This document shows, piece after piece, positions 1 through 64,000 of a stretch of 64,000 nt of DNA. The stretch is from Chitinophagaceae bacterium (GTDB lineage: Bacteria > Bacteroidota > Bacteroidia > Chitinophagales > Chitinophagaceae). A program made the position numbers and the translations under genes. Position 1 is the stretch's first letter; every line of letters starts with the position of its first letter. The notes beneath the pieces were generated by a model, which ran no database searches, had not been told where the DNA came from, and saw nothing but the letters and a program-made list of their open reading frames with translations. The stretch covers positions 1 to 64,000 of the forward strand of contig JAOAGO010000001.1 in the NCBI GenBank assembly GCA_026415715.1, given 5' to 3'.

Positions 1-2
1 TG

Positions 3-3000
3 CCTATACAAGGCCAAACAACGGTATGTCCCGGTTCAGCTACTTCCTATTCACTCCCGGCACTGCCCGGTACGTTTTACAAATGGGTGTTATCAAGCGG
101 AGGAATAATTACGCCTTACGACAGCAATCATAATGTCATTACCATTAACTGGCAAAACATGCCACCCTCTTCGGGCCCGCACACGCTTACCTGCACCTAC
201 ACCAATCCTTATACCGGCTGTAAGGGACAATCAAGCATTCAAATCAACGTTCGGCCGAAATTTCAGTTAAACGGGCCGCAAACTGTTTGCACAAATACCC
301 CGGCTAACTATGTTGCCAACGGACCTGTGGCTACATGGACGTTTACCCCCAACACCGGATTTACCAATACACCCACCAGCCCCGCTTCACAACAGATTAT
401 TTGGAATACACCGGGGAATTATTCCATTACGGTTACACCTCAAAATCCTTCGAATTTCTGTACCAACAGCGCCAGCATCAGTGTAACGGTTAACCCCAAA
501 CCGGTATTGTCGGGCATTAGCGGACCCGCAGTGATTTGTCCCAATCAATCTTATTCCTATAGTGTTACAAGTTCAATGCCGGGAAATATCAACTGGAGTA
601 TTACCGGTGGAGGAACAATAGCGCCATACGGAACAGATAATACTTCAGCCACAGCCCTTTTCTCCGGAAACGGGCCGTGGACGATTACTGCCATTCAAAC
701 CGTAAACGGATGCGCTGATACGTCTAAGCTAACCGTTACGATGGTAAGCCCTCCGCCAGCCATAACCTTAAGCACCAACTCAATTTGTTCGGGCGGTACT
801 GTTACAGCATCCGTAACCGGGCCTGTACCGCCCGGCGGATATATATGGAGCAGCACACCCGGAGCCGTACTCGTTAGCGGACAGGGAACTACTTCAGCTA
901 CTTTTACCGTAAACAGCAATGCTACCATTACTTTATCAAACTGTGTGGGTACTTCAACCGCTAATGTAACTGTAACAACCGTAAACCTATCCGTATCGCA
1001 AACACCCGGTACATGCTCGGCCACACTAACTGCATCCCCTTCAGGAGCAACCTATACCTGGTATTTGAACGGCAATCAGGTGGCCACCGGCAATCCGGTA
1101 ACCGTAACCCAAAACGGGCAGTACGTAGTACATGCTGTTTTTCCGAACGGATGTGTTGCCACCGGTCAAACTGTTGTGAACGGATTGGTAACAGTTAATG
1201 CCGTCATAAATGCTATAGGTAATATTTGTAGTGGTCCGGTTACCTTACAGGTACCTGCTTTGGCCAATTGCTCCAACCCCACCTATCAGTGGAGCAACGG
1301 GGCTACAGGAAATCCTATAACGGTTAATACTCCGGGTACTTATACGGTAACGGTTACCTGCAGTAATGGTTGTTCCGATGTATCGGATCCAATAATCATT
1401 CCTCCGTGTCCCTCGCCTCAAACCTGCGACCCAAAAAAATGCATTAATGATATTACCATAACGGGCATAAATAATTGCAGCAATCCGGTGAATCTTAGTC
1501 TAAATATACCTCCGGGCTGTACTCCGGTGCAAACGTTCTGGCTCTTTGGCGATGGCTCCTCTGGCACCAACGGAACGCATACATACACCTACCCAGGCAC
1601 CTACCTGGTTCATGCTTATATTCAATGCAGCAACGGAACTATATTGTGCGACACAGCCTATGTAACGGTGCCGGCCGTGATTGATTTTACCCATGTGATT
1701 ACCTGCGGTACGAATAGTTGGAATGTGTTGCTTCAGGATGCCACGTTGTTTTTACCGTCGTATGCCGGATATACCCGAAACTGGAGCACAACCTGCGGAA
1801 CCCTGTCCTCTGTTTCAGCAGCTTCGCCCACACTTACCGTCCCTGCGGGTTGCAATCCCACCGTTACGCTTACGATTTCAAAAGGCGGTTGCACCTACAC
1901 CAAAAATTACACTTTTTCATTCCCCAATACGCCATTAAACATCAACGGCCCGTCTTCGGTTTGTGCAGGTACGGTAAATCAGTTCAGCAGCAGTTGGACC
2001 AGCGGCATACTGGCGTACAACTGGAATATGGGCGACGGTACAACAGGAGTTACAAATCCTATTGCACATGCCTATAACGGTTCGGTTACCAACCCTACCA
2101 TTACCCTTTCGGTAAAAGATAAATACGGCTGTGTGCTTACTGCAACGAAACCGGTGACCGTATTAGTACCTCCGAAGCTGAAAATAACACCGGGACCGGT
2201 TGTGAAGGTCTGTCCCGAATGTCCCCCCACTCAAACACTCACGGTAAATAATCCGTCGGCTTACAACGGTTATCAATGGTATCAAAACGGCAACCCCATT
2301 ACGGGAGCAACGTCATCATCTTATACGCTATGTACATTTAATGCATCCGGAAATTATTGGGTTACGGCTACCCATACCGCAACCAATTGCTCCCTGAAAT
2401 CTGATACGGTAGTTGTTTTATACCATCCCAAACCGGTGGCAAAAATTCAAGGCCCGGCCATACATTGCGTAACAGGAAATGCAGGCAGTTCATCTTTCAC
2501 TTTACAAAACAGCGTAAATAATCCCAACTATTCTTACACCTGGTTTGGTTCGGGTCCGGGCAGCATTATCTTCAATCCAAACAATCAACAACAAACTACA
2601 GTTACCGTCAGCGCATTTGGAAACTATGTCATTATTCTAACGGTTACTGATAATACTACCGGTTGCGTGGCTAAGGATACATTCTGCGTATCAGTAAATC
2701 AAAATCCAACCGTTACCATAGCGCCCGGCGGTTACAAATGCGAAGGCATTCTGCATACCTTTAATGTGGTTTCACCGAACAGTAACTATCTGTATGGATG
2801 GAATAACGGAGTTTACGGCACCAGCATGACCACGGGTATGCCGGGCACCTATTTTGCTTACGTGGTAAATCCGGTTTCCGGCTGTACGGGTCAAAGTAAT
2901 CCCGTGTTCATAAAGAAAAGGCCATATCTGGATTTATTCCCTATCGGATGTGATACCTTGTGTGATACGGCAAAATTTGTCATCGTACCGCCTTTGCCAC

Positions 3001-3605
3001 TCGGGCCGGAACAAACCTATAATAGCCTGTATAATATTCAGCGGTATGTAAACAATGCCTATCACAGTACCGGGCCTTCTCTGAATATTGCCGGATGGGC
3101 CGCCGGAAACTATAATATTTATATTGTTGTGAACTTTATCGGAGATACCTGTTCCGCAAAATCCGGAACGTACAATCTTGTGATAAAACCTTGTAAAAAA
3201 TGCAACTGTAAAGACAGTAAGTGGGAGCAAATTCTGATGACAAGTCAACCCGCATCTCAGGGCGGAGTGAAGCTCACCTGCGGAAACACCTATAACCTGA
3301 ATTGCAATCAACCGGTGACTGTTTCAACCACATACGTTTGTAAAGACACGGCTTGTCCGCCCAAAGTCACTTATACCCTTCAGCCGCCTACAGGTTCGGC
3401 ATTAACCGGTAATGCGCCTGTTAATTTTACCCCTACGCAATCCGGCACGTATATACTTACTTTATACGGCTGGTGTAAAGATTTAAAATGCGACAGTTGC
3501 GTAATCAAGTTTAATGTGAAATGTGATACTTTACCTGGTGACTGCTGTAAAGGTGCAACCTGGCGCAAAATCCTTGGTATTATTTCGATGCCGGTGGAAA
3601 AGTAA
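3..3605 (+). CDS. Giant PKD/Ig-like repeat surface protein, N-terminal part (5' end outside the window)
   Basis: The frame is open to the left edge, so the start and any signal peptide lie outside. The visible part is a string of PKD/Ig-like beta domains of roughly 80-100 residues, typically with a Cys-Pro or Cys-x-Gly near the start, a YxWSxG or WxxGDGT core and a GTYTVTVT-like end strand. Such domains build secreted adhesins and surface structures in Bacteroidota. The last part (from 3201) starts a series of Cys-rich modules that continues in the next frame. The stop at 3603 is probably not genuine: the frame that resumes around 3572 reads on through the module (PWYYFDAGGK), so one base appears to be missing near 3571. 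With the following piece about 1605 residues are visible. The function is inferred only from domain type. Confidence 0.85.
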   Translation, partial: PIQGQTTVCPGSATSYSLPALPGTFYKWVLSSGGIITPYDSNHNVITINWQNMPPSSGPHTLTCTYTNPYTGCKGQSSIQINVRPKFQLNGPQTVCTNTPANYVANGPVATWTFTPNTGFTNTPTSPASQQIIWNTPGNYSITVTPQNPSNFCTNSASISVTVNPKPVLSGISGPAVICPNQSYSYSVTSSMPGNINWSITGGGTIAPYGTDNTSATALFSGNGPWTITAIQTVNGCADTSKLTVTMVSPPPAITLSTNSICSGGTVTASVTGPVPPGGYIWSSTPGAVLVSGQGTTSATFTVNSNATITLSNCVGTSTANVTVTTVNLSVSQTPGTCSATLTASPSGATYTWYLNGNQVATGNPVTVTQNGQYVVHAVFPNGCVATGQTVVNGLVTVNAVINAIGNICSGPVTLQVPALANCSNPTYQWSNGATGNPITVNTPGTYTVTVTCSNGCSDVSDPIIIPPCPSPQTCDPKKCINDITITGINNCSNPVNLSLNIPPGCTPVQTFWLFGDGSSGTNGTHTYTYPGTYLVHAYIQCSNGTILCDTAYVTVPAVIDFTHVITCGTNSWNVLLQDATLFLPSYAGYTRNWSTTCGTLSSVSAASPTLTVPAGCNPTVTLTISKGGCTYTKNYTFSFPNTPLNINGPSSVCAGTVNQFSSSWTSGILAYNWNMGDGTTGVTNPIAHAYNGSVTNPTITLSVKDKYGCVLTATKPVTVLVPPKLKITPGPVVKVCPECPPTQTLTVNNPSAYNGYQWYQNGNPITGATSSSYTLCTFNASGNYWVTATHTATNCSLKSDTVVVLYHPKPVAKIQGPAIHCVTGNAGSSSFTLQNSVNNPNYSYTWFGSGPGSIIFNPNNQQQTTVTVSAFGNYVIILTVTDNTTGCVAKDTFCVSVNQNPTVTIAPGGYKCEGILHTFNVVSPNSNYLYGWNNGVYGTSMTTGMPGTYFAYVVNPVSGCTGQSNPVFIKKRPYLDLFPIGCDTLCDTAKFVIVPPLPLGPEQTYNSLYNIQRYVNNAYHSTGPSLNIAGWAAGNYNIYIVVNFIGDTCSAKSGTYNLVIKPCKKCNCKDSKWEQILMTSQPASQGGVKLTCGNTYNLNCNQPVTVSTTYVCKDTACPPKVTYTLQPPTGSALTGNAPVNFTPTQSGTYILTLYGWCKDLKCDSCVIKFNVKCDTLPGDCCKGATWRKILGIISMPVEK

Positions 3606-4270
3606 CTGAACCCAAAAAAGTAGATTGCCTTAATCCCAATGTGCCTGTTTTAACCATCAGCGGCGACCTTTGTAAATTACCCCTTGTAGTAGGAAGTAGT
3701 ATTAAGTGTCCGCCCGGATGTCAATCCGCCGATTCAGTTTTTGTTTATAATAACATTACTTCAGCCTTGGTATTAAGCGGCCCTTCGCCTTTAAGCATTT
3801 CAGGCCTTGCCAACGGCACTTATACCATCGTATGGAACGGATATTGCAACGGCCAGCTTTGCTTAACCTGTAAAATGCTGCTACGTGTGGATTGTAAGGA
3901 GGAGGAGTGTAATTGTAGAGGAAGCTCTTGGGGTGAAATTAGTTTAGGCCCGCCCGGTGGCGGAGTGCCGATGGATAAAATAGTAGTGCCTGCGAATCCT
4001 CCTGTTGGACAAATTCTTAAATGTGGTAATACATATCCGCTGAAATGCAATCAGCCCGTTACCGTAAATGCTAACTACAACTGTCCGGATCCTGCGAATT
4101 GTCCGCCTAAGGTAACCTACAGCCTCCAGCCTCCGGGTGGCCCTGCTTTAACCGGAAATGCACCCATCACATTTACTCCCAACCAAACCGGTACTTATAC
4201 CCTTACACTTTACGGTTGGTGTGGAAATAAAATTTGTGATAGTTGTAAGGTGATATTTAAAACAGAGTGT
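3201..4270 (+). repeat. Three tandem Cys-rich protein modules
   Basis: Modules lie at 3201-3531, 3543-3895 and 3908-4270, each about 110-121 codons. All begin with a Cys-x-Cys-basic-(D/G)-x-x-Trp signature and end with GTYx(I/L), then G(W/Y)C, then C(D/L)(S/T)C and a final Cys. Modules 1 and 3 also share CGNTYxLxCNQPVTV and CPPKVTY segments. The likely missing base near 3571 falls at the start of module 2. The spacing suggests conserved disulfides in an extracellular protein. Confidence 0.75.
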
Positions 4271-4819
4271 CCCAAACCGGATTCCACCTGCTGTCCGTAC
4301 AAAATCACCGTAAACACAACCGGCAGCAACATGAGTTATAACACCGGCTGGAATGCCAGTGTGCTTACCCAACAGTTCAGCATCAGCGGGCTGGCCGGTG
4401 TACCGATTACCGAAGTAAGGGTCGAAGTAGTGAGCTATACCATTACCGATAACTACAACAAAGAGTGCATGCGCTGTGTAAATCTGCCCTTTACCTGGGC
4501 CAGTGCACAATCGGCTACGAATCTGGGTAATCCATCCGTATCGCCGGCAATAACTTTGTTTAATACATCCGTACATCCTTTCAATCCAACGGGAGCAGGA
4601 CAGTATAAAAATCCGCGGGAAGTGGTGTGGAGCAGCAGCAATCCTTTCCAAATCAGCAACGGTTCAATGGTGAGTATCAGCTATTTGCTGCCGCCGCCTC
4701 CGGGTATTGATTGTTGTGAACTGAAAGGAAGAATTTGTGTGAAATTTATTTTCAGGGATAAAGAGTGTAAGGAATGTGAGGTAATAAATTGTTTTGATTT
4801 TCTCATTAAGAAAAAATAA
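3641..4819 (+). CDS. Giant PKD/Ig-like surface protein, C-terminal part after frameshift
   Basis: This frame continues the previous protein; the reported GTG at 3641 is only the first start codon after the frame change and coding really resumes near 3572. It holds the rest of the second Cys-rich module and a complete third one (3908-4270). Each module opens with C-x-C-[KR]-x-[SA]-x-W and closes with GTY, an aromatic strand and paired cysteines (CDSC or CLTC). From about 4285 there is a different C-terminal domain of about 175 residues with further cysteine pairs (CCPYK, CMRC, CKECE) ending in a lysine tail. I cannot match that domain to a known type IX sorting domain. The barrel gene at 5005 follows on the same strand. 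Confidence 0.8.
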   Translation: MPVLTISGDLCKLPLVVGSSIKCPPGCQSADSVFVYNNITSALVLSGPSPLSISGLANGTYTIVWNGYCNGQLCLTCKMLLRVDCKEEECNCRGSSWGEISLGPPGGGVPMDKIVVPANPPVGQILKCGNTYPLKCNQPVTVNANYNCPDPANCPPKVTYSLQPPGGPALTGNAPITFTPNQTGTYTLTLYGWCGNKICDSCKVIFKTECPKPDSTCCPYKITVNTTGSNMSYNTGWNASVLTQQFSISGLAGVPITEVRVEVVSYTITDNYNKECMRCVNLPFTWASAQSATNLGNPSVSPAITLFNTSVHPFNPTGAGQYKNPREVVWSSSNPFQISNGSMVSISYLLPPPPGIDCCELKGRICVKFIFRDKECKECEVINCFDFLIKKK

Positions 4820-5004
4820 TTTTTTTAAAATATGATAACAAAAATTGAATGTAAAAAAACTCATAATTAACAATCCGATAGATGATAGGTTAAACGAAAA
4901 AACAGTTTATCACCAAAATCGGAAAACAATTCAAAGCTCAATATATGTGTGGCCATGATGAAACCGAAAAGAAAAACAATTCATAACATTAAGAAGTAAA
5001 GCTT

Positions 5005-6729
5005 ATGCTGAAACGTATATTTATCCTTCTTTTTATGTTGGCGGGATATTACTCAGTATCCCGTGCACAAACCGAATCTGCCGACAAAAAATTCAAAGTC
5101 AGGGGAAGGGTCGGCGTAACTTACGAACATTATGCCCTTGACCGCACTCCTGACGGCTGGCCGGGATTTCCACCCCGTAAGCCCTGGAATCAGGTTCGGT
5201 TTAACTGGGCACCCGAGTTTCAGTTTCCCAAATGGAGGCTTCCCGTAAATTTCAACTTCGCCACAACGCCCACCAATTTTGTAGGCCCCTTCAGCGGTAT
5301 TCAGAAGCAAAGTTTTTCGCAGTATATTACCAATCCCATGAACAATTTTGCCCTGAATCCGACATTTCAATGGGGTGAAATACAATTAGGGACACAATAC
5401 CTGAATTATTCTGAACTCAGTACGGGGGATATCGGAATATTCGGCGCCGGTTTTGATCTCAGGCCGAAAACCTATCGCATAAAATTTTTCGGAGGCATAT
5501 CCAATCAGGCAGTCAATTTTTTTAATATCCCGGGCATTGACGGCGCTTACCGCCGCTGGAACTGGATGTTTCAACTGGGCAAAGAAAAAGAAGGAAAATA
5601 TTCTTTTGCCGTCAACTTTGTAAAAGGAAAAGACGATGTGAATTCCGTGACCAGCGTCGGGCCGAACATTAAGCCTCAGGAAGGCATTACCATGAGCGTT
5701 GTGAGCAAAGTACATTTTGCAAAAGCATGGTATGTTTCTGCCGAAGGAGCGCAATCTATCTTTACGCAAGACCTGAATCAGCCCGCCGACCCCGACAAAC
5801 CTTCTCTGAAGCCTTTTATTAAAGGTTATACTTCTACCCGAAAAGATTATGCGGGCAGTGCAGCGTTGGGAAGAAACGGTAAACGTTTTGATATCTCTTT
5901 ACGAAGTAAATATATAGGGGCCGGATTCCGAACTACGGGATTTCCTTTCATGCTTCCCGACCGGTTAGACCTGACAGTGAATACCCGGCTATTGGCATGG
6001 AAAAACAAAGACGGGGTGGACAGAATGAATATTACGGCCAGCGCCGGACAACGAATCAACAACCTCAGCAGTAATACGGTCAGAGCCAAACAATTCATTG
6101 GCAACCTGAACTGGTTCACACAGTTTAACGAGCACTGGAGCCTGAATATAAACTACAACAATTTCGGATTTCAGACCCCAAGCGGCTTTAACCCTTACGG
6201 AATAAAAAATGTGAGCAACGATTTCGGCATTAATCCGTCATATTCTTTCAGCACGGAAAAAATGATACACTTTTTCAGCCTGAGTTATAACTACAGCAAA
6301 TACGATGAAAGAGACGTGGTTACGGGTAATACCACGACAAATAATACCCACTCAGCCATGCTGAGCTGGACCCCCACCTTTCTGAAAAAGAATATTACGC
6401 CCGACTTCAGCGTGTTGTACTTCCGGAACACGCTGCCGGGATTCCGTTTTACAATTTTGTCATTTAATGCGGGTTTATCTTTACCGGATATAAAAAATAA
6501 GCTGAGCTTGCGGGCTCAGGCACAGTATCAATACAGCAAAAACAATACTTTCACGCCTAATCATAATGTGGTTGGGTCGCTGAATGCAGACTGGAAACTG
6601 ACAAAAAAACTAATCTGGAATTTTTATGCCGCTACAAACCGTTTCCGGTACGGAAATGAAACCACGCCTCAGAATGCCGGTTATCTTGAATCTGATTTCC
6701 GTACCGGATTTCAATACCGATTTGATTAA
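5005..6729 (+). CDS. Outer-membrane beta-barrel protein
   Basis: The first 22 residues are a typical Sec signal peptide (MLKRIFILLFMLAGYYSVSRAQ). The mature chain of about 550 residues consists of alternating short amphipathic strands rich in Tyr, Phe, Asn and Gly, and ends in FRTGFQYRFD. This pattern is typical of Bacteroidota outer-membrane barrels. There is no TonB plug. It lies about 185 bases after the giant PKD protein and 16 bases before the repeat-bearing secreted protein, so the three genes probably work together. It could be an anchor or export channel for its neighbours, but that rests on position only. Confidence 0.75.
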   Translation: MLKRIFILLFMLAGYYSVSRAQTESADKKFKVRGRVGVTYEHYALDRTPDGWPGFPPRKPWNQVRFNWAPEFQFPKWRLPVNFNFATTPTNFVGPFSGIQKQSFSQYITNPMNNFALNPTFQWGEIQLGTQYLNYSELSTGDIGIFGAGFDLRPKTYRIKFFGGISNQAVNFFNIPGIDGAYRRWNWMFQLGKEKEGKYSFAVNFVKGKDDVNSVTSVGPNIKPQEGITMSVVSKVHFAKAWYVSAEGAQSIFTQDLNQPADPDKPSLKPFIKGYTSTRKDYAGSAALGRNGKRFDISLRSKYIGAGFRTTGFPFMLPDRLDLTVNTRLLAWKNKDGVDRMNITASAGQRINNLSSNTVRAKQFIGNLNWFTQFNEHWSLNINYNNFGFQTPSGFNPYGIKNVSNDFGINPSYSFSTEKMIHFFSLSYNYSKYDERDVVTGNTTTNNTHSAMLSWTPTFLKKNITPDFSVLYFRNTLPGFRFTILSFNAGLSLPDIKNKLSLRAQAQYQYSKNNTFTPNHNVVGSLNADWKLTKKLIWNFYAATNRFRYGNETTPQNAGYLESDFRTGFQYRFD

Positions 6730-6745
6730 CAAAAAATAAATTTTT

Positions 6746-8119
6746 ATGAAAAGATTATTTTTCTTTCTTGTTTTTATTCAATGCGTAACCGGACTTTCTT
6801 CCCAATTAATTCAGTCGGTAACATTAAGCCCCAATCCACCCGGAAATGTTTCCGATTGGTTTGGGAAAAGGGAAATTTTCAGTTATATCATCACCAATAA
6901 TACAGGGGCCGTACGCCGAGTGGTTGTTAAAGCAGAAATAAAAAATGCTTCCGGCGATGTTATCGGAGCCAGTAATCTGAGCTTATCGCCTACGATTTCC
7001 ATTTCAGGCTCACCGGTTATTTTGGATGCCAGAGAAGTATTTGCCCGGGAATACTTTTCGTTCAGGGGATCTTATGCGTCCGCACTCAGCCGCACGGGTT
7101 CGCTTCCGTCAGAAAACTATCAGTTATGTTTACAGTTGGTAACTCCGGTTGATTTTCGTCCTGCTTCTGAAGTGGTTTGCCGTAGTTTCCGTACCGCCGC
7201 CTATCAACCTCCTTATCCGATGTGGCCGTCCGACGAACTTGAATTGGACGCGGTAAAAGCTCAACAGGCTATAATTTTCCGATGGACACCCGTTTCACCG
7301 GCTCCTCCGCAACCTGTTATTTACGAATTGGTGGTTACAGAGGTATTACCTCATCAAACTCCTATGCAGGCTTTTCGCAGCAACCAACCATTACTGGTGA
7401 AACAGATTACCGGTTCTACACAATATATTTGGCAGCCCCAGTTGAATTTGACAACGGCATGTTGTGGTGAGAATAGCGGAAAGAATAATATTAAAAAAGG
7501 TACGGCCGACATAAATGGTAATGATAATTTATCAAGCGATCGCAAAGTACGAAGCGCAGCCAAAGCAGTGGAAGATGACGAAAACCAATCCGGTGAGCGT
7601 AAAGTCCGCAGTGCAGCCAAAGTCGTTGATGACGGTGAGCAAAGCGGCGAACGCAAAGTCCGCAGCGCAGCTAAAGTGGTGGATGACGGTGAGCAAAGCG
7701 GTGAACGCAAAGTCCGCAGCGCAGCCAAAGTCGTTGATGATGGTGAAATAGGAAACGAACGAAAAGTACGAAGCGCTGCCAAAGCAGTAGATGACGATGA
7801 GCAAAGCGGCGAACGCAAAGTCCGCAGTGCGGCTAAAGTCGTTGATGACGGCGAAACCGGAAACGAACGAAAAGTTCGAAGCGCTGCCAAGGTGGTAGAT
7901 GATGCGGATGACCAAAATGGAGATCCTGATGCAGATACTAAAAAAACGGGAAATACTGAAAAGGTGATTTTCCGCACTTTTGTGTGGGGTGTGAGAGCAA
8001 GAACGTCATGGGGTTATATTATCGGAAATCAGGATGCAGGGAGTGACGGCTTTTTACAGGTGTCCCGATTTAAGACCCGACATGATACGGAGAAGAATTC
8101 CATTTCAAATATCAGATAA
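6746..8119 (+). CDS. Secreted Fn3/TANFOR-like protein with seven 18-residue repeats
   Basis: A signal peptide (MKRLFFFLVFIQCVTGLSSQ) is followed by two beta-rich parts. The first (to about residue 155) contains NYQLCLQLV and EVVCRSF, a pattern I associate with extracellular TANFOR-type proteins of Bacteroidota. The second resembles a fibronectin-III fold: IIFRWTPVSP, YELVVTEV and later FVWGVRART. Between its middle and final strands sits an insertion of seven tandem repeats with the core RKVRSAAK plus an acidic VVDDGE. The repeats are charged and probably helical or flexible. The gene follows the barrel gene by 16 bases and ends at a strong hairpin terminator. Open frames on the opposite strand over the repeats are by-products of the 54-bp period. 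Confidence 0.75.
   Translation: MKRLFFFLVFIQCVTGLSSQLIQSVTLSPNPPGNVSDWFGKREIFSYIITNNTGAVRRVVVKAEIKNASGDVIGASNLSLSPTISISGSPVILDAREVFAREYFSFRGSYASALSRTGSLPSENYQLCLQLVTPVDFRPASEVVCRSFRTAAYQPPYPMWPSDELELDAVKAQQAIIFRWTPVSPAPPQPVIYELVVTEVLPHQTPMQAFRSNQPLLVKQITGSTQYIWQPQLNLTTACCGENSGKNNIKKGTADINGNDNLSSDRKVRSAAKAVEDDENQSGERKVRSAAKVVDDGEQSGERKVRSAAKVVDDGEQSGERKVRSAAKVVDDGEIGNERKVRSAAKAVDDDEQSGERKVRSAAKVVDDGETGNERKVRSAAKVVDDADDQNGDPDADTKKTGNTEKVIFRTFVWGVRARTSWGYIIGNQDAGSDGFLQVSRFKTRHDTEKNSISNIR
7532..7915 (+). repeat. Seven tandem 54-bp coding repeats
   Basis: Units start at 7532, 7589, 7643, 7697, 7751, 7805 and 7859. The five inner units are 54 bp; the first and last are 57 bp. Each encodes (S/G)(G/N)ERKVRSAAK(V/A)VDD(G/D)E(Q/I/T). 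Units 2-4 are nearly identical at the DNA level, so recent copying or slippage is likely. Units 5 and 7 share the GNERKVRSAAK variant and use aaagtacgaagc-type codons where the others use aaagtccgcagc, which suggests two sub-families that spread by duplication. Confidence 0.95.
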
Positions 8120-8141
8120 CGCAGCGAAGAATGTATGTAAA

Positions 8142-8170
8142 AAGGCCGGCGCTGTTTGCCGGCCTTCTTT
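8142..8170. terminator. Bidirectional hairpin terminator between convergent genes
   Basis: AAGGCCGGC at 8142-8150 pairs perfectly with GCCGGCCTT at 8158-8166 across a 7-base loop. It is flanked by an A-run on the left and CTTTGTTT on the right, so it can end transcripts from both the 6746-8119 gene and the minus-strand gene ending at 8173. Confidence 0.85.
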
Positions 8171-8172
8171 GT

Positions 8173-8652
8173 TTAAAGTTTGACCTTCAGCAGCGAGTCG
8201 GCCTTTGAAAGGCTTCTAAAAATATCTTCTTTAACCTTGTTCACCTTAACTTTTTCATCCATCAGATACTTCATTCGCCGCTCCATATTTTCTTTAGCCG
8301 AATCAACGCTGAATTCATCCATCCATTTATCCATCCCCTGAATCGCATTGCGCAGCTCTATGACGGTTTTATCAACCTGTTCCTTATAAGGGGCCAGTTT
8401 TTGTTTCACGGCGGCGCTCAGTTTGCTTATGGAGTCAGAAAGAGAAGACAATTTTTTTTCCATTTCTTTTAGTTTGCCGTACCTGGCCATCCCGTCATCG
8501 TGTCCCTGCATAACTTCTTCAAAAAGGCTGTCTTCTGCCGTTTGAGGATTTTTAGCCGCATGATGATGCCCGTGCTGATTTCCCGTGCCTTTATTTTTGC
8601 AGGCGATGACATACAATGATAAAGCCAGCAGAATTGGTAAAAGAATTTTCAT
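8173..8652 (-). CDS. Small helical lipoprotein of unknown function
   Basis: The N-terminus is a lipoprotein signal: MKILLPILLALSLYVIAC, with the lipidated Cys at residue 18. A short His-rich stretch (GHHHAAK) follows. The rest is almost entirely charged helix with heptad character (KLKEMEKKLSSLSDSISKLS and similar), suggesting a coiled-coil bundle in the periplasm. Length is 159 residues. It starts 11 bases after the stop of the upstream minus-strand gene (8664-9053), so the two form an operon. The His stretch could bind a metal, but nothing else supports that. I do not recognise the family beyond general Bacteroidota hypothetical lipoproteins. Confidence 0.7.
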   Translation of the reverse strand: MKILLPILLALSLYVIACKNKGTGNQHGHHHAAKNPQTAEDSLFEEVMQGHDDGMARYGKLKEMEKKLSSLSDSISKLSAAVKQKLAPYKEQVDKTVIELRNAIQGMDKWMDEFSVDSAKENMERRMKYLMDEKVKVNKVKEDIFRSLSKADSLLKVKL

Positions 8653-8663
8653 AAAATCTGATT

Positions 8664-9053
8664 TTAATCTTCACATTCTTCCATGATTTCATGAAATGTA
8701 TCATGCAAGGCGTTTAGTTTTTCGGTAATGTCTTTGTCGGATGCGGATTTTTTTACCGCTTTATCCACTTCTTTGGCTTGTTTTATCAGTTTTCGCAACG
8801 ATTTTTTTATGGCTTTTTTGTTATAACCGGCCGGCGGGGTGGAGTTTTTCCATGCTATGGCCCGGGAAACGAGTTCTGCGCTTCGGGTTTTCACCGGTTC
8901 CATATTACCTTTTTCTGCGCTGTGAAAGGTTTTGCCCATCACTTCATGAAATGATTCCATTTCGGCCCATTTTTCTTTTTTTTGAGACCAGCTCTTTGAT
9001 GGGAGCGACAAAGTAAAAACCAATAAAACGGTTAGCGGAATGACATATCTCAT
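8664..9053 (-). CDS. Small secreted helical protein of unknown function
   Basis: The start is placed at ATG 9053 (MRYVIPLTVLLVF...) rather than further upstream, because a perfect Bacteroidota -7 element (TATCTTTG, 9073-9080 minus) lies inside the longer reading frame and the shorter form begins directly with a signal peptide. The mature part of about 105 residues is helical and basic, with FHEVMGKTFHSAEKG near the start and LHDTFHEIMEECED at the end. The two FHE(V/I)M segments could be an internal repeat of a helical-bundle fold. It is the first gene of a two-gene operon with the His-rich lipoprotein downstream. No function can be assigned. Confidence 0.7.
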   Translation of the reverse strand: MRYVIPLTVLLVFTLSLPSKSWSQKKEKWAEMESFHEVMGKTFHSAEKGNMEPVKTRSAELVSRAIAWKNSTPPAGYNKKAIKKSLRKLIKQAKEVDKAVKKSASDKDITEKLNALHDTFHEIMEECED

Positions 9054-9072
9054 AATTAAACATTTGCGACGG

Positions 9073-9080
9073 CAAAGATA
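9073..9080 (-). promoter_or_regulatory. -7 promoter element, TAnnTTTG type
   Basis: TATCTTTG on the minus strand, 20 bases before ATG 9053, matches the known Bacteroidota sigma-A -7 consensus TAnnTTTG. It drives the two-gene operon 9053-8173 and decides its start. Confidence 0.6.
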
Positions 9081-9116
9081 CAAGTTGAAACATGAAAAAG
9101 AAATGAGTTCGGGGAA

Positions 9117-9136
9117 TTGTATCGGAAGCGATACAA
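9117..9136. other. Perfect 8-bp hairpin with GAAG loop
   Basis: TTGTATCG (9117-9124) pairs with CGATACAA (9129-9136) around a GAAG loop. It lies downstream of the minus-strand gene 9330-10337 and upstream of the promoter at 9080. No T-run follows on the minus strand, so it is at best a weak terminator. Confidence 0.4.
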
Positions 9137-9142
9137 AAGGCC

Positions 9143-9194
9143 ACGGGCTGCTGTGGTTCGACTTCAGCGGACAAGCAAAGTGAGACAGAAAGCG
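9143..9194. repeat. Copy 1 of a dispersed non-coding repeat
   Basis: This intergenic segment opens with ACGGGCTG and ends with a GGAC...AGTGAG...AGCG pattern. A second, diverged version lies at 42749-42793 with the same opening and the same spaced words. Neither lies in a gene. Confidence 0.35.
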
Positions 9195-9329
9195 TCGTAT
9201 GCTTTATGGATTTTTTAAATAATATGGCTGAACGATGAGAAGGCCTTGCGAAGCTTACAGCATGCTTTTTTGAATGCCGCTTTTTGCAGAAGTGATAATG
9301 AATCGAGGCGGACACAGGACGGCAGCACA

Positions 9330-10337
9330 TCAAATTTTTTTCCGGCTCAGGATGCTCCAGTCGGTTTCTTCGGCAACGATTGTATTGGTGAGTGAGCCAA
9401 GGGCGTCTATTTCCAGCGTGACGGTATCGCCGGGCTGAAGCCACTGTTCCGGATGATCGGGATTAGCCAGGCGTGCCGTACCATTGAGTTCCAGAAAGCA
9501 ACCGGTGCCTACGGTACCGCTGCCTATAACATCGCCGGGGTAAAGATCGACGCCGTAAGAAGCCCGCTCAATGATTTCGGCAAATGTCCAGTCCATATCG
9601 CCGAGGTTTCCGCTGCTTACCTGTACGCCGTTTACAAAGGCTTTCATGACGAGGTTCCAGCTCAGTCCGGTATGTCCGGGTTTACAGGGAATTACGTAAG
9701 GCTGTAATTCATCGAGAGTAACCAGCCAGGGACCGAGCACGGTACAAAAGTCTTTTCCTTTGGCAGGGCCAAGGTTAAGTAGCATTTCTTCCATTTGCAG
9801 CCGTCGGGCGCTGAGATCGTTCATAATCATCAGGCCGCCGATATACTGATCGGCTTCTTCGGCTTTGATGTTTCGGCCGTGGCGGCAAATCACAATGGCA
9901 GCTTCCAGTTCAAAATCCAGTTTTTCAAAATGGTCGGGCATGCAGCGTATTTCGCCGGGCCCTTGTATGCTATGGTGGTTGGTGAAATAAAAGACAGGAT
10001 ACTGATCAAATTCGGGAATCATGGGTACGCCGCGGTTTCGCCGCGCTGCTTCCACATGCTGACGAAAGGCATAGCCGTCGCGGCAGGATGCCGGAAAAGG
10101 AACGGGTGCCAGCAGTTTGGCTTCTTTGGCCGGCGAAGCAGGGATGAGTTTTTGTGCCCCTTCGCGAATCATGGCTTCTGCGGCATGAGCCAGCGGAAAA
10201 TATTCATCCCAGAAATTCAAAAACATGTTCATACTGTTGGGCAGTTCGGGATGCAGGGCTTCCATGTCATAGATCATGTCCTGAATCAATACGCCCAGCT
10301 GTTCGCGGCCTTCCTTAAGGTAAGAAACAAGTTTCAT
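9330..10337 (-). CDS. Fumarylacetoacetate hydrolase family protein
   Basis: This is a 335-residue FAH-superfamily enzyme. The C-terminal fold has the metal-ligand pattern of the family: Asp111 in PEFDQ, Glu143 and Glu145 in DFELE, and Asp174 in MNDLSAR. The segment FTNHHSIQGPGE is also typical. FAH enzymes cleave C-C bonds in acylpyruvate or fumarylacetoacetate-type substrates, using Mg2+ or Ca2+. In Bacteroidota the closest relatives are often called fumarylacetoacetase in tyrosine breakdown, but no other gene of that pathway lies here, so the substrate is open. The gene appears monocistronic. Confidence 0.85.
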   Translation of the reverse strand: MKLVSYLKEGREQLGVLIQDMIYDMEALHPELPNSMNMFLNFWDEYFPLAHAAEAMIREGAQKLIPASPAKEAKLLAPVPFPASCRDGYAFRQHVEAARRNRGVPMIPEFDQYPVFYFTNHHSIQGPGEIRCMPDHFEKLDFELEAAIVICRHGRNIKAEEADQYIGGLMIMNDLSARRLQMEEMLLNLGPAKGKDFCTVLGPWLVTLDELQPYVIPCKPGHTGLSWNLVMKAFVNGVQVSSGNLGDMDWTFAEIIERASYGVDLYPGDVIGSGTVGTGCFLELNGTARLANPDHPEQWLQPGDTVTLEIDALGSLTNTIVAEETDWSILSRKKI

Positions 10338-10465
10338 GAGAGGGAATTTCGTAAGCGCTAAGTTAGCCCTTTGTGCCTGAAAAGCAGTTTTTTATAAAAA
10401 AAATCATATGATATTATTATGACAAAAATCAACCATTGCCCAATGCCTCAGAAGCCGGCTTTTTT

Positions 10466-10473
10466 TATCTTTG
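10466..10473 (+). promoter_or_regulatory. -7 promoter element for the fatty acid hydroxylase gene
   Basis: TATCTTTG matches TAnnTTTG exactly and ends five bases before ATG 10478. Transcription would start at or within a few bases of the ATG. This argues against the longer frame with a TTG start at 10436. Confidence 0.6.
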
Positions 10474-10477
10474 CGTT

Positions 10478-11149
10478 ATGCATTTTGACAAAATTCACAA
10501 CAAAGGACAAGCTCGTTTATTTAAAAATCCCATACTGGAGGCGCTCACCAAAACACACCCTCTGGTAATTTGGGGAATGTACATTCCGGTTATAGTTTAT
10601 CTTCTCTATCTCTCCGGAAAGCGCTTTGAATTCAGAACACAAACGGTTTTACTGGTATTTTTAAGCGGCATGTTTTTCTGGAGTTTTTTTGAATACATGG
10701 CACACCGGTTTATTTTTCACTGGACACCAAAAACCGAAAGCGGAAAAAAAATTGTATATATTCTTCATGGCAACCATCACCATTATCCGAGAGACAGGCA
10801 AAGATTGTTTATGCCTCCCTTACCCAGCTTAATTATTGCCTCTGCCTTATTCGGAACAATGTATCTCATACTGGGAAACTATGCCTTTATGTTTTTCCCG
10901 GGGTTTCTGTTAGGGTATCTGATTTACGGCAGCATGCATTATGCCATTCATGCCTGGAATCCGCCGTTTAAGTGGATGAAGCCCCTGTGGCGAAATCATC
11001 ATTTGCACCATTACAAAAACGAACATCAGGGATTTGGAGTCAGTTCCACACTGTGGGACCATGTATTTGGAACCATGTTTGACCTGAAAAAAGAAAAAGA
11101 AGACAAGGAAAAGGTGAAAGAAATTATGTTTGAAAGAAAAAAATCTTAG
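10478..11149 (+). CDS. Sterol desaturase / fatty acid hydroxylase family membrane protein
   Basis: The protein has 223 residues when started at ATG 10478. It carries the di-iron histidine boxes of the fatty acid hydroxylase superfamily in order: HRFIFH, HGNHHH, HYAIH and HHLHH. Hydrophobic segments lie between boxes (WGMYIPVIVYLLYL; FLSGMFFWSFFEYM; the LIIASALFGTMYLILG region). Members hydroxylate or desaturate fatty acids, sphingoid bases or carotenoids in the membrane. In this phylum a role on sphingolipids or hydroxy-fatty acids is plausible but not shown. It stands alone, directly behind its promoter. Confidence 0.85.
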   Translation: MHFDKIHNKGQARLFKNPILEALTKTHPLVIWGMYIPVIVYLLYLSGKRFEFRTQTVLLVFLSGMFFWSFFEYMAHRFIFHWTPKTESGKKIVYILHGNHHHYPRDRQRLFMPPLPSLIIASALFGTMYLILGNYAFMFFPGFLLGYLIYGSMHYAIHAWNPPFKWMKPLWRNHHLHHYKNEHQGFGVSSTLWDHVFGTMFDLKKEKEDKEKVKEIMFERKKS

Positions 11150-11259
11150 AATATAAAGTGCAAATGCCTGATTGAAAATTTTTAAAAAAATCATTTCCTT
11201 GCCATCTCCCCTTTCTTCAATTTCCATTTTCTGAATTAATTAAAAAATTCATGGAAAAA

Positions 11260-11291
11260 TTTGGTTTATAATATAAACTACTTTATATTTG
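11260..11291 (+). promoter_or_regulatory. Complete Bacteroidota promoter before the TonB receptor
   Basis: TTTG at 11260-11263 (-33) and TATATTTG at 11284-11291 (-7) are separated by 20 bases, an exact fit to TTTG-N19/20-TAnnTTTG. The ATG follows at 11307, giving a leader of only about 10 bases. Confidence 0.75.
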
Positions 11292-11306
11292 TAATATATT
11301 TAAAGA

Positions 11307-13553
11307 ATGAAAATTTCATTTTTTTTCATAATAATCTGTATTTCAACATCTTTTATCTATGCCCAGCACCCGGTAATTACCGGAAAGATAAAAGACAGCA
11401 AGGGAATACCGGTTCCGAACGCCAACATTATTATTAAAGACAGCTACGACGGGGCTACAAGCGATTCTTCAGGAAAATTTCATTTTACAACCACAGAAAC
11501 CGGAAATAAAATATTGATGGTTACCTGCATAGGTTATAAAAAATACGAACAACCGGTTTTCATTCAAAATGGTTTGACCGTTGAAATTGTACTCAAACAT
11601 GAAATTACGGAACTTAGTGCTGTTACCATTTCGGCCGGTACATTTGAAGCCGGCGACAGAAAACGGTCGGCTGCCGTTCTTGACCCGATTGATGTGGTAA
11701 CCACGGCCAGCGGAAATGGCGATATTACCGGTGCACTGAAAACCTTGCCGGGCGCACAACTTATTGGTGAAAGCGAAGGATTATTTGTTCGGGGTGGCAC
11801 AGCTTATGAAACCAAAATTTTTATTGACGGAACTCTTGTAAATCGCTTTTTCTACACCAGCGTACCCAATATTGCGCAGTTCAGCCGGTTTTCTCCTTTT
11901 TTATTTAAAGGTACTGTATTCAGCACGGGCGGATATTCCGCATTGTACGGTCAGGCGTTGTCGTCGGCGCTGATTCTTGAGTCTGTAGATTTTCCCGAAA
12001 GATCTGCCGCCAACCTGGGCTTAAGCGTACTTAGCGCCGATGCCGGTTATCAGCATCTGAACAAAAAGAAGAACATGTCTTTTGGCATAAATGCAAATTT
12101 TACCCATCTGGGCTTTGCGTTTTCACTCATCCGGCAAAGGCAGGATTATTTTCAGATTCCGCGTTTCAGCAATGTAGAAGCAAATTTTCGCATCAAAACC
12201 TCTTCCACCGGCATTTTGAAATATTACGGATTTGTAAGTACAAACCGTTTAGGATTTACGGTAAACAGTCTGGATACCTTATCTTTTTTAGATAAGTTTT
12301 CGTTGCGCAACCTGAATCATTATCACAACCTGTCGTGGCGCGAAAATCTGAAAAACGGCTGGAAGTTAAATCTCAGTTTTTCCTTTGCGGAAAATGATGA
12401 CCGGATTGCTTCCGGACTGCAGGATGACCGGAAAAAAGATGTATTGGTGAGCGGACTGGAATTTCGGAATTTTCAGTTGCGCAACAAAGGGCGCTACATC
12501 AATGCCAAAGTCGTAGCCGAAAAAAAGGGGAAGGGCATGAATGTTCTGCGCTTTGGTTCAGAACTCAATTACAGCGATGATGAAACGATATTTACGGCAT
12601 TTACCCTTCAGCAATTTTCCAGCCGTGTACCCGACCGCATTCATTCGGCATTTTCTGAAACCGATTTGTACCTCACACGGGAACTGGCGCTGAAGGCCGG
12701 CATGCGTTTTGAATATTCATCTTATCTGAAAAAAATAAATTATGCCCCCCGCCTTTCTCTGGCCGTAAAACTGGGCAGCGGCGCTCAGGCCTCTTTTGCC
12801 TACGGCATATTTTATCAAAATCCGGAAAAGCGTTATCTGCCCTCGCCTTTTGACGTAAATTTCATGCGTGCCGATCATTACATTCTGCAATACCAGCGGG
12901 TAAAAAATCAGCAGTCGTTACGCATTGAGACCTTTTACAAAAAGTATAAAAACCTGATCAAAACCGGCGAAGTCAATTTTGTAGAAACCGTTATCAGCCA
13001 TGCCGGTTTCGGCGATGCCAAAGGCATTGAATTTTTCTGGCGCGACAAAAAAACCATTAAAAACTTTGATTACTGGATTTCATACTCCTTTTTAGATACC
13101 CGGAGAGATTTTCTGAATTTTCCGTTTGCCATAAGGCCCAACTTTGCCGCACGGCATACCGCTTCGGTTGTAGCCAAAAAATTTATCACTGCGTGGAAGG
13201 CCGGAGTGAATGCCGCTTATAATTTTTCATCCGGAAGACCGTATTACCATATAGTACCCTCGGGCAACGGATATTCGTTTACGGACAGAGGAACGGTTCC
13301 GGATTATCATAATTTCAGCGTATCATTCAACTATTTGCCTTTTCTGGGAAAACGAAATCCAAAATCTTTTCCGGTTTTGGTTTTTGCAGTCAGCAATCTG
13401 TTGAATATAAAACAGGTATTCGGATATCAGTATTCGTATGACGGAAGGCGCAAACAGGCAATTGAACCGCCCTCAAGAATGTTTGTTTTTGCGGGTTTGT
13501 TTTTCAGTTTCGGAATTGACCGAAGTGAAGAAATTATGAACAATACCTTTTAA
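11307..13553 (+). CDS. TonB-dependent receptor with carboxypeptidase-regulatory-like domain
   Basis: After a signal peptide (residues 1-19, ending YAQ) comes a carboxypeptidase D regulatory-like domain to about residue 95 (VITGKIKDSKGIPVPNANII, then GYKKYEQ). A plug domain follows (ALKTLPGAQ, LFVRGGTAYETKIFIDG, STGGYSALYGQALSSALIL), then a barrel of about 500 residues ending FVFAGLFFSFGIDRS. At 748 residues it is compact for a SusC-like receptor, and no SusD-like partner is next to it. Such receptors import ligands across the outer membrane using TonB/ExbBD energy. The DUF2141 gene starts 10 bases downstream, so the two are co-transcribed. The ligand is unknown. Confidence 0.92.
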   Translation: MKISFFFIIICISTSFIYAQHPVITGKIKDSKGIPVPNANIIIKDSYDGATSDSSGKFHFTTTETGNKILMVTCIGYKKYEQPVFIQNGLTVEIVLKHEITELSAVTISAGTFEAGDRKRSAAVLDPIDVVTTASGNGDITGALKTLPGAQLIGESEGLFVRGGTAYETKIFIDGTLVNRFFYTSVPNIAQFSRFSPFLFKGTVFSTGGYSALYGQALSSALILESVDFPERSAANLGLSVLSADAGYQHLNKKKNMSFGINANFTHLGFAFSLIRQRQDYFQIPRFSNVEANFRIKTSSTGILKYYGFVSTNRLGFTVNSLDTLSFLDKFSLRNLNHYHNLSWRENLKNGWKLNLSFSFAENDDRIASGLQDDRKKDVLVSGLEFRNFQLRNKGRYINAKVVAEKKGKGMNVLRFGSELNYSDDETIFTAFTLQQFSSRVPDRIHSAFSETDLYLTRELALKAGMRFEYSSYLKKINYAPRLSLAVKLGSGAQASFAYGIFYQNPEKRYLPSPFDVNFMRADHYILQYQRVKNQQSLRIETFYKKYKNLIKTGEVNFVETVISHAGFGDAKGIEFFWRDKKTIKNFDYWISYSFLDTRRDFLNFPFAIRPNFAARHTASVVAKKFITAWKAGVNAAYNFSSGRPYYHIVPSGNGYSFTDRGTVPDYHNFSVSFNYLPFLGKRNPKSFPVLVFAVSNLLNIKQVFGYQYSYDGRRKQAIEPPSRMFVFAGLFFSFGIDRSEEIMNNTF

Positions 13554-13563
13554 TTGACTTTCT

Positions 13564-13970
13564 ATGAGACAAGGAATCATGATACTCTGTTTTCTGTTTT
13601 CAGGAAAAGCCTGGAGTCAGACATTCAAGCTGGTCATCGAGGTAACCGATTTCAGGTCTGACAAAGGAATGATGGGCTACCAGGTGTTTACTAAAGAAAA
13701 AAAACCGGTTGCCGGCGGATTTATTGCCATTAAGAATAAAACGGCAAAAGTAACTCTTGACAGCCTCTTGCCGGGTGAGTATGGCGTAAGGGTATTTCAT
13801 GACGAAAACAACAATCAAAAATTAGATGTAAATGTGCTGAAAATTCCAAAGAGATGGTGGGTTTTTCGAATAATGCAAAGGGTAAAATGGGGCCGCCAAA
13901 ATTAAGTGATATGCTTTTTTTACTGAATGAAAACAAAAGCATTACCATCAGGCTGGAAAAGGTGTTGTAA
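13564..13970 (+). CDS. DUF2141 secreted protein, interrupted by a one-base frameshift
   Basis: The first part (13564-13905 as an open frame) has a signal peptide (ending KAWSQ) and the DUF2141 pattern GEYGVRVFHDENNNQKLD. After KIPK the original frame runs into unrelated residues. The next frame restores the family sequence from 13851 (EMVGFSNNAKGKMGPPK, ending in ITIRLEKVL with stop at 13968-13970). One A appears to be missing in the AAA run at 13848-13850. The repaired protein has about 135 residues, normal for DUF2141. The family is periplasmic and of unknown function, and often lies beside TonB receptors, as here. The lesion is either a sequencing error or a recent mutation. Confidence 0.8.
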
Positions 13971-14015
13971 AAAACTTGTTCAAAAATTTGATTTTATAAC
14001 CTAAAACAAACAAAT

Positions 14016-14288
14016 ATGAAACCGATTGTTTTTTCACTATGTCTTTGTTTAACTGCCTGCACGGTGATGGCGCAGAGCGATAAATACCTGAAAGCGATGG
14101 AGCCGAATATTGCTTTGATTGATGCTGATCATACGGCAGATCAGTGGAAAAATTTAGCCAACACGTTTGAGCGAATCGGCGAGGCTGAAAAAAATCAATG
14201 GCATCCGTTTTATTATGCTGCGTTCTGTCATGTTATGTCAGGTTATATGTCCCTGAAGTCGCCCGGGCAAAACGGCAGCCTGATGTAG
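14016..14288 (+). CDS. TPR-like secreted protein, N-terminal part before an in-frame stop
   Basis: A signal peptide (ending TVMAQ) is followed by SDKYLKAM, LANTFERIGEAEKNQW and PFYYAAFCHVMSGYM, which I recognise as the start of a Bacteroidota family of about 220-residue secreted helical-repeat proteins. The frame stops at TAG 14286-14288, and the same frame continues directly in the next entry. The reading before the stop (LKSPGQNGSLM) looks unlike the family. The adjacent frame over the same bases (VPEVARAKRQPDVVD) is more protein-like, so a pair of compensating one-base errors is an alternative to a point nonsense mutation. Confidence 0.6.
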   Translation: MKPIVFSLCLCLTACTVMAQSDKYLKAMEPNIALIDADHTADQWKNLANTFERIGEAEKNQWHPFYYAAFCHVMSGYMSLKSPGQNGSLM

Positions 14289-14681
14289 TTGACTGATCCC
14301 ATAGCTGAAAAAGCGGAGCAGTTAATAAAAAAAGCGGAAGAAATAGCCGGCGAACATTCCGAAATATTGTGCATACGCAACATGATTTACGGTTTTCGTC
14401 TGATGGGCGACCCGATGAATCGGTTTATGACAGACGGCTTTAAAGCGCAGGAAGCGCTGCAAAAAGCCAAAGAGTTAAATCCTGAAAATCCGAGAGTATA
14501 TATTCTGGAGGCACAGGAAAAATTTTTTACGCCGGAAGCGTATGGCGGAAGCAAAACGGAGGCTAAAGCGCTTTTCGAAAAAGCGATGGAGCTCTTGCAA
14601 AAAGAAAAAAAGGCTCACATACTGGATCCGCAATGGGGCAAGTCAACGGTTGCATATTTTCTACAGCAATTCGGCCAATAA
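14289..14681 (+). CDS. TPR-like secreted protein, C-terminal part
   Basis: This continues the preceding frame with no gap after the TAG at 14286. It encodes helical repeats: DPIAEKAEQLIKKAEEI, an unpaired helix pair around LCIRNMIYGFRLMGDP, then KAKELNPENPRVYILEAQ and KALFEKAMELLQKEKK, which look like tetratricopeptide-type helices. The first codon TTG has no recognisable ribosome binding site, so independent translation is unlikely. Joined with the N-terminal part the protein would be about 221 residues. The position between DUF2141 and a membrane protein suggests an envelope role. Confidence 0.6.
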   Translation: MTDPIAEKAEQLIKKAEEIAGEHSEILCIRNMIYGFRLMGDPMNRFMTDGFKAQEALQKAKELNPENPRVYILEAQEKFFTPEAYGGSKTEAKALFEKAMELLQKEKKAHILDPQWGKSTVAYFLQQFGQ

Positions 14682-14706
14682 TTTTTTACATTAAAACTAA
14701 AGAATT

Positions 14707-15324
14707 ATGAACCCGGAACGTTTTTCACCTCAGGAAAGCCTGAAGGTAATTCAGGAGATGATAGAAAAGGCCAAAAACCAGGTCAGCGAAAACGGTCACT
14801 TATATCTTCTTTGGGGTTGGACGGTTTTTTTCTGCAGTGTAGGCCAGTTTATTCTCTGGCATTTTTTTAACTGGGAAAAAAATGCATTGATCTGGTATTT
14901 ATGTTTTATTACAGGTATTTACCAGTTTTTCTACATCAGGAAAGAAAGGCGTAAGGTGGTTGTTCTTACCTATGCCGATCGCATACTTTCTTTCGTATGG
15001 ATTAGTTTTGTTATAGTATTGCTTTTGATAATTTTACTTTTTTCGCTTCATGGCGAAACCAGCGCCTGGAAGTTAATTACCCCTGTGCTGGTGGCTTTAT
15101 ATGGCGTTCCTACGTTTGTAAGCGGTATTGTGTTACAGTTCAGGCCGCTGATTTTCGGAGCCATCACTTGTTGGGCGTTGTCGGTGGGGGCAGCGATAAC
15201 AAAAGTACCTTATCAGTTATTGTTTCCGGCAGCAGCCATGTTGGTTGCCTGGATTATTCCGGGTACGATTCTGAGAAAAAAATATCTGAAAGCTCAAAAG
15301 CACACGGCAGACCATGTTTCATGA
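14707..15324 (+). CDS. Integral membrane protein of unknown function
   Basis: A polar, charged N-terminus (MNPERFSPQESLKVIQEMIEK) is followed by about six transmembrane segments, among them LYLLWGWTVFFCSVGQFILW, a second near WYLCFITGIYQFFYI and a third near ISFVIVLLLIILLFSL. The protein has 205 residues. Its last 11 bases overlap the start of the winged-helix gene, so the two are translationally linked. I know this kind of membrane protein as a frequent partner of small winged-helix regulators in Bacteroidota, but no function is established. A sensor or anti-regulator role would be an inference. Confidence 0.75.
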   Translation: MNPERFSPQESLKVIQEMIEKAKNQVSENGHLYLLWGWTVFFCSVGQFILWHFFNWEKNALIWYLCFITGIYQFFYIRKERRKVVVLTYADRILSFVWISFVIVLLLIILLFSLHGETSAWKLITPVLVALYGVPTFVSGIVLQFRPLIFGAITCWALSVGAAITKVPYQLLFPAAAMLVAWIIPGTILRKKYLKAQKHTADHVS

Positions 15325-15610
15325 CCTGGACCCCATATTACATCAGCAGTTGAGGTTGGCCATCATGTCGCTTCTGATCAGCGTAAGAGAAGCAGAGTTC
15401 ACTTTTCTGAAAGAGAAAACGAATGCCACTGCAGGAAACCTGAGCGTTCAGATTCAAAAACTAAAAGATGCCGGATATATTGAAGTCATCAAGCGGTTTA
15501 AAGATAATTATCCGCAAACGCTTTGCCGGATTACACCCAAAGGAATTACTGCCTTTGAAACGTATGTGGAAAACCTCAAGTCGTATCTGAACACCAGGCC
15601 GGAAAATTAA
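15314..15610 (+). CDS. Winged-helix transcriptional regulator
   Basis: This 98-residue protein is a single winged-helix domain: LRLAIMSLLISVREAEFTFL, then LKEKTNATAGNLSVQIQKL with the recognition helix, then DAGYIEVIKRF as the wing and ITPKGITAFETYVENL as the last helix. It resembles the ArsR/MarR-like HTH_27 type found next to membrane proteins in this phylum. It overlaps the membrane protein by 11 bases and precedes an ABC transporter by about 108 bases. It probably controls this operon, the transporter, or both. Confidence 0.85.
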   Translation: MFHDLDPILHQQLRLAIMSLLISVREAEFTFLKEKTNATAGNLSVQIQKLKDAGYIEVIKRFKDNYPQTLCRITPKGITAFETYVENLKSYLNTRPEN

Positions 15611-15717
15611 TACCTTACAGCATTGTTAAAAATAAACATTTTCGCCTCAGTGATGTTTTAATTGTGATGTAATTTCTGTTTCTGCGCTTAAATTGCAGCG
15701 GTTCCGACTCATTATTC

Positions 15718-16623
15718 ATGAATATCATTGAGGTAAAAAATCTTTCCAAATCTTTTGGTTCCATTCAGGCGGTAAATCAACTTTCGTTTTCCGTAAAGCC
15801 AGGAGAAATTTATGGTTTTCTCGGGCAAAACGGCTCAGGAAAATCCACCACTATACGGATGCTGTTGAGTTTGGTGATGCCGGATACCGGAGACATTGAA
15901 ATCTTCGGACTCTCTCTTCAAAAACACAGAAATGAAATACTGAAAAATACCGGAGCGCTGATTGAGCGCCCCGATTTGTATAAGTACCTGAATGCCTTTG
16001 AAAATCTTGAAATTTTTGCCCGGCTCAGCGGGAAAAAAAAATCCCGTAAGCAAATGATGGAGTTGTTGGAGAAAGTGGGGCTGGCCGGCCGGGCGCAAAG
16101 CAAAGTAAAAACCTATTCGCAGGGTATGAAACAAAGGCTGGGATTAGCCTGTGCACTGGTTCACGATCCGCAACTGATTATTCTGGATGAGCCGATGAAC
16201 GGATTAGACCCGCAGGGCATTACCGATATGCGGGAACTGATTATTCAGTTGTCCCGAAAAGAACAAAAAACCGTATTCATTTCTTCGCACCTTTTGTCGG
16301 AGATGCAGCAGATAGCCGATAGTCTTTTGATAATCCATAAAGGAAAAAAAATTACGGAAGGCAATTTGAATGAACTGATGAACCCGGAAAAAGTAAGGGT
16401 GGAGCTGATCACCACTGATATGCCCAAAACTGCGCATTGGATAACCCGCTCTGCATGGGCCGGTTCGGTTGTAGAAGCAACACAAGAAGCCATTTGTTTG
16501 CTGCTGCAGAAAGAACAGCTGCCACAGTTAAACAACGATCTGGTGAGTCAGCGCTTTGGCGTGGTAAGTCTTCGCCCTTACCTGTCGCTCGAAGAATATT
16601 TTCTTACACAAATCAGGGAATAG
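15718..16623 (+). CDS. ABC transporter ATP-binding protein
   Basis: This is a 301-residue ATPase with Walker A GQNGSGKST at residues 36-44, the variant signature motif YSQGMKQRL, Walker B LIILDEPMNGLDP and the switch His in VFISSHLLSE. The C-terminal extension after about residue 220 is typical of the bacitracin/Nod-type ABC-2 group. The permease begins two bases after its stop. Together they make a half-transporter pair of the ABC-2 export type. In this phylum such pairs often move lipids, polysaccharide or antibiotics, and the substrate here is unknown. Confidence 0.93.
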   Translation: MNIIEVKNLSKSFGSIQAVNQLSFSVKPGEIYGFLGQNGSGKSTTIRMLLSLVMPDTGDIEIFGLSLQKHRNEILKNTGALIERPDLYKYLNAFENLEIFARLSGKKKSRKQMMELLEKVGLAGRAQSKVKTYSQGMKQRLGLACALVHDPQLIILDEPMNGLDPQGITDMRELIIQLSRKEQKTVFISSHLLSEMQQIADSLLIIHKGKKITEGNLNELMNPEKVRVELITTDMPKTAHWITRSAWAGSVVEATQEAICLLLQKEQLPQLNNDLVSQRFGVVSLRPYLSLEEYFLTQIRE

Positions 16624-16624
16624 C

Positions 16625-17509
16625 ATGTTTGTTTCTTTGCTCAGATTGGAAATTTATAAAATATTCAGGCGCCCGAGAACCTATATTGCCTTCGGTGCCA
16701 TTACGGTTATTGTATTGCTTATACAACTGGCCCTGAAAGTAAACGGAACGGATTTTATTCGATTGTACACCGACACACAAACGGATATTTTTGAAATTCC
16801 GTATGAAAATATCCTGAACGGCTATTTTGTATGCGTGATGGTGCTGCACATGATTCTCATTCATGTTCCTTTATTGGTAGCTTTGATTGCCGGCGACATG
16901 ATTTCGGGCGAAGCGGCAGCAGGTACGTTGCGGCTGATTGCCGCAAAGCCGATATCCAGAACCCGTTTAATCCTGGCAAAATTTGCAGCCAGTTCGTTGT
17001 ATGTGGTGGCTTTGTTGCTGTGGATGGCCGTGTTTGCGCTGGCCGGCAGTATTTTGATATTCGGCACCGGCGATTTGCTGGTATTTAAAGAAACCGAAAT
17101 GCACCTCATGAAGCAAACGGATGTTTTCTGGCGTTTTCTCGCAGCCTTTGCTTTTGCGGCGCTGGCGCTTACGGCCATTGCAGCTATGGCCATTTTATTT
17201 TCCGTATTTTCTGAAAATTCTCTGGGACCGATAGTAACTACGGTATGCGTAGTGATTGTATTTACCATCATGCAACAACTCAAAGTGCCGTTATTTGAAA
17301 AATGGATTAACCCCTGGTCGCTCACGGCGCACATGCTGGGATGGAAAGGATTTTTTTATGTAGAAAAAAATGAAGAAGGCGTTACCCTTGACGGTTCGGT
17401 AGAAAATCCCTGGGCCGTGCTGCAAAGCGCTTTGATTCTGACGGGTTATATTGTTTTATTTCTGATGATTTCAGTTTATTATTTTCGTAAAAAAGATATT
17501 CTCAGTTAA
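16625..17509 (+). CDS. ABC-2 type transporter permease
   Basis: The protein has 294 residues and about six transmembrane helices, including YIAFGAITVIVLLIQLAL near the start, VCVMVLHMILIHVPLLVALI and LILTGYIVLFLMISVYYF at the end. The cytosolic loop GDMISGEAAAGTLRLIAAKP with the nearby RTRLILAKF is the characteristic ABC-2 permease motif. It follows the ATPase by one base and precedes the LolA-like gene by nine, so the three genes form one transcript. The ATPase and permease probably assemble as a 2+2 exporter. Confidence 0.9.
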   Translation: MFVSLLRLEIYKIFRRPRTYIAFGAITVIVLLIQLALKVNGTDFIRLYTDTQTDIFEIPYENILNGYFVCVMVLHMILIHVPLLVALIAGDMISGEAAAGTLRLIAAKPISRTRLILAKFAASSLYVVALLLWMAVFALAGSILIFGTGDLLVFKETEMHLMKQTDVFWRFLAAFAFAALALTAIAAMAILFSVFSENSLGPIVTTVCVVIVFTIMQQLKVPLFEKWINPWSLTAHMLGWKGFFYVEKNEEGVTLDGSVENPWAVLQSALILTGYIVLFLMISVYYFRKKDILS

Positions 17510-17518
17510 ATCACGGTT

Positions 17519-18214
17519 ATGCACAAACTTCTTTTCATGTCGTTTCTTTTGTTCGAAGCCGCATTTATAAAATTATATGCACAGGATGAAAAATTGTTAT
17601 TGCAAAAGGTTAAAGAAAAATATGACAAGGTAAACGACTATGTTGCCGAAGGAAAATTGAAAACCAATGTGATTTTTATCAAAGCGCCGGTTTCGAATGT
17701 AAAAGTGTATTACAAGAAGCCTGACAAGATGAAGATTAAAAATGAAAAAGGTGTTTCTTTCATCCCGAAAGGAGTAGTGAACATCAATATCAATGAGGTA
17801 TTAAGCCTCCAGCATTATGAAGCCATTTCGTCCGGTACGTCGCGAATCGGAAATACGGAATGCCGGGTGATTAAAATTTTTCCATTACGAGATGAAGAGA
17901 ATATAACGCGGGCTACGCTGTATGTTGACGAGAACCGGCATGTAATACTGAAATCCGTCATCAGCACCCGCGAAGAAGGTACCTATGAATTGCTGATGAG
18001 TTATAATCGTTACGTTACTTACGGACTTCCCGATAAAGTACAGCTCAGCTTCAATACCAGAGAGTATAAGCTGCCGAAAGGAATTACAATGGATTATGAC
18101 AACGGTGCAAAAACGCCGGATCCCAAAAACATGCAAAACCGGAAAGGAAAAGTAGAAATTACTTACTCAGGCTATGTCATCAATCAGGGCGTCTCGGATA
18201 ATGTTTTTCAGTAA
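17519..18214 (+). CDS. LolA-like outer-membrane lipoprotein carrier family protein
   Basis: A signal peptide (ending KLYAQ) precedes a 210-residue chain with the beta-sheet pattern of the LolA/LolB fold: LKTNVIFIKAPVSNVKVYYK, KPDKMKIKNEKG, then TRATLYVDENRHVILKS. It lies nine bases after the ABC permease. In LolA-fold proteins the hydrophobic cleft holds acyl chains, so the partner transporter may export a lipid-linked compound. That is an inference from neighbours. The gene ends only six bases from the convergent pdxA stop, with no room for a terminator between them. Confidence 0.7.
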   Translation: MHKLLFMSFLLFEAAFIKLYAQDEKLLLQKVKEKYDKVNDYVAEGKLKTNVIFIKAPVSNVKVYYKKPDKMKIKNEKGVSFIPKGVVNININEVLSLQHYEAISSGTSRIGNTECRVIKIFPLRDEENITRATLYVDENRHVILKSVISTREEGTYELLMSYNRYVTYGLPDKVQLSFNTREYKLPKGITMDYDNGAKTPDPKNMQNRKGKVEITYSGYVINQGVSDNVFQ

Positions 18215-18220
18215 AAATGG

Positions 18221-19309
18221 TTACTCTTCAATGGCTTCATCACTGGCACCGGCCAGCAGGGATTCTTTCATTTTCTTCAGAGGGTTCTGTCGGCTTTCGT
18301 CATAAAATTTCCGCTGTTTAAGTATATCAATGCAAGCAAAGAGCGCGGCAAGAAAAGAAGAGTGATCGGCTCTGTTTTTCCCCGCAATATCAAAGGCAAC
18401 CCCATGCGCCGGTGAAGTGCGAACGACAGTCAGGCCGGCTGTAAAATGATAAGCAGATTCGGAAGACAAGGCTTTAAAAGGAATTAATCCCTGATCATGA
18501 TACATGGCCAGTACGGCGTCATACCGCTCATAAGCTCTTCGTGCAAAAAAGGCATCGGCGCTGAACGGACCGGACACCAGCATCTGCTGATTTTTTGCTT
18601 CGCGAATGGCGGGTTTGATGATTTCCTCTTCTTCATTACCGATACATCCTTCATCTCCCACATGAGGATTAAGTCCCAATACGGCTATTTTTGGTTTTTC
18701 CGTCCCGAAATCCCTCAAAAGGCTGTTCTGAATTATATTCAGTTTACTTAAAATCTTTTCTTTAGTGATTTGAGCTGCAACGTCGGAAAGCGGGACATGT
18801 TCGGTAACCAGGGCTACCCTGAAATGTTGATCACACATCATCATAACCACATCTTTCATTTCAAAAAAATGCTGTAAAAAAGGGGTGTGGCCGGTGAAAT
18901 CAAAGTCATTCGACCGGATATTTTTTTTGTGAACCGGGGCCGTCACCAGCCCGTGAATTTGTCCCTGTTTCAAAGCCTGTACGGCTCTTTTTAAGGAAAT
19001 GACGGCATATTTGCCACCCGTTTCATTCAACTCTCCCGGCGTAATGGCCACTTCTTCTTCCCAGCAATTGAATATGTTGATTTGTTTTGTATTGAGGCGA
19101 TTAAAATCACGGATTATCTGATAATTAAAATTTACTTCAGGAATTGACTTTTTATAAAAATTAAACACCTTGTTGGAAGAAAAAACAACCGGAGTGCAAA
19201 AATCCAGAATCCGGTGATCGGACAATGATTTAATAATTATTTCCGGACCAATACCATTTAGATCACCACACGTAATTCCGATAATTGGTTTTGATGGATT
19301 GTTTATCAT
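18221..19309 (-). CDS. pdxA: 4-hydroxythreonine-4-phosphate dehydrogenase
   Basis: PdxA oxidises 4-phosphohydroxy-threonine in pyridoxal 5'-phosphate biosynthesis. Family signatures are clear: GITCGDLNGIGPEII near the start, GHTPFLQ with a metal-binding His, MYHDQGLIPFK with another, and LTVVRTSPAHGVAFDIAG near the end. The start is set at ATG 19309 (MINNPSKPIIGITCGD). The longer frame to 19342 would add a positively charged stretch that contains a -7-like element (TATCTTTA at 19322-19329 minus). The length of 363 residues is normal, and the gene appears monocistronic. Confidence 0.93.
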   Translation of the reverse strand: MINNPSKPIIGITCGDLNGIGPEIIIKSLSDHRILDFCTPVVFSSNKVFNFYKKSIPEVNFNYQIIRDFNRLNTKQINIFNCWEEEVAITPGELNETGGKYAVISLKRAVQALKQGQIHGLVTAPVHKKNIRSNDFDFTGHTPFLQHFFEMKDVVMMMCDQHFRVALVTEHVPLSDVAAQITKEKILSKLNIIQNSLLRDFGTEKPKIAVLGLNPHVGDEGCIGNEEEEIIKPAIREAKNQQMLVSGPFSADAFFARRAYERYDAVLAMYHDQGLIPFKALSSESAYHFTAGLTVVRTSPAHGVAFDIAGKNRADHSSFLAALFACIDILKQRKFYDESRQNPLKKMKESLLAGASDEAIEE

Positions 19310-19481
19310 TTTTTTAAAAAGTAAAGATACTGAAAATCTCATTTATTGATTGTATTTATTCTGTTTTTAAATATTTTTATAAAAAGCTTAAATCGAAAAA
19401 TGCATGTCTGAATTTTAAAAATGTGTTAGGAACTTAGATGAGAAAGCCTTTTCTTTAGATATTCGTTATATATTGAACTAC

Positions 19482-19489
19482 TACATTTG
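19482..19489 (+). promoter_or_regulatory. -7 promoter element of rsmA, leaderless start
   Basis: TACATTTG matches TAnnTTTG and ends five bases before ATG 19495. The transcript is expected to begin at or next to the A of the start codon. No Shine-Dalgarno sequence is present. Confidence 0.6.
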
Positions 19490-19494
19490 CAAGC

Positions 19495-20247
19495 ATGTTA
19501 TCGCTGAAAAAATCGCTGGGGCAGCATTTGCTGACCGATGAAAATATTTCCCGAAAAATCATTCAGGCCTTGCGGGCCATCCCGGTACAGCGATTGCTTG
19601 AGATAGGACCCGGCGGCGGCGCTCTAACAAAATATTTTACGGAAGATAACTTGATAAATTTTTTTGCCGTAGAAATTGATAAAGAAAAAGTAGATTTTCT
19701 TTTGCGGACGTATCCTTCACTAAAAGGAAAAATTCTGCATCAGGATGTATTGACCATGGAAATTCCCTTTGACCAGCCTTTTGCCGTGTTGGGAAATTTT
19801 CCTTACAACATCTCTTCGCAAATCCTTTTTAAAATGCTGGAATGGAAACATCAGATTACGCACGTAGTTGGTATGTTTCAAAAAGAAGTGGCCCGTCGTA
19901 TTACTTCTCCGCCGGGGGGTAAATTTTATGGAATTACCAGCGTTTTAATCCAAACTTTTTTTAAAGCAGAATATCTGTTTGACGTTTCGGAAACCTGTTT
20001 TACCCCGCCCCCTAAAGTGAAAAGCGGTGTAATACGGCTGACGCCGGCTGACGGGATACCACCGATGCGAAGTGAGAACGATTTGTTTCATCTGGTGAAA
20101 ACGGCATTTCAGCAACGAAGAAAAATGTTGCGCAATGCGGTAAAAGAACTTTTTGAACCCGATATCTTACAGCAGGAAATATTTCAACAGAGAGCCGAAC
20201 AACTGGTGCCTGAACAATTTGCCGAACTCACATTTTTTATGAAATGA
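19495..20247 (+). CDS. rsmA: 16S rRNA (adenine(1518)-N(6)/adenine(1519)-N(6))-dimethyltransferase
   Basis: RsmA (KsgA) dimethylates two adenines in the last helix of 16S rRNA late in 30S assembly, using S-adenosylmethionine. The start KKSLGQHLLTDENISRKII is diagnostic. The SAM site follows as LEIGPGGGALTKYF, and the catalytic N-x-P-Y motif is NFPYNISSQ. The length of 250 residues is normal. The ATG lies directly after a -7 element. Its stop overlaps the start of the dehydrogenase gene by four bases (ATGA), so the two are translationally coupled. Confidence 0.96.
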   Translation: MLSLKKSLGQHLLTDENISRKIIQALRAIPVQRLLEIGPGGGALTKYFTEDNLINFFAVEIDKEKVDFLLRTYPSLKGKILHQDVLTMEIPFDQPFAVLGNFPYNISSQILFKMLEWKHQITHVVGMFQKEVARRITSPPGGKFYGITSVLIQTFFKAEYLFDVSETCFTPPPKVKSGVIRLTPADGIPPMRSENDLFHLVKTAFQQRRKMLRNAVKELFEPDILQQEIFQQRAEQLVPEQFAELTFFMK

Positions 20248-21191
20248 AAACAGTGATTATAACGGCCAAAGTACATGAATACCTGCCGGCACGCCTGAAA
20301 GAACTGGGATTTGATGTAATGTATGAACCGGATATTACGTATCAGGAATTGGAAGCTCTCATTCCTGAGGCAGTCGGATTAATAGTTACCACAAGAATTC
20401 CCGTAGATATTACCTTGTTAGACAAGGCTCAATCGCTGAAGTGGATTGGAAGGCTGGGCAGCGGAATGGAAAAAATAAATACAACCTATGCGGAACAAAA
20501 GGGAATTTTGTGCATCAGTACCCCCGAAGGAAACCGGAATGCCGTAGCCGAGCATACTTTGGGTTTATTGCTGAATCTCATGAATCGTATTTCTTCTTCT
20601 TTTGAGGAAGTAAAGAGAGGTATTTGGCGCAGAGAAGAAAACAGCGGAACTGAACTGCGTGGTAAAACTGTTGGCATTGTGGGTTTCGGAAATACGGGAA
20701 GCCGTTTTGCACATCTGCTTCAGCCCTTTGATGTAACGGTTCTGGCTTATGATAAATATAAATATGGTTTCGGCCAGGGGTATATCAAAGAAGCTTCTCT
20801 GGAACAAATTTGCCGTTATGCTTCCGTGATTAGCTTTCACGTTCCCCTGACGGATGAAACACGTTATATGGCCAATGCAGATTTTTTCAGGTCGTTAAAA
20901 CAAAGGCCTGTTGTTTTAAATACATCACGAGGACAAATATTACATCTTCAGGCGCTGGCTGAAGCGCTGGAAAATGAATGGATTTCAGCTGCAGGTTTGG
21001 ATGTGCTGGAAAATGAAGAAATCCATAATCTCAGCCATTCGGAAAAAGAATTATATAACTGGCTTTTTCAACAAGCCAATGTCATTGTTACCCCTCATAT
21101 TGCAGGATACAGCCGGGAGGCATTTTTTAAAATGGCCAAAGTTCTTTTAGAAAAATTAGGCTTGGAAAAACCAGATAATACTGAACACTAA
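20244..21191 (+). CDS. D-2-hydroxyacid dehydrogenase (NAD-dependent)
   Basis: The protein is a 315-residue member of the phosphoglycerate-dehydrogenase/D-lactate-dehydrogenase superfamily. The nucleotide-binding motif is GIVGFGNTGSRFA, and the Arg, Glu and His of the active site appear in NTSRGQI, DVLENEE and TPHIAGYS. There is no ACT domain, so it is not a typical SerA. The ATGA overlap with rsmA couples the two genes; this pairing is probably historical rather than functional. The exact substrate cannot be read from sequence. A strong hairpin (21267-21299) lies downstream. Confidence 0.88.
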   Translation: MKTVIITAKVHEYLPARLKELGFDVMYEPDITYQELEALIPEAVGLIVTTRIPVDITLLDKAQSLKWIGRLGSGMEKINTTYAEQKGILCISTPEGNRNAVAEHTLGLLLNLMNRISSSFEEVKRGIWRREENSGTELRGKTVGIVGFGNTGSRFAHLLQPFDVTVLAYDKYKYGFGQGYIKEASLEQICRYASVISFHVPLTDETRYMANADFFRSLKQRPVVLNTSRGQILHLQALAEALENEWISAAGLDVLENEEIHNLSHSEKELYNWLFQQANVIVTPHIAGYSREAFFKMAKVLLEKLGLEKPDNTEH

Positions 21192-21246
21192 ATTTTACAA
21201 AATCTTAAAAATTAAGCCCCCGTATTGTTTTTTTCAGAGAATTAAA

Positions 21247-21254
21247 TAATTTTG
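21247..21254 (+). promoter_or_regulatory. -7 promoter element upstream of the greA leader
   Basis: TAATTTTG matches TAnnTTTG, with a TTG at 21225-21227 as a -33 element 19 bases away. Transcription should begin near 21260, just before the hairpin at 21267-21299 and about 70 bases before greA. Confidence 0.55.
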
Positions 21255-21266
21255 TAAAACAAACTG

Positions 21267-21310
21267 CAACGCTTCAGCTATATCGGTCCTGAAGCGTTGT
21301 TGTTTTTTTT
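21267..21310 (+). terminator. Hairpin terminator or attenuator in the greA leader
   Basis: CAACGCTTCAG (21267-21277) pairs perfectly with CTGAAGCGTTG (21289-21299) around an 11-base loop and is followed by TTG and then a run of eight T. It is a textbook intrinsic terminator. It can end the rsmA-dehydrogenase transcript, but because a promoter lies just before it, it would also stop transcripts meant for greA. Confidence 0.85.
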
Positions 21311-21332
21311 CGTTTTTCTAAAATATCACACT

Positions 21333-21806
21333 ATGAGCAACATCCAATACGTAACCAAAGAAACACTGGAGCAGATGAAAGCCGAGTTGCAGCGAATGAA
21401 AACCGTGGATCGCCCTGCTGCCAGCCGTGCTATTGCAGAGGCCAGAGAAAAAGGTGACCTGAAAGAAAATGCGGAATACGATGCCGCAAAAGAAGCGCAA
21501 GGCATACTGGAAGCCAAGATTGCCGCACTGGAGTCGGCCATCGCTAATGCCAGAGTTATTGACGAATCGAGCATCGACACCAGCAAAGTGTCTATTTTTA
21601 CGAAAGTGAAACTTACTAACCTGAACACCAAAAAGCAGGTTACCTATCAGTTGGTCAGCGAAAAAGAAGCAGATCTCAAAGCGGGAAAAATTTCCATCAA
21701 CTCGCCTATCGGAAAAGGAATTTTAGGAAAAACGGTTGGCGAAACCGCAGAGGTTCAGGCGCCTGCCGGCATTCTGAAATTCAGGATTGAAGAAATTTCC
21801 ATATAA
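21333..21806 (+). CDS. greA: Transcription elongation factor GreA
   Basis: GreA rescues backtracked RNA polymerase by stimulating cleavage of the RNA 3' end. The start is ATG 21333 (MSNIQYVTKETLEQM); the longer frame from 21297 adds a meaningless Phe-rich stretch derived from the terminator T-run. Residues 10-75 form the coiled-coil hairpin that enters the secondary channel, with the acidic tip motif GDLKENAEYDAAKE. The C-terminal FKBP-like domain contains SPIGKGILGKTVGE. At 157 residues the length is normal. A terminator-like hairpin lies between its promoter and the start codon, and a second terminator follows the gene. Confidence 0.96.
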   Translation: MSNIQYVTKETLEQMKAELQRMKTVDRPAASRAIAEAREKGDLKENAEYDAAKEAQGILEAKIAALESAIANARVIDESSIDTSKVSIFTKVKLTNLNTKKQVTYQLVSEKEADLKAGKISINSPIGKGILGKTVGETAEVQAPAGILKFRIEEISI

Positions 21807-21816
21807 CTTTGTTTAC

Positions 21817-21862
21817 AAAGCTGCCTTATATTTCATTATGAGATACGGCAGCTTTTTGTTTC
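21817..21862 (+). terminator. Intrinsic terminator after greA
   Basis: AAAGCTGCC (21817-21825) pairs with GGCAGCTTT (21847-21855) across a 21-base loop, followed by TTGTTTCTT. It ends the greA transcript before the HIT gene. Confidence 0.75.
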
Positions 21863-21943
21863 TTGTTTGTAGATTTACGGCAGATGCGATGGATGGACAT
21901 CAAATCATTTTTTCTGAATATTCACTCAAAATTATTTGGCGGT

Positions 21944-22345
21944 ATGACTATTTTTTCGCGGATTATTTCAGGAGAGCTGCCCTCATATAAGATTGCGGAA
22001 AATGAAAAATTTTACGCTTTTCTGGATATCTATCCGTTGCGGGAGGGACATGTGCTGGTGGTGCCAAAAGTAGAGATTGATAATCTTTTTGATTTGCCTT
22101 CGGAATACCTGAGCGAGATGCTTGTGTTTGCCCAACCCATTGCCAAAGCCATAGAAAAGGCTTTTCCTTGCAATCGCTGCGGTATAAGCGTTATAGGCCT
22201 GGAAGTACCCCATGCACATATGCATCTCATTCCCATCAACTCTGCCAACGACCTGAATTTTACCCAACCCAAACCCCGTGCATCAGATGAAGACCTGAAA
22301 AAGGTTCAGCAAAAAATTTTACAGGCATTAAATAAGGAAGTTTGA
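21944..22345 (+). CDS. HIT family hydrolase
   Basis: This 133-residue histidine-triad protein starts at MTIFSRIISGELP, the usual beginning of HINT-type proteins; the longer frame from 21863 is dropped because that extra segment is not HIT-like. The catalytic motif VPHAHMHLIP (H-x-H-x-H) is intact, and EGHVLVVPKVEIDNLFDLP is the conserved core. HIT enzymes hydrolyse nucleoside phosphoramidates or dinucleotides; the in vivo substrate is seldom known. A variant -7 element (TAGATTTA, about 21871-21878) may drive it. It converges on ruvC 43 bases downstream. Confidence 0.92.
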   Translation: MTIFSRIISGELPSYKIAENEKFYAFLDIYPLREGHVLVVPKVEIDNLFDLPSEYLSEMLVFAQPIAKAIEKAFPCNRCGISVIGLEVPHAHMHLIPINSANDLNFTQPKPRASDEDLKKVQQKILQALNKEV

Positions 22346-22388
22346 ATTTCGGAAAACAAGAGCAGATTTACCGGTTTTAATATTCAGT

Positions 22389-22958
22389 TTATCGTTTACA
22401 TATTTTTTCCGGATGACGCTGAAGAAAATCCATCCATCCTTTATGCTTTTTTGGAGAAGAAGAAGTGACCGGAAAATGTTGTTGAAATAAATGGCAAACC
22501 GCCACAGCCAGGGCATCGGTAGCATCATAATTTTTTTCTTCGCAGGTGAAAGATAACATACGTTCCAGCATGCGAAGCACCTGTTCTTTTGACGCATTGC
22601 CGTTGCCGGTTACCGACTGCTTTACTTTTTTGGGGGAATATTCACATACGTGAATGCCATGTCGCATGGCGGCAGCAATAGCCACGCCCTGTGCTCTGCC
22701 CAACTTCAACATACTCTGTACGTTTTTGCCGTAAAACGGAGCTTCAATGGCAAAATCCGTAGGGCGGTACTTTGTAATTAACCCGCTAACGGTGTTAAAA
22801 ATCAGCTGAAGCCTTTTGTAACTGTCTTTCACTTTTCCGGGCCTGAGTACGCCCAGCTCAAGTAAAACCGGCAATTTTCCGTTAACGGAAATGAGGCCAT
22901 ACCCCATCATGACCGTTCCGGGGTCAATTCCTAAAATGATTTTTTGCGGCTTTTGCAA
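22389..22958 (-). CDS. ruvC: Crossover junction endodeoxyribonuclease RuvC
   Basis: RuvC resolves Holliday junctions made by recombination. The acidic active site is visible: Asp in ILGIDPG, Glu in AIEAPFYGK, and the paired Asp in YDATDALAVAVCH. The start is placed at TTG 22958 (LQKPQKIILGIDPG). The ATG at 23012 would make the protein overlap the divergent gene and would place the exact -7 element (TAATTTTG, minus 22983-22976) inside the coding region. RuvA, its partner in the branch-migration complex, is encoded at 50427; ruvB is not in the window. Confidence 0.9.
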   Translation of the reverse strand: MQKPQKIILGIDPGTVMMGYGLISVNGKLPVLLELGVLRPGKVKDSYKRLQLIFNTVSGLITKYRPTDFAIEAPFYGKNVQSMLKLGRAQGVAIAAAMRHGIHVCEYSPKKVKQSVTGNGNASKEQVLRMLERMLSFTCEEKNYDATDALAVAVCHLFQQHFPVTSSSPKKHKGWMDFLQRHPEKICKR

Positions 22959-22975
22959 AAGGCAAATTATTTTTA

Positions 22976-22983
22976 CAAAATTA
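22976..22983 (-). promoter_or_regulatory. -7 promoter element of ruvC
   Basis: TAATTTTG on the minus strand matches TAnnTTTG. It lies 17 bases before the TTG start at 22958 and only 9 bases from the divergent ATG at 22992. Confidence 0.55.
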
Positions 22984-22991
22984 GGCGATTC

Positions 22992-23987
22992 ATGAAGCTC
23001 ACACGAAGGCAACGTATTTTTATTAATTATTTTCTCGGGCCTTTACTTTTTCTCTGGCTTTCCTGGTCTGTTTATCGCCAGATTGAACGCCAACCCAACC
23101 TTACGGAAGCATGGCTGCGGATAAAAAAATCGCTGGACAGTCATGCGGTCGTTATGCTTTTTCTTCTTGTATTATTAATGTTAAAAAACTGGGCACTGGA
23201 AACCCTGAAGTGGAAAATTGCGATTCGCCCGGTACAACAGATTTCATTTTGGAACGCCTTTCAGGCTGTTTTATCGGGCGTAGCTTTTTCTGTAACCACA
23301 CCCAACCGCATGGGTGAATATCTGGGGCGCATGATTTATATGAACGAAGGAAACCGGCTAAAAATCATTTCGCTGACGGTATTATGCAGTTTAAGTCAGC
23401 TGATTATAACGGTAATAAGCGGATTTATCGGACTTCTTATTCTGAGAAATACGCTGGAAGAAAAACAACTTATCACACCGCTTTGGATGCTTGTTATTCT
23501 GACCGGAACGGGAATTGCGCTTTGTGTGTTGCTGCTTTTTTATTTTCAAATGCCGTGGCTCATCAAACGAATAGATCAGTTGCCGGCCATGCGGAAAATT
23601 GCCTACCTTACAGAAGCCATTGAGAGGTTCAGTTTCGTTACGTTGGTCAAAATCCTGATTTTCTCTTTTTTTCGCTTTCTGGTATTTATTGTACAATACT
23701 GGATTTGTTTTTGGTTGTTTGATGTGAATCTGTCATTTACTCAAACTTTATTTACCGTCAGCGTGTCTTTCTTTGTTTTGGCTATTATTCCCACCATTGC
23801 CGTTGCCGAATTAGCGCAGCGGGGTAAAGTTATTACAGCCATTGCCGGTTTGTATTCAGAAAATCTGCTGGGACTCACATTTACCACTGTTGCCATTTGG
23901 TTTATTAACCTCATTCTTCCGGCTATCACCGGCAGCCTGCTCATATTGCGTTTCCGCAAAATTGTTGCGCAAACGGAAGAAACGTAA
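22992..23987 (+). CDS. Flippase-like / lysylphosphatidylglycerol synthase-type membrane protein
   Basis: The start is ATG 22992 (MKLTRRQRIFINYF); the longer frame overlaps ruvC and its promoter. The 331-residue protein has about eight transmembrane segments and the family landmark AFSVTTPNRMGEYLGRM in the third loop, where the family usually has PGRxGE. This is the LPG_synthase_TM (flippase-like, TIGR00374) domain without the cytosolic catalytic domain of MprF. Members are thought to move lipids or glycolipids, but the function in Bacteroidota is unproven. It diverges from ruvC with 33 bases between the starts. Confidence 0.82.
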   Translation: MKLTRRQRIFINYFLGPLLFLWLSWSVYRQIERQPNLTEAWLRIKKSLDSHAVVMLFLLVLLMLKNWALETLKWKIAIRPVQQISFWNAFQAVLSGVAFSVTTPNRMGEYLGRMIYMNEGNRLKIISLTVLCSLSQLIITVISGFIGLLILRNTLEEKQLITPLWMLVILTGTGIALCVLLLFYFQMPWLIKRIDQLPAMRKIAYLTEAIERFSFVTLVKILIFSFFRFLVFIVQYWICFWLFDVNLSFTQTLFTVSVSFFVLAIIPTIAVAELAQRGKVITAIAGLYSENLLGLTFTTVAIWFINLILPAITGSLLILRFRKIVAQTEET

Positions 23988-24028
23988 AAAAATTGCACTT
24001 ATGACTTGAACTTACTTAATAATGAAAC

Positions 24029-24742
24029 ATGAAAACCATTTTATTTCCCGCAAAAGAAAGAGGCCAAAAAAATATCGGATGGCTGCAGAGTAATTTTTTA
24101 TTCAGCTTCAGCAACTACTACAATCCGGCGTGCAGTTCATTCGGCACGCTAATCGCATTTAATGATGATGTAGGGCAGCCCGGCAAAGGTTTCGGACTGC
24201 ATCCGCATCAGAATATGGAAATCATTTCCGTTTTGCTGAAAGGCAAGATGAACCACAAAGACAGCACGGGATACAGCAGTGAAATTGAAGCCGGCGGCGT
24301 ACAGATTATGAGTGCCGGCAGCGGACTGTTTCATGAAGAATATAACATAGGCGACACGGAGGTAAATTTTTTACAAATCTTGATACAGCCTAAAGTTCAA
24401 AACATCAGGCCGCGGTATCAGCACCGCCATTTCCCGAAAGAAAAACGAGAAAATAAGTTAGTGACCATGGTTTCCAAAGACGAAGGTTTTGGCCATTGCT
24501 GGATTAATCAGAATGCAAAACTTTCGCTGGGCTATTTTACCAAAGAAGAAAGCCTGGAATACAAGTTTAATCCTGAAAACAAATGTGTGTTTCTCTTCTG
24601 CATAGAAGGGCAGTTATCTGTTGAAAATGTGACACTAAACCGCCGCGATGCCATCGGCATCTGGGATACGGAAAGTATGACCATCGGTTGTGAAAAAAAT
24701 TCCGAATTTTTAATTATAGAAACGGTGATTAACCAGAAGTAA
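24029..24742 (+). CDS. Pirin family protein
   Basis: This 237-residue bicupin has the pirin core: FGLHPHQNMEIISVLLKG, the His-rich metal site with HKDSTG, and VQIMSAGSGLFHEEYN. The C-terminal cupin lies at about 150-235. Bacterial pirins such as YhhW can act as quercetin dioxygenases, and others bind enzymes as regulators; no specific role is evident. It lies 41 bases after the flippase-like gene and converges on the lipoprotein gene 22 bases downstream. Confidence 0.88.
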   Translation: MKTILFPAKERGQKNIGWLQSNFLFSFSNYYNPACSSFGTLIAFNDDVGQPGKGFGLHPHQNMEIISVLLKGKMNHKDSTGYSSEIEAGGVQIMSAGSGLFHEEYNIGDTEVNFLQILIQPKVQNIRPRYQHRHFPKEKRENKLVTMVSKDEGFGHCWINQNAKLSLGYFTKEESLEYKFNPENKCVFLFCIEGQLSVENVTLNRRDAIGIWDTESMTIGCEKNSEFLIIETVINQK

Positions 24743-24764
24743 GCAAATGATTTTGAAAAAAAAG

Positions 24765-25292
24765 CTAATACTTTACGTCAAACCGGCCTTCCGTAACTGA
24801 AATCTTTTTTGAGGCATCATTCAGGTTTTCGGCTTCAAACTGAAAGGTGCCCGATACAATACGGGCCGACGTATCCAGCCGCGAAATTTGCACAACGCCT
24901 GTTTTCTGCGCCGAAGTAATCCATTCTTCCAGTGGGGTAATGCGTCTTTTAACATGGTAGGCATAGCTGTGCGGCCCGCCGGGATAAGTTGTGTTTTGAT
25001 TCAGGTTGTAAGTTCCCGGCCCCCGGCAGCCGAATATTTTCAGCTCAAATTCAGTTTCCGCAGGAGAAGTGGAAAAATTCTGCGCCGTGATGATCAACAC
25101 ATCGCCCAGCAGCCGTGCATTCAGCAGGTTGGGGTCGTAAAGTCCCAGAAAACCTTTCGGCACCCATACGCTTCCGTTAAGTTTCAGGCCAAAGGTATTG
25201 GCGCCGGTTTGCGTAATGGGCGGCAGCTCCGGTGTTTCTTTCCGGCAGGCTGTGAAAAGAATGAATAAAAGCAATATTAAGCGGCTTTTCAT
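24765..25292 (-). CDS. DUF6252-like lipoprotein
   Basis: The start is taken at ATG 25292 (MKSRLILLLFILFTAC), giving a lipoprotein signal with Cys16 as the lipidated residue. The mature chain of about 160 residues contains TGANTFGLKLNGSVWVP at the start and VTEGRFDVKY at the end, which match my recollection of the DUF6252 family of small beta-sandwich lipoproteins in Bacteroidota. The function is unknown. A Pro-rich linker follows the lipid anchor. Confidence 0.72.
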   Translation of the reverse strand: MKSRLILLLFILFTACRKETPELPPITQTGANTFGLKLNGSVWVPKGFLGLYDPNLLNARLLGDVLIITAQNFSTSPAETEFELKIFGCRGPGTYNLNQNTTYPGGPHSYAYHVKRRITPLEEWITSAQKTGVVQISRLDTSARIVSGTFQFEAENLNDASKKISVTEGRFDVKY

Positions 25293-25484
25293 ATTACAGG
25301 CAATCACTTTTAAAACGCAAAAAAACGGTTTATCTTATCAGGGTTTATGAAATTATTTTAACATCATTCATCAAAATACATACCAGAAAGGCAAGTGTTT
25401 TAAAAATTTTTTGCGCTACCGGAGTAAGATTTGTCTTTCAAATTAACTTTACTTTTTAGGTTTTTCAATTAAGTTGCTTTCATC

Positions 25485-26591
25485 ATGATCATCAAACAAA
25501 TTGAACTTTACAAGCTCACCGTTCCCTTGAAGGAGCCGTTTACCACTTCGTTAGGCACCGAAGAGGCCGCGGAAAATGTGCTGGTCAGAATCTTAACTGA
25601 TCAGGGCCTCACAGGATTTGGCGAATGCAGTCCCTACCTTCCGGTGAACGGCGAAAGCCAGGAAACCTGCCTTATCGTAGGGCGGTATTTTGCTCAGGCT
25701 TTATTGGGCAAAAATGCTTTGCAAATAGAGGATCTGGTGAACCTGATGGATAAAATTATTTATGCCAACTACAGTATTAAAAGCGCCTTTGATATGGCGT
25801 TATACGATTTGGCCGCCCAACACGCCGGCCGGCCGCTTTATCAGTTTCTTGGGGGAGAAAAAAAGAAAACCATAATTACCGATTATACCGTAAGCCTTGG
25901 CACACCCGAAAAAATGGCAGAAGATGCGCAGAAAATCATAGCCGACGGTTTTACGATTTTAAAAGTAAAACTGGGCGATGACGGAGAAAAAGACGTTGCT
26001 CGTATAAAAGCCATCCGAGATGCCACAGGCAATGATATTCCCCTACGTATTGATGCCAATCAGGGCTGGAAGGTGAAAGAGGCCATTCGGACCCTGCAAA
26101 AGCTGGAAGATTACGGAATTGAGTTTTGCGAAGAGCCGGTTTCGCGACATAAATATCATCGCCTGGCAAAAATCAGGAAACATTCGCCGATCCCTTTGAT
26201 GGCCGATGAAAGTTGCGGAAACGCTTACGATGCCGAACGGTTGATTAAAATGAAAGCCTGCGATTATTTTAATATTAAACTGGGAAAATCGGGAGGTATT
26301 TTCAAAGCCTGTAAAATCGTAGAAAAAGCAGAAGAAGCCGGAATGGCCATGCAAATCGGTGCCATGCTGGAATCCAGAATCGGAATGACGGCGTTTGCTC
26401 ATTTTTCGCTGATAAGCCCGTTTATCCGGTATTACGATTTTGATACTTCACTGATGTTTAGTGAAGACCCTGCGGAAGGAGGCATTCGCTACCTGGCCGG
26501 CGGAGTAATTGAAGTGCCGGATACGCCAGGTTTGGGAGCTTCAATAAGGGAAGAGTGGCTTGGCCACATGGAAAAAATAATCATCAGGTAG
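25485..26591 (+). CDS. Dipeptide epimerase (enolase superfamily)
   Basis: The 368-residue protein belongs to the muconate-lactonising subgroup of the enolase superfamily. The catalytic Lys pair is in ILKVKLG; metal ligands are Asp in RIDANQGW, Glu in CEEPVS and Asp in MADESCG; the second acid-base Lys is in FNIKLGKSGG. The C-terminal EVPDTPGLG is typical of L-Ala-D/L-Glu epimerases. Such enzymes recycle murein peptides or process dipeptides, which suits the peptidase-rich context of this genome segment. Specificity cannot be fixed without modelling. Confidence 0.88.
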   Translation: MIIKQIELYKLTVPLKEPFTTSLGTEEAAENVLVRILTDQGLTGFGECSPYLPVNGESQETCLIVGRYFAQALLGKNALQIEDLVNLMDKIIYANYSIKSAFDMALYDLAAQHAGRPLYQFLGGEKKKTIITDYTVSLGTPEKMAEDAQKIIADGFTILKVKLGDDGEKDVARIKAIRDATGNDIPLRIDANQGWKVKEAIRTLQKLEDYGIEFCEEPVSRHKYHRLAKIRKHSPIPLMADESCGNAYDAERLIKMKACDYFNIKLGKSGGIFKACKIVEKAEEAGMAMQIGAMLESRIGMTAFAHFSLISPFIRYYDFDTSLMFSEDPAEGGIRYLAGGVIEVPDTPGLGASIREEWLGHMEKIIIR

Positions 26592-26667
26592 TAATTACAA
26601 AAACGGAAAGCGTTAACGAACATCATTTTTAGAAGCAAAAAATCCGTATTTCAGATTCATTTAGCCT

Positions 26668-27339
26668 ATGAACCTTTCGTTAGAAATTACGGGTGACGGC
26701 TCTCACACCCTGCGTAATCATGTTCTTCAGGCCACCTATCATTCCATACATGGTGCCCTTCAGGAATCCCGGCATGTATTCATTGAAAAGGGATTCATGC
26801 CGCTGACTCACCTTTCAGCTCCAATGCCTTTAACTGTTCTGGAAGTAGGCTTTGGTACCGGACTCAATGCCATCCTTACATTACAGTATGCAGAGCATCT
26901 GAAAAGTCAAATCCAGTACACGGCGCTTGAACCTTTTCCGCCCGACCATGAAATTCTTTACAAACTGAATTATTTATCTTTTCTTTCAAAAGAAGCGGCA
27001 GACTGTTTTTTTAAAATGCATGAATGCCCGTGGGAGCAGCCCGCTTCCGTTACCGCACATTTTACACTGATAAAGAAAAAGTGTACCCTGCAGGAATTTA
27101 CCGATTCGCAAAAATTTGCATTAGTGTATTATGATGCTTTTGCGCCTGGCGCACAGGCCGAAATGTGGACGGTTGACGTATTTCGTAAACTTTTTTCACA
27201 CATGTGCGGGGGCGGCCTATTGGTTACGTACTGCAGCAAAGGCGAGGTGAGAAGAAATATGATTTCGGCCGGATTTCAGGTTGAAAAACTGCCGGGCCCA
27301 CCGGGTAAAAAAGAAATGCTGAGAGCGTTGAAGCCTTGA
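26668..27339 (+). CDS. mnmD: tRNA (5-methylaminomethyl-2-thiouridine)-methyltransferase MnmD
   Basis: This 223-residue methyltransferase matches the MnmC C-terminal enzyme activity when it occurs alone (MnmD), as is usual in Bacteroidota. The SAM site is VLEVGFGTGLNAILT, followed by the family motif YYDAFAPGAQAEMW and the late CSKGEVRRNMISAGF. It methylates nm5s2U to mnm5s2U at the wobble position of some tRNAs. No FAD-dependent MnmC(o) domain is attached. It follows the epimerase gene by 76 bases and converges on cysS with 17 bases between stops. Confidence 0.9.
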   Translation: MNLSLEITGDGSHTLRNHVLQATYHSIHGALQESRHVFIEKGFMPLTHLSAPMPLTVLEVGFGTGLNAILTLQYAEHLKSQIQYTALEPFPPDHEILYKLNYLSFLSKEAADCFFKMHECPWEQPASVTAHFTLIKKKCTLQEFTDSQKFALVYYDAFAPGAQAEMWTVDVFRKLFSHMCGGGLLVTYCSKGEVRRNMISAGFQVEKLPGPPGKKEMLRALKP

Positions 27340-27356
27340 GTTTGGATACCTGCCTT

Positions 27357-28868
27357 TTATTTAGGAACAGGCAAATCCTGAAAGCTCCAGCTGATGTTGC
27401 CGTCTTTTTCATCTTTCAGTACAATACCCAATTCGGCTAACTGATTGCGGATTTTGTCTCCGGTAACGTAATCTTTTCGCTTACGGGCATCTTTGCGGAT
27501 ATCAATGAGCAAATGCATGACTTTTTCAAAAATTTCCATATCGGCTTCCCGTACTTTCTGAAGACCTAAAATGTCTTCCATATAAGTTTTCATTTTCTTT
27601 TGAAGCAGATGAAAAATTTCGGGAGAAATTTCATTGAGGGCAACGGATTTGTCTTTGAAGGAATTTATGACAGGCGTCAGTTGAAACAGGTTGGCCAGAA
27701 CCTTTGCCGTATTAAAATCATCATTCATAAATTCATCCAGTTCCTTCACTTTAGTATGCACAAAATTTTCCAGTTCCTGATTCCTGTTTTGCGATTCGCC
27801 CTCATGCTTCAGGATCATTAAATGGTCGTAGCTTTCCCACAGGCGTCTTAATCCTTTTTCTGCCGACAGCAGGGCTTCATTGCTGAAGTCAAGCGTACTG
27901 CGGTAATGTGTTTGCAAAATAAAAAAGCGGATTACCATGGGATGATAGGCTTTCTGCAGCAAAGGATGGCTGCCGCTGAAAAGCTGGGTAAGGGTAATAA
28001 CGTTATTATAGCTTTTCCCCATTTTGCGCCCTTCTATGGTAATCATGTTGTTGTGAATCCAATACCGAACGGGGGGGATACCATGGCAGATAGTGCTTTG
28101 TGCTATTTCGCTTTCGTGATGCGGAAACAGCAGGTCCATTCCCCCGCCGTGAATATCAAATTGCGGCCCCAGATATTTTGACGACATGGCCGAGCATTCA
28201 ATATGCCAGCCCGGATAGCCTTCGCTCCAGGGGCTTGGCCAGCGCATAATATGTTCGGGCGCAGCTTTTTTCCATAAGGCAAAATCGGCTTTGTCTCTTT
28301 TTTCTTCCTGGCCTTCCAGTTCCCTTGTGGTTTGAAATAATTCTTCCACTACCCGTCCGCTTAATTTGCCATAATCGTACTGTGCTGCATATTTCTTTAC
28401 ATCAAAATATACCGAGCCGTTTACTACATAGGCATAGCCCGCATCAATAATTTTTTTGATCATCTCGATTTGTTCCACAATATGGCCCGTTGCCGTGGGT
28501 TCGATGGAGGGCGGCAACGTGTTGAACTTTTCCATGGCCCAGTGAAACAGGCGGGTGTATTTCTGAACCAGCTCCATGGGCTCCAGTTTTTCCAGCAAGG
28601 CTTTTTTTGATATTTTATCTTCCGCTTCTCTGCCTTCTTCTTCAAAATGGCCCGCATCGGTGATATTCCGGACATAACGCACTTTATACCCGAGATGCAG
28701 CAGGTAGCGATAAATGACATCAAATGTGATGTATGGCCGGGCATGGCCCAGATGGCTTTCGCCGCTCACTGTGGGGCCGCAAACATACATTCCTGCATAA
28801 CCGGGCACGAGTGGCGTAAAAATTTCCTTTTGGCGTGAATAGGAATTATAGATCTTAAGTGACGACAT
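27357..28868 (-). CDS. cysS: Cysteine--tRNA ligase
   Basis: This class I synthetase charges tRNA-Cys. The HIGH-type motif is HLGH within SGESHLGHARPY, the KMSKS loop is GRKMGKSYNN (KMGKS variant, as in many Bacteroidota), and zinc ligands are in CGPTV, HIECS and FPHHE. The C-terminal DALR-like anticodon-binding part lies after about residue 365. At 503 residues it is slightly longer than the E. coli enzyme. A likely -7 element (CATCTTTG, one mismatch, minus 28934-28927) lies about 60 bases upstream. Confidence 0.96.
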   Translation of the reverse strand: MSSLKIYNSYSRQKEIFTPLVPGYAGMYVCGPTVSGESHLGHARPYITFDVIYRYLLHLGYKVRYVRNITDAGHFEEEGREAEDKISKKALLEKLEPMELVQKYTRLFHWAMEKFNTLPPSIEPTATGHIVEQIEMIKKIIDAGYAYVVNGSVYFDVKKYAAQYDYGKLSGRVVEELFQTTRELEGQEEKRDKADFALWKKAAPEHIMRWPSPWSEGYPGWHIECSAMSSKYLGPQFDIHGGGMDLLFPHHESEIAQSTICHGIPPVRYWIHNNMITIEGRKMGKSYNNVITLTQLFSGSHPLLQKAYHPMVIRFFILQTHYRSTLDFSNEALLSAEKGLRRLWESYDHLMILKHEGESQNRNQELENFVHTKVKELDEFMNDDFNTAKVLANLFQLTPVINSFKDKSVALNEISPEIFHLLQKKMKTYMEDILGLQKVREADMEIFEKVMHLLIDIRKDARKRKDYVTGDKIRNQLAELGIVLKDEKDGNISWSFQDLPVPK

Positions 28869-28973
28869 GTGATGTTTTTACTTAGCAATACAATTTGAGT
28901 GTTCTTCCTGAAGTGAATGTTTTTTGCAAAGATGTAAAAAAGAAAAATTTTTAAATAGCAGAACTAATTTACT

Positions 28974-28990
28974 TGTCCCTTTAAGGGACA
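28974..28990. other. Perfect intergenic palindrome TGTCCCTT-T-AAGGGACA
   Basis: The two 8-base arms are exact reverse complements with one base between, and GTTTTTG follows on the plus strand. It lies between the end of the EEP gene (29090) and the cysS promoter. It could be an operator or a weak terminator. Confidence 0.5.
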
Positions 28991-29089
28991 GTTTTTGTAT
29001 GAAGGAAACAAAATCATGGTGTAAAGCTACCTAAATTTTCGAAAAAATTGTATAGAGTATTCAGGCATTTATCAAGATTATTAAGAAAA

Positions 29090-30208
29090 TTATGGCTCTA
29101 ATTTTAAATCGGCCACCAGCATGGAGTGGTCGGAGAGAGGGCGGTTGTTACGCTTAAATTGAACTACTTTAAACCGACGGTCGGCAAAAATATAATCAAT
29201 GCGCAGGGTGGGCAACAAGCGGTTATATGTGCGGCCAATGCCTGTTCCCTTTTTTAAAAAAGCATCCTGGAGTCCGTTTTTAATCAAAAAATAATTGTAA
29301 GAATACGGAATGTCGTTCATATCCAGACAAATGACAGAAGGGTAGGGTGAGTTTTTGGTAACTTCTCTCAAGGTACGGGCATGGATGGCGCGGTATTGAA
29401 TCCCTCTTTTCATTTTTTTCAGCAACGAACCGGAAAAATATACCATACTGTCCTCGCCCTTTGTTACTTTTTTTAACCTTTCATAATCTTGTTGAAAAAG
29501 CTGATAAGATTGGAGATGCGTATTGAATATCCTTATTGTATCATTACGAAAAACAATGTCGGCAAACAGCAAAACCTCAGGTAAGGTAGGTCTCGGGTAG
29601 CGTACCTTACCGCTATCTGCAATCGGAAATTTTGAAAAAATGATTGAGCTGTAATAATGCCGGTCGCCATCTTCGTCGTATGAAAAATAAAAGTACGGAT
29701 AGCCCATCTGTTGAACAGGTGAAATGTTGTCGTAATACAATGAGTCAACAGAAGTATGAAATTCCTGCAGGCATAAAATATCGGCATTTTGCTCACGAAT
29801 CAGGTCCAGCATTTGTTTTCTTTTCATGCTGCCCTCGTTATTGTTTTTTTTCATCTCAATAAAACGGGCTACGTTCCAGCATAAAACCCGCAGCGTGGCT
29901 GAGTCTTTCCCGTGTTGAAAAGGTTTTGGTTTATTGAAAGCCCAAAATACTCTTATATTTTTATAACTCATGGCCAGAGCCAAAACGGAAATGAGCACAT
30001 GGCGAAATTTTGAAAAAACCAGATTCGCCAGCAAAATGATGATATTCAGCAAAAGAAAAAAGGGAAACAAAACCGAGAGCGCCGAAAACGGCCACCAGGT
30101 ATAAGGGTTCAGAAAAGGAGACAAGCAGGAAAGTAACAAAAGCGCTGCTGCGGTTATGGTTACAATCAGCCAAATACTTTTAAAAAAATTCCTAAGCTTC
30201 AGGGCCAT
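29090..30208 (-). CDS. Membrane-anchored endonuclease/exonuclease/phosphatase family protein
   Basis: The start is placed at ATG 30208 (MALKLRNFFKS), the second Met. Residues 12-85 form about three membrane segments. The rest is an EEP fold with its active-site set: Asn in LCWNVARF, Glu in LCLQEFH, His in FNTHLQSY, Asp and Asn in CLDMNDIPYS, then RIDYIFAD and SDHSML. Family members are Mg-dependent phosphodiesterases acting on nucleic acids or phospholipids. The membrane anchor points to a lipid or envelope substrate. The same pattern of EEP next to two rhomboid genes is familiar from Bacteroidota. It ends the rhomboid operon. Confidence 0.85.
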   Translation of the reverse strand: MALKLRNFFKSIWLIVTITAAALLLLSCLSPFLNPYTWWPFSALSVLFPFFLLLNIIILLANLVFSKFRHVLISVLALAMSYKNIRVFWAFNKPKPFQHGKDSATLRVLCWNVARFIEMKKNNNEGSMKRKQMLDLIREQNADILCLQEFHTSVDSLYYDNISPVQQMGYPYFYFSYDEDGDRHYYSSIIFSKFPIADSGKVRYPRPTLPEVLLFADIVFRNDTIRIFNTHLQSYQLFQQDYERLKKVTKGEDSMVYFSGSLLKKMKRGIQYRAIHARTLREVTKNSPYPSVICLDMNDIPYSYNYFLIKNGLQDAFLKKGTGIGRTYNRLLPTLRIDYIFADRRFKVVQFKRNNRPLSDHSMLVADLKLEP

Positions 30209-30315
30209 GTAATGCAATATATTAATTCTGTAGCTGATTCAAAAAAGGAGGAAGGGTAAATTTGAGTGCAAGGTAAAATGAAGCGGAAAAATTCAGCGTC
30301 TTACCGCTCCTGGTA

Positions 30316-31260
30316 TCAAAGTTCATCTTCCGCTCTTTTCAGGATTTCCTTTTCTTCATCGGTCAAATATTCAAATCCTTTTTGATTGATTTTATCCAAT
30401 ATGGCATCAATACGCTCCTGAGTGATTTTAGGCGTTTTTTTGTAAGGCTTAACATTTGATTTGTAAAAAAGTTCTTGTTTGATGGATTTGCCGCGGGCCG
30501 GTTTTTCGGGATGAAAAAGATAGGTGAACCACTCAATTAATCGGTTCATCCAATCGCTCCAGTCGTAACCACGTTTCAGAAAAGTGAAAAACAAAAAGCC
30601 GGTGATGCCGGCGCCCAGCATGGCTCTGAATTTTCCATAATCTGAAATGGCAAGAAACCCTAAGGATATGACAAAATAAAAAACACCGAGCCACCACAGC
30701 GGAATCCCTCCGCCCAGCATGGGAAAAAACCGGTACTGAGGGGCCAGCAGAGTGGTAACTACAGCCACTGCCATCACTCCGCAAGGCGCTAACCCCAGGC
30801 CGAAAGTAGCAATATTAGCCGTTGAGGGAAACAACAGATTGCCCAAAACAAAAAAAAGAGCTCCGCCCCATGCGCCGTAAATATAAACGGGAATGATTTT
30901 TTTATTGCCGGTCAAATCCTGAAGTACCGAACCGAAAGTCCATAACCATAACATATTGGCCAGCGTATTCCAGAAATCGTTGTTGTCGTGCACAAACATG
31001 GCCGAAATCAGCGTCCAGGGTTTTTGGAGAAAACCGGATAATTCGGCTGGAAATGCAAAGAGAGAATACACCTGCTGCTGAAACAACGTAACTGCCAGGG
31101 CTTTGTTTTCCTGATATTTGAAATGCCAGATGGCTTTCAGAAAACCCAGTACAACAAACAGAATCAGGCAGGCCGCAATAAGCAGCAACAGGTCGTTACT
31201 TCGTTTGGATTCGAAAACGGCACGCTGGTATTTTTTTTCCGGGTAAGTCACGATTTTCAC
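30316..31260 (-). CDS. Rhomboid-like protein, probably catalytically inactive
   Basis: The fold of a rhomboid protease is recognisable: six to seven membrane segments, with FVHDNNDFWNTLANMLWLW in the region of the usual HxxxN loop. The tail of the family (ERIDAILDKI, GFEYLTDEEKEIL) is also present. The catalytic parts are altered, however. Where GASAGVMA-like sequence carries the Ser, this protein has LAPCGVMA (Ser to Pro). Where the last helix normally has AHLGGA, it has AMLGAG (His to Met). The paralogue at 31309 keeps both. I infer a rhomboid pseudoprotease that may bind substrates rather than cut them. At 314 residues the length is normal. Confidence 0.75.
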   Translation of the reverse strand: MKIVTYPEKKYQRAVFESKRSNDLLLLIAACLILFVVLGFLKAIWHFKYQENKALAVTLFQQQVYSLFAFPAELSGFLQKPWTLISAMFVHDNNDFWNTLANMLWLWTFGSVLQDLTGNKKIIPVYIYGAWGGALFFVLGNLLFPSTANIATFGLGLAPCGVMAVAVVTTLLAPQYRFFPMLGGGIPLWWLGVFYFVISLGFLAISDYGKFRAMLGAGITGFLFFTFLKRGYDWSDWMNRLIEWFTYLFHPEKPARGKSIKQELFYKSNVKPYKKTPKITQERIDAILDKINQKGFEYLTDEEKEILKRAEDEL

Positions 31261-31308
31261 TTAACACTCTTCAAATTTCGGAAAAAAATTTTACCTTGAT
31301 ATTCTTGT

Positions 31309-32052
31309 TTAATAAAACATCCTTCTGTTGGTTTTATTCCAGTACAACACAAGTAAAAATCCGGTTAATGCTCCCCCCAGGTGAGCAAAATGTGCAATAT
31401 TATCTCCGGTACTTCCTGACAATCCGCCAAACAGGTCAAGCGCTGCGAGACCCAGCATGGCCCATTTGGCTTTTACCGGAAAGGGAATAAACATGATGAA
31501 CAGCTCGGTGTTGGGAAAAAGGTAGGCAAAAGCTGCAAAAACCCCCATGATGGCACCCGAAGCGCCAAGTGCAGGAGCCACCGCACCCATGTATTTCTTA
31601 ACGTCATTTATATTGTGTTGTTCCAGCGCATGCAGCAGTTGTTCGCATCGCAAATATTGTATGGTTAAATGCAGGGCTGCCGCGCCGAGACCGCACAGAA
31701 AATAAAAAATCAGAAAACGCTGAGACCCCCACACATTTTCCAGCACCCGTCCAAACATCCACAAGGTGAGCATGTTGAACATAATATGAAAAATAAAGGG
31801 GGGCGGTGCATGAGCAAACATGTGTGTGGCCAGCTGATAGGGAAGAAATGTTTCATTGGCGGAAAGAAACCCGTTTTCCGTTAAGAGCTTTTTCAGTTTT
31901 TCCGGCATCAGGGGATACAACATCAGCTTTTGGGTAATGGCAAACTGTTTGTCCAGAACCAATTGAGCCGTATAAACCAAAGCGTTGATGAGAATCAGAT
32001 TTTTGATAACGGGAGGAAAATAATCCGGTTGTCTGTATCTGTAATAACTCAT
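31309..32052 (-). CDS. Rhomboid family intramembrane serine protease
   Basis: This 247-residue membrane protein has the intact rhomboid dyad: Ser in LGASGAIMG and His in AHLGGALTGF. The HMFAHAPPPFIFHIMFNM segment supplies the HxxxN-type loop. About six membrane helices are visible. Rhomboids cleave transmembrane segments within the bilayer. It is upstream of the inactive paralogue by 48 bases on the same strand, and downstream of rlmD by 40 bases, so rlmD, two rhomboids and the EEP gene probably share a transcript. Confidence 0.92.
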   Translation of the reverse strand: MSYYRYRQPDYFPPVIKNLILINALVYTAQLVLDKQFAITQKLMLYPLMPEKLKKLLTENGFLSANETFLPYQLATHMFAHAPPPFIFHIMFNMLTLWMFGRVLENVWGSQRFLIFYFLCGLGAAALHLTIQYLRCEQLLHALEQHNINDVKKYMGAVAPALGASGAIMGVFAAFAYLFPNTELFIMFIPFPVKAKWAMLGLAALDLFGGLSGSTGDNIAHFAHLGGALTGFLLVLYWNKTNRRMFY

Positions 32053-32092
32053 ACGGTAAAATTAGAGGGATAATGAAAAACGCAATATCATT

Positions 32093-33541
32093 TTAAGGTT
32101 TTCTTAGTTTGAGTTGAACAACATTTTCTATATGATGCGTATGCGGAAACATATCAACCGGTTGAACGGCGCATACATCGTATTTTTCATACAATCGTTT
32201 CAGGTCTCTGGCCTGTGTGGCCGGGTTGCAGCTTACGTACACCAAAACCGGTGGCTCAAGGTCAAGAATTTTTTTTACCAGTTTTTCATGCATACCGGCA
32301 CGAGGCGGGTCAGTAATTATCACGTCGGGAAATCCCTGTATTTTGAAAAAATCATCTGCACACACTCTAATGACGTCGCCAGAAAAAAACGCTGTATTTG
32401 TTAAATGGTTGAGTTTTGCATTTTCACGGGCATCCGCAATGGCCTCCTCTATCAGGTCAATGCCCACCACACGGCCGGCTTTTTCGCTTACAAAAATGCC
32501 GATGCTTCCCGTGCCGCAATACAAATCATAAACGGTTTCTTTGCCACTGAGTTCGCAGAAAGTCCGCACAATACTGTAAAGTTTTTCTGCTTGCCGGGTA
32601 TTGGTCTGAAAAAAAGACTTGGGCCCGATTTTGAAATAAAACTTTTCCAGTTTTTCCGTAACATAACCTTTTCCCGAGAAGACAACCGGCTCCAGGTCGT
32701 GCAGACTGTCATTTTTTTTTCGGTTAATGGTATAAAGCCATGTGGTTACCTGAGGGATGGTTTGCTGAAGATGTTCCAGCATTTGCCGTAAGGCCGGAAT
32801 ATTTTCTTCGCCGGCGATAACATTCACCATAATTTCCCCGGTAGTACAGATGCGCAGCTGCACGCTGCGCAGTAGCCCTTCGTGTTTTCTTACATCGTAA
32901 AAAGTAAAATTGTGTTTTTCGGCGTAGGCCCGTATTTCTTCTCTGATGCGATTGGAAGGTTCGGGCTGTAAATGGCAATATTTTATATCTACAATTTTAT
33001 CAAATAATCCTTTGGCATGAAATCCGGCTGCATGTTCCGGCCCGGGATGCCCGGTGCCGCTTGTCTGAGAAGCAGACTCCCTTTTTTGCTGCTGATACTC
33101 TGCCTCGGGTATATATTTTGAAACGCCAAACGTGTATTCCAGTTTGTTGCGGTATAATTTGTCGTGCTCCGCGCCAAGAATCGGAGAAATTTCCGGAGCC
33201 GGAATGCCGGCAATTCTCTGCAATGCATCTTTTACCTGTTGTTGCTTAAAACGAAGCTGAACTTCATAAGGCACCATTTGCCACTGACACCCCCCGCATA
33301 CCCCGAAATGCGAACAGAAAGGCGCTATACGAAGGGAAGAGAGCTCATGAAAATTCAGCGGATAACCTTCTGCCCAGTCTTTTTTGTTTTTATATATATA
33401 CACGTCCACAACATCGCCGGGTACGGTACGTTCCACAAAAACTGCTTTTCCCTGCCATCGTGCAATACACCGGCCTTCCGTGGCAAAATCTTCCATCTTC
33501 AGGCTTTCCAGAATAAGAGGATTTTTCTTTTTTGCAGGCAT
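32093..33541 (-). CDS. rlmD: 23S rRNA (uracil(1939)-C(5))-methyltransferase RlmD
   Basis: RlmD (RumA) methylates U1939 of 23S rRNA with SAM. Near the start is a TRAM domain (to about residue 70). The iron-sulfur cysteines are in FCSHFGVCGGCQ, with a fourth in KYCHLQP. The SAM part follows with YDLYCGTGSIGIFV, DPPRAGMH and the catalytic Cys in VSCNPAT. The start at ATG 33541 (MPAKKKNPLILE) is preferred because an exact -7 element (TACCTTTG, minus 33553-33546) ends four bases upstream, which excludes the longer frame and suggests a leaderless message. Length is 482 residues. Confidence 0.93.
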   Translation of the reverse strand: MPAKKKNPLILESLKMEDFATEGRCIARWQGKAVFVERTVPGDVVDVYIYKNKKDWAEGYPLNFHELSSLRIAPFCSHFGVCGGCQWQMVPYEVQLRFKQQQVKDALQRIAGIPAPEISPILGAEHDKLYRNKLEYTFGVSKYIPEAEYQQQKRESASQTSGTGHPGPEHAAGFHAKGLFDKIVDIKYCHLQPEPSNRIREEIRAYAEKHNFTFYDVRKHEGLLRSVQLRICTTGEIMVNVIAGEENIPALRQMLEHLQQTIPQVTTWLYTINRKKNDSLHDLEPVVFSGKGYVTEKLEKFYFKIGPKSFFQTNTRQAEKLYSIVRTFCELSGKETVYDLYCGTGSIGIFVSEKAGRVVGIDLIEEAIADARENAKLNHLTNTAFFSGDVIRVCADDFFKIQGFPDVIITDPPRAGMHEKLVKKILDLEPPVLVYVSCNPATQARDLKRLYEKYDVCAVQPVDMFPHTHHIENVVQLKLRKP

Positions 33542-33545
33542 CAGG

Positions 33546-33553
33546 CAAAGGTA
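33546..33553 (-). promoter_or_regulatory. -7 promoter element of rlmD, leaderless start
   Basis: TACCTTTG on the minus strand matches TAnnTTTG and ends four bases before ATG 33541. The expected start point of RNA is at or beside the ATG. Confidence 0.6.
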
Positions 33554-33652
33554 TAACAGCACATCTTGCTAAAAAAAATTAAAAAGAATCTGCTTCAGGC
33601 AACTTTCTTTTCCTTTTTCGCTTCTGGCATGTTGTGCAAAACGAATTGCCCG

Positions 33653-33660
33653 TAATTTTG
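33653..33660 (+). promoter_or_regulatory. -7 promoter element of the TlpA-like gene
   Basis: TAATTTTG matches TAnnTTTG, with TTG at 33632-33634 as a possible -33 element 18 bases upstream. ATG 33687 follows 26 bases downstream. Confidence 0.55.
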
Positions 33661-33686
33661 CCTGTTGTTTCAGTTATAAGAAAGGT

Positions 33687-35123
33687 ATGAAGAAGAGTTT
33701 CGTCTTTTTGTTTTTTGTTATCTCAGTTGCCGTACCTGCCGCTTCGCAAAACGGGTATGAAATTAAAGTTACTTTAAAGCCGTTTAAAAACCGGTATATT
33801 TATCTGGGCCACTACTACGGTAAAACCTTCCCCATCGTTGATTCTGCCATGCTGAATGAAAAATCAGAAGCCGTATTTAAGGGAGATAAAAAACTGAATG
33901 GCGGAATCTATTTAATCGGCTACCCCGACAAAAACGGTTATTTTGAATTACTGATTGATAAAAATCAGCATTTTTCAATTATAGCCGATACGTCCGACCT
34001 GGAAAACAGTTTACAATTTATTCATTCGCCAGAGAACCGTTTATTTAAAGATTATCAGAAAGAAATGGCCGTTTTGGGACGAACCATTCAGGCGTTACGG
34101 GAATCATTAAAAACAGCAAAACATCAAAAAGATTCTGCAAGCATTCAGGAAGAAATAGCAAAGTATGATGAAGACATCAGAAAGTACAGAGAACAAATTA
34201 TAACACAGCACCCTGAAACATTGCTGGCTACCTTCCTGAAAGCAATGAAAGAGCCCGAACTGCCAGATTCGTTGAAATATCCCAAAACCGCGAGCGACTC
34301 TCTGGCGTCGTATCAATATTACAAAAACAATTTCTGGAAAGACGTGAACTTCTGGGACGGCCGGCTGGCCTACACCCCTTTTTTTGAAAATAAAGTTGAA
34401 AAATATTTTGAACAGTTGGTGCCGCTTCATCCCGATTCCGTAATTCGGGAAATAGACTGGATGATGGGATATGCTTCCATTAATGAAGAGATGACGAAAC
34501 TTTTGCTGGTAAAATTTGTGAATCGTTACATTCAGCCCAAATACATGTGGGACGACGCAGTGTTTGTTCATCTTTATGAAAAATATTTTGCCAATAAAAA
34601 TTATCCCTGGCTTACCGAAAAAGGAAAAAAAATCATACAGGACAGAGCGTACAGTGTGATGGCGAATCTGGTGGGTAATCCGGCGGCCGATATATTTCTG
34701 CCGGATACAGCGGGAAAAATCAACTCATTATATTCTTTACAGTCGCCATACACGGTTGTTGTTTTCTGGGATCCGCGCTGCAGCCATTGTCAGCAAATCA
34801 TTCCCAAAATGGATTCCCTGTATCATGCCCGGTGGAAACAGCACGGAGTAAAAATTTTTGCGGTAGCCAAAGAAACCGACGGCACCCGCAAAGACTGGCT
34901 GGAGTTTATTCTGAAACACCGCCTTTCTGCATGGCATCATGTGTTTTATTCCAAAGCCGAAGAAAAAACCAGAGTGGAAAACGGTATTCCGGGTTATTCG
35001 CAATTATACGATGTTCAGTCGTTTCCCACATTATATTTGCTGGATAAAGACAAAAAAATCATTGCCAAAAAGCTGGCGCTTGAACAAATAGATGAAATTT
35101 TGCAGTTGCGTCTCAGGCAATGA
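33687..35123 (+). CDS. TlpA-like thioredoxin with DUF4369/DUF5106-type N-terminal domains
   Basis: A signal peptide (ending AAS) precedes a DUF4369-like beta domain (about 24-110: IKVTLKPFKNRYIYLGHYYG, NGYFELLIDKNQHFSI). A helical middle part of the DUF5106 type follows (about 115-330). The C-terminal thioredoxin domain has VVFWDPRCSHCQQIIPKMD with a CSHC redox pair and the cis-Pro site SFPTLYLLD. The protein is periplasmic, has 478 residues and is probably a disulfide reductase or isomerase for envelope proteins. The PpiC-type chaperone gene follows by 33 bases, so the two look like a folding-quality unit. Confidence 0.9.
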   Translation: MKKSFVFLFFVISVAVPAASQNGYEIKVTLKPFKNRYIYLGHYYGKTFPIVDSAMLNEKSEAVFKGDKKLNGGIYLIGYPDKNGYFELLIDKNQHFSIIADTSDLENSLQFIHSPENRLFKDYQKEMAVLGRTIQALRESLKTAKHQKDSASIQEEIAKYDEDIRKYREQIITQHPETLLATFLKAMKEPELPDSLKYPKTASDSLASYQYYKNNFWKDVNFWDGRLAYTPFFENKVEKYFEQLVPLHPDSVIREIDWMMGYASINEEMTKLLLVKFVNRYIQPKYMWDDAVFVHLYEKYFANKNYPWLTEKGKKIIQDRAYSVMANLVGNPAADIFLPDTAGKINSLYSLQSPYTVVVFWDPRCSHCQQIIPKMDSLYHARWKQHGVKIFAVAKETDGTRKDWLEFILKHRLSAWHHVFYSKAEEKTRVENGIPGYSQLYDVQSFPTLYLLDKDKKIIAKKLALEQIDEILQLRLRQ

Positions 35124-35156
35124 AACCGGTTTTTATGCTACAAAAATTCGGCTGTC

Positions 35157-37097
35157 ATGAAAACAAAATTTCTTTTGTTTCTGCTAGGACTTTATTTGAG
35201 CGTTCCTGTAAAAACACAAACCCTTTTTACCTACGGAAACCATAAAGTAGATGTGTCCGAATTTCTGAAAGCTTTCGGAAAAAATAACATCAATCCCGCT
35301 ACACCGAAAGCTGAAGCCTTACGGGAATATCTGGACTTATATATCCGTTCAAAATTAAAAATACAGGAAGCCTATGAGCGGGGCTATGATACGTTGCCGC
35401 ATCTGAAAGAAGAAATGGCAAATCTGCGGGAACAAATTTTACCCAATTATCTGCAGAACCCCGAACAACTGAACCGGCTGGTTCAGGAAGCTTTTCAGCG
35501 CAGCCAGAAAGATATCCGTGCGGCACATATTTTTGTTTCTTTTCTGAATCCTCAGGGGAGATATGACAGCGTTGCGGCAGAAAAAAAACTGCAAAATATA
35601 CTGAGCCGGCTGAGAAAGGGAGAAGATTTTGCCCGGGTGGCCCGTACTTTTTCAGACGATACGGTTTCGGGAAAACAGGGTGGCGATCTGGGATTTATAA
35701 CCGTGTTTACTTTGCCTTATGCATTTGAAAATGCCATATACGGCACCAGGCCCGGTAATATTTCGTCACCTGTAAAATCAAAAGCAGGATATCATATTTT
35801 TAAAAATCTGGGCGAAAGAAAAGCGGTTGGTAAAATAAAGCTGCAACAGATTTTGCTGGTGTTTCCGCCCGGGGCTGATGACCATGTAAAAAAACAAATT
35901 GCTTTACGGGCCGATTCGTTGTATAAGAGAATTTTAGCCGGCGACAATTTCAGCCGGCTGGCTTCCGAATTCAGTAACGATTACGTAACTGCCGCTTCGG
36001 GCGGTGTGATGCAGGAGATGAGCGTAGGCGAATTTGACCCTGCTTTTGAAGCCCGGGTACGCCTGTTGAAAAAAGACGGAGAGGTTACAAAGCCTTTTCT
36101 CACTTCGCATGGATGGCATATCGTAAAACGGTTGTCGGTAAAACCTGTAATTACCGATCCTAACAACAGAGAATATAGAGATGAACTAAGACAAAAAATT
36201 CTTGCTGATCCTTACAGAAATAAAAACGACGAGTACATAATTGAAGTAGTGAAACAAAAAAAGGGCTTCAGCATTTTACCCTACAGCGAAGAAGCCTTAT
36301 GGAATATGAGCGACAGTGTGCTGGATGGAAAACCCATGACCTCCGGGTGGGCTATCACAGCTTTTACTCCGCTGTTTCGTGTAGGCGACTCGGTATATGA
36401 TGCCAATGACTGGGTGAATTATGCTTACCTGTACCGTTATAAAGAAGACGGCAGCGGTATTAAGCCCTGGCCTGAGGTAAGGGAAAACTGGCATCGTCAC
36501 CTGATTCTTCAATATTACAAAGATCACCTGGAAGATTTTAATGAAGAGTTTAAACGGCAAATAGACGATTTCAGAGACGGTAATCTGTTTTTTGAAATCA
36601 TGCAGCGTGAAGTGTGGAACCGCTCCATGACCGACACGGCCGAGTTAAAAACGGTTTATGAAAAAAATAAGGAAAAATACATCTGGAAGCAAAGCGCCGA
36701 TGCAGTCATTTTTTATTGTTCAGATCTGAATACAGCCAAAACCGTTTATGAAAGGCTGAAAAAAAATCCATCCGCATGGAAATTATTGCCCGATGAATTT
36801 CCTGAAAAAGTATTGTTTGATTCGTCGCGCTATGAATGGAATCAGATTCCGGGCTTAAAAGGAAAACCGTATGCCCGGCAAATTACCGAACCCGAAATAA
36901 ATAAAAACGACAATACCGCTTCGCTGGCCTATATCTTTAAAATACATGAAAAACCGACACCCCGCAGTTTTGCCGAAGCCAAAGGCATGGTGATTAACGA
37001 TTATCAGGCCCTGCTTGAAAAAGAACTGGATGAAAAGCTGAGAAAGAAATTTCCGGTTACCATAAATCAGGATGTGCTGGCTAAAATGCTGAAATAA
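35157..37097 (+). CDS. SurA/PpiC-type peptidylprolyl isomerase
   Basis: A signal peptide (ending KTQT) is followed by an N-terminal chaperone part. Two parvulin domains come next, at about residues 118-222 (AAHIFVSF; SGKQGGDLGF; YGTRPGNISSPVKSKAGYHI) and 225-328 (LQQILLVF; ASGGVMQEM; SHGWHIVKRL). A long C-terminal helical part runs from there to 646. The layout is that of a large SurA-like periplasmic folding factor that guides outer-membrane proteins. It lies in a plus-strand run with the TlpA-like thioredoxin. This genome segment encodes several barrels and type IX parts that would need such a chaperone. Confidence 0.88.
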   Translation: MKTKFLLFLLGLYLSVPVKTQTLFTYGNHKVDVSEFLKAFGKNNINPATPKAEALREYLDLYIRSKLKIQEAYERGYDTLPHLKEEMANLREQILPNYLQNPEQLNRLVQEAFQRSQKDIRAAHIFVSFLNPQGRYDSVAAEKKLQNILSRLRKGEDFARVARTFSDDTVSGKQGGDLGFITVFTLPYAFENAIYGTRPGNISSPVKSKAGYHIFKNLGERKAVGKIKLQQILLVFPPGADDHVKKQIALRADSLYKRILAGDNFSRLASEFSNDYVTAASGGVMQEMSVGEFDPAFEARVRLLKKDGEVTKPFLTSHGWHIVKRLSVKPVITDPNNREYRDELRQKILADPYRNKNDEYIIEVVKQKKGFSILPYSEEALWNMSDSVLDGKPMTSGWAITAFTPLFRVGDSVYDANDWVNYAYLYRYKEDGSGIKPWPEVRENWHRHLILQYYKDHLEDFNEEFKRQIDDFRDGNLFFEIMQREVWNRSMTDTAELKTVYEKNKEKYIWKQSADAVIFYCSDLNTAKTVYERLKKNPSAWKLLPDEFPEKVLFDSSRYEWNQIPGLKGKPYARQITEPEINKNDNTASLAYIFKIHEKPTPRSFAEAKGMVINDYQALLEKELDEKLRKKFPVTINQDVLAKMLK

Positions 37098-37185
37098 AGA
37101 AAAGCGGAAGGTTCTTTTTGACGGAGTTTGCTTTATATTTTATTGTAAAGAAAGCCGCCGGCTTTTGGGTTGCCTTTGTTTTAAT

Positions 37186-37193
37186 TATCTTCA
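37186..37193 (+). promoter_or_regulatory. Variant -7 element before the gamma-glutamyltransferase gene
   Basis: TATCTTCA (TAnnTTCA rather than TAnnTTTG) lies 18 bases after TTTG at 37164-37167 and 18 bases before ATG 37212. The spacing fits a Bacteroidota promoter, although the last two bases differ from consensus. Confidence 0.35.
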
Positions 37194-37211
37194 TCAAAAA
37201 TTGCGGAGAAT

Positions 37212-39104
37212 ATGATTCGGCCAATTTTTTTACCGGCTTTGTTTCTTTTTTATTTTTCTTTTGTTGCCCTTGCACAGCCAACTCAGAAACCGCCTTTGCA
37301 CGGCAAACACTGGATGGCCATCACGGGTAAGCCCTTGGCTGCCACCGCGGGGGCCATGATTTTTCAGAAAGGCGGAAATGCGGTAGATGCGGCCTGTGCC
37401 ATGCTGGCTGCCACCTGCACCATGTGGGATGTTTTAAGCTGGGGCGGAGAAACGCAGGCATTAATTTATCACCCCCGGCTGAAAAAGGTAATCGGCATCA
37501 ATGCATTGGGCTTTGCTCCCACGGGCGCAACGCCTGAATTTTTTAAAAGCAAAGGGTATGAATTCCCGCCCGAACACGGTCCGTTGGCAGCCGTCATTCC
37601 GGGTACATTCGGCGGTTTGTGTTACATGCTGGCGCATTACGGCAAGCTGAGTTTGAAAGATGTGCTGGAACCTTCTATCGAAATGGCAAAAGGCTATCCG
37701 ATAGAGGCCCAAACTGCTAATTCTATGGAATCGGCACGAAATAAAGAACTGATGAAAAAATGGCCTTACAGCGCAAAGGTTTTTTACCCCCATGCCGGAG
37801 AAAAAAGAGAAGCGCCCCAGGCGGGCGAAATTTTTGTACAGCCAGATTTGTGGCAAACACTGAACAAGCTGGTAGAAGCCGAGCAAAAAGCCTTGCGGCA
37901 AAAAAAATCAAGAAAAGAAGCCATCATGGCGGCTTACGACAGGTTTTATAAAGGCGATATTGCCAAAGAATTTGTAAGAGGTTGCCGCGAGCAAGGCGGG
38001 CTGATTACATTAGAAGATATGGCCCGATGGAAAGTAATAGAAGAAGAGCCGCTGCATATCAATTATAAAGGCATTGAAGTGTATAAACTGAGGGAATGGA
38101 CGCAAGGGCCAGCCATGTTGCAGGCGCTCAATATTCTGGAGCAGTTCGACTTGAAAGCCATGGGTTACAACAGCGCCCGTTATATTCATACGGTATATCA
38201 GGCCCTGAACCTGGCTTTTGCGGACAGGGATTTTTATTACGGCGATCCGTACATGCCGCCGCAGGAGCCGATCGTTGGGTTATTAAGTAAAGAGTATGCC
38301 AGAGAGAGAGCAAAGTTGATAAATCCCGATGCCAATGATCCCCACATGGGTCCAGGCGATCCGTATCCGTACGAGGGCAAAAAGAATCCTTACGCAGCGT
38401 TGTTGAAAAAATGGAATAATCCCGGCGAAGGAAGCCGTCCGTTTATGCCGGTACATGATACAGGGTCGGTGGCTTTTGCGGATGAAGAATATATGCAACG
38501 CCTATGGGCCGGCACCACGTCGGTCGTTTCAGCCGATGCCGAAGGATGGTTTGTGGCCATAACGCCAAGCGGGGGTTGGATACCGGCCTGTATTGCCGGA
38601 AATACAGGAATCGGCATGAGTCAGCGGCTGCAAAGTTTTGTGTTGGATTCTTCGCTGAATCCGTTCAATGTGATGGCGCCGGGAAAAAGACCGCGGGTTA
38701 CATTGACACCCACTTTGGCTTTAAAAGACGGAAAACCTTTTTTAAGTTTTGCGGTGCAGGGCGGCGATACGCAAGACCAGAATTTGCTTCAGTTTTTTTT
38801 AAATATGGTTGAATTTGGCATGACGGTGCAGGAAGCCTGTGAAGCCGCCAATTTCAACAGCAATCAGTTATGGCTCTCGCTGGGCGGCACGAAAATAAAA
38901 GACAGGCAGCCCAGACCCGGAGAAATTTTGCTGAACGGTTCAACACCTGATTCAGTTAAAGCACAACTGAAAAAAATGGGATACCATATTACAACGCGGC
39001 AGCGCACCAGCGGGCCCATTAATGCCATTTACTACGATAGGAAACACGGTACATTATGGGGCGGCAGCAGCAACCACGGAGAGGATTACGGGATTGCGTG
39101 GTGA
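37212..39104 (+). CDS. Gamma-glutamyltransferase family protein
   Basis: This 630-residue Ntn-hydrolase precursor has a signal peptide (ending VALAQ). The large-chain part contains AGAMIFQKGGNAVDAACAM and GGLITLEDMARWK. The predicted self-cleavage and catalytic Thr lies in AGTTSVVSADAEGW, and the small-chain signature is RPRVTLTPTLALKDGKPFL. The family transfers or hydrolyses gamma-glutamyl groups, usually in the periplasm. Length and order of elements are normal, so the enzyme is probably active. The substrate could be glutathione or a gamma-glutamyl peptide. A hairpin terminator follows at 39292-39319. Confidence 0.9.
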   Translation: MIRPIFLPALFLFYFSFVALAQPTQKPPLHGKHWMAITGKPLAATAGAMIFQKGGNAVDAACAMLAATCTMWDVLSWGGETQALIYHPRLKKVIGINALGFAPTGATPEFFKSKGYEFPPEHGPLAAVIPGTFGGLCYMLAHYGKLSLKDVLEPSIEMAKGYPIEAQTANSMESARNKELMKKWPYSAKVFYPHAGEKREAPQAGEIFVQPDLWQTLNKLVEAEQKALRQKKSRKEAIMAAYDRFYKGDIAKEFVRGCREQGGLITLEDMARWKVIEEEPLHINYKGIEVYKLREWTQGPAMLQALNILEQFDLKAMGYNSARYIHTVYQALNLAFADRDFYYGDPYMPPQEPIVGLLSKEYARERAKLINPDANDPHMGPGDPYPYEGKKNPYAALLKKWNNPGEGSRPFMPVHDTGSVAFADEEYMQRLWAGTTSVVSADAEGWFVAITPSGGWIPACIAGNTGIGMSQRLQSFVLDSSLNPFNVMAPGKRPRVTLTPTLALKDGKPFLSFAVQGGDTQDQNLLQFFLNMVEFGMTVQEACEAANFNSNQLWLSLGGTKIKDRQPRPGEILLNGSTPDSVKAQLKKMGYHITTRQRTSGPINAIYYDRKHGTLWGGSSNHGEDYGIAW

Positions 39105-39291
39105 TAGAAAAAGAGGCGATTCGTTTAATTTATACTTTGAATCCGGGCTTAATAAAAATTGAAGGGTGTAGAAAAGTAGTGTTTTTAAAGTGATGATATG
39201 GCTTAAAAAATTTTCAAATTATACTATTGCGTGGAATAATTTTTAGTTCTTTTAAAAAAGCAATTTAATAAGGCCCTAAAAAAGGGTTTTC

Positions 39292-39325
39292 GGATCTGCT
39301 TTAAGGAAAATGCGGATCCCTTTTC
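39292..39325. terminator. Hairpin terminator between convergent genes
   Basis: GGATCTGC (39292-39299) pairs with GCGGATCC (39312-39319) through one G-T pair and a 12-base loop, followed by CTTTTCTT on the plus strand. On the left AAAAAAGGG can extend the structure for the minus strand. Confidence 0.6.
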
Positions 39326-39358
39326 TTCGGCTGAAAGATAACAGAATATATAAAAAAA

Positions 39359-42316
39359 TTAACGTCGTAATTCGGCCGAACGTTGTTCGCATCGCTCCCA
39401 CATACGGGCAAAATATTCACAAGACATAAAGAGTTGATGTAATTTGTCTTTACCTAAACCTGCCTTATACACTGCCTCAAAAAAATCCGGCATCATACCG
39501 ATATGTGCCATGCCTTCGCGGTTATAATCCCAGTCTCGCGGAGGAGTGGTTGCCGGCACATTACATTTTACCAAAAAGTCGGGCCGGGTTCTGTCAGTAT
39601 AATTCACCGAGTTGGTCCGGTTTCTTGGCGCTTTTGGTGTGTACGCATAGCCGTTAATGTCGCTTCCAATGGCTGTATTTTGGTTACCCATCAGGGCCAA
39701 ATGTTCGCTGTAGCTTTGCGCAAAATCTTCCGGAGTCATGTCTTCCCATCCTATACCCAGCAAACCGCCCAGTTCGGCTATGGTACGCAACTGCGATCGG
39801 GTACGGCTTTTTTCATTGTCATTTGGCTTTCGTAAGGTATTGTGTCCTGAATTTACAGGGTAGTGGTTTTCTCTGGCTATCTGAAGAATTTCTTCTACGG
39901 CTTTTTCAGAGGCGTGGTCAATGTCAATCATCATGCCCTGGCGCATCAATTCTCTGATAAAAAAGCGGCCTATCGGCGTAAGTCCTAAACTGTTTCTGTG
40001 CCCGAACTCCGGAGGTATGGTATCGTATTGGTTGGCTTCCGGATGGGGGTCTAAAAAAATTTTTTTAGCGAGTTGAAACTGTTGAGAATGTTTCAAGGCA
40101 AAAAGGATCGGATCTAATGCAGCCTTAGCAGCTGTGTTGGCGGTGATAAAAGGAATATCGGCCGGAGGGGGTGGCGGAGGAAGCATGGGAAACCCTCCGG
40201 CTTCAAGAATTTCCAGTAAACCTCTTAACTGTAAACGGTCAATAAAGTTAAATATGGAAGAAACTTTAAAAGTAACGTTACGGTCAGGCGCCCTTTCGGC
40301 TACCGGAAGACCCGCACGGAGCATGGGAGGCCATGCATTTACGGGCACAGTACTTACCAGAGGTTGATTGGCATCGTATTTTGAAGCGAAAATAAATAGC
40401 CCTTCATAGAGCGCGGCGCCGCCGAATGCGTTATCCGTGGCATGGATAGGAAAAATATAGCGAACGCCCTTTTGTTTTAACCGGGCAATTTCATTTCTCA
40501 CCATTTCTTCCGTTACCGGAACGTTTTTATAAAAATTCCCGATGTTATCCACTTCCATTCCGATAATCACGGCCATTCTTCCGCTGTTGATGACTTCCCG
40601 CATTCGTTGAGGGGTGGTTACCGTATCCAAAAAATCGTGGCGGCGAACAAAGGCGATGAGTTCGTCAATCTGGCGATCAGCTGAGGTACGGTCATCATAA
40701 GGCGAATCACCACCGAGAACACGGCCTAATACTTCATTATTTACCGTAAGAGCTATGATGGCCTTCAGGCCGCCTTGGCGTGCCCTATCTATCCACTGAA
40801 ACCACATTTGCTGATGCATACGGCTATGTTGAACCGGCCAGAAACGAAGTGCCGGAAATCCCGCCGAAGGATGGTCGTTATGCGGCACCTTAAAATCTTC
40901 CAGTTTGTGTCGAAACCGATCATGATTATGTTTATCAATCAGGTTTATAATTTCGGCGCGGATAAAATTCCCTCCCGGGTTGTCCGTACCCCATCCTCCA
41001 TGTACTGTTTTGCAATCTGCCAGAGCTACATTCGGGTCGCCGTCCAACCGTCCATTCATCATCTTGCCTCCCATGCCCAAATAGCTCATGGGATGGGTAT
41101 GCATGTCTATAGCACCCCATATCGGTTTGGGCTGCGGAATAACGGGATCGTCCGGGCGTCTTTCGGAAGGTAATTCTGCGGTATAGTTTAAATTAATATT
41201 ATCTATCATCAGAAACCCTGTAGTTGATTGATCTATAAGACGAACCCTGCAGATACGATATTTTGCCTGTGGTATGGAAATAACTTCTGTGCGGACAATA
41301 GAATTATTGTGTCCGGTAAGTTCACTCAGAATTCTGTATTGTCCGTCATTGAATGAAACCAAGGCACCTGATTCGCCGGGTTCAGCTTTTACTAATATTT
41401 CAAAACGGATATTTTTGATGTCTTCCGTTCCACCAATTTTCACTGCCCATTTGTCGTAACAGGAAATAAATGGTTCACTGATCATTTCACCTGTACGGCC
41501 CGGATCAGGGCGTTGCCAGCGATCTCTTCCCGGGCGGGCGGTATTAATATATCTGCTATCGGTTCTAGTACCATATGAAAAATAATCTTCCTCAATTTCA
41601 CGCCAGTAAGAGCCTCCCAGTGGCATGGGGGGAATAACAGGGGTTTCATAAAAAGGGATCCGGTTTATCTCACTGGGTTGACCTTGAAACGCATTTCCGT
41701 TCGTCTGCCAGCCATTGAGACTATCGAATTGCCAATTAATAAATTGCTGAGATACCGCATTAACCGAATAGGTTCTGATTTCAAGTGAATCTTTACGTTC
41801 ATTATAGTAAATTTTTAAACGGTTTTGAGCCGAAGCAGAAAACCAGAATTTGTCATGTATTGTTTCAAAAGCATTTCCCGGGCTTTCACCCTGTCGAATT
41901 AAAACGAAACGCGAAGTAGAAGCAGGGGCATTTCTTATTCCGGTTATTGAAGGATTGATCGGCGAATTAACGGAGAGCCATGCTAAACGAATATTTGGAT
42001 CCTGGGCAGATATTATTTGATAAGAACCGTCGGGTAGCCCTTTAAATCGCCACCGATAAAGCGGTGAAGGCGAATAACAGGCATCGCCGCGTAAACGCAT
42101 GTCTGAAAAATCAGCTACCCAAAAAATTCGTTCATTTTCAAGAATGTAATAGCTACCAATATCCAAATCAGTTAAAATAGTTTTTAAATCTATTAGTTTT
42201 GGCAATGAAGGTAATGTTGGCAATCCCTTTAAATCCTTTGGATTAACGGGAATTTTTTGGGCATTCACTCCGAAAATCTGTAAAAGAATAAGTAAAAGAA
42301 TTAATGCAGTTTTCAT
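39359..42316 (-). CDS. Secreted M19-type (membrane dipeptidase family) protein with long N-terminal region
   Basis: After a signal peptide (ending VNAQ) the first ~380 residues hold two beta-rich regions: an early segment with ESYYxLxN-type repeats that could be a beta-trefoil (SYYILENERIFW, SYQIISAQDPNIRL), then a jelly-roll-like part. The catalytic part begins near residue 400 with AIDMHTHP. Further M19-like motifs are VIIGMEVDN, FPIHATDNAFGG, MMIDIDHASEKA, PVNSGHNTLR and AIGSDINGYAY. M19 enzymes are zinc dipeptidases. At 985 residues it is more than twice the usual M19 length, partly from long insertions between motifs. Activity and substrate are uncertain. It stands alone and is convergent with the transferase gene. 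Confidence 0.8.
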   Translation of the reverse strand: MKTALILLLILLQIFGVNAQKIPVNPKDLKGLPTLPSLPKLIDLKTILTDLDIGSYYILENERIFWVADFSDMRLRGDACYSPSPLYRWRFKGLPDGSYQIISAQDPNIRLAWLSVNSPINPSITGIRNAPASTSRFVLIRQGESPGNAFETIHDKFWFSASAQNRLKIYYNERKDSLEIRTYSVNAVSQQFINWQFDSLNGWQTNGNAFQGQPSEINRIPFYETPVIPPMPLGGSYWREIEEDYFSYGTRTDSRYINTARPGRDRWQRPDPGRTGEMISEPFISCYDKWAVKIGGTEDIKNIRFEILVKAEPGESGALVSFNDGQYRILSELTGHNNSIVRTEVISIPQAKYRICRVRLIDQSTTGFLMIDNINLNYTAELPSERRPDDPVIPQPKPIWGAIDMHTHPMSYLGMGGKMMNGRLDGDPNVALADCKTVHGGWGTDNPGGNFIRAEIINLIDKHNHDRFRHKLEDFKVPHNDHPSAGFPALRFWPVQHSRMHQQMWFQWIDRARQGGLKAIIALTVNNEVLGRVLGGDSPYDDRTSADRQIDELIAFVRRHDFLDTVTTPQRMREVINSGRMAVIIGMEVDNIGNFYKNVPVTEEMVRNEIARLKQKGVRYIFPIHATDNAFGGAALYEGLFIFASKYDANQPLVSTVPVNAWPPMLRAGLPVAERAPDRNVTFKVSSIFNFIDRLQLRGLLEILEAGGFPMLPPPPPPADIPFITANTAAKAALDPILFALKHSQQFQLAKKIFLDPHPEANQYDTIPPEFGHRNSLGLTPIGRFFIRELMRQGMMIDIDHASEKAVEEILQIARENHYPVNSGHNTLRKPNDNEKSRTRSQLRTIAELGGLLGIGWEDMTPEDFAQSYSEHLALMGNQNTAIGSDINGYAYTPKAPRNRTNSVNYTDRTRPDFLVKCNVPATTPPRDWDYNREGMAHIGMMPDFFEAVYKAGLGKDKLHQLFMSCEYFARMWERCEQRSAELRR

Positions 42317-42748
42317 AGTAAAATTAGTTTAAACTGTAAGATAAAAGGCTGAAAAGGAATAAATGCCATGAAGTACACAAATTTAGATAGAAAAGTATTT
42401 TTTTTACAACACCTCTTGAACGAAAAAATTTTAATAATCATTTGTACTTTTCCCTTTAAAACCAAATATTCCCGGAATAAATCCGAAACATCACTACATT
42501 TCAATTTTTTAGTATTTTTCAGAAAAAAATGAAATCTGATGATATTGAGTAATAAAATTGTTTGGTTTAATGGTTCAGATAAACACAAAAGAAGTTTGCT
42601 ATTGAGATGAAAAACGTTACCCTGAAATGTAAAATAAGTCATGTTGTGAATGATTTTTTGTAAAACAATTCAGGTGCCTTTTGTTTAAGCAAAACTTTAC
42701 CGAAGCGGCTTTTACGAATTTTTTTCTATTATGAGCTAGATACAGCTG

Positions 42749-42793
42749 ACGGGCTGCCCCGCCTGAAGGACGAACGCAGTGAGGTGCGCAGCG
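42749..42793. repeat. Copy 2 of a dispersed non-coding repeat
   Basis: This shares the ACGGGCTG opening and the spaced GGAC, AGTGAG and AGCG words with 9143-9194. The copies are diverged and differ in length by about seven bases. Confidence 0.35.
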
Positions 42794-42807
42794 GCCGGCG
42801 CTGGCGC
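42786..42807. repeat. GC-rich hairpin
   Basis: GCGCAGCG (42786-42793) pairs with CGCTGGCGC (42799-42807), with one bulged base and a five-base loop. No T-run follows. Confidence 0.55.
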
Positions 42808-42925
42808 AGTTGTAAGAAATAACCAAACTGATAGTAACTTTTTTATTGAACAGTGCGTTGAATGCAGCCGGACGCCAGCACGGATACTCCGGAAGGCGGG
42901 GAACTGCTGCTGATGAGCGGACTTG

Positions 42926-42940
42926 CCCGCCGTAGGCGGG
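42926..42940. repeat. GC-rich hairpin CCCGCC-GTA-GGCGGG
   Basis: Two perfect six-base arms surround a GTA loop. Short GC palindromes of this form are common as dispersed repeats in Bacteroidota genomes; no second copy was noticed in this window. Confidence 0.55.
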
Positions 42941-42997
42941 ACGGCGACAGCCTCTGATAAAAAAATGAAAAGCGATGAACCGATGTAGGGGGCTGAA

Positions 42998-44353
42998 TCA
43001 GTAAGTTCTGCCCACCGTGTCGCATGCGGCTTTGAGCAGGGAGTGGATGCCGGGGTCGTCTTGCCATTTTTCCCACATCATGATACCGGCAGCCTGGTCT
43101 TTGGCCAGTTTTGCTTTTCGCTTTACGGTGAAGGTGCCGTTGTAATAAATCATGTAGTTGGAAAATCCGCCGGCGCTTACCTGTGCGGAGTCGGACAGCG
43201 GGCTGCCGCCCTGCCCCAGGATAGCGCGATAGCTGAGAACGGTTCCGGACTGTGTGATGCCCGAGGGGCGTCCGTATGCTGGAATTCCCAGCACGCATTT
43301 AGAAGGCGGCATACCCCTGGTGTTAATCCAGTAATTCAGGCTTGTTTGCGCCAAAGAAAAAGGGCTGTGGTGCTGATGCGGCACCGTAGTGCTGAAGTCG
43401 TCGTAAGCCATGACGTTGAAAAAATCCACAAAGGGAAAGATTTCGTTTCGGATGGCATCGCGGATGCCACCGGCATATTTTCCGGCAGTGATGGCCGCCG
43501 AGAGGTAATATTTTCCGTCGCGATGGAGGGAGTCGGAAAGTTCTTTCATTAGAAGAGTAAAGGTGGCATCGGTGCCGTCGGTGGTGGTGGGAAATTCCCA
43601 GTCAATATCTACGCCATCGAGCTGAAAGCTGCGCACGGTATTCATGACTTCCTGAATGAAACGGGTACGGCCGGCGGCGGTGGAAGCCATATTGCGGAAA
43701 TGGGTTCTGCCGTCGGGATTACCATCGTTGATGCCGAGAAAGATTTTGGCGTTGTTGGCTCGGGCTTTGTCGCGAACGGCAGCCAGCGTTGCAGCCGGCG
43801 AGGCCGGAGCGGAAAGTCCGCCCGAACTGTTTACATTATAGAATGCATAAATGACACAGTTGGTCATGCGGAATTTAATGTCAGGCACATCGTTGAGGTT
43901 TCGGTACGAGGGAAAATAGCCTATCACGTAATAGCCAAAGGGTGGCGGCGGCTGAATAACGGCATACGTGAATGATGTAACACTGCCCGAACAGGAAGCC
44001 GCGCCGGCCGCATTTTTTGGCCTTACATACCAATAATATGTTACGGACTGTGTGGAAGGAGTAAGGGTATATGTGTACGTGGTGGCATTAACATCAGAAG
44101 CCACAAGCGATGCGGAAGTAGGGCTAGTGCCTATAAACACATCATAAGCGGTGGCATTGGCTACGGCCGACCAGCTGAGGGTAACGGTTGAGGATGACTG
44201 TGTAATAAACGAGCCGTTGGTCGGTGCATTGTTTGTCGCGCAGCCCGGCAGAGCGGGAGGGTTTGGCGGCGGAGAGGTATTGTTGCTCTTGCGGCAGCCG
44301 TAAAAGAAAATCAAAATGAGGATAAAGAGAAAAAGCAGTCTGATATTTTTCAT
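42998..44353 (-). CDS. Glycoside hydrolase family 18 lipoprotein (chitinase-like)
   Basis: The start at ATG 44353 gives a lipoprotein signal with Cys20 (MKNIRLLFLFILILIFFYGC). A Pro-rich linker leads to a fibronectin-III domain at about 43-130 (VTLSWSAVANATAYDVFIG, YYWYVRPKNAAG). The GH18 barrel follows from about 140: YYVIGYFPSY, and the catalytic DGVDIDWE at residues 246-253 with acid Glu253. NVMAYDDF and GIMMWEKWQDD complete the family pattern. Chitinases and endo-N-acetylglucosaminidases share this fold. The lipid anchor and single domain suggest a surface enzyme acting on chitin or glycans. The length is 451 residues. Confidence 0.92.
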   Translation of the reverse strand: MKNIRLLFLFILILIFFYGCRKSNNTSPPPNPPALPGCATNNAPTNGSFITQSSSTVTLSWSAVANATAYDVFIGTSPTSASLVASDVNATTYTYTLTPSTQSVTYYWYVRPKNAAGAASCSGSVTSFTYAVIQPPPPFGYYVIGYFPSYRNLNDVPDIKFRMTNCVIYAFYNVNSSGGLSAPASPAATLAAVRDKARANNAKIFLGINDGNPDGRTHFRNMASTAAGRTRFIQEVMNTVRSFQLDGVDIDWEFPTTTDGTDATFTLLMKELSDSLHRDGKYYLSAAITAGKYAGGIRDAIRNEIFPFVDFFNVMAYDDFSTTVPHQHHSPFSLAQTSLNYWINTRGMPPSKCVLGIPAYGRPSGITQSGTVLSYRAILGQGGSPLSDSAQVSAGGFSNYMIYYNGTFTVKRKAKLAKDQAAGIMMWEKWQDDPGIHSLLKAACDTVGRTY

Positions 44354-44697
44354 TGCAAAATGGTTTCGGTTTGTTCTGGTAAGTATTGTTTGCTGCAAAA
44401 GAAATTGATGTGGTTAAGATAGTGAATTTTATAAAAAAGCAACAGAAAAACAGTTTAGTATAAGATGCGGAAAGAAATGAAAAATCTGAATTGAATGCCG
44501 GAAGTAAAGCATTTAGCTGTATTATTGTTTTTCATTATATCGTAAGAGTTTGCCATGGCGCTAAATTGTTTTGTGTCAAAAATCTTTTCTTACCTTCACG
44601 CCGGATTGAACGATGGATAAACCTGATAAACAGATTTCATGCTTTCGTTTACATTAATTAATTATCAGCATTTTCATAAAAGATAAATTGTTTTACC
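44354..44697. other. Divergent intergenic region
   Basis: No gene is supported. A possible promoter for the peptidase gene is TTTG at 44570-44573 with TACCTTCA at 44591-44598, 17 bases apart and about 100 bases before ATG 44698. Otherwise nothing is seen. Confidence 0.4.
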
Positions 44698-46872
44698 ATG
44701 AAAAAGTATTTTCAGATTCTTTTTTTCGTTTTGATAATCAGCTTCAGGGCTGCGGCCGATGAAGGCATGTGGCTTCCTTTGCTGCTTGGCCAGCAGGTGT
44801 ACAGCGATATGGTAAAAAAGGGTTTAAAACTTACACCGCAGCAGCTTTACGATATCAACAAACCCTCGCTGAAAGATGCGATTGTTATTTTCGGTGGGGG
44901 GTGTACGGGAGAAATCGTGAGCCCGCAGGGATTGATTTTCACCAACCACCATTGCGGTTATGATGCGATAGCCTCAGCAAGTACCGTAGAAAAAAATTAT
45001 CTGAAAGACGGATTTTATGCACGCAACCGAAGTGAGGAAATACCGACCAATCTGTCTGTTCAGTTTTTACTGCGCATTGAAGACGTAACGCGGGAGGTGA
45101 TGGATTCGCTGAAAGATCTGAAAGGGGCAGAAAGAATCCGAAAGCAAAATGAAGTGCTGGCTGCCATCAACCGCCGGATGAGCGATGCTTCTAAAAGTAT
45201 TGAAACCAGAGTAAGCGCTTTGTTTAAGGGCAATCAGTTTCTGGCGTTTGTGTATCAGCGCTATTACGACGTGCGGCTGGTAGGTACGCCGCCGGAAAGC
45301 GTTGGAAAATTTGGCGGAGATACCGACAACTGGGAATGGCCGCGACATACCGGCGATTTTGCCATTTTTCGTGTATATACAAAACCCGACGGTAGTCCCG
45401 CCAAACGGGATGAACCCATAGAGGGTAACGTTCCGTTGAAACCGAAATGGTTTTTGCCGGTTTCGCTGAAGCCGTTAAAGGAAGGTGATTTTACCATGAT
45501 CTGGGGTTATCCCGGCAGCACCAATCGTTATGAAACCAGCATGGGAATAAAGCTGGCAACGGAAATCAATAATCCCACACTGGTGAAGTTAAGGGATATG
45601 CGACTGAAATATATGTTTGATGAGATGAAAAAAGATCCTGCGGTTCGCCTTAAGTTAGCCTCCGATTATGCCAGCGTAGCCAACTACTGGAAATTTTATG
45701 ACGGGGAAACCAAACAGTTGCTGAAATATGATGTGTACGGGCAGAAAAAAGCCTTTGAAGATAAGTTTATTGCCTGGGCTAAGGGAAAGCCGGAATATGA
45801 AAACCTTTTCAAAGACTGGGAAAAAATTTATGCCGCCTGGCGACCTTATGCCAAACACCGTGTGTATATCAACGAAGGAATTTTCGGCTCATCGCTGCTG
45901 TCGTTTGCCGCTTCGCTGATTTCGCTGGAAAGAGCACTGGTAAAACCCGGCGTTTCGCAGGCTGATGTGAAAAAAGAATTGGATGCCGCCGATAAACAGC
46001 GAGCCGATTTTCTGAAAGAAGCCCATTTGCCTTCTGACATGAATATTGTGGCTTCCGTGCTGAAAATGTATTATGAAGATGTGGACAATGAACAACACCC
46101 CATCGGATTTTATTCATCCATAAAAGATAAGTACGGTTCATTGCAGGATGAATCAACGTATAAAAAGTTTGCCACGGACCTGTTCAAAAATACGTTTTTG
46201 CTTGACGATGCGCGGTGGAATGATTTTCTGAAAAAGCCCGATGCCGTACAGTTGCAGTCAGACCCGGCATTTGCCACGGCCAGCGCCTTTTTTACTAACT
46301 ACAACAGCAAATATCAACCTCTGTTTCAACAGTTTTCGGCCAACAATACCGATTTGGGCCGCGTCTATCTGAAAGGTATTATGGAAATGGAACCGGCCAA
46401 AGCCAAAATGATGTATCCGGATGCTACATTCACAATGCGGGTTAGCTATGGAAGCGTAAAACCTTATCGCCCGCGGGATGCCGTTTTTTATGATTATGTA
46501 ACCACATCGCGTGGACTGCTGGAGAAATACAAACCCGGCGATTATGAATTTGACCTTCCGGAGCGACAGATTGAGTTGATAAGGAAAAAAGATTTCGGGC
46601 AATACATGGATCCCGTAAGAAAAGACTTAGTCATCGGATTTATTACCACCAACGATATTACGGGCGGAAATTCCGGCTCGCCGGTGCTGAACGGCAGGGG
46701 CGAACTGATCGGATTGGCTTTTGACGGCAACTACGAGGCGCTGAGTCATAAACTTTCTTTCGACAAAGACCTGAACCGAACCATTTGCGTGGATGTTCGG
46801 TATGTTCTTTGGTGCATTGATAAACTGGGCGGCGCTTCGCATATCATCCGCGAACTGAAAATTGTGAAATAA
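44698..46872 (+). CDS. S46 family dipeptidyl peptidase, DPP7 type
   Basis: The protein starts with a signal peptide (ending RAAA) and DEGMWLP, the classical S46 N-terminus that fixes the substrate amino group. The catalytic triad is His85 in NHHCGY, an Asp in HTGDF (about residue 220) and Ser659 in GGNSGSP. Eighteen residues after the Ser, in FDGN, is Gly677. In Porphyromonas the matching position is Gly in DPP7 and Arg in DPP11, so this enzyme should prefer neutral or hydrophobic residues at P1, not Asp/Glu. At 724 residues the length is normal. It releases dipeptides in the periplasm from extracellular peptides. A terminator follows at 46927-46951. Confidence 0.93.
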   Translation: MKKYFQILFFVLIISFRAAADEGMWLPLLLGQQVYSDMVKKGLKLTPQQLYDINKPSLKDAIVIFGGGCTGEIVSPQGLIFTNHHCGYDAIASASTVEKNYLKDGFYARNRSEEIPTNLSVQFLLRIEDVTREVMDSLKDLKGAERIRKQNEVLAAINRRMSDASKSIETRVSALFKGNQFLAFVYQRYYDVRLVGTPPESVGKFGGDTDNWEWPRHTGDFAIFRVYTKPDGSPAKRDEPIEGNVPLKPKWFLPVSLKPLKEGDFTMIWGYPGSTNRYETSMGIKLATEINNPTLVKLRDMRLKYMFDEMKKDPAVRLKLASDYASVANYWKFYDGETKQLLKYDVYGQKKAFEDKFIAWAKGKPEYENLFKDWEKIYAAWRPYAKHRVYINEGIFGSSLLSFAASLISLERALVKPGVSQADVKKELDAADKQRADFLKEAHLPSDMNIVASVLKMYYEDVDNEQHPIGFYSSIKDKYGSLQDESTYKKFATDLFKNTFLLDDARWNDFLKKPDAVQLQSDPAFATASAFFTNYNSKYQPLFQQFSANNTDLGRVYLKGIMEMEPAKAKMMYPDATFTMRVSYGSVKPYRPRDAVFYDYVTTSRGLLEKYKPGDYEFDLPERQIELIRKKDFGQYMDPVRKDLVIGFITTNDITGGNSGSPVLNGRGELIGLAFDGNYEALSHKLSFDKDLNRTICVDVRYVLWCIDKLGGASHIIRELKIVK

Positions 46873-46926
46873 CCGAAGTACTGCATACGGCAGCAGGATT
46901 TGTTCCGAAAGTACGAATGCTGAAGG

Positions 46927-46951
46927 TCTCCGGAAAAAACCGGAGATTTTT
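46927..46951 (+). terminator. Intrinsic terminator after the DPP7-type gene
   Basis: TCTCCGG (46927-46933) and CCGGAGA (46940-46946) form a perfect stem with an A6 loop and a following TTTTT run. Confidence 0.85.
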
Positions 46952-46998
46952 CATTATAGCGGAGCTGTTTGATAAACCGATAAGTTGAGTGTATTTTT

Positions 46999-47700
46999 AT
47001 GTTTCCGTTTCCGTGGCGTATCTTGCTGATAAAAGAGATTCCGTTGAGAATTTTTTTGATTTTCTGCCTGATGTTTCCTGTTGCGGCGGTGAGCCAGTAC
47101 ATTCCGTTCAGCGGCGCCACCGATGCGGGAGTTCAGTATAATTTTTCAAGGCAGCAACGTTTCGTAGTTTTAAACCACACACTGCAGGCGCAGTTGCATA
47201 TTAACCGGCGCGACGCCTTGTACGTGTGGCTGGCCTATACCACAACCGGCCGCTTTAAAAATAAACTGACGGCAAGTGCCCGAAGCGTTTCGCAGTCGCC
47301 GCAAAGCCTTCCATTTCAAAACAAGTCGTCCATGCAGTTCCGGCATTTTTCTATTGGCTGGAAAAGGTATCTGAAAGGTACATATGATGCAGAAAGGCTG
47401 ATTTCAGTGTATGCCCTGGCGGGTTTTGGAATTTTATTCGGTAATATAAAAAACCAACATATGCCGGCTGTAGATACTTCCCTTTATGCTGTGCCGGTAT
47501 TGTTTGGCCGTTCTCAGTTTACGCGACTTACCTATGATGCGGGAATGGGTGCGGAAACACCCCTTGGCACAGATGCCTTTTTATACGGCGAAATCAAATG
47601 CTGGCTGGTTGCCGACGGATATCCCAGTATGTATTTAGTAAATAACAACCGCACACCCCGGATGGGGATGCTCAATTTGGGAATACGAATTTTGTTTTGA
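46999..47700 (+). CDS. Probable small outer-membrane barrel protein
   Basis: The N-terminal stretch holds a hydrophobic signal (LRIFLIFCLMFPVAAVSQ) after a short positively charged leader; translation could also begin at an internal site. The 200 residues after it have alternating strands (VVLNHTLQAQLHIN, DALYVWLAYTTTG, ISVYALAGFGILFG, AFLYGEIKCWLVADG) and end in MGMLNLGIRILF, with a C-terminal Phe typical of outer-membrane barrels. No enzyme motif is seen. It stands between a terminator and an intergenic region, so it is probably a single-gene unit. Confidence 0.65.
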   Translation: MFPFPWRILLIKEIPLRIFLIFCLMFPVAAVSQYIPFSGATDAGVQYNFSRQQRFVVLNHTLQAQLHINRRDALYVWLAYTTTGRFKNKLTASARSVSQSPQSLPFQNKSSMQFRHFSIGWKRYLKGTYDAERLISVYALAGFGILFGNIKNQHMPAVDTSLYAVPVLFGRSQFTRLTYDAGMGAETPLGTDAFLYGEIKCWLVADGYPSMYLVNNNRTPRMGMLNLGIRILF

Positions 47701-48036
47701 AGAGGATTTTGGCAAGTCAAATAATCGTTTACATGGCTCACCCCAAAATCATATAGCGATTCGACTTTCGGTTTTATTTGCTATACAGATGGAAATAGCT
47801 TAAGGAAAAGGGAAAACTAAGAATTATTAATCAGTGAAAAAAATAAAAATTGGTTTGAAGGTTTATTTGATAATATCAAAGAATCAGAATGGCTTTTAAA
47901 CTCTAAAATCTGAAACTGAAATAAAAAAATCCGGGTTTAAAAAAAATTAAAGAAATTTAGTAACATTTTAGATACTCAAGCATAACTTTTATAAAATTAC
48001 TTATTAGTTGTACCTTCACTAGATAAAATTTAGACT
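47701..48036. other. AT-rich intergenic region with one arm of a direct repeat
   Basis: No gene is seen. The segment 47888-47938 is repeated in diverged form at 49170-49218. A TACCTTCA element at 48011-48018 could be a variant -7 box for the next gene. Confidence 0.45.
47888..47938 (+). repeat. Direct repeat, left copy
   Basis: It shares AATGGCnTTTAAACTC, AAATCTGAAACTGAA-like words and AATCCGGnTTT with 49170-49218 in the same order. The two copies enclose the C1q-like gene and are about 1.3 kb apart. Confidence 0.55.
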
Positions 48037-48597
48037 ATGAAACAAATGATTCTGTTGTTTTTGTTAAGCTTACAGCTTAAAGGATTATCTCAGAGAGACC
48101 CTTTAATTTTAAAGAATCGAAAACTTAATATTCCCAATGAATTAGCTTCCGGTAATATTGGCTTTTCTGCATTTCATAGTAATTACAATGATAAACGGGA
48201 GTTTGAATCCCTTCAATCAATAACTGCAGTATTTTCCAAAGAAATTTACGATTCTTCGGGGAACTATAAAGACTCTGTTTTTACGGTACCTATTGATGGA
48301 TTTTATCATTTTGACGCATTGGTTATTGTAGAAACGATAGGGTACAGTGGTCAGTTTGCAGATTTTAAGGCATCCATTTCAATCGCAAGTAAGAAGAATG
48401 AGTCCATTAAAGAGTGCGCTTCTTTCTCAGGCAATCCCCGAAACGTAAAGCTTGATGTATATAGAACAGAAATCCAAATGTTTTGCAACCTATATTTAAA
48501 TAGAGGGGATAAGGTTCGGGTAAGAATTACTGGCGATGGTTTTGCAGGAAAAGCTGTGTATAATGGTGGCACTTTCAGTGGCTATAAAATTTTTTAA
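48037..48597 (+). CDS. Secreted C1q-like domain protein
   Basis: A signal peptide (MKQMILLFLLSLQLKGLSQ) is followed by a jelly-roll domain with C1q/TNF-like landmarks: IGFSAFHSNYN at the start, FTVPIDGFYHFDALVIV in the middle, LYLNRGDKVRVRIT and the closing GGTFSGYKIF. In C1q domains the same places read FxVPxxGxYxF, LxxGDxVxV and FSGFLLF. C1q folds usually form trimers and bind ligands on cell surfaces. At 186 residues it is a single domain. The gene is richer in A and T than its neighbours and lies between two copies of a direct repeat, which hints at later insertion. Confidence 0.7.
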   Translation: MKQMILLFLLSLQLKGLSQRDPLILKNRKLNIPNELASGNIGFSAFHSNYNDKREFESLQSITAVFSKEIYDSSGNYKDSVFTVPIDGFYHFDALVIVETIGYSGQFADFKASISIASKKNESIKECASFSGNPRNVKLDVYRTEIQMFCNLYLNRGDKVRVRITGDGFAGKAVYNGGTFSGYKIF

Positions 48598-48813
48598 AAA
48601 CTATCTGTACAAGTAAAGATATAAATCGAAACATTATAAGTTGTCCGTCATTATTTCAGCAAAAATTCTTGTTTCATATTTAACCTTCATTCATTAAAAC
48701 CGGGTTTGCTTTTTTAGTTAACCTTTGAATTCTCAGGATTACAATAATTTAACTTCCTTTTTACTACGTAATGAACCCTGCATAAAAGCTGTTCCACAAG
48801 TCAAATGTTTAAT

Positions 48814-48837
48814 GCATTCCTCTGTAAAGAGGGATGC
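48814..48837 (+). other. Strong intergenic hairpin with GTAA tetraloop
   Basis: GCATTCCTCT (48814-48823) and AGAGGGATGC (48828-48837) pair over ten positions with one G-T pair. Its 3' foot overlaps the 5' arm of a second pairing, GCGGCC (48836-48841) with GGCCGC (48883-48888). The arrangement could belong to a structured RNA. Confidence 0.45.
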
Positions 48838-49169
48838 GGCCGTTGAAAATTCTGTTTGAAAATTCGGTATTCGCAAAAAAAAGGCCGCGATGGTCTTTCC
48901 GGAAAGCTGATGCTGGATTTTTTGACATCAGGTATTTTGTATCTCAAACTTTTATAAGGTCTAGCGGCCATCCAGACGATGAATGCTTAAAATCTGACAG
49001 GTTCGTGCCCTTAGCCCCTTTAACTAATCGCAGAATCATGATGACATTCAACTCTTTTAATGGCTATACAGTTGAGGGTTTATAGATGACAAAAAAGCGA
49101 GAAATAACTGAATCATCGGCGCTAAAATGAAGAAATTCGTTTGATGGTTTATTTTCATCATACAATTAA

Positions 49170-49218
49170 AATGGCCTTTAAACTCCCAAATCTGAAACTG
49201 AACTCAGAATCCGGATTT
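49170..49218 (+). repeat. Direct repeat, right copy
   Basis: This is the diverged second copy of 47888-47938. Confidence 0.55.
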
Positions 49219-49272
49219 CATTTCCCTCTGTTTGATTGGTAATTATTCCGGTTCCCGCTTTCTGACTCATCA

Positions 49273-50265
49273 TCAATACGCCCATTTTACCAAGGTAGCG
49301 CCCCAGGTGAAACCTCCGCCAAAAGCGGCCAGCACAATCAGGTCGCCTTTGTTCAGTTCATGACGCCATTCCCATAAACACAGGGGAATAGTACCGGCGG
49401 TAGTATTTCCGTATTTCTGGATGTTGATCATCACTTTTTCTCTGGGCAGTCCGATGCGGGAGGCGGTGGCATCAATAATGCGCAGGTTGGCCTGGTGAGG
49501 CACCAGCCATGCAATATCGTCTCCGGTTAGTTTGTTGCGTTCCAGCAGTTCGGCGCTTACATCAGCCATTCCTTTCACGGCAAATTTGAATACAGTCTGG
49601 CCCTCCTGATATACATAATGTTCTTTGGCCAGCACGGTTTCCATACTGGCCGGCCTTTTGGATCCTCCGGCTTTCATGTGCAGATATTGACATCCGCTGC
49701 CGTCGCTTTTCAGGATGCTGTCCAGCACACCGTAACCCTCGTGATTTGGTTCAAGAAGTACGGCGCCGGCGCCGTCGCCAAAAATGATACAGGTGGTACG
49801 GTCGCTGTAATCTATGATGGAGCTCATTTTATCGGCTCCGCAAACCACTACTTTTTTATATCTACCCGATTCTACCAGCGATGCGCCAACCGTAAGCGCA
49901 TACAAAAAGCCGGAACAGGCAGCTGAGAGGTCAAAACCCCAGGCATGTTTTGCCCCGATTTTGTCGCACACGATATTTGCAGTGGAAGGAAAAATATAAT
50001 CGGGAGTAATGGTGCCCACAATAAGGCAATCAATTTCTTCGGGATGAATTCCTCTTTTTTCGCAAATTTGTTTTACGGCCGGCACAACCAAATCCGAAGT
50101 AGCCAGTCCCTCTCCTTTTAAAATTCTTCTTTCTTCTATTCCGGTACGGGTACGTATCCATTCATCGGTAGTATCTACCATCTTTTCCAAATCAAAGTTT
50201 GTCAGTTTGTCATCCGGCACATAACCTCCTACGGCGGTTATGGCGGCAGTCAGTTTTTTAGGCAT
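49273..50265 (-). CDS. fabH: 3-oxoacyl-ACP synthase III (FabH)
   Basis: FabH joins acetyl-CoA (or branched acyl-CoA) with malonyl-ACP to start fatty acid synthesis. The Cys-His-Asn triad is visible: Cys in SAACSGF, His in VPHQANLRI and Asn in YGNTTAGT. The start reads [18 protein letters not shown] and [10 protein letters not shown], as usual. At 330 residues the length is normal. An exact -7 element (TAACTTTG, minus 50298-50291) lies about 25 bases before the ATG. It is divergent from ruvA. The usual plsX or rpmF partner is not next to it. Confidence 0.95.
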
Positions 50266-50290
50266 GCTTTCACTGAATTTTTGATGCGTT

Positions 50291-50298
50291 CAAAGTTA
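50291..50298 (-). promoter_or_regulatory. -7 promoter element of fabH
   Basis: TAACTTTG on the minus strand matches TAnnTTTG, 25 bases from ATG 50265. Confidence 0.55.
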
Positions 50299-50426
50299 AG
50301 GGTGGAGGGCCAAATCCGCAGAAAAACAATACATTGAATTTCATTAAAGGAAATGTATAATAACCGCAGCTTATTTTTTCAACGATTGTCTGATATTCGG
50401 TTCAGAGTTAATTATTTTGCAATATC

Positions 50427-51008
50427 ATGATTGCTTTTTTAAAAGGACAATTCGTTTACAAAAGTCCGGCAGTGGCTTATATGGATGTACAAGGCGTGGG
50501 GTATGAAGTCAATATCAGCCTGAATACCTATTCACAGATTCAGCATCTGAATGAGGGGTTGCTGCATACGGTATTGATAGTGAGGGAAGATGCAAGATTA
50601 TTATATGGTTTTTTTGAACCGGCCGAAAAAGAGATGTTTTTGCACTTGATCAGCGTTTCCGGAGTAGGCCCTTCTACAGCACGTATCATCCTTTCTTATC
50701 TCAAACCTTCCGAGCTGGCACGGGCCGTTATTCAGGGCGATAACAGGACCCTGGAAGCGGTAAAAGGCGTTGGTAAAAAAACCGCTGAAAGAATTGTCAT
50801 GGAGTTAAAAGACAAAATGGCAAAATCGGATATGGATGTAAATATTTTGCCTGTGAAAAACAATACTTTGCGTAATGATGCGTTAAATGCTTTGACGGCT
50901 CTTGGAATTCAAAGACAGGCAGCCGGACAAGCCGTTGATAAGGTTATTCGTGAAAACCCGGAAATCAGTGTGGAAGATTTGATAAAAGCCGCTCTCCGTT
51001 CCCTTTGA
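50427..51008 (+). CDS. ruvA: Holliday junction branch migration protein RuvA
   Basis: RuvA binds the four-way junction and loads the RuvB motor. The N-terminal OB domain (GQFVYKSPAVAYMDVQGVGYEVN) is followed by helix-hairpin-helix motifs (ISVSGVGPSTARIILS and VKGVGKKTAERIVMELKDK) and the C-terminal RuvB-binding domain (DALNALTALGIQRQAAGQAV). At 193 residues the length is normal. A near-consensus -7 element (TTATTTTG, 50412-50419) ends just before the ATG. sprA starts 39 bases after it; ruvA-sprA is a known gene order in Bacteroidota. Confidence 0.95.
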   Translation: MIAFLKGQFVYKSPAVAYMDVQGVGYEVNISLNTYSQIQHLNEGLLHTVLIVREDARLLYGFFEPAEKEMFLHLISVSGVGPSTARIILSYLKPSELARAVIQGDNRTLEAVKGVGKKTAERIVMELKDKMAKSDMDVNILPVKNNTLRNDALNALTALGIQRQAAGQAVDKVIRENPEISVEDLIKAALRSL

Positions 51009-51047
51009 AACCCTTTTTTAACTGAAAACTAACGTAGGAGAAAGACA

Positions 51048-54000
51048 TTGAGTTTGTTGTTTTCTAATAATTTCCGGAAGTATCAATTTCTGTTTTATTT
51101 AATATTTTGCTTCAACGCTGAGGCACAAGCTTTTTTTTATCCCGATAAAAAGAAACAAAGCGCTGATACTACACGTTTTCCGTTAAATGACCGCAGGGGC
51201 GACCCCTACAGCTATCCCAACCGCAATGCTTTCGATTTCCGGGATACTTCTTTTATAAAAAGGTCCATAGAATACGATCCGAAAACCAAACAATATTACA
51301 TTGTAGAAAAAATCGGAAACCGATACTATCGTACACCGGCCTCCTTTTCCATGGAAGAATTTGTACGGTTGCAGGGCCGAAAGGATGAAAATGATTATTT
51401 CAGAAAAAGGTCGCAGCTGCTGGCCAACCTGAACCGAAGACATTTTAAGCCTAAATTTAAAATTTCAAACGACTGGTTTAACCGGTTGCTGGGAGTTGGC
51501 CCCGATGGAAAAGTAAAGGTAGAAATCCGTCCCACCGGCTATGTTGAAATGCTGGCGGGTTATCAGGGTCAGCGAATTCAAAATCCTACTCTGCCGGAAA
51601 GAGCCCGTAACAACGACATTCTGGACATTAACATGAATTCACAGTTTCAGGTAGATGCCAGCCTGGGCGAAAAGTTACGCTTACCCATCAACTACAATAC
51701 TCTGGCTAACTTCAATTTTGAAAATCAGCTGAAGCTAGACTACCGCGGTAAAGATGATGATATTGTAAAGCAGTTTCAGTTGGGCAATACAAGTTTTGCC
51801 ACAAAAGGCACCCTGATTCCCGGGGCGCAAAATCTATTCGGAGTAAAAACACAGCTTCAGTTCGGCAAGTTGTGGGTTACTTCCGTGTTTGCCAACATGC
51901 AGTCGCAGCGACAGTCGCAAAACTTTCAGGGCGGAACAGCAGCCCAAACCTTCAGCGTAAAAGCCGATGAGTATGATGAAAACCGCCACTTCCTGCTGGC
52001 GCAGTATTTCCGCGACAACTATAACACGGCCATGAAGCAGCTGCCGGTCGTGAATTCCAAAGTGCAGATTTTACGTATTGAAGTGTGGGTAACGAACCGT
52101 ACCGGTGCCACCACCGAAACCCGGGATGTGGTAGCCTTTATGGATTTGGGAGAAAGAAACCCCTACCGTACACCGCTGCTCAGCGGCTCAGGCGACGCAT
52201 TACCCCGAAATGATGCCAACAACTTGTATTCGGTGCTGACGGCCAATCCCAACTTCAGAAATTCGGCAACAGTTCAGAATGAACTGGTCAATTTCGGACT
52301 GGTTCCCGTTCAGGATTTTGAAAAAACCTTTGCCCGTAAACTTACACCTACAGACTTTTATTTCAATCCGCAAATCGGGTTTATTTCGCTCAATCAACCT
52401 CTTCAGCCGGATGAAGTGCTGGGAGTAGCCTTTCAATATACCTATAACGGAAGAATTTATCAGGTGGGCGAATTTTCGCAGGACGTTCCGCCCGATACAA
52501 CCGGAACAACTCAGCGGGTATTGTTTCTGAAAATGCTGAAAGCCACTTCACAACGTACCCAACTGCCTATCTGGGATTTAATGATGAAAAATGTGTATTC
52601 CGTAGGTTTCGGGCAACTGGAACGACAGGACTTTCAGCTGCACATTACATACGAAGAACCCAGCTTTGGAGAAAAACGTTATCTGCCGCCGCAAGACGTG
52701 CTTGACCCGTACAAAGGAATACCGTTAATAGCATTAACCAATTTAGACCGGTTAAATAATCAGAATGACCCTCAGCCCGACGGCATGTTTGATTACGTGG
52801 AAGGGTTTACGGTTATCTCATCGCAGAGCCGGATCATCTTTCCCGTACTGGAACCATTTGGCCGCGATCTGGATTATATTTACGCCAATCAGACACTGCG
52901 GGATAAGTATCTCTTTTATCCGCTGTATGATACCATTAAAGCCATAGCCCAAACCTATGCCCATCTAAATCGTTTCCGGATTTCAGGTAAATCACGCTCT
53001 TCAGGCTCAGCGTACGGAAGCGGACTTGCGGGGGGTCAAAATCCCGGCGGCCTGCCCGGCGCTACGTCCGGGGAATATCAGCTGGGTTTTAATATTCCGA
53101 GAGGCTCCGTAATTGTCACGGCCAACGGTCAGGTGTTGCAGGAAAATGTAGATTATGAAATTAACTACGACCTGGGAACGCTTCGCATAACCAATCCGGC
53201 CATCCTGAATTCAGGCATCCCCGTAAACATTCAGTATGAAAACAACCAGGCTTTCGGATTTCAGCAAAGAAATTATATGGGGCTCAGGTTGGATTATCTG
53301 GCCAATAAAAAATTGTCATTCGGAGGAACGATTGTTCGCCTGGGGGAAAGGCCTTTCTTTATAAAACAGTTGTATAATGAAGACCCTGTTCGGAATACCA
53401 TGTTCGGCTTCGACCTGGACTACCGGAACAATTTGCCACGCCTGACGAAATGGTTGGATAAACTTCCTTTTTACTCCACCAAAGCCATGTCGTCTGTTAC
53501 CGCATCCGTGGAAGCAGCTTATTTACAACCCGGCCATCCGCCCCAGATCAATGCCAGCCGAAGGGATAAGGGAGGTCAGGTGTATATTGATGATTTTGAA
53601 GGAACCCGAGCCAATTTGGATCTGCGCTTTCCTTTGATAAGCTGGGCGCTGGCTTCGGTACCGCAGGGCAACGGACTTTTTCCCGAAGCTTCGTTGAACA
53701 ATGATTTACGAAGCGGATACAACAGGGCCCGTATTGCCTGGTATAATATTGAACCGAATCTACAGGAAAGAAGAAATCCCAACAATCCCTTACGAAATAA
53801 TCCCGACGAATTGTCAAAACCGGAAACCCGTCAGGTTTTGCAAAGAGAAATATTCCCGTTCCGCACCGTACAATTTGGCGAAGGATTATTAACGACGTTT
53901 GATATTGCATTTTATCCGAGAGAAAAAGGACCATATAATTTCGAGGCTTCGCCTTCAAGAATAGATGCCAATGGCAGGCTGCGCTTTCCGAAACAAGCCT

Positions 54001-56030
54001 GGGGCGGACTGATGCGAAATATTGACCAGATTGATTTTGAAACCGCCAACATTGAATTTATAGAATTCTGGCTGCAGGATCCTTTTATTGAAAACAACAG
54101 AAACCCCAACGGCGGACAACTTTATTTTAATCTCGGAAATATTTCGGAAGATATTCTGAAAGACGGCAAACGCATGTATGAAAACGGACTACCCACGGCC
54201 CGAAACAATGCACCGGTAGATAATAATACGGTATGGGGCAAAACACCGGCAAACCCCATGCAGATTACCAACGCCTTCAGTAACGACCCGGGCGACAGGC
54301 CTTTGCAGGATGTGGGCCTTGACGGATTGAGAGATGAGGAAGAAAAAGTAAAATTTTCTGCTTATCTCAATTCGCTGCAGTCTGCCTTCGGAGCTTCGTC
54401 GCCTGTTTATCAAAACGCCCTTAAAGACCCTGCGGGAGATAATTTCATCCCTTACCGGGATCCGTCTTTTGACCAGGGAACACCGGCCGGCATTCTTCAG
54501 CGATATAAAATGATCAATAATCCGCAAGGCAACTCCGTTATAGCCGATAATAACACTCAGTTTATTAATGCCTTTACGCAATATCCCGATCAGGAAGAAT
54601 TTAACCGGGATAATACCATGAATGAGGTAGAAGAATATTTTCAGTACAGAATTGATCTGAAGCCCAACATGCTGCCGGGCATCACCCCTTATCTCACCGA
54701 TGTGCGGGTAGTACCTGTGCGGCTGGCCAACGGACGAACCCGGAATGAAAAATGGTATCTGTTCCGCATTCCCGTAGAACAATATCAACTGAAAGTAGGT
54801 AATATTCCCGACTTAAAATCCATACGTTTTATCCGGATATTTTTACATGGCTTTGAAGATACCATTGTACTGCGATTTGGAAAACTGGAACTGATCAGAA
54901 ACCAGTGGAGAAAATACCGCCAGGTGATAGACACCACCGGCAGATACGTGAATTTACCCAATCCTGATCCTACAGTTGTTAATACCCTTGCGGTAAATAT
55001 TGAAGAAAATGATCAGCGCCAACCCATCCCATACCGCATTCCTCCCGGTATTGAACGGCAGCAACAACTCAGTAATAATAACGTGCCGTTACTGCTCAAT
55101 GAGCAGGCGGTGAGCCTTCAGGTATGCGGCTTGTCGCAGAATGAAGCCAGAGGAATTTTTAAAACCGTTAACCTCGACATGACGCAGTACAAAAAACTGC
55201 AGATGTTTGTGCATGCCGAATCGGTGCCGAATTACGAGCCGATAATTTTCGGACAACTGTGGGCCGTTATCCGTATTGGAAATGATTTTTCTTCCAACTA
55301 CTATGAAATCAAATATCCTTTGCATATTACGCCTTTTGGCGAAAGAGACAGCGCTAAAATCTGGCCGGAAAAAAATAATCTGGATTTTGAACTGGATATT
55401 TTAACCCGATTAAAATCAAACCGAAACCGCCTTGGCATTTTGCCTTCGCAATTTTACAGCGAACGAATGCCTGACGGAAGAGTGTATGGTATAATCGGTA
55501 ATCCGAATCTGGGACAAGTTCGGGGTATTCTGCTCGGCGTACTGAATACCGAACAGGAGTCCATGTGTACGGAAGTATGGTTTAATGAGCTCCGCTTATC
55601 GCAACTGGATGAAAACGGAGGCTGGGCTGCCAATGCCCGGGTAGATTTTCGGTTGGCCGATCTGGGCACGCTGACGTTGAACGGTACAGCCCGAACCAAA
55701 GGGTTTGGTACGCTGGAACAAAGGGTAAATGAACGAAGCCGCGAAGACGTTTATACCTTTGACGCAAATGCCAATATTGAAGCCGGAAAGCTGCTTCCGA
55801 AACAACTGGGGTTGCAGATTCCTGTTTATGCCGGCTTCAGCTATCGCATCAGTAACCCCGAATACGATCCTTACGACCTGGATATAAAACTGAAAGAAAA
55901 ACTGAAACAGGCGCCGGGCGAAAAGAAAGATTCCATCCGTAATGATGCGGTAGATGTTACAGTGATCAAAACCGTGAATCTGACGAATGTACGTAAAACA
56001 AAAACAGACGGTAAGAAACCGAAAATCTGA
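51048..56030 (+). CDS. sprA: Cell surface protein SprA, N-terminal two thirds (frameshift at the end)
   Basis: SprA is the giant outer-membrane translocon of the type IX secretion system. The start codon is TTG at 51048 with a clear Shine-Dalgarno stretch (GTAGGAG, 51035-51041), which is rare in this phylum, followed by a signal segment (FLFYLIFCFNAEAQA). SprA landmarks include RPTGYVEMLAGYQGQ, NINMNSQFQVDASLGEKL and YEINYDLGTLRITNP. The frame ends at TGA 56028-56030 after DGKKPKI. The sequence continues as SprA in the frame beginning at 56030, so one base (probably a G of TGG) is missing there. The repaired protein has about 2482 residues, normal for SprA. As SprA is needed for type IX secretion, an assembly error is quite possible. 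Confidence 0.93.
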   Translation: MSLLFSNNFRKYQFLFYLIFCFNAEAQAFFYPDKKKQSADTTRFPLNDRRGDPYSYPNRNAFDFRDTSFIKRSIEYDPKTKQYYIVEKIGNRYYRTPASFSMEEFVRLQGRKDENDYFRKRSQLLANLNRRHFKPKFKISNDWFNRLLGVGPDGKVKVEIRPTGYVEMLAGYQGQRIQNPTLPERARNNDILDINMNSQFQVDASLGEKLRLPINYNTLANFNFENQLKLDYRGKDDDIVKQFQLGNTSFATKGTLIPGAQNLFGVKTQLQFGKLWVTSVFANMQSQRQSQNFQGGTAAQTFSVKADEYDENRHFLLAQYFRDNYNTAMKQLPVVNSKVQILRIEVWVTNRTGATTETRDVVAFMDLGERNPYRTPLLSGSGDALPRNDANNLYSVLTANPNFRNSATVQNELVNFGLVPVQDFEKTFARKLTPTDFYFNPQIGFISLNQPLQPDEVLGVAFQYTYNGRIYQVGEFSQDVPPDTTGTTQRVLFLKMLKATSQRTQLPIWDLMMKNVYSVGFGQLERQDFQLHITYEEPSFGEKRYLPPQDVLDPYKGIPLIALTNLDRLNNQNDPQPDGMFDYVEGFTVISSQSRIIFPVLEPFGRDLDYIYANQTLRDKYLFYPLYDTIKAIAQTYAHLNRFRISGKSRSSGSAYGSGLAGGQNPGGLPGATSGEYQLGFNIPRGSVIVTANGQVLQENVDYEINYDLGTLRITNPAILNSGIPVNIQYENNQAFGFQQRNYMGLRLDYLANKKLSFGGTIVRLGERPFFIKQLYNEDPVRNTMFGFDLDYRNNLPRLTKWLDKLPFYSTKAMSSVTASVEAAYLQPGHPPQINASRRDKGGQVYIDDFEGTRANLDLRFPLISWALASVPQGNGLFPEASLNNDLRSGYNRARIAWYNIEPNLQERRNPNNPLRNNPDELSKPETRQVLQREIFPFRTVQFGEGLLTTFDIAFYPREKGPYNFEASPSRIDANGRLRFPKQAWGGLMRNIDQIDFETANIEFIEFWLQDPFIENNRNPNGGQLYFNLGNISEDILKDGKRMYENGLPTARNNAPVDNNTVWGKTPANPMQITNAFSNDPGDRPLQDVGLDGLRDEEEKVKFSAYLNSLQSAFGASSPVYQNALKDPAGDNFIPYRDPSFDQGTPAGILQRYKMINNPQGNSVIADNNTQFINAFTQYPDQEEFNRDNTMNEVEEYFQYRIDLKPNMLPGITPYLTDVRVVPVRLANGRTRNEKWYLFRIPVEQYQLKVGNIPDLKSIRFIRIFLHGFEDTIVLRFGKLELIRNQWRKYRQVIDTTGRYVNLPNPDPTVVNTLAVNIEENDQRQPIPYRIPPGIERQQQLSNNNVPLLLNEQAVSLQVCGLSQNEARGIFKTVNLDMTQYKKLQMFVHAESVPNYEPIIFGQLWAVIRIGNDFSSNYYEIKYPLHITPFGERDSAKIWPEKNNLDFELDILTRLKSNRNRLGILPSQFYSERMPDGRVYGIIGNPNLGQVRGILLGVLNTEQESMCTEVWFNELRLSQLDENGGWAANARVDFRLADLGTLTLNGTARTKGFGTLEQRVNERSREDVYTFDANANIEAGKLLPKQLGLQIPVYAGFSYRISNPEYDPYDLDIKLKEKLKQAPGEKKDSIRNDAVDVTVIKTVNLTNVRKTKTDGKKPKI

Positions 56031-56122
56031 GCCTGACCAATTTTGACTTCAGCTATTCTTACATTCAAACATTAACCCATAATCCGCTTATCGAAAAAGA
56101 CGAACTACGCCGTACGCGGGGA

Positions 56123-58495
56123 GTGTTGGGTTATACCTATGCGCCGCAGGCCCGCAGCCTTGAGCCGTTTAAGAAATTCATAAAATCCAAATCGCCCTGG
56201 TTATCGCTTATCAGAGATTTCAATTTCAACTATGCCCCGTCGCAGATTTCATTCAGGGCCGATTTACTGAGGCAGTTTGGAGCAACACGGTTGCGAAATA
56301 TAGGCGGAGGTCCTTACAAAATACCCGAAACGTTCAATAAATATTTCACCTTCGACCGCTACTATATTCTGCAATGGCCGCTTACCCAATCGTTGAATAT
56401 TGATTTTTCCGCCATCAACAATGCCCGTATTGATGAGCCTTTCGGTCATATTGATACCAGAGCCAAAAAAGATTCCGTCAGAAAAAATGTACTGAAAGGA
56501 GGGCGAAATACAAATTACCGGCAAGACCTGACTATCAATTATCAGTTGCCTACGCAAAAAATTCCGTTACTGAGCTGGACGGCCATCCGCGCCAGTTATA
56601 ATACCAGATACAACTGGGTGGCAGCTTCATTGCTGGAAAGAACACCCGAAATCAATCTTGGGCATACTTTGTCCAACACGCAGACCCGAACCCTGAACGG
56701 CGAATTCAAACTTGAAGAATTATATTATAAATCAAGGCTTCTGCGGGCTATACTGGCCGATAATAACACCAACATACCCGGCATGCCCGGAAGACAAAAC
56801 GACGGTGATAAAAAAGGGAAAAAGGAAAAAGACAAAGGAAAAAACAATAAAGAAAATATAAATGTAAAGACGGAAGAGCAGAAAACACAAGTTGAAGACT
56901 TTATATTTCCGACGCAACAGCAACAGCAGAGTGCAGAGCCCAAAGCCGATACGATTCGAAACAAAAAAGGAAAAATCATTAAAATCAAAAAGCCCAAAAA
57001 GAAAAAAGAAAAAAAGCAAAAAGAGCCGAAAGATCCTAACCGGTTACCCGAAGTCGGGAAATTTGCGAAATTCTTTGGCCGGATTTTAACTTCCGTAAAG
57101 CGGGTAGGCGTTCAATATACCGAAGACATGGGAACGACGCTGCCGGGGTATATGGACAGCACAAGGATTTTCGGCTACAATCCGCGCAGCAGACAACCCG
57201 GATTTGATTTCATTTTCGGTTATCAGCCCGATACCAACTGGATAAACCGAATGGGCGCCCGGGGATTGTTCTCAACCGATACGTTGGTTACCAAACTGAT
57301 TCAGCAGCGCTACAATCAGCGACTGAATATGACCGCACAGGTAAGTCCGTTCCGCGATTTCAATATTGATATCACATTAGATAAAACATTCGACAAGCAA
57401 TATTCCGAACTGTACAAGGATACGAGCAAATTTGATAACATAGGGCTTACCCGGCTGAATCCCTATGCCATGGGCAGTTTCAGTATCAGCTACATTTCAT
57501 TCCAGACTTTGTTTACACGATTTAATCCCGAAGAAGTTTCCGAAAACTTTAAAAAGTTTGAAAGCTACCGTTCCGTTTTATCCAAACGTCTCGCTGCTTT
57601 GAATCCTTACCAGGGGGGTGTAATTGATCCCAACGACCCGGAATATTATAAAGGATACGGAAGGTATGCGCAAGATGTTGTTATACCGGCATTCCTTGCG
57701 GCTTATACCAAAAAAGATCCGCAAAAAGTAACCTTAATGAAAAGCAGCAACCCGAATATTCGTTCCAATCCCTTTGCTGGACTGATACCGTTGCCCAACT
57801 GGACCATTACCTATAACGGCTTATCCCGCATACCGGGACTGGATAAAATATTTACCAATTTCAGCATACGGCATGGCTACCAGAGTACGCTCAGCATGAA
57901 TAGTTTTAATACGGCATTACTGTTTCTCGACCCCCTCCGTGTCGGTTATCCGTACTTCCGCGATACTTTGACCGGAAATTATATTCCCTATTTCCTGGTG
58001 CCTAACATTACGATACAGGAAGCCTTCAGTCCGTTGCTTGAGGTGGATATCACCTTTACCAACCAAATCAGCACACGGTTTGAGTACAGCAAAAGGCGCC
58101 AGCTTAGCCTGAGCCTGATAGATTATCAACTCGCCGAAAATCAGTCCACCGAAATAACCTTTGGTTTCAACTGGAGGCGGAAGGGATTTCCCGGGCTTTC
58201 GCAAATTAAATTCGGCAAAAAGGAATTTCAGTTGGATAATGATGTAAATATTCGTTGCGATATCAGTGTCCGCGATGATGCTACGGCCAACAGTAAATTA
58301 GATCAGCGCATGGCCTTCGGCACGGGAGGTCAAAAAGTGATTCGCATTGCACCCTCCATTGATTATGTACTGAATAACCGCATTAATCTTCGCCTGTTTT
58401 TTGAACAAAACCGAAACATTCCGAAAATCAGCAACGCCTTCCCGGTATCCAATACAAGAGCGGGAGTTCAGATCCGGGTATCACTGGCGCAATAA
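56123..58495 (+). CDS. sprA: SprA, C-terminal third after the frameshift
   Basis: Coding continues from 56030 (SLTNFDFSYSYIQTLTHN PL..., read with the missing base restored), and 56123 is only the first start codon in that frame. The segment has the long strands of the SprA barrel (GVLGYTYAP, FNFNYAPSQISFRADL, ITFGFNWRRKGFPGLSQ) and ends in VSNTRAGVQIRVSLAQ. Between about residues 220 and 310 lies a very basic Lys-rich insertion (GKKEKDKGKNNKEN and KIKKPKKKKEKKQK), probably a periplasmic or surface loop. It has no usual start, no ribosome binding site and no promoter, so it is not a separate gene. Confidence 0.9.
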   Translation: MLGYTYAPQARSLEPFKKFIKSKSPWLSLIRDFNFNYAPSQISFRADLLRQFGATRLRNIGGGPYKIPETFNKYFTFDRYYILQWPLTQSLNIDFSAINNARIDEPFGHIDTRAKKDSVRKNVLKGGRNTNYRQDLTINYQLPTQKIPLLSWTAIRASYNTRYNWVAASLLERTPEINLGHTLSNTQTRTLNGEFKLEELYYKSRLLRAILADNNTNIPGMPGRQNDGDKKGKKEKDKGKNNKENINVKTEEQKTQVEDFIFPTQQQQQSAEPKADTIRNKKGKIIKIKKPKKKKEKKQKEPKDPNRLPEVGKFAKFFGRILTSVKRVGVQYTEDMGTTLPGYMDSTRIFGYNPRSRQPGFDFIFGYQPDTNWINRMGARGLFSTDTLVTKLIQQRYNQRLNMTAQVSPFRDFNIDITLDKTFDKQYSELYKDTSKFDNIGLTRLNPYAMGSFSISYISFQTLFTRFNPEEVSENFKKFESYRSVLSKRLAALNPYQGGVIDPNDPEYYKGYGRYAQDVVIPAFLAAYTKKDPQKVTLMKSSNPNIRSNPFAGLIPLPNWTITYNGLSRIPGLDKIFTNFSIRHGYQSTLSMNSFNTALLFLDPLRVGYPYFRDTLTGNYIPYFLVPNITIQEAFSPLLEVDITFTNQISTRFEYSKRRQLSLSLIDYQLAENQSTEITFGFNWRRKGFPGLSQIKFGKKEFQLDNDVNIRCDISVRDDATANSKLDQRMAFGTGGQKVIRIAPSIDYVLNNRINLRLFFEQNRNIPKISNAFPVSNTRAGVQIRVSLAQ

Positions 58496-58680
58496 TCAGA
58501 AAGAGCTTAAGCTTCAGGAAAATTTTCCTATGTTTTCAGGTTGAATATTATTACACCATTTTTATTTCACATATTTTTAATCATCTGTTTATCCCGGTTC
58601 TGCATCTTTAATGAAAATACCGGCTGAATGAAAGCACAGGTGTTTCGTTGGCAGTTATTTCAAATCAGTCTGTTTTATAA

Positions 58681-58974
58681 ATGAAAAAAGCCATCTCCAT
58701 ATCAGTCCGGTTCGATTCGCCCGAACTTATCAGTCATCTGGTTGAACAATTAGCTCGTTGCATAAGCCATGACGGATATTTCCGGCAGTGGGTGCCGTAC
58801 GGATATGTTGCTGTTGATTTTTCTTTCACGGAAATTCATGTAAGCGGCATTATAATACTTGAAGATGAATTTTCCGATGGCGTTTCCATGCCATTCACAA
58901 CCTGTTATATGTATGTTTGTACCAGAGAAATGAATGAGCCATTTAAAATGTTCTGTGGCTTGTCTTTCAATTGA
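58681..58974 (+). CDS. Hypothetical small protein
   Basis: A 97-residue frame begins with ATG 58681 (MKKAISISVRFDSPELISHL) and has plausible amino acid composition, with an amphipathic helix at the start and beta-type segments after it. There are no recognised motifs, no signal peptide and no clear promoter. The start overlaps the stop of an 18-codon frame (58629-58685) by four bases. It may be real, but conservation cannot be judged here. Confidence 0.4.
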   Translation: MKKAISISVRFDSPELISHLVEQLARCISHDGYFRQWVPYGYVAVDFSFTEIHVSGIIILEDEFSDGVSMPFTTCYMYVCTREMNEPFKMFCGLSFN

Positions 58975-59429
58975 CGTTACTGAAGGTTATTTTGTTGACA
59001 TTCTGTGTTCAGTATCGAAATGGTTTGTTTATACAAATCTTTTGCTCATTACAGTGAGTTGACAATACTCATTGCTCCAAACTCAATTTATTTTCACAGA
59101 ACTCCGGTTAGATGAAACATCAGACTTATCTCATAGGAATCGTAAATCAAATTAATAAGATGAAAACTTAGGATTTTTGTTTTAAAGGTGGATAAGATTT
59201 TGGCGGATAAGTATTTTTTCGTCAAAGATGTGAAAAAAGCGTCACTACAACCCGATAAGGAAGTACATTGAAGAGCGTGACGGCGTGTAATACCGGGCAG
59301 CCATAGCAAAGAATAAACACTGATAACCGGACTAACCGGCATACCACGTACCTGCATATAATGGATGCAGGGCATTTTCAACTGCTACAACCGGAAATGC
59401 AACCGCTCTTTAATATCTATTAATTTCAT
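58975..59429. other. Intergenic region without recognisable content
   Basis: This 455-base gap between the hypothetical gene and anmK shows no convincing gene, hairpin terminator or promoter. A 95-codon minus-strand frame inside it lacks protein-like features. Confidence 0.5.
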
Positions 59430-60521
59430 TCAGGCTTCCTGCCCCAACCACAAAGCGCCGCCGATACTGTTGCGGGAAGCGCCGGTTACCGAAGCCAGCA
59501 CCGTATATTCCTGACGCCAGCGCAGCACGCCGATAAACGCCATAATCAGCGCTTCTTTGTAATCAATTATCCGGGCATCGGGAACTACCGTTTCTATATC
59601 TGCTTTGCTCAAATGTTCTTTGAGGCGGCTTATCAGAAAGGTATTGTGTGCGCCGCCGCCGGTAACCAGCAGTCTTTTTTTTCTGTTGGTAAAGGGAATG
59701 ATTTGCTGCAGTGAACGACCGATTTGTAATACAATATGTTCGGTATAGGTTCTCAGAGCATCGGCCGGACGGGCACAAAATTTTATTACCAAAGGAAAAA
59801 CCACATCGGTGCCGAATTCGTTGGCCAGCGATTTCGGATAGGGTTTTTGATAATATTCCAGCCGATTCAGTTCCTGCAGGCATTCGATATGGAGTGTTCC
59901 CGATGCGGCAAGATTTCCGGACTCGTCAAATTCCATTCCGGCTTCGCCGGCCAGCATGTTCAGTACCCGGTTTGCCGGACAAACGTCAAAGGCAATAAAC
60001 CGTTCGGCATTTACGGTTATGTTGGCAATACCACCCAGATTGAGATAAGCGTCATAATCGCCGAGCAAAAGTTTTTCGCCGATGGGAACAATCGGTGCGC
60101 CCTGGCCCCCCAGCGCTACATCCAGCGCCCGCAGGTCAGATACGACGGGTAGCCCTGTTCGGGCAGCTATGGCAGCGCCATCGCCTAACTGTGCCGTCAT
60201 CATCCCGGATGGATTATGAAACGTAGTATGACCGTGTGAAGCTATCAGCGAAACCTGAAAATGAAGCTGATTTTCCTCAATAAAACGGTTGACTTGTTTG
60301 CCAAGATAATGCCCGTATTCTGCATGTAACATCAGATAATCCTGAGCCGAAAGTGTGGTGGCTGATTTCAGCCTGTGTTGCCAGTATGAATTATAAGGAT
60401 AACAGGCGGCATGCGTCAGGTCAAACTTCCAGCTTCCGTTTTCCTGCCGGAACGACGCAAAGGCAATATCCAGCCCGTCCAGTGAGCTGCCGCTCATCAA
60501 TCCGATAGCGCGGTAAATCAT
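59430..60521 (-). CDS. anmK: Anhydro-N-acetylmuramic acid kinase
   Basis: AnmK hydrolyses and phosphorylates 1,6-anhydro-N-acetylmuramic acid in cell-wall recycling. The N-terminus IGLMSGSSLDGLDIAF and the ATPase-fold segments LIASHGHTTFH, LNLGGIANIT and VTGGGAHNTFL are diagnostic. At 363 residues the length is normal. A near-consensus -7 element (TAAATTTT, minus 60534-60527) sits close to the ATG. It diverges from upp, with overlapping promoter regions. Confidence 0.93.
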   Translation of the reverse strand: MIYRAIGLMSGSSLDGLDIAFASFRQENGSWKFDLTHAACYPYNSYWQHRLKSATTLSAQDYLMLHAEYGHYLGKQVNRFIEENQLHFQVSLIASHGHTTFHNPSGMMTAQLGDGAAIAARTGLPVVSDLRALDVALGGQGAPIVPIGEKLLLGDYDAYLNLGGIANITVNAERFIAFDVCPANRVLNMLAGEAGMEFDESGNLAASGTLHIECLQELNRLEYYQKPYPKSLANEFGTDVVFPLVIKFCARPADALRTYTEHIVLQIGRSLQQIIPFTNRKKRLLVTGGGAHNTFLISRLKEHLSKADIETVVPDARIIDYKEALIMAFIGVLRWRQEYTVLASVTGASRNSIGGALWLGQEA

Positions 60522-60546
60522 AATTTAAAATTTAGCAATAACCCAT

Positions 60547-60554
60547 TAGCTTTG
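60547..60554 (+). promoter_or_regulatory. -7 promoter element of upp
   Basis: TAGCTTTG matches TAnnTTTG. ATG 60619 lies 65 bases downstream. The near-consensus anmK element on the other strand is 13 bases away. Confidence 0.55.
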
Positions 60555-60618
60555 CCGCAAGTTACATTTCCGTTTCGGCTTATGAACGATAAGCCCGGAT
60601 ATTCTGAAAATTCAACTC

Positions 60619-61269
60619 ATGGTTCATCACCTCAGCAAACATCACTCGCTTGTCAGCAACTGGATTGCGGAATTGCGTGACAGTCAAGTGCAGACCGACC
60701 GGATGCGTTTCAGACGAAACCTGGAACGACTGGGAGAAATTATGGCTTACGAAATCAGCAAGACACTTCCCTATGAAGAAAAAGAGGTGCAAACCCCTTT
60801 GGGCACGGCTACGCAAAAAGTGCTGAAAGAACAACCCGTGCTGGCTACCATTCTCCGCGCCGGTTTGCCCATGCATCAGGGTTTACTGAATTATTTTGAC
60901 AAGGCCGACAATGCATTTATCTCGGCTTACCGAAAACACCATAATGACGGCAGCTTTGAAATCAGTCTGGAATATCTATCCTGCCCCGACCTGGAAAACC
61001 GCATTGTGATTCTGTCAGATCCCATGCTGGCCACCGGATCTTCACTGGCAAAAACGATTCAGTTTCTGAAAGAAGAAGGAAAACCCGCCGTACTTCATAT
61101 CGTTACTGCCATTGCCTGCACGGTTGGTATTGAGCATGTAAAAAGCGCTGAGCCCGATGCCATCATCTGGTGCGGCGATATTGATGATGAGCTCACCGCC
61201 AAGGGTTATATTGTACCCGGCCTTGGCGATGCCGGCGACCTGGCCTTCGGCGCCAAAGTGCAGTATTGA
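60619..61269 (+). CDS. upp: Uracil phosphoribosyltransferase
   Basis: Upp makes UMP from uracil and PRPP in the pyrimidine salvage pathway. The PRPP-binding loop is VILSDPMLATGSSL, the substrate flap is near AYRKHHNDG, and TILRAGLPMHQG is the conserved N-lobe motif. The C-terminal GLGDAGDLAFGAK matches the uracil-binding site (usually GxGDxGDRxFGT). At 216 residues the length is typical. It has its own promoter and no evident operon partner. Confidence 0.93.
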   Translation: MVHHLSKHHSLVSNWIAELRDSQVQTDRMRFRRNLERLGEIMAYEISKTLPYEEKEVQTPLGTATQKVLKEQPVLATILRAGLPMHQGLLNYFDKADNAFISAYRKHHNDGSFEISLEYLSCPDLENRIVILSDPMLATGSSLAKTIQFLKEEGKPAVLHIVTAIACTVGIEHVKSAEPDAIIWCGDIDDELTAKGYIVPGLGDAGDLAFGAKVQY

Positions 61270-61455
61270 ATTCCTAACAAGAATTTCTCCCCGTCAAGCG
61301 GCATAAGTTTCTGTTAATAAGGCTGAAATGAGCAGCATAAATATGTTTTTTGAAGTCTGAACTAAGATTACTAATTTTAAATTTTCTTTTCTGAAAACAT
61401 AGCGGTTCATTTTGTAAATTGTATGAATGTGTGCAGGATTGAAAACTTTCGTGGA

Positions 61456-62469
61456 ATGAAAATAATACCGTTTTTTGCGGCTTTTGTTTTACTTGCCACT
61501 CCGGGTAAAGCACAGGATCCGAACTTTTCACAGTTTTTTGCATCGCCCCTTACGCTGAATCCGGCTTTGACGGGGAAATTTGACGGCATACTGAGAGTGG
61601 CCGGAAATTACAGAGACCAGTGGCCGACGATCAACAATGCTTTTGTCACCAAAACGGTTTCGACGGATTTCGGAATTCTCAAAGGCCGCATACCGGACAT
61701 TGACCAGTTTGGCGTTGGCATATTAGGCGTGACAGACAGGGCGGGGGATGGCGTGCTGGTGACGAACTACGGCGGCCTTTCGCTTTCCTATCATAAAGGG
61801 CTTGATGAAAACGGGCACCATCAGATCGGAGCCGGCTTTCAGGCGGCCTTTACCAACAAAAGACTTGATGTTACCAAACTGGTTTTTGAAGATGAATTAA
61901 CTCCCTTTGGATTTGTGCCCGGCTCAACACAGGAAATTTTTGCCGCCCGACAAATCAGCGTAAGTTATCTTGACGTGAATGCCGGCATATTCTACAACGG
62001 CAGCACCAACGGGTATAACAATTTTTATCTCGGCGCTTCCATGTATCATATCAACCGTCCGCAGGAGTCGTTTCAGGGGGGACAGTTTCTGCTGCAACCA
62101 AGGGTAACGTTTCAGGCCGGCGGAAAACTACCGGTTGGATATAATCATTTTCTCCATTTTTCCGCTATACACAGCCGCCAGGCTAATGCCCTGAATACCG
62201 TAGTAGGAGGGGCCTTTTCTTATAATGTGAATCAAAACGAAGAAAATCCCACGAATCTTTATATCGGCTCGTGGTACAGGCTGAATGATGCCGTGATTCC
62301 CTACCTTGGTTTTGAGTTCGGCAGCTTGCTGTTTGGCGCAACATATGATATCAATATTTCGGATTTAAGGCCGGCTTCCAACGTGAGAGGAGGGCTTGAA
62401 CTTTCGCTTATTTACATTAAAAAACCCACCGACCCGTTTGCCAAAAAACTAAACTGCCCGAAGTTTTAG
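61456..62469 (+). CDS. Type IX secretion membrane protein, PorP/SprF family
   Basis: The family is known from PorP of Porphyromonas and SprF of Flavobacterium, which act in export or surface attachment of gliding adhesins. The signature DPNFSQFFASPLTLNPALTG follows the signal peptide, with EDQWPTI-like and YHKGLDENGHHQIGAGFQAAF segments in the barrel and the family ending RGGLELSLIYIKKP. The start is set at ATG 61456 (MKIIPFFAAF), which begins the signal peptide directly, rather than 61423. A near-consensus -7 element (TCATTTTG, 61407-61414) lies upstream. This family is multi-copy in Bacteroidota and each member usually serves one surface protein; no such gene is adjacent here. Confidence 0.88.
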   Translation: MKIIPFFAAFVLLATPGKAQDPNFSQFFASPLTLNPALTGKFDGILRVAGNYRDQWPTINNAFVTKTVSTDFGILKGRIPDIDQFGVGILGVTDRAGDGVLVTNYGGLSLSYHKGLDENGHHQIGAGFQAAFTNKRLDVTKLVFEDELTPFGFVPGSTQEIFAARQISVSYLDVNAGIFYNGSTNGYNNFYLGASMYHINRPQESFQGGQFLLQPRVTFQAGGKLPVGYNHFLHFSAIHSRQANALNTVVGGAFSYNVNQNEENPTNLYIGSWYRLNDAVIPYLGFEFGSLLFGATYDINISDLRPASNVRGGLELSLIYIKKPTDPFAKKLNCPKF

Positions 62470-63069
62470 TTAGGAGTTTCAGATTTTTTGGTTTCATATC
62501 TTGATTTTTTTTTCCGCAATATTCCACTATGGGGCATTAAACCAAACATCCAAATTAAAAAGTAATTAAAAAAAGTGCAAAATTGTTGATTTTTAATGTT
62601 TTAAGTTAAAATATTTAATTTCTGAATTATAATACGATTCGTCCTAAAAAGTAATGTTTTGACAATTACAAGTCATTATTATGTTAATTAGCAAAAAATA
62701 CATGCCTAATTAGAGTTAAAAGCCAATTAAAAATCTATAAATCAAATATTTATCTTTTTGTAATCAGCAAAATAATTATTGCCAGCTATCATCATTATTT
62801 CTCAAAAAAACATCTATAAAAATGCCCTTTTTTGGAATTTAGGTGGCACTTTAGGTGGCATTTAGGTGGCAAAACCTATGCAAAAAAATGGCCCGAAAAA
62901 AGGGCTTAATTGCAATTTTTTGCAGAGTTGAGAGGGGATAAATGCACTTTTATGCAAGTTCAAAATAGCTTTATTTTATTACAAAAATTTGAAAATCAAA
63001 TTATTAAATGTTTCCGCATGCGTGAAACTATGCGTGTGTGCGCAAAAATGTGGTCTTGTGGAATGAAAA
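62470..63069. other. AT-rich boundary region before a mobile element
   Basis: No gene is supported. The DNA is visibly richer in A and T than the preceding 60 kb. It contains the triple repeat TTTAGGTGGCA (62838-62871), inverted repeats around it (62824-62835 and 62893-62905) and a short palindrome TTTC-CGCATGCG-TGAAA (63011-63027). An attachment site may lie here, but no matching second copy is available in the window. Confidence 0.45.
62838..62871 (+). repeat. Three direct repeats of TTTAGGTGGCA
   Basis: Copies lie at 62838-62848, 62850-62860 and 62861-62871. Inverted repeats GCCCTTTTTTGG (62824-62835) and CCGAAAAAAGGGC (62893-62905) enclose them. The pattern resembles iterons or protein-binding arms. 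Confidence 0.7.
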
Positions 63070-63747
63070 TTATATTGTTGAATTAAATCGTAAAGATGCT
63101 TTTACGATAGCGATCGTAATAATATTATCTACATGTATATCTACAGGTTGATGATGTGAATTTTGACTGACAAGTTTGACATACTCTTTTCCGAATTCTG
63201 ATTTTTGCACATATTTTATTGTAATTATTTGATCACCATTTAAATCGATTCCCAATACATACATTTCGCCCCAGAAAATATTTTCTTTGTTAGTGATTTT
63301 GTAAAATATAATATCACCTCCTTTTAAAAGTGGGTGCATAGAATCACCAGTTACTCTTATGGCACCGTCGCACCGAGGGAGACCAGGAATAATAAAATAA
63401 TCTAATGCCTGTAACTTTTGATTTTGCATAAATAATGAAAGTCCGACAGTTGTATCTATATCATAAAATGGAATTAATTGAACTTCAACATTTTTTTCTC
63501 TATTTTTGGAATAATAATGCTGAATTTCTGTCCTTTTTTCTATCGGTCCAACTCCTCTAAAAAACCATTCTGTATTAAGATCATTAAATGTTGAGAGAAA
63601 TTTCATTAAGTTATCTTCAGTAATTCCATTCTTTTGGCTTAAAATACCATTAGATATGCCTGTTAACTTGTAAAACTTTGTTTTGCTAATTCCTTTATAC
63701 TTAATGTATTCTAAAATTCTTTTCTTAAGAGTTGAAAAATCTCTCAT
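63070..63747 (-). CDS. S24-family phage-type repressor (LexA/CI-like)
   Basis: The N-terminal 60 residues hold a helix-turn-helix (SKTKFYKLTGISNGILSQ). The C-terminal part is a LexA/CI-type peptidase with catalytic Ser in GDSMHPLLKGGD and Lys in ITIKYVQKS, so induced self-cleavage is possible. At 225 residues it is typical of Bacteroidota prophage or ICE repressors. It is AT-rich, unlike the genes to the left, and divergent from a small HTH protein, an arrangement that suggests a lysogeny-type switch. The element itself continues beyond the window. Confidence 0.88.
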   Translation of the reverse strand: MRDFSTLKKRILEYIKYKGISKTKFYKLTGISNGILSQKNGITEDNLMKFLSTFNDLNTEWFFRGVGPIEKRTEIQHYYSKNREKNVEVQLIPFYDIDTTVGLSLFMQNQKLQALDYFIIPGLPRCDGAIRVTGDSMHPLLKGGDIIFYKITNKENIFWGEMYVLGIDLNGDQIITIKYVQKSEFGKEYVKLVSQNSHHQPVDIHVDNIITIAIVKASLRFNSTI

Positions 63748-63762
63748 AAAAATTTGGTTTTA

Positions 63763-63776
63763 ATGAAATATCTCAT
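63763..63776. promoter_or_regulatory. Putative operator palindrome in the divergent region
   Basis: ATGAAATATCTCAT is an imperfect palindrome (outer ATGA/TCAT and inner ATAT, one mismatched pair) between the two divergent regulatory genes. It is a candidate binding site for the repressor. Confidence 0.35.
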
Positions 63777-63811
63777 TTTCTTTGTTTTTTCTCGGAAAAC
63801 AAAATTTTGAA

Positions 63812-64000
63812 ATGGTTAAAAATACAACAAGAAATAAACAATTACAATACTCAATTGAAAAAAATTCTAAATCCGTCTTTATATGCCAATTGGCTATAAA
63901 GCATAATGTTTCAACAGTTTTTGTACGATACGCCATCAATGGCATACGAAACAGCGAGCTTGCTAAAAAAATCAGGAGAGAATTTTTTGAAAAAATGAAA
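63812..64000 (+). CDS. Small HTH (Cro-like) protein, truncated by the right edge
   Basis: An open frame of 63 codons runs from ATG 63812 to the edge. It contains LAIKHNVSTVFVRYAINGIRN, a helix-turn-helix-like stretch, and ends in a basic helix (LAKKIRREFFEKMK). It is divergent from the S24 repressor, with about 64 bases between the starts. The position and size fit a Cro-like antagonist of the repressor or a phage excision-control protein. The opposite-strand frame over the same bases is less protein-like. Confidence 0.6.
   Translation, partial: MVKNTTRNKQLQYSIEKNSKSVFICQLAIKHNVSTVFVRYAINGIRNSELAKKIRREFFEKMK

Follow-up and report, generated by a model that had tools for sequence, protein, structure and literature searches.

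The rhbA-rhbB locus

The DNA analysed here, a stretch of 64,000 nucleotides called the window, comprises positions 1-64,000 of contig JAOAGO010000001.1 from a Chitinophagaceae bacterium (assembly GCA_026415715.1). Its minus strand carries, one after the other, an rlmD-like methyltransferase gene (32093-33562), the gene rhbA for an intact rhomboid protease without a DUF6576 tail (31309..32052), the gene rhbB for an inactive rhomboid with a C-terminal DUF6576 (30316..31260; 314 amino acids counted from the GTG at 31260), a gene for an EEP-family phosphohydrolase with hydrophobic N-terminal segments (29090..30217), which adjoins rhbB downstream, and cysS (27357-28868). We assign the gene names rlmD and cysS from the protein sequences. 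Along this run of five genes the intergenic gaps are 40, 48, 98 and 221 bases, and the spacing together with the synteny makes one transcript likely. Translation of rhbB probably begins at the GTG at 31251 (codon 4), which aligns with the Met of most homologues.

An earlier note on this DNA had pointed to an inactive rhomboid next to an active one. The two genes are indeed neighbours on one strand, and their order, including EEP, is conserved as rhbA-rhbB-EEP in the window's family. All relatives with a family name on record are Chitinophagaceae (Niastella, Terrimonas, Hydrotalea, Ferruginibacter and Segetibacter among them), and we take this to be the family. In all 126 family loci that show both rhbA and rhbB the two lie on the same strand, with a median open-frame gap of 13.5 bases; EEP adjoins rhbB in 94 of the 126, and 18 of the remaining 32 are too short to show it.

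Active rhomboid proteases (MEROPS family S54) have a catalytic Ser in TM4 and a catalytic His in TM6. The translation of rhbA reads LGASGAIM and FAHLGGA in these two regions, that of rhbB LGLAPCGVMA and FRAMLGAG, in agreement with the motifs given in the earlier note. The catalytic Ser of rhbA is codon 165 (31558..31560, minus strand, in GASG) and its His codon 224 (31381..31383, minus strand, in AHLGG). In alignments with intact homologues His89, Asn93, Ser165 and His224 of rhbA are matched by Asn98, Asn102, Pro159 and Met214 of rhbB: Pro159 (30784..30786, minus strand) and Met214 (30619..30621, minus strand) stand in the columns of the catalytic Ser and His of active homologues, Asn98 in that of GlpG His150, and the Asn154-like position is kept as Asn102. 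The TM4 helix of rhbB (residues 158-172) was searched for Ser and has none, and the only three His of the protein (46, 91 and 250) lie outside the TM6 helix; rhbB therefore has no substitute Ser/His dyad. Another Ser and His in the catalytic positions, the finding that would have told against inactivity, was looked for and no such pair is present. The window genome holds a third rhomboid (L002, on G000:C46), a lone gene without a DUF6576 match that keeps GASG and the His motif SAHF.

The earlier claim that rhbB retains the rhomboid fold and the C-terminal tail is borne out by profile matches and by a GlpG-like model. Pfam Rhomboid scores 42.3 bits with rhbB and 94.1 bits with rhbA (cut-off 22.6), and DUF6576 (PF20216) scores 35.8 bits with the C-terminus of rhbB (cut-off 27.3). 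By Pfam and conservation the tail comprises residues 278-309 (30334..30429, minus strand); the six-helix bundle, delimited by aligning the model to GlpG, comprises residues 20-232 (30565..31203, minus strand). The AlphaFold2 models have a mean pLDDT of 87.0 (rhbB) and 90.1 (rhbA), and both match GlpG (6pjr_A), rhbB with Z 17.5 and rmsd 2.9 over 169 aligned residues and rhbA with Z 17.3 and rmsd 2.7 over 164. Further matches of the rhbB model are iRhom1 (9xy4_A; Z 15.1, rmsd 4.9, 202 aligned residues), chain 7y4w_W from the human complex for ERAD retro-translocation (Z 12.5) and Der1 of yeast (6vjz_C; Z 10.7). By the six-helix fold predicted for it rhbB is thus a member of the rhomboid-like superfamily. 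A phmmer search of the PDB sequences with rhbA or rhbB gave no rhomboid match, whereas the structural search did, and a search of NCBIfam with rhbB gave no family.

Repeated loss of the catalytic dyad within one family

The family search covered 98 genomes, of which 97 matched, and the genus search 42, of which 39 matched. From these rhbB was read in 93 other genera and in 39 species of the window's genus, the window included. Four of the 98 family genomes contributed no rhbB sequence, one for want of a match (G012) and three with only weak matches (G054, G075, G090). Dropped from the rows were the window copies L001-L003 and L127, an arbitrary stretch of the unmatched G012; three partial or second copies (L048, L128, L137) were kept outside the trees.

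The Ser/His dyad is lost in 94 of the 130 family rows of rhbB, in many combinations of residues; of the 126 rhbA rows 125 are intact and one is truncated. Among the 93 genera, 30 keep both residues of rhbB, 32 have lost only Ser, 3 only His and 28 both; for the 39 members of the genus the corresponding numbers are 7, 3, 8 and 21. Ser is replaced by Gly, Asn, Gln, Ala, Thr and others, His by Leu, Gln, Ile, Tyr, Asn and others. Even where the dyad is kept the GlpG His150-like residue is often gone, and all four catalytic positions are intact in only 14 of the 93 genera and in none of the 39 genus members. The suggestion that relatives might share the changes from Ser to Pro and from His to Met did not hold, the substitutions being lineage-specific; L034, the nearest relative of the window rhbB, has Ser and carries Leu for His. 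Of 80 named records, some from genomes that overlap the unnamed set, 63 have an rhbB without the dyad, and all 79 rhbA are intact. Among these records rhbB of Hydrotalea flava and of Ilyomonas limi is dead, with GTGH at the four catalytic positions, and that of Paraflavitalea sp. CAU 1676 has an intact dyad, with HNSH.

How often the dyad was lost was counted on four trees, all of them quick searches with many weak forks. The rhbB tree (130 rows, four catalytic columns removed) requires at least 18 changes of dyad state, at least 9 of them forced by well-supported (starred) branches. With 11 intact outgroup rows added, and with part of genus g1 and eleven rows on long branches removed, there are 19 changes, at least 8 of them forced, or 31 losses if loss is irreversible. 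The CysS tree, which is independent of rhbB, gives 13 changes with at least 5 forced, and the CysS+RhbA tree 15 with at least 8 forced (70 genera each). The overall range is therefore 13-19 changes, 5-9 of them forced. Shuffled labels gave higher means on the four trees (31.8, 36.8, 22.1 and 22.0, respectively), which indicates that the dyad state is, as expected, partly inherited. That the same loss recurred many times beside an intact paralogue within one family is well supported.

We also considered that dead rhbB might be a single old paralogue spread by transfer, and rejected it: dead and intact rows interleave on both the rhbB and the CysS tree, and dead rhbB occupies the conserved site beside rhbA. 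Transfer may still have occurred in single cases. The CysS proteins of L338, L339, L350 and L355 (G086, G095, G028 and G025) are 58-62% identical to that of the window and form a starred clade of their own with a long branch; they were perhaps replaced by transfer.

The inactive copies of relatives are under selection. In the 17 of 19 close pairs with finite dS the dN/dS of rhbB is 0.025-0.148, several of the dS values being above 1 and saturated, and in 18 of the 19 pairs both rhbB are dead; for rhbA the finite pairs give 0.010-0.149. This range indicates strong purifying selection on the dead rhbB of relatives. Since the closest match to the window rhbB is only 54%, the evidence comes from these relatives and not from the window gene. 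Six residues (W82, W105, F109, K290, G295 and L307) do not vary across the 94 dead rows, and three others (G110, G221 and E303) are kept at 0.99. Mean column conservation in dead rhbB is highest, of 11 segments, in DUF6576 (0.67; TM2 has 0.63 and TM4 0.60). It is well supported that rhbB is a rhomboid pseudoprotease, with the dyad lost and selection retained in relatives.

Tail-bearing rhomboids across the phylum

In the sister family f2 rhbB is intact in 30 of 30 genomes (the best 30 of 61 that matched). In the phylum sample DUF6576 was found in 290 of 296 genomes, and the six without a match (G298, G338, G377, G388, G399 and G407) all belong to one genus, g190 of family f37. The 60 loci read from this sample comprise 29 with rhbA and rhbB, 30 with a single tail-bearing rhomboid and one (L251) without a rhomboid. 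Of the 29 pairs, 28 have an intact rhbB and all an intact rhbA; 29 of the 30 lone tail-bearing rhomboids are intact, the exception being L293, whose genome also holds an intact copy. rhbB has both domains of the Bacteroidota proteins that combine PF01694 (Rhomboid) with PF20216 (DUF6576); among the tail-bearing rhomboids read from outside the window's family the intact ones predominate. On the phylum tree the tail-less rhbA rows form one group (support 88) within a clade of tail-bearing single rhomboids (support 99), a nesting that fits loss of the tail by rhbA.

Losses of the dyad occur elsewhere too. In family f43 (L408-L416) all nine rhbB read carry Trp at the catalytic Ser position, together with Ser or Gly at the His150-like and Ala or Gly at the Asn154-like position, a separate, family-wide loss. 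In other classes a second, dispersed DUF6576 protein was found without the dyad in 7 of 7 cases read at full length, from 7 of 21 genomes; two further loci (L449 and L454) are fragments. Each of the seven genomes also contains an intact copy. Where a class has a single tail-bearing rhomboid, the dead protein is found on a different contig or at a distance. Of the seven, one passes the cut-off of Pfam Rhomboid and one falls just short of it; the other five have weaker scores or no match. Their kinship is therefore based in part on the tail and on weak motifs, and some may be DUF6576 tails on diverged membrane domains.

A possible role for the inactive copy and its alternatives

From these findings we propose, with a probability of roughly 0.55, that rhbB is a working pseudoprotease with a non-proteolytic job as holder or adaptor of clients, the protease job being left to rhbA. 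A tail-bearing active rhomboid would have been duplicated in tandem in several classes of Bacteroidota, whereupon one copy, rhbA, would have shed the DUF6576 tail and kept the protease, and the other, rhbB, would have kept the tail. In the window's family the dyad of rhbB would then have become dispensable, because the role under selection was non-proteolytic, and would have been lost many times. The membrane bundle of rhbB may bind or destabilise membrane-protein clients, and the tail, presumably cytosolic by analogy with GlpG, may hand them on to a partner, for instance rhbA or an AAA protease. A rhomboid with two jobs could, once duplicated, divide them between its copies. Such a division would account for dead tail-bearing copies being found where an intact copy exists too, for the tail outlasting the active site, and for lone tail-bearing rhomboids staying intact.

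The adaptor mechanism that we infer has a precedent in YqgP (GluP) of Bacillus subtilis, which in its catalytically dead form still delivers MgtE to FtsH (PMC7231995). Like the job proposed for rhbB, this one is independent of catalysis, and the cytosolic extra domain of YqgP is required for it. YqgP differs in that one protein, its dyad intact, does both jobs, whereas rhbB is a separate, tail-bearing gene without the dyad beside an intact rhbA. One finding speaks against an adaptor: YqgP needs an open pocket for this function, and in f43 the Trp that replaces Ser may fill that pocket.

The earlier note had likened the pair to the iRhoms (RHBDF1/2) of animals. Between TM1 and TM2 iRhoms have a large iRhom-homology loop rich in cysteine; they also have a large N-terminal cytosolic domain and guide the traffic or activity of a metalloprotease partner. 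The comparison stands for the rhomboid fold without a dyad, found alongside active rhomboids. It does not extend to membership, as rhbB is bacterial, has neither the long loop nor a large N-terminal cytosolic domain (its L1, residues 49-95, has about 47 residues and no Cys) and belongs to a set of repeated losses among close genera. Derlins and Der1 are similar in having a dead rhomboid fold with proposed client handling, and they work with a Cdc48/p97-type ATPase; the likeness of rhbB to them is one of predicted fold alone, and its tail is DUF6576, without a known partner of that type. Of the systems compared, YqgP as an FtsH adaptor is the closer, bacterial precedent (PMC7231995). iRhoms are treated in PMC3149277, and further literature drawn on comprises PMC12615303 and PMC2989971.

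The main rival is that of the earlier note, a regulatory pair in which rhbB binds rhbA directly and holds its substrates or restrains it. We regard this as rather unlikely. The constant same-strand, closely spaced arrangement of the two genes in the 126 family loci favours it, and so does the correlation of rhbA and rhbB distances beyond that of CysS. In these mirror-tree tests EEP and CysS served as controls, and the CysS-controlled run left out L123, L024 and L095. The rhbA-rhbB correlation given CysS is 0.27-0.38 depending on the subset, against null maxima of 0.22-0.42; in dead-rhbB genera without a deep clade it is 0.38 (null 95% 0.22, null maximum 0.42). The correlation is weak, however, and is also present without dead rhbB (0.27), and the values vary with the subset, so that we count them as weak evidence only. 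Moreover, the dead second DUF6576 proteins lie dispersed, which means that a dead copy needs no tandem pairing.

A joint action of rhbB and the EEP hydrolase on a lipid or lipid-linked substrate, with rhbA as a mere neighbour, is improbable. EEP adjoins rhbB in about three quarters of the family loci (94/126, with 18 of the other 32 lacking room for it), and the rhbB-EEP correlation given CysS is 0.58 in intact-rhbB genera, but in dead-rhbB genera, the relevant set, it is -0.09. Given rhbA it is 0.54 over all rows and 0.13 without a deep clade.

Still less credible is the view that rhbB is in decay and redundant with rhbA, as its long end branch (0.86 against a row median of 0.48) and the many different residues at the dead sites might suggest; the window CysS branch is likewise long (1.0 against a median of 0.46). 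For relatives decay is refuted by the low dN/dS in close pairs, and retention of the tail and fold residues W82, F109, G110, G221, K290, G295 and L307 in 99-100% of the 94 dead rows also argues against it, as does the window rhbB frame, which is open over its full length. That rhbB is still a protease through other catalytic residues, such as the Cys160 directly after the Ser position, is very improbable, since TM6 lacks His, the Gly two residues before the Ser position is Leu, and Cys160 is displaced by one residue and seldom seen in relatives.

Beyond the adaptor role proposed for rhbB itself we tentatively advance, at rather short of even odds, a wider reading: a phylum-wide rhomboid-DUF6576 receptor with a non-proteolytic function, a bacterial counterpart of Derlins and iRhoms, would repeatedly have turned into a pure pseudoprotease (many times in Chitinophagaceae, once in f43 with Ser to Trp, and as dispersed copies in other classes). 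Wherever a full reading was possible an intact rhomboid accompanies it, and its DUF6576 tail would be the part that recruits the effector. The locus bears on how dead rhomboids such as iRhoms and Derlins arise from proteases. Here active and dead rhbB orthologues share synteny in neighbouring genera, so that the steps of loss and the remaining constraint can be compared directly, and the system is testable in cultured species. DUF6576 gains a genomic context and a testable role, and an annotation of ordinary appearance turns out to conceal a bacterial rhomboid pseudoprotease. Our literature search, which left most subscription papers outside its reach, found no description of inactive Bacteroidota rhomboids or of DUF6576.

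Two observations concern DUF6576 in other settings. At seven loci of family f4 (L218, L219, L222, L223, L225, L226 and L251) DUF6576 matches strongly to open frames 84-95 amino acids long, with no rhomboid found near them within the stretches fetched; the tail may also occur as a small protein of its own. Another type of rhomboid (L221, L305, L306 and L307) has a fuller DUF6576 match and an intact HNSH and lies elsewhere in the genome; among its carriers are three family genomes (G004, G029 and G031) that also carry rhbB.
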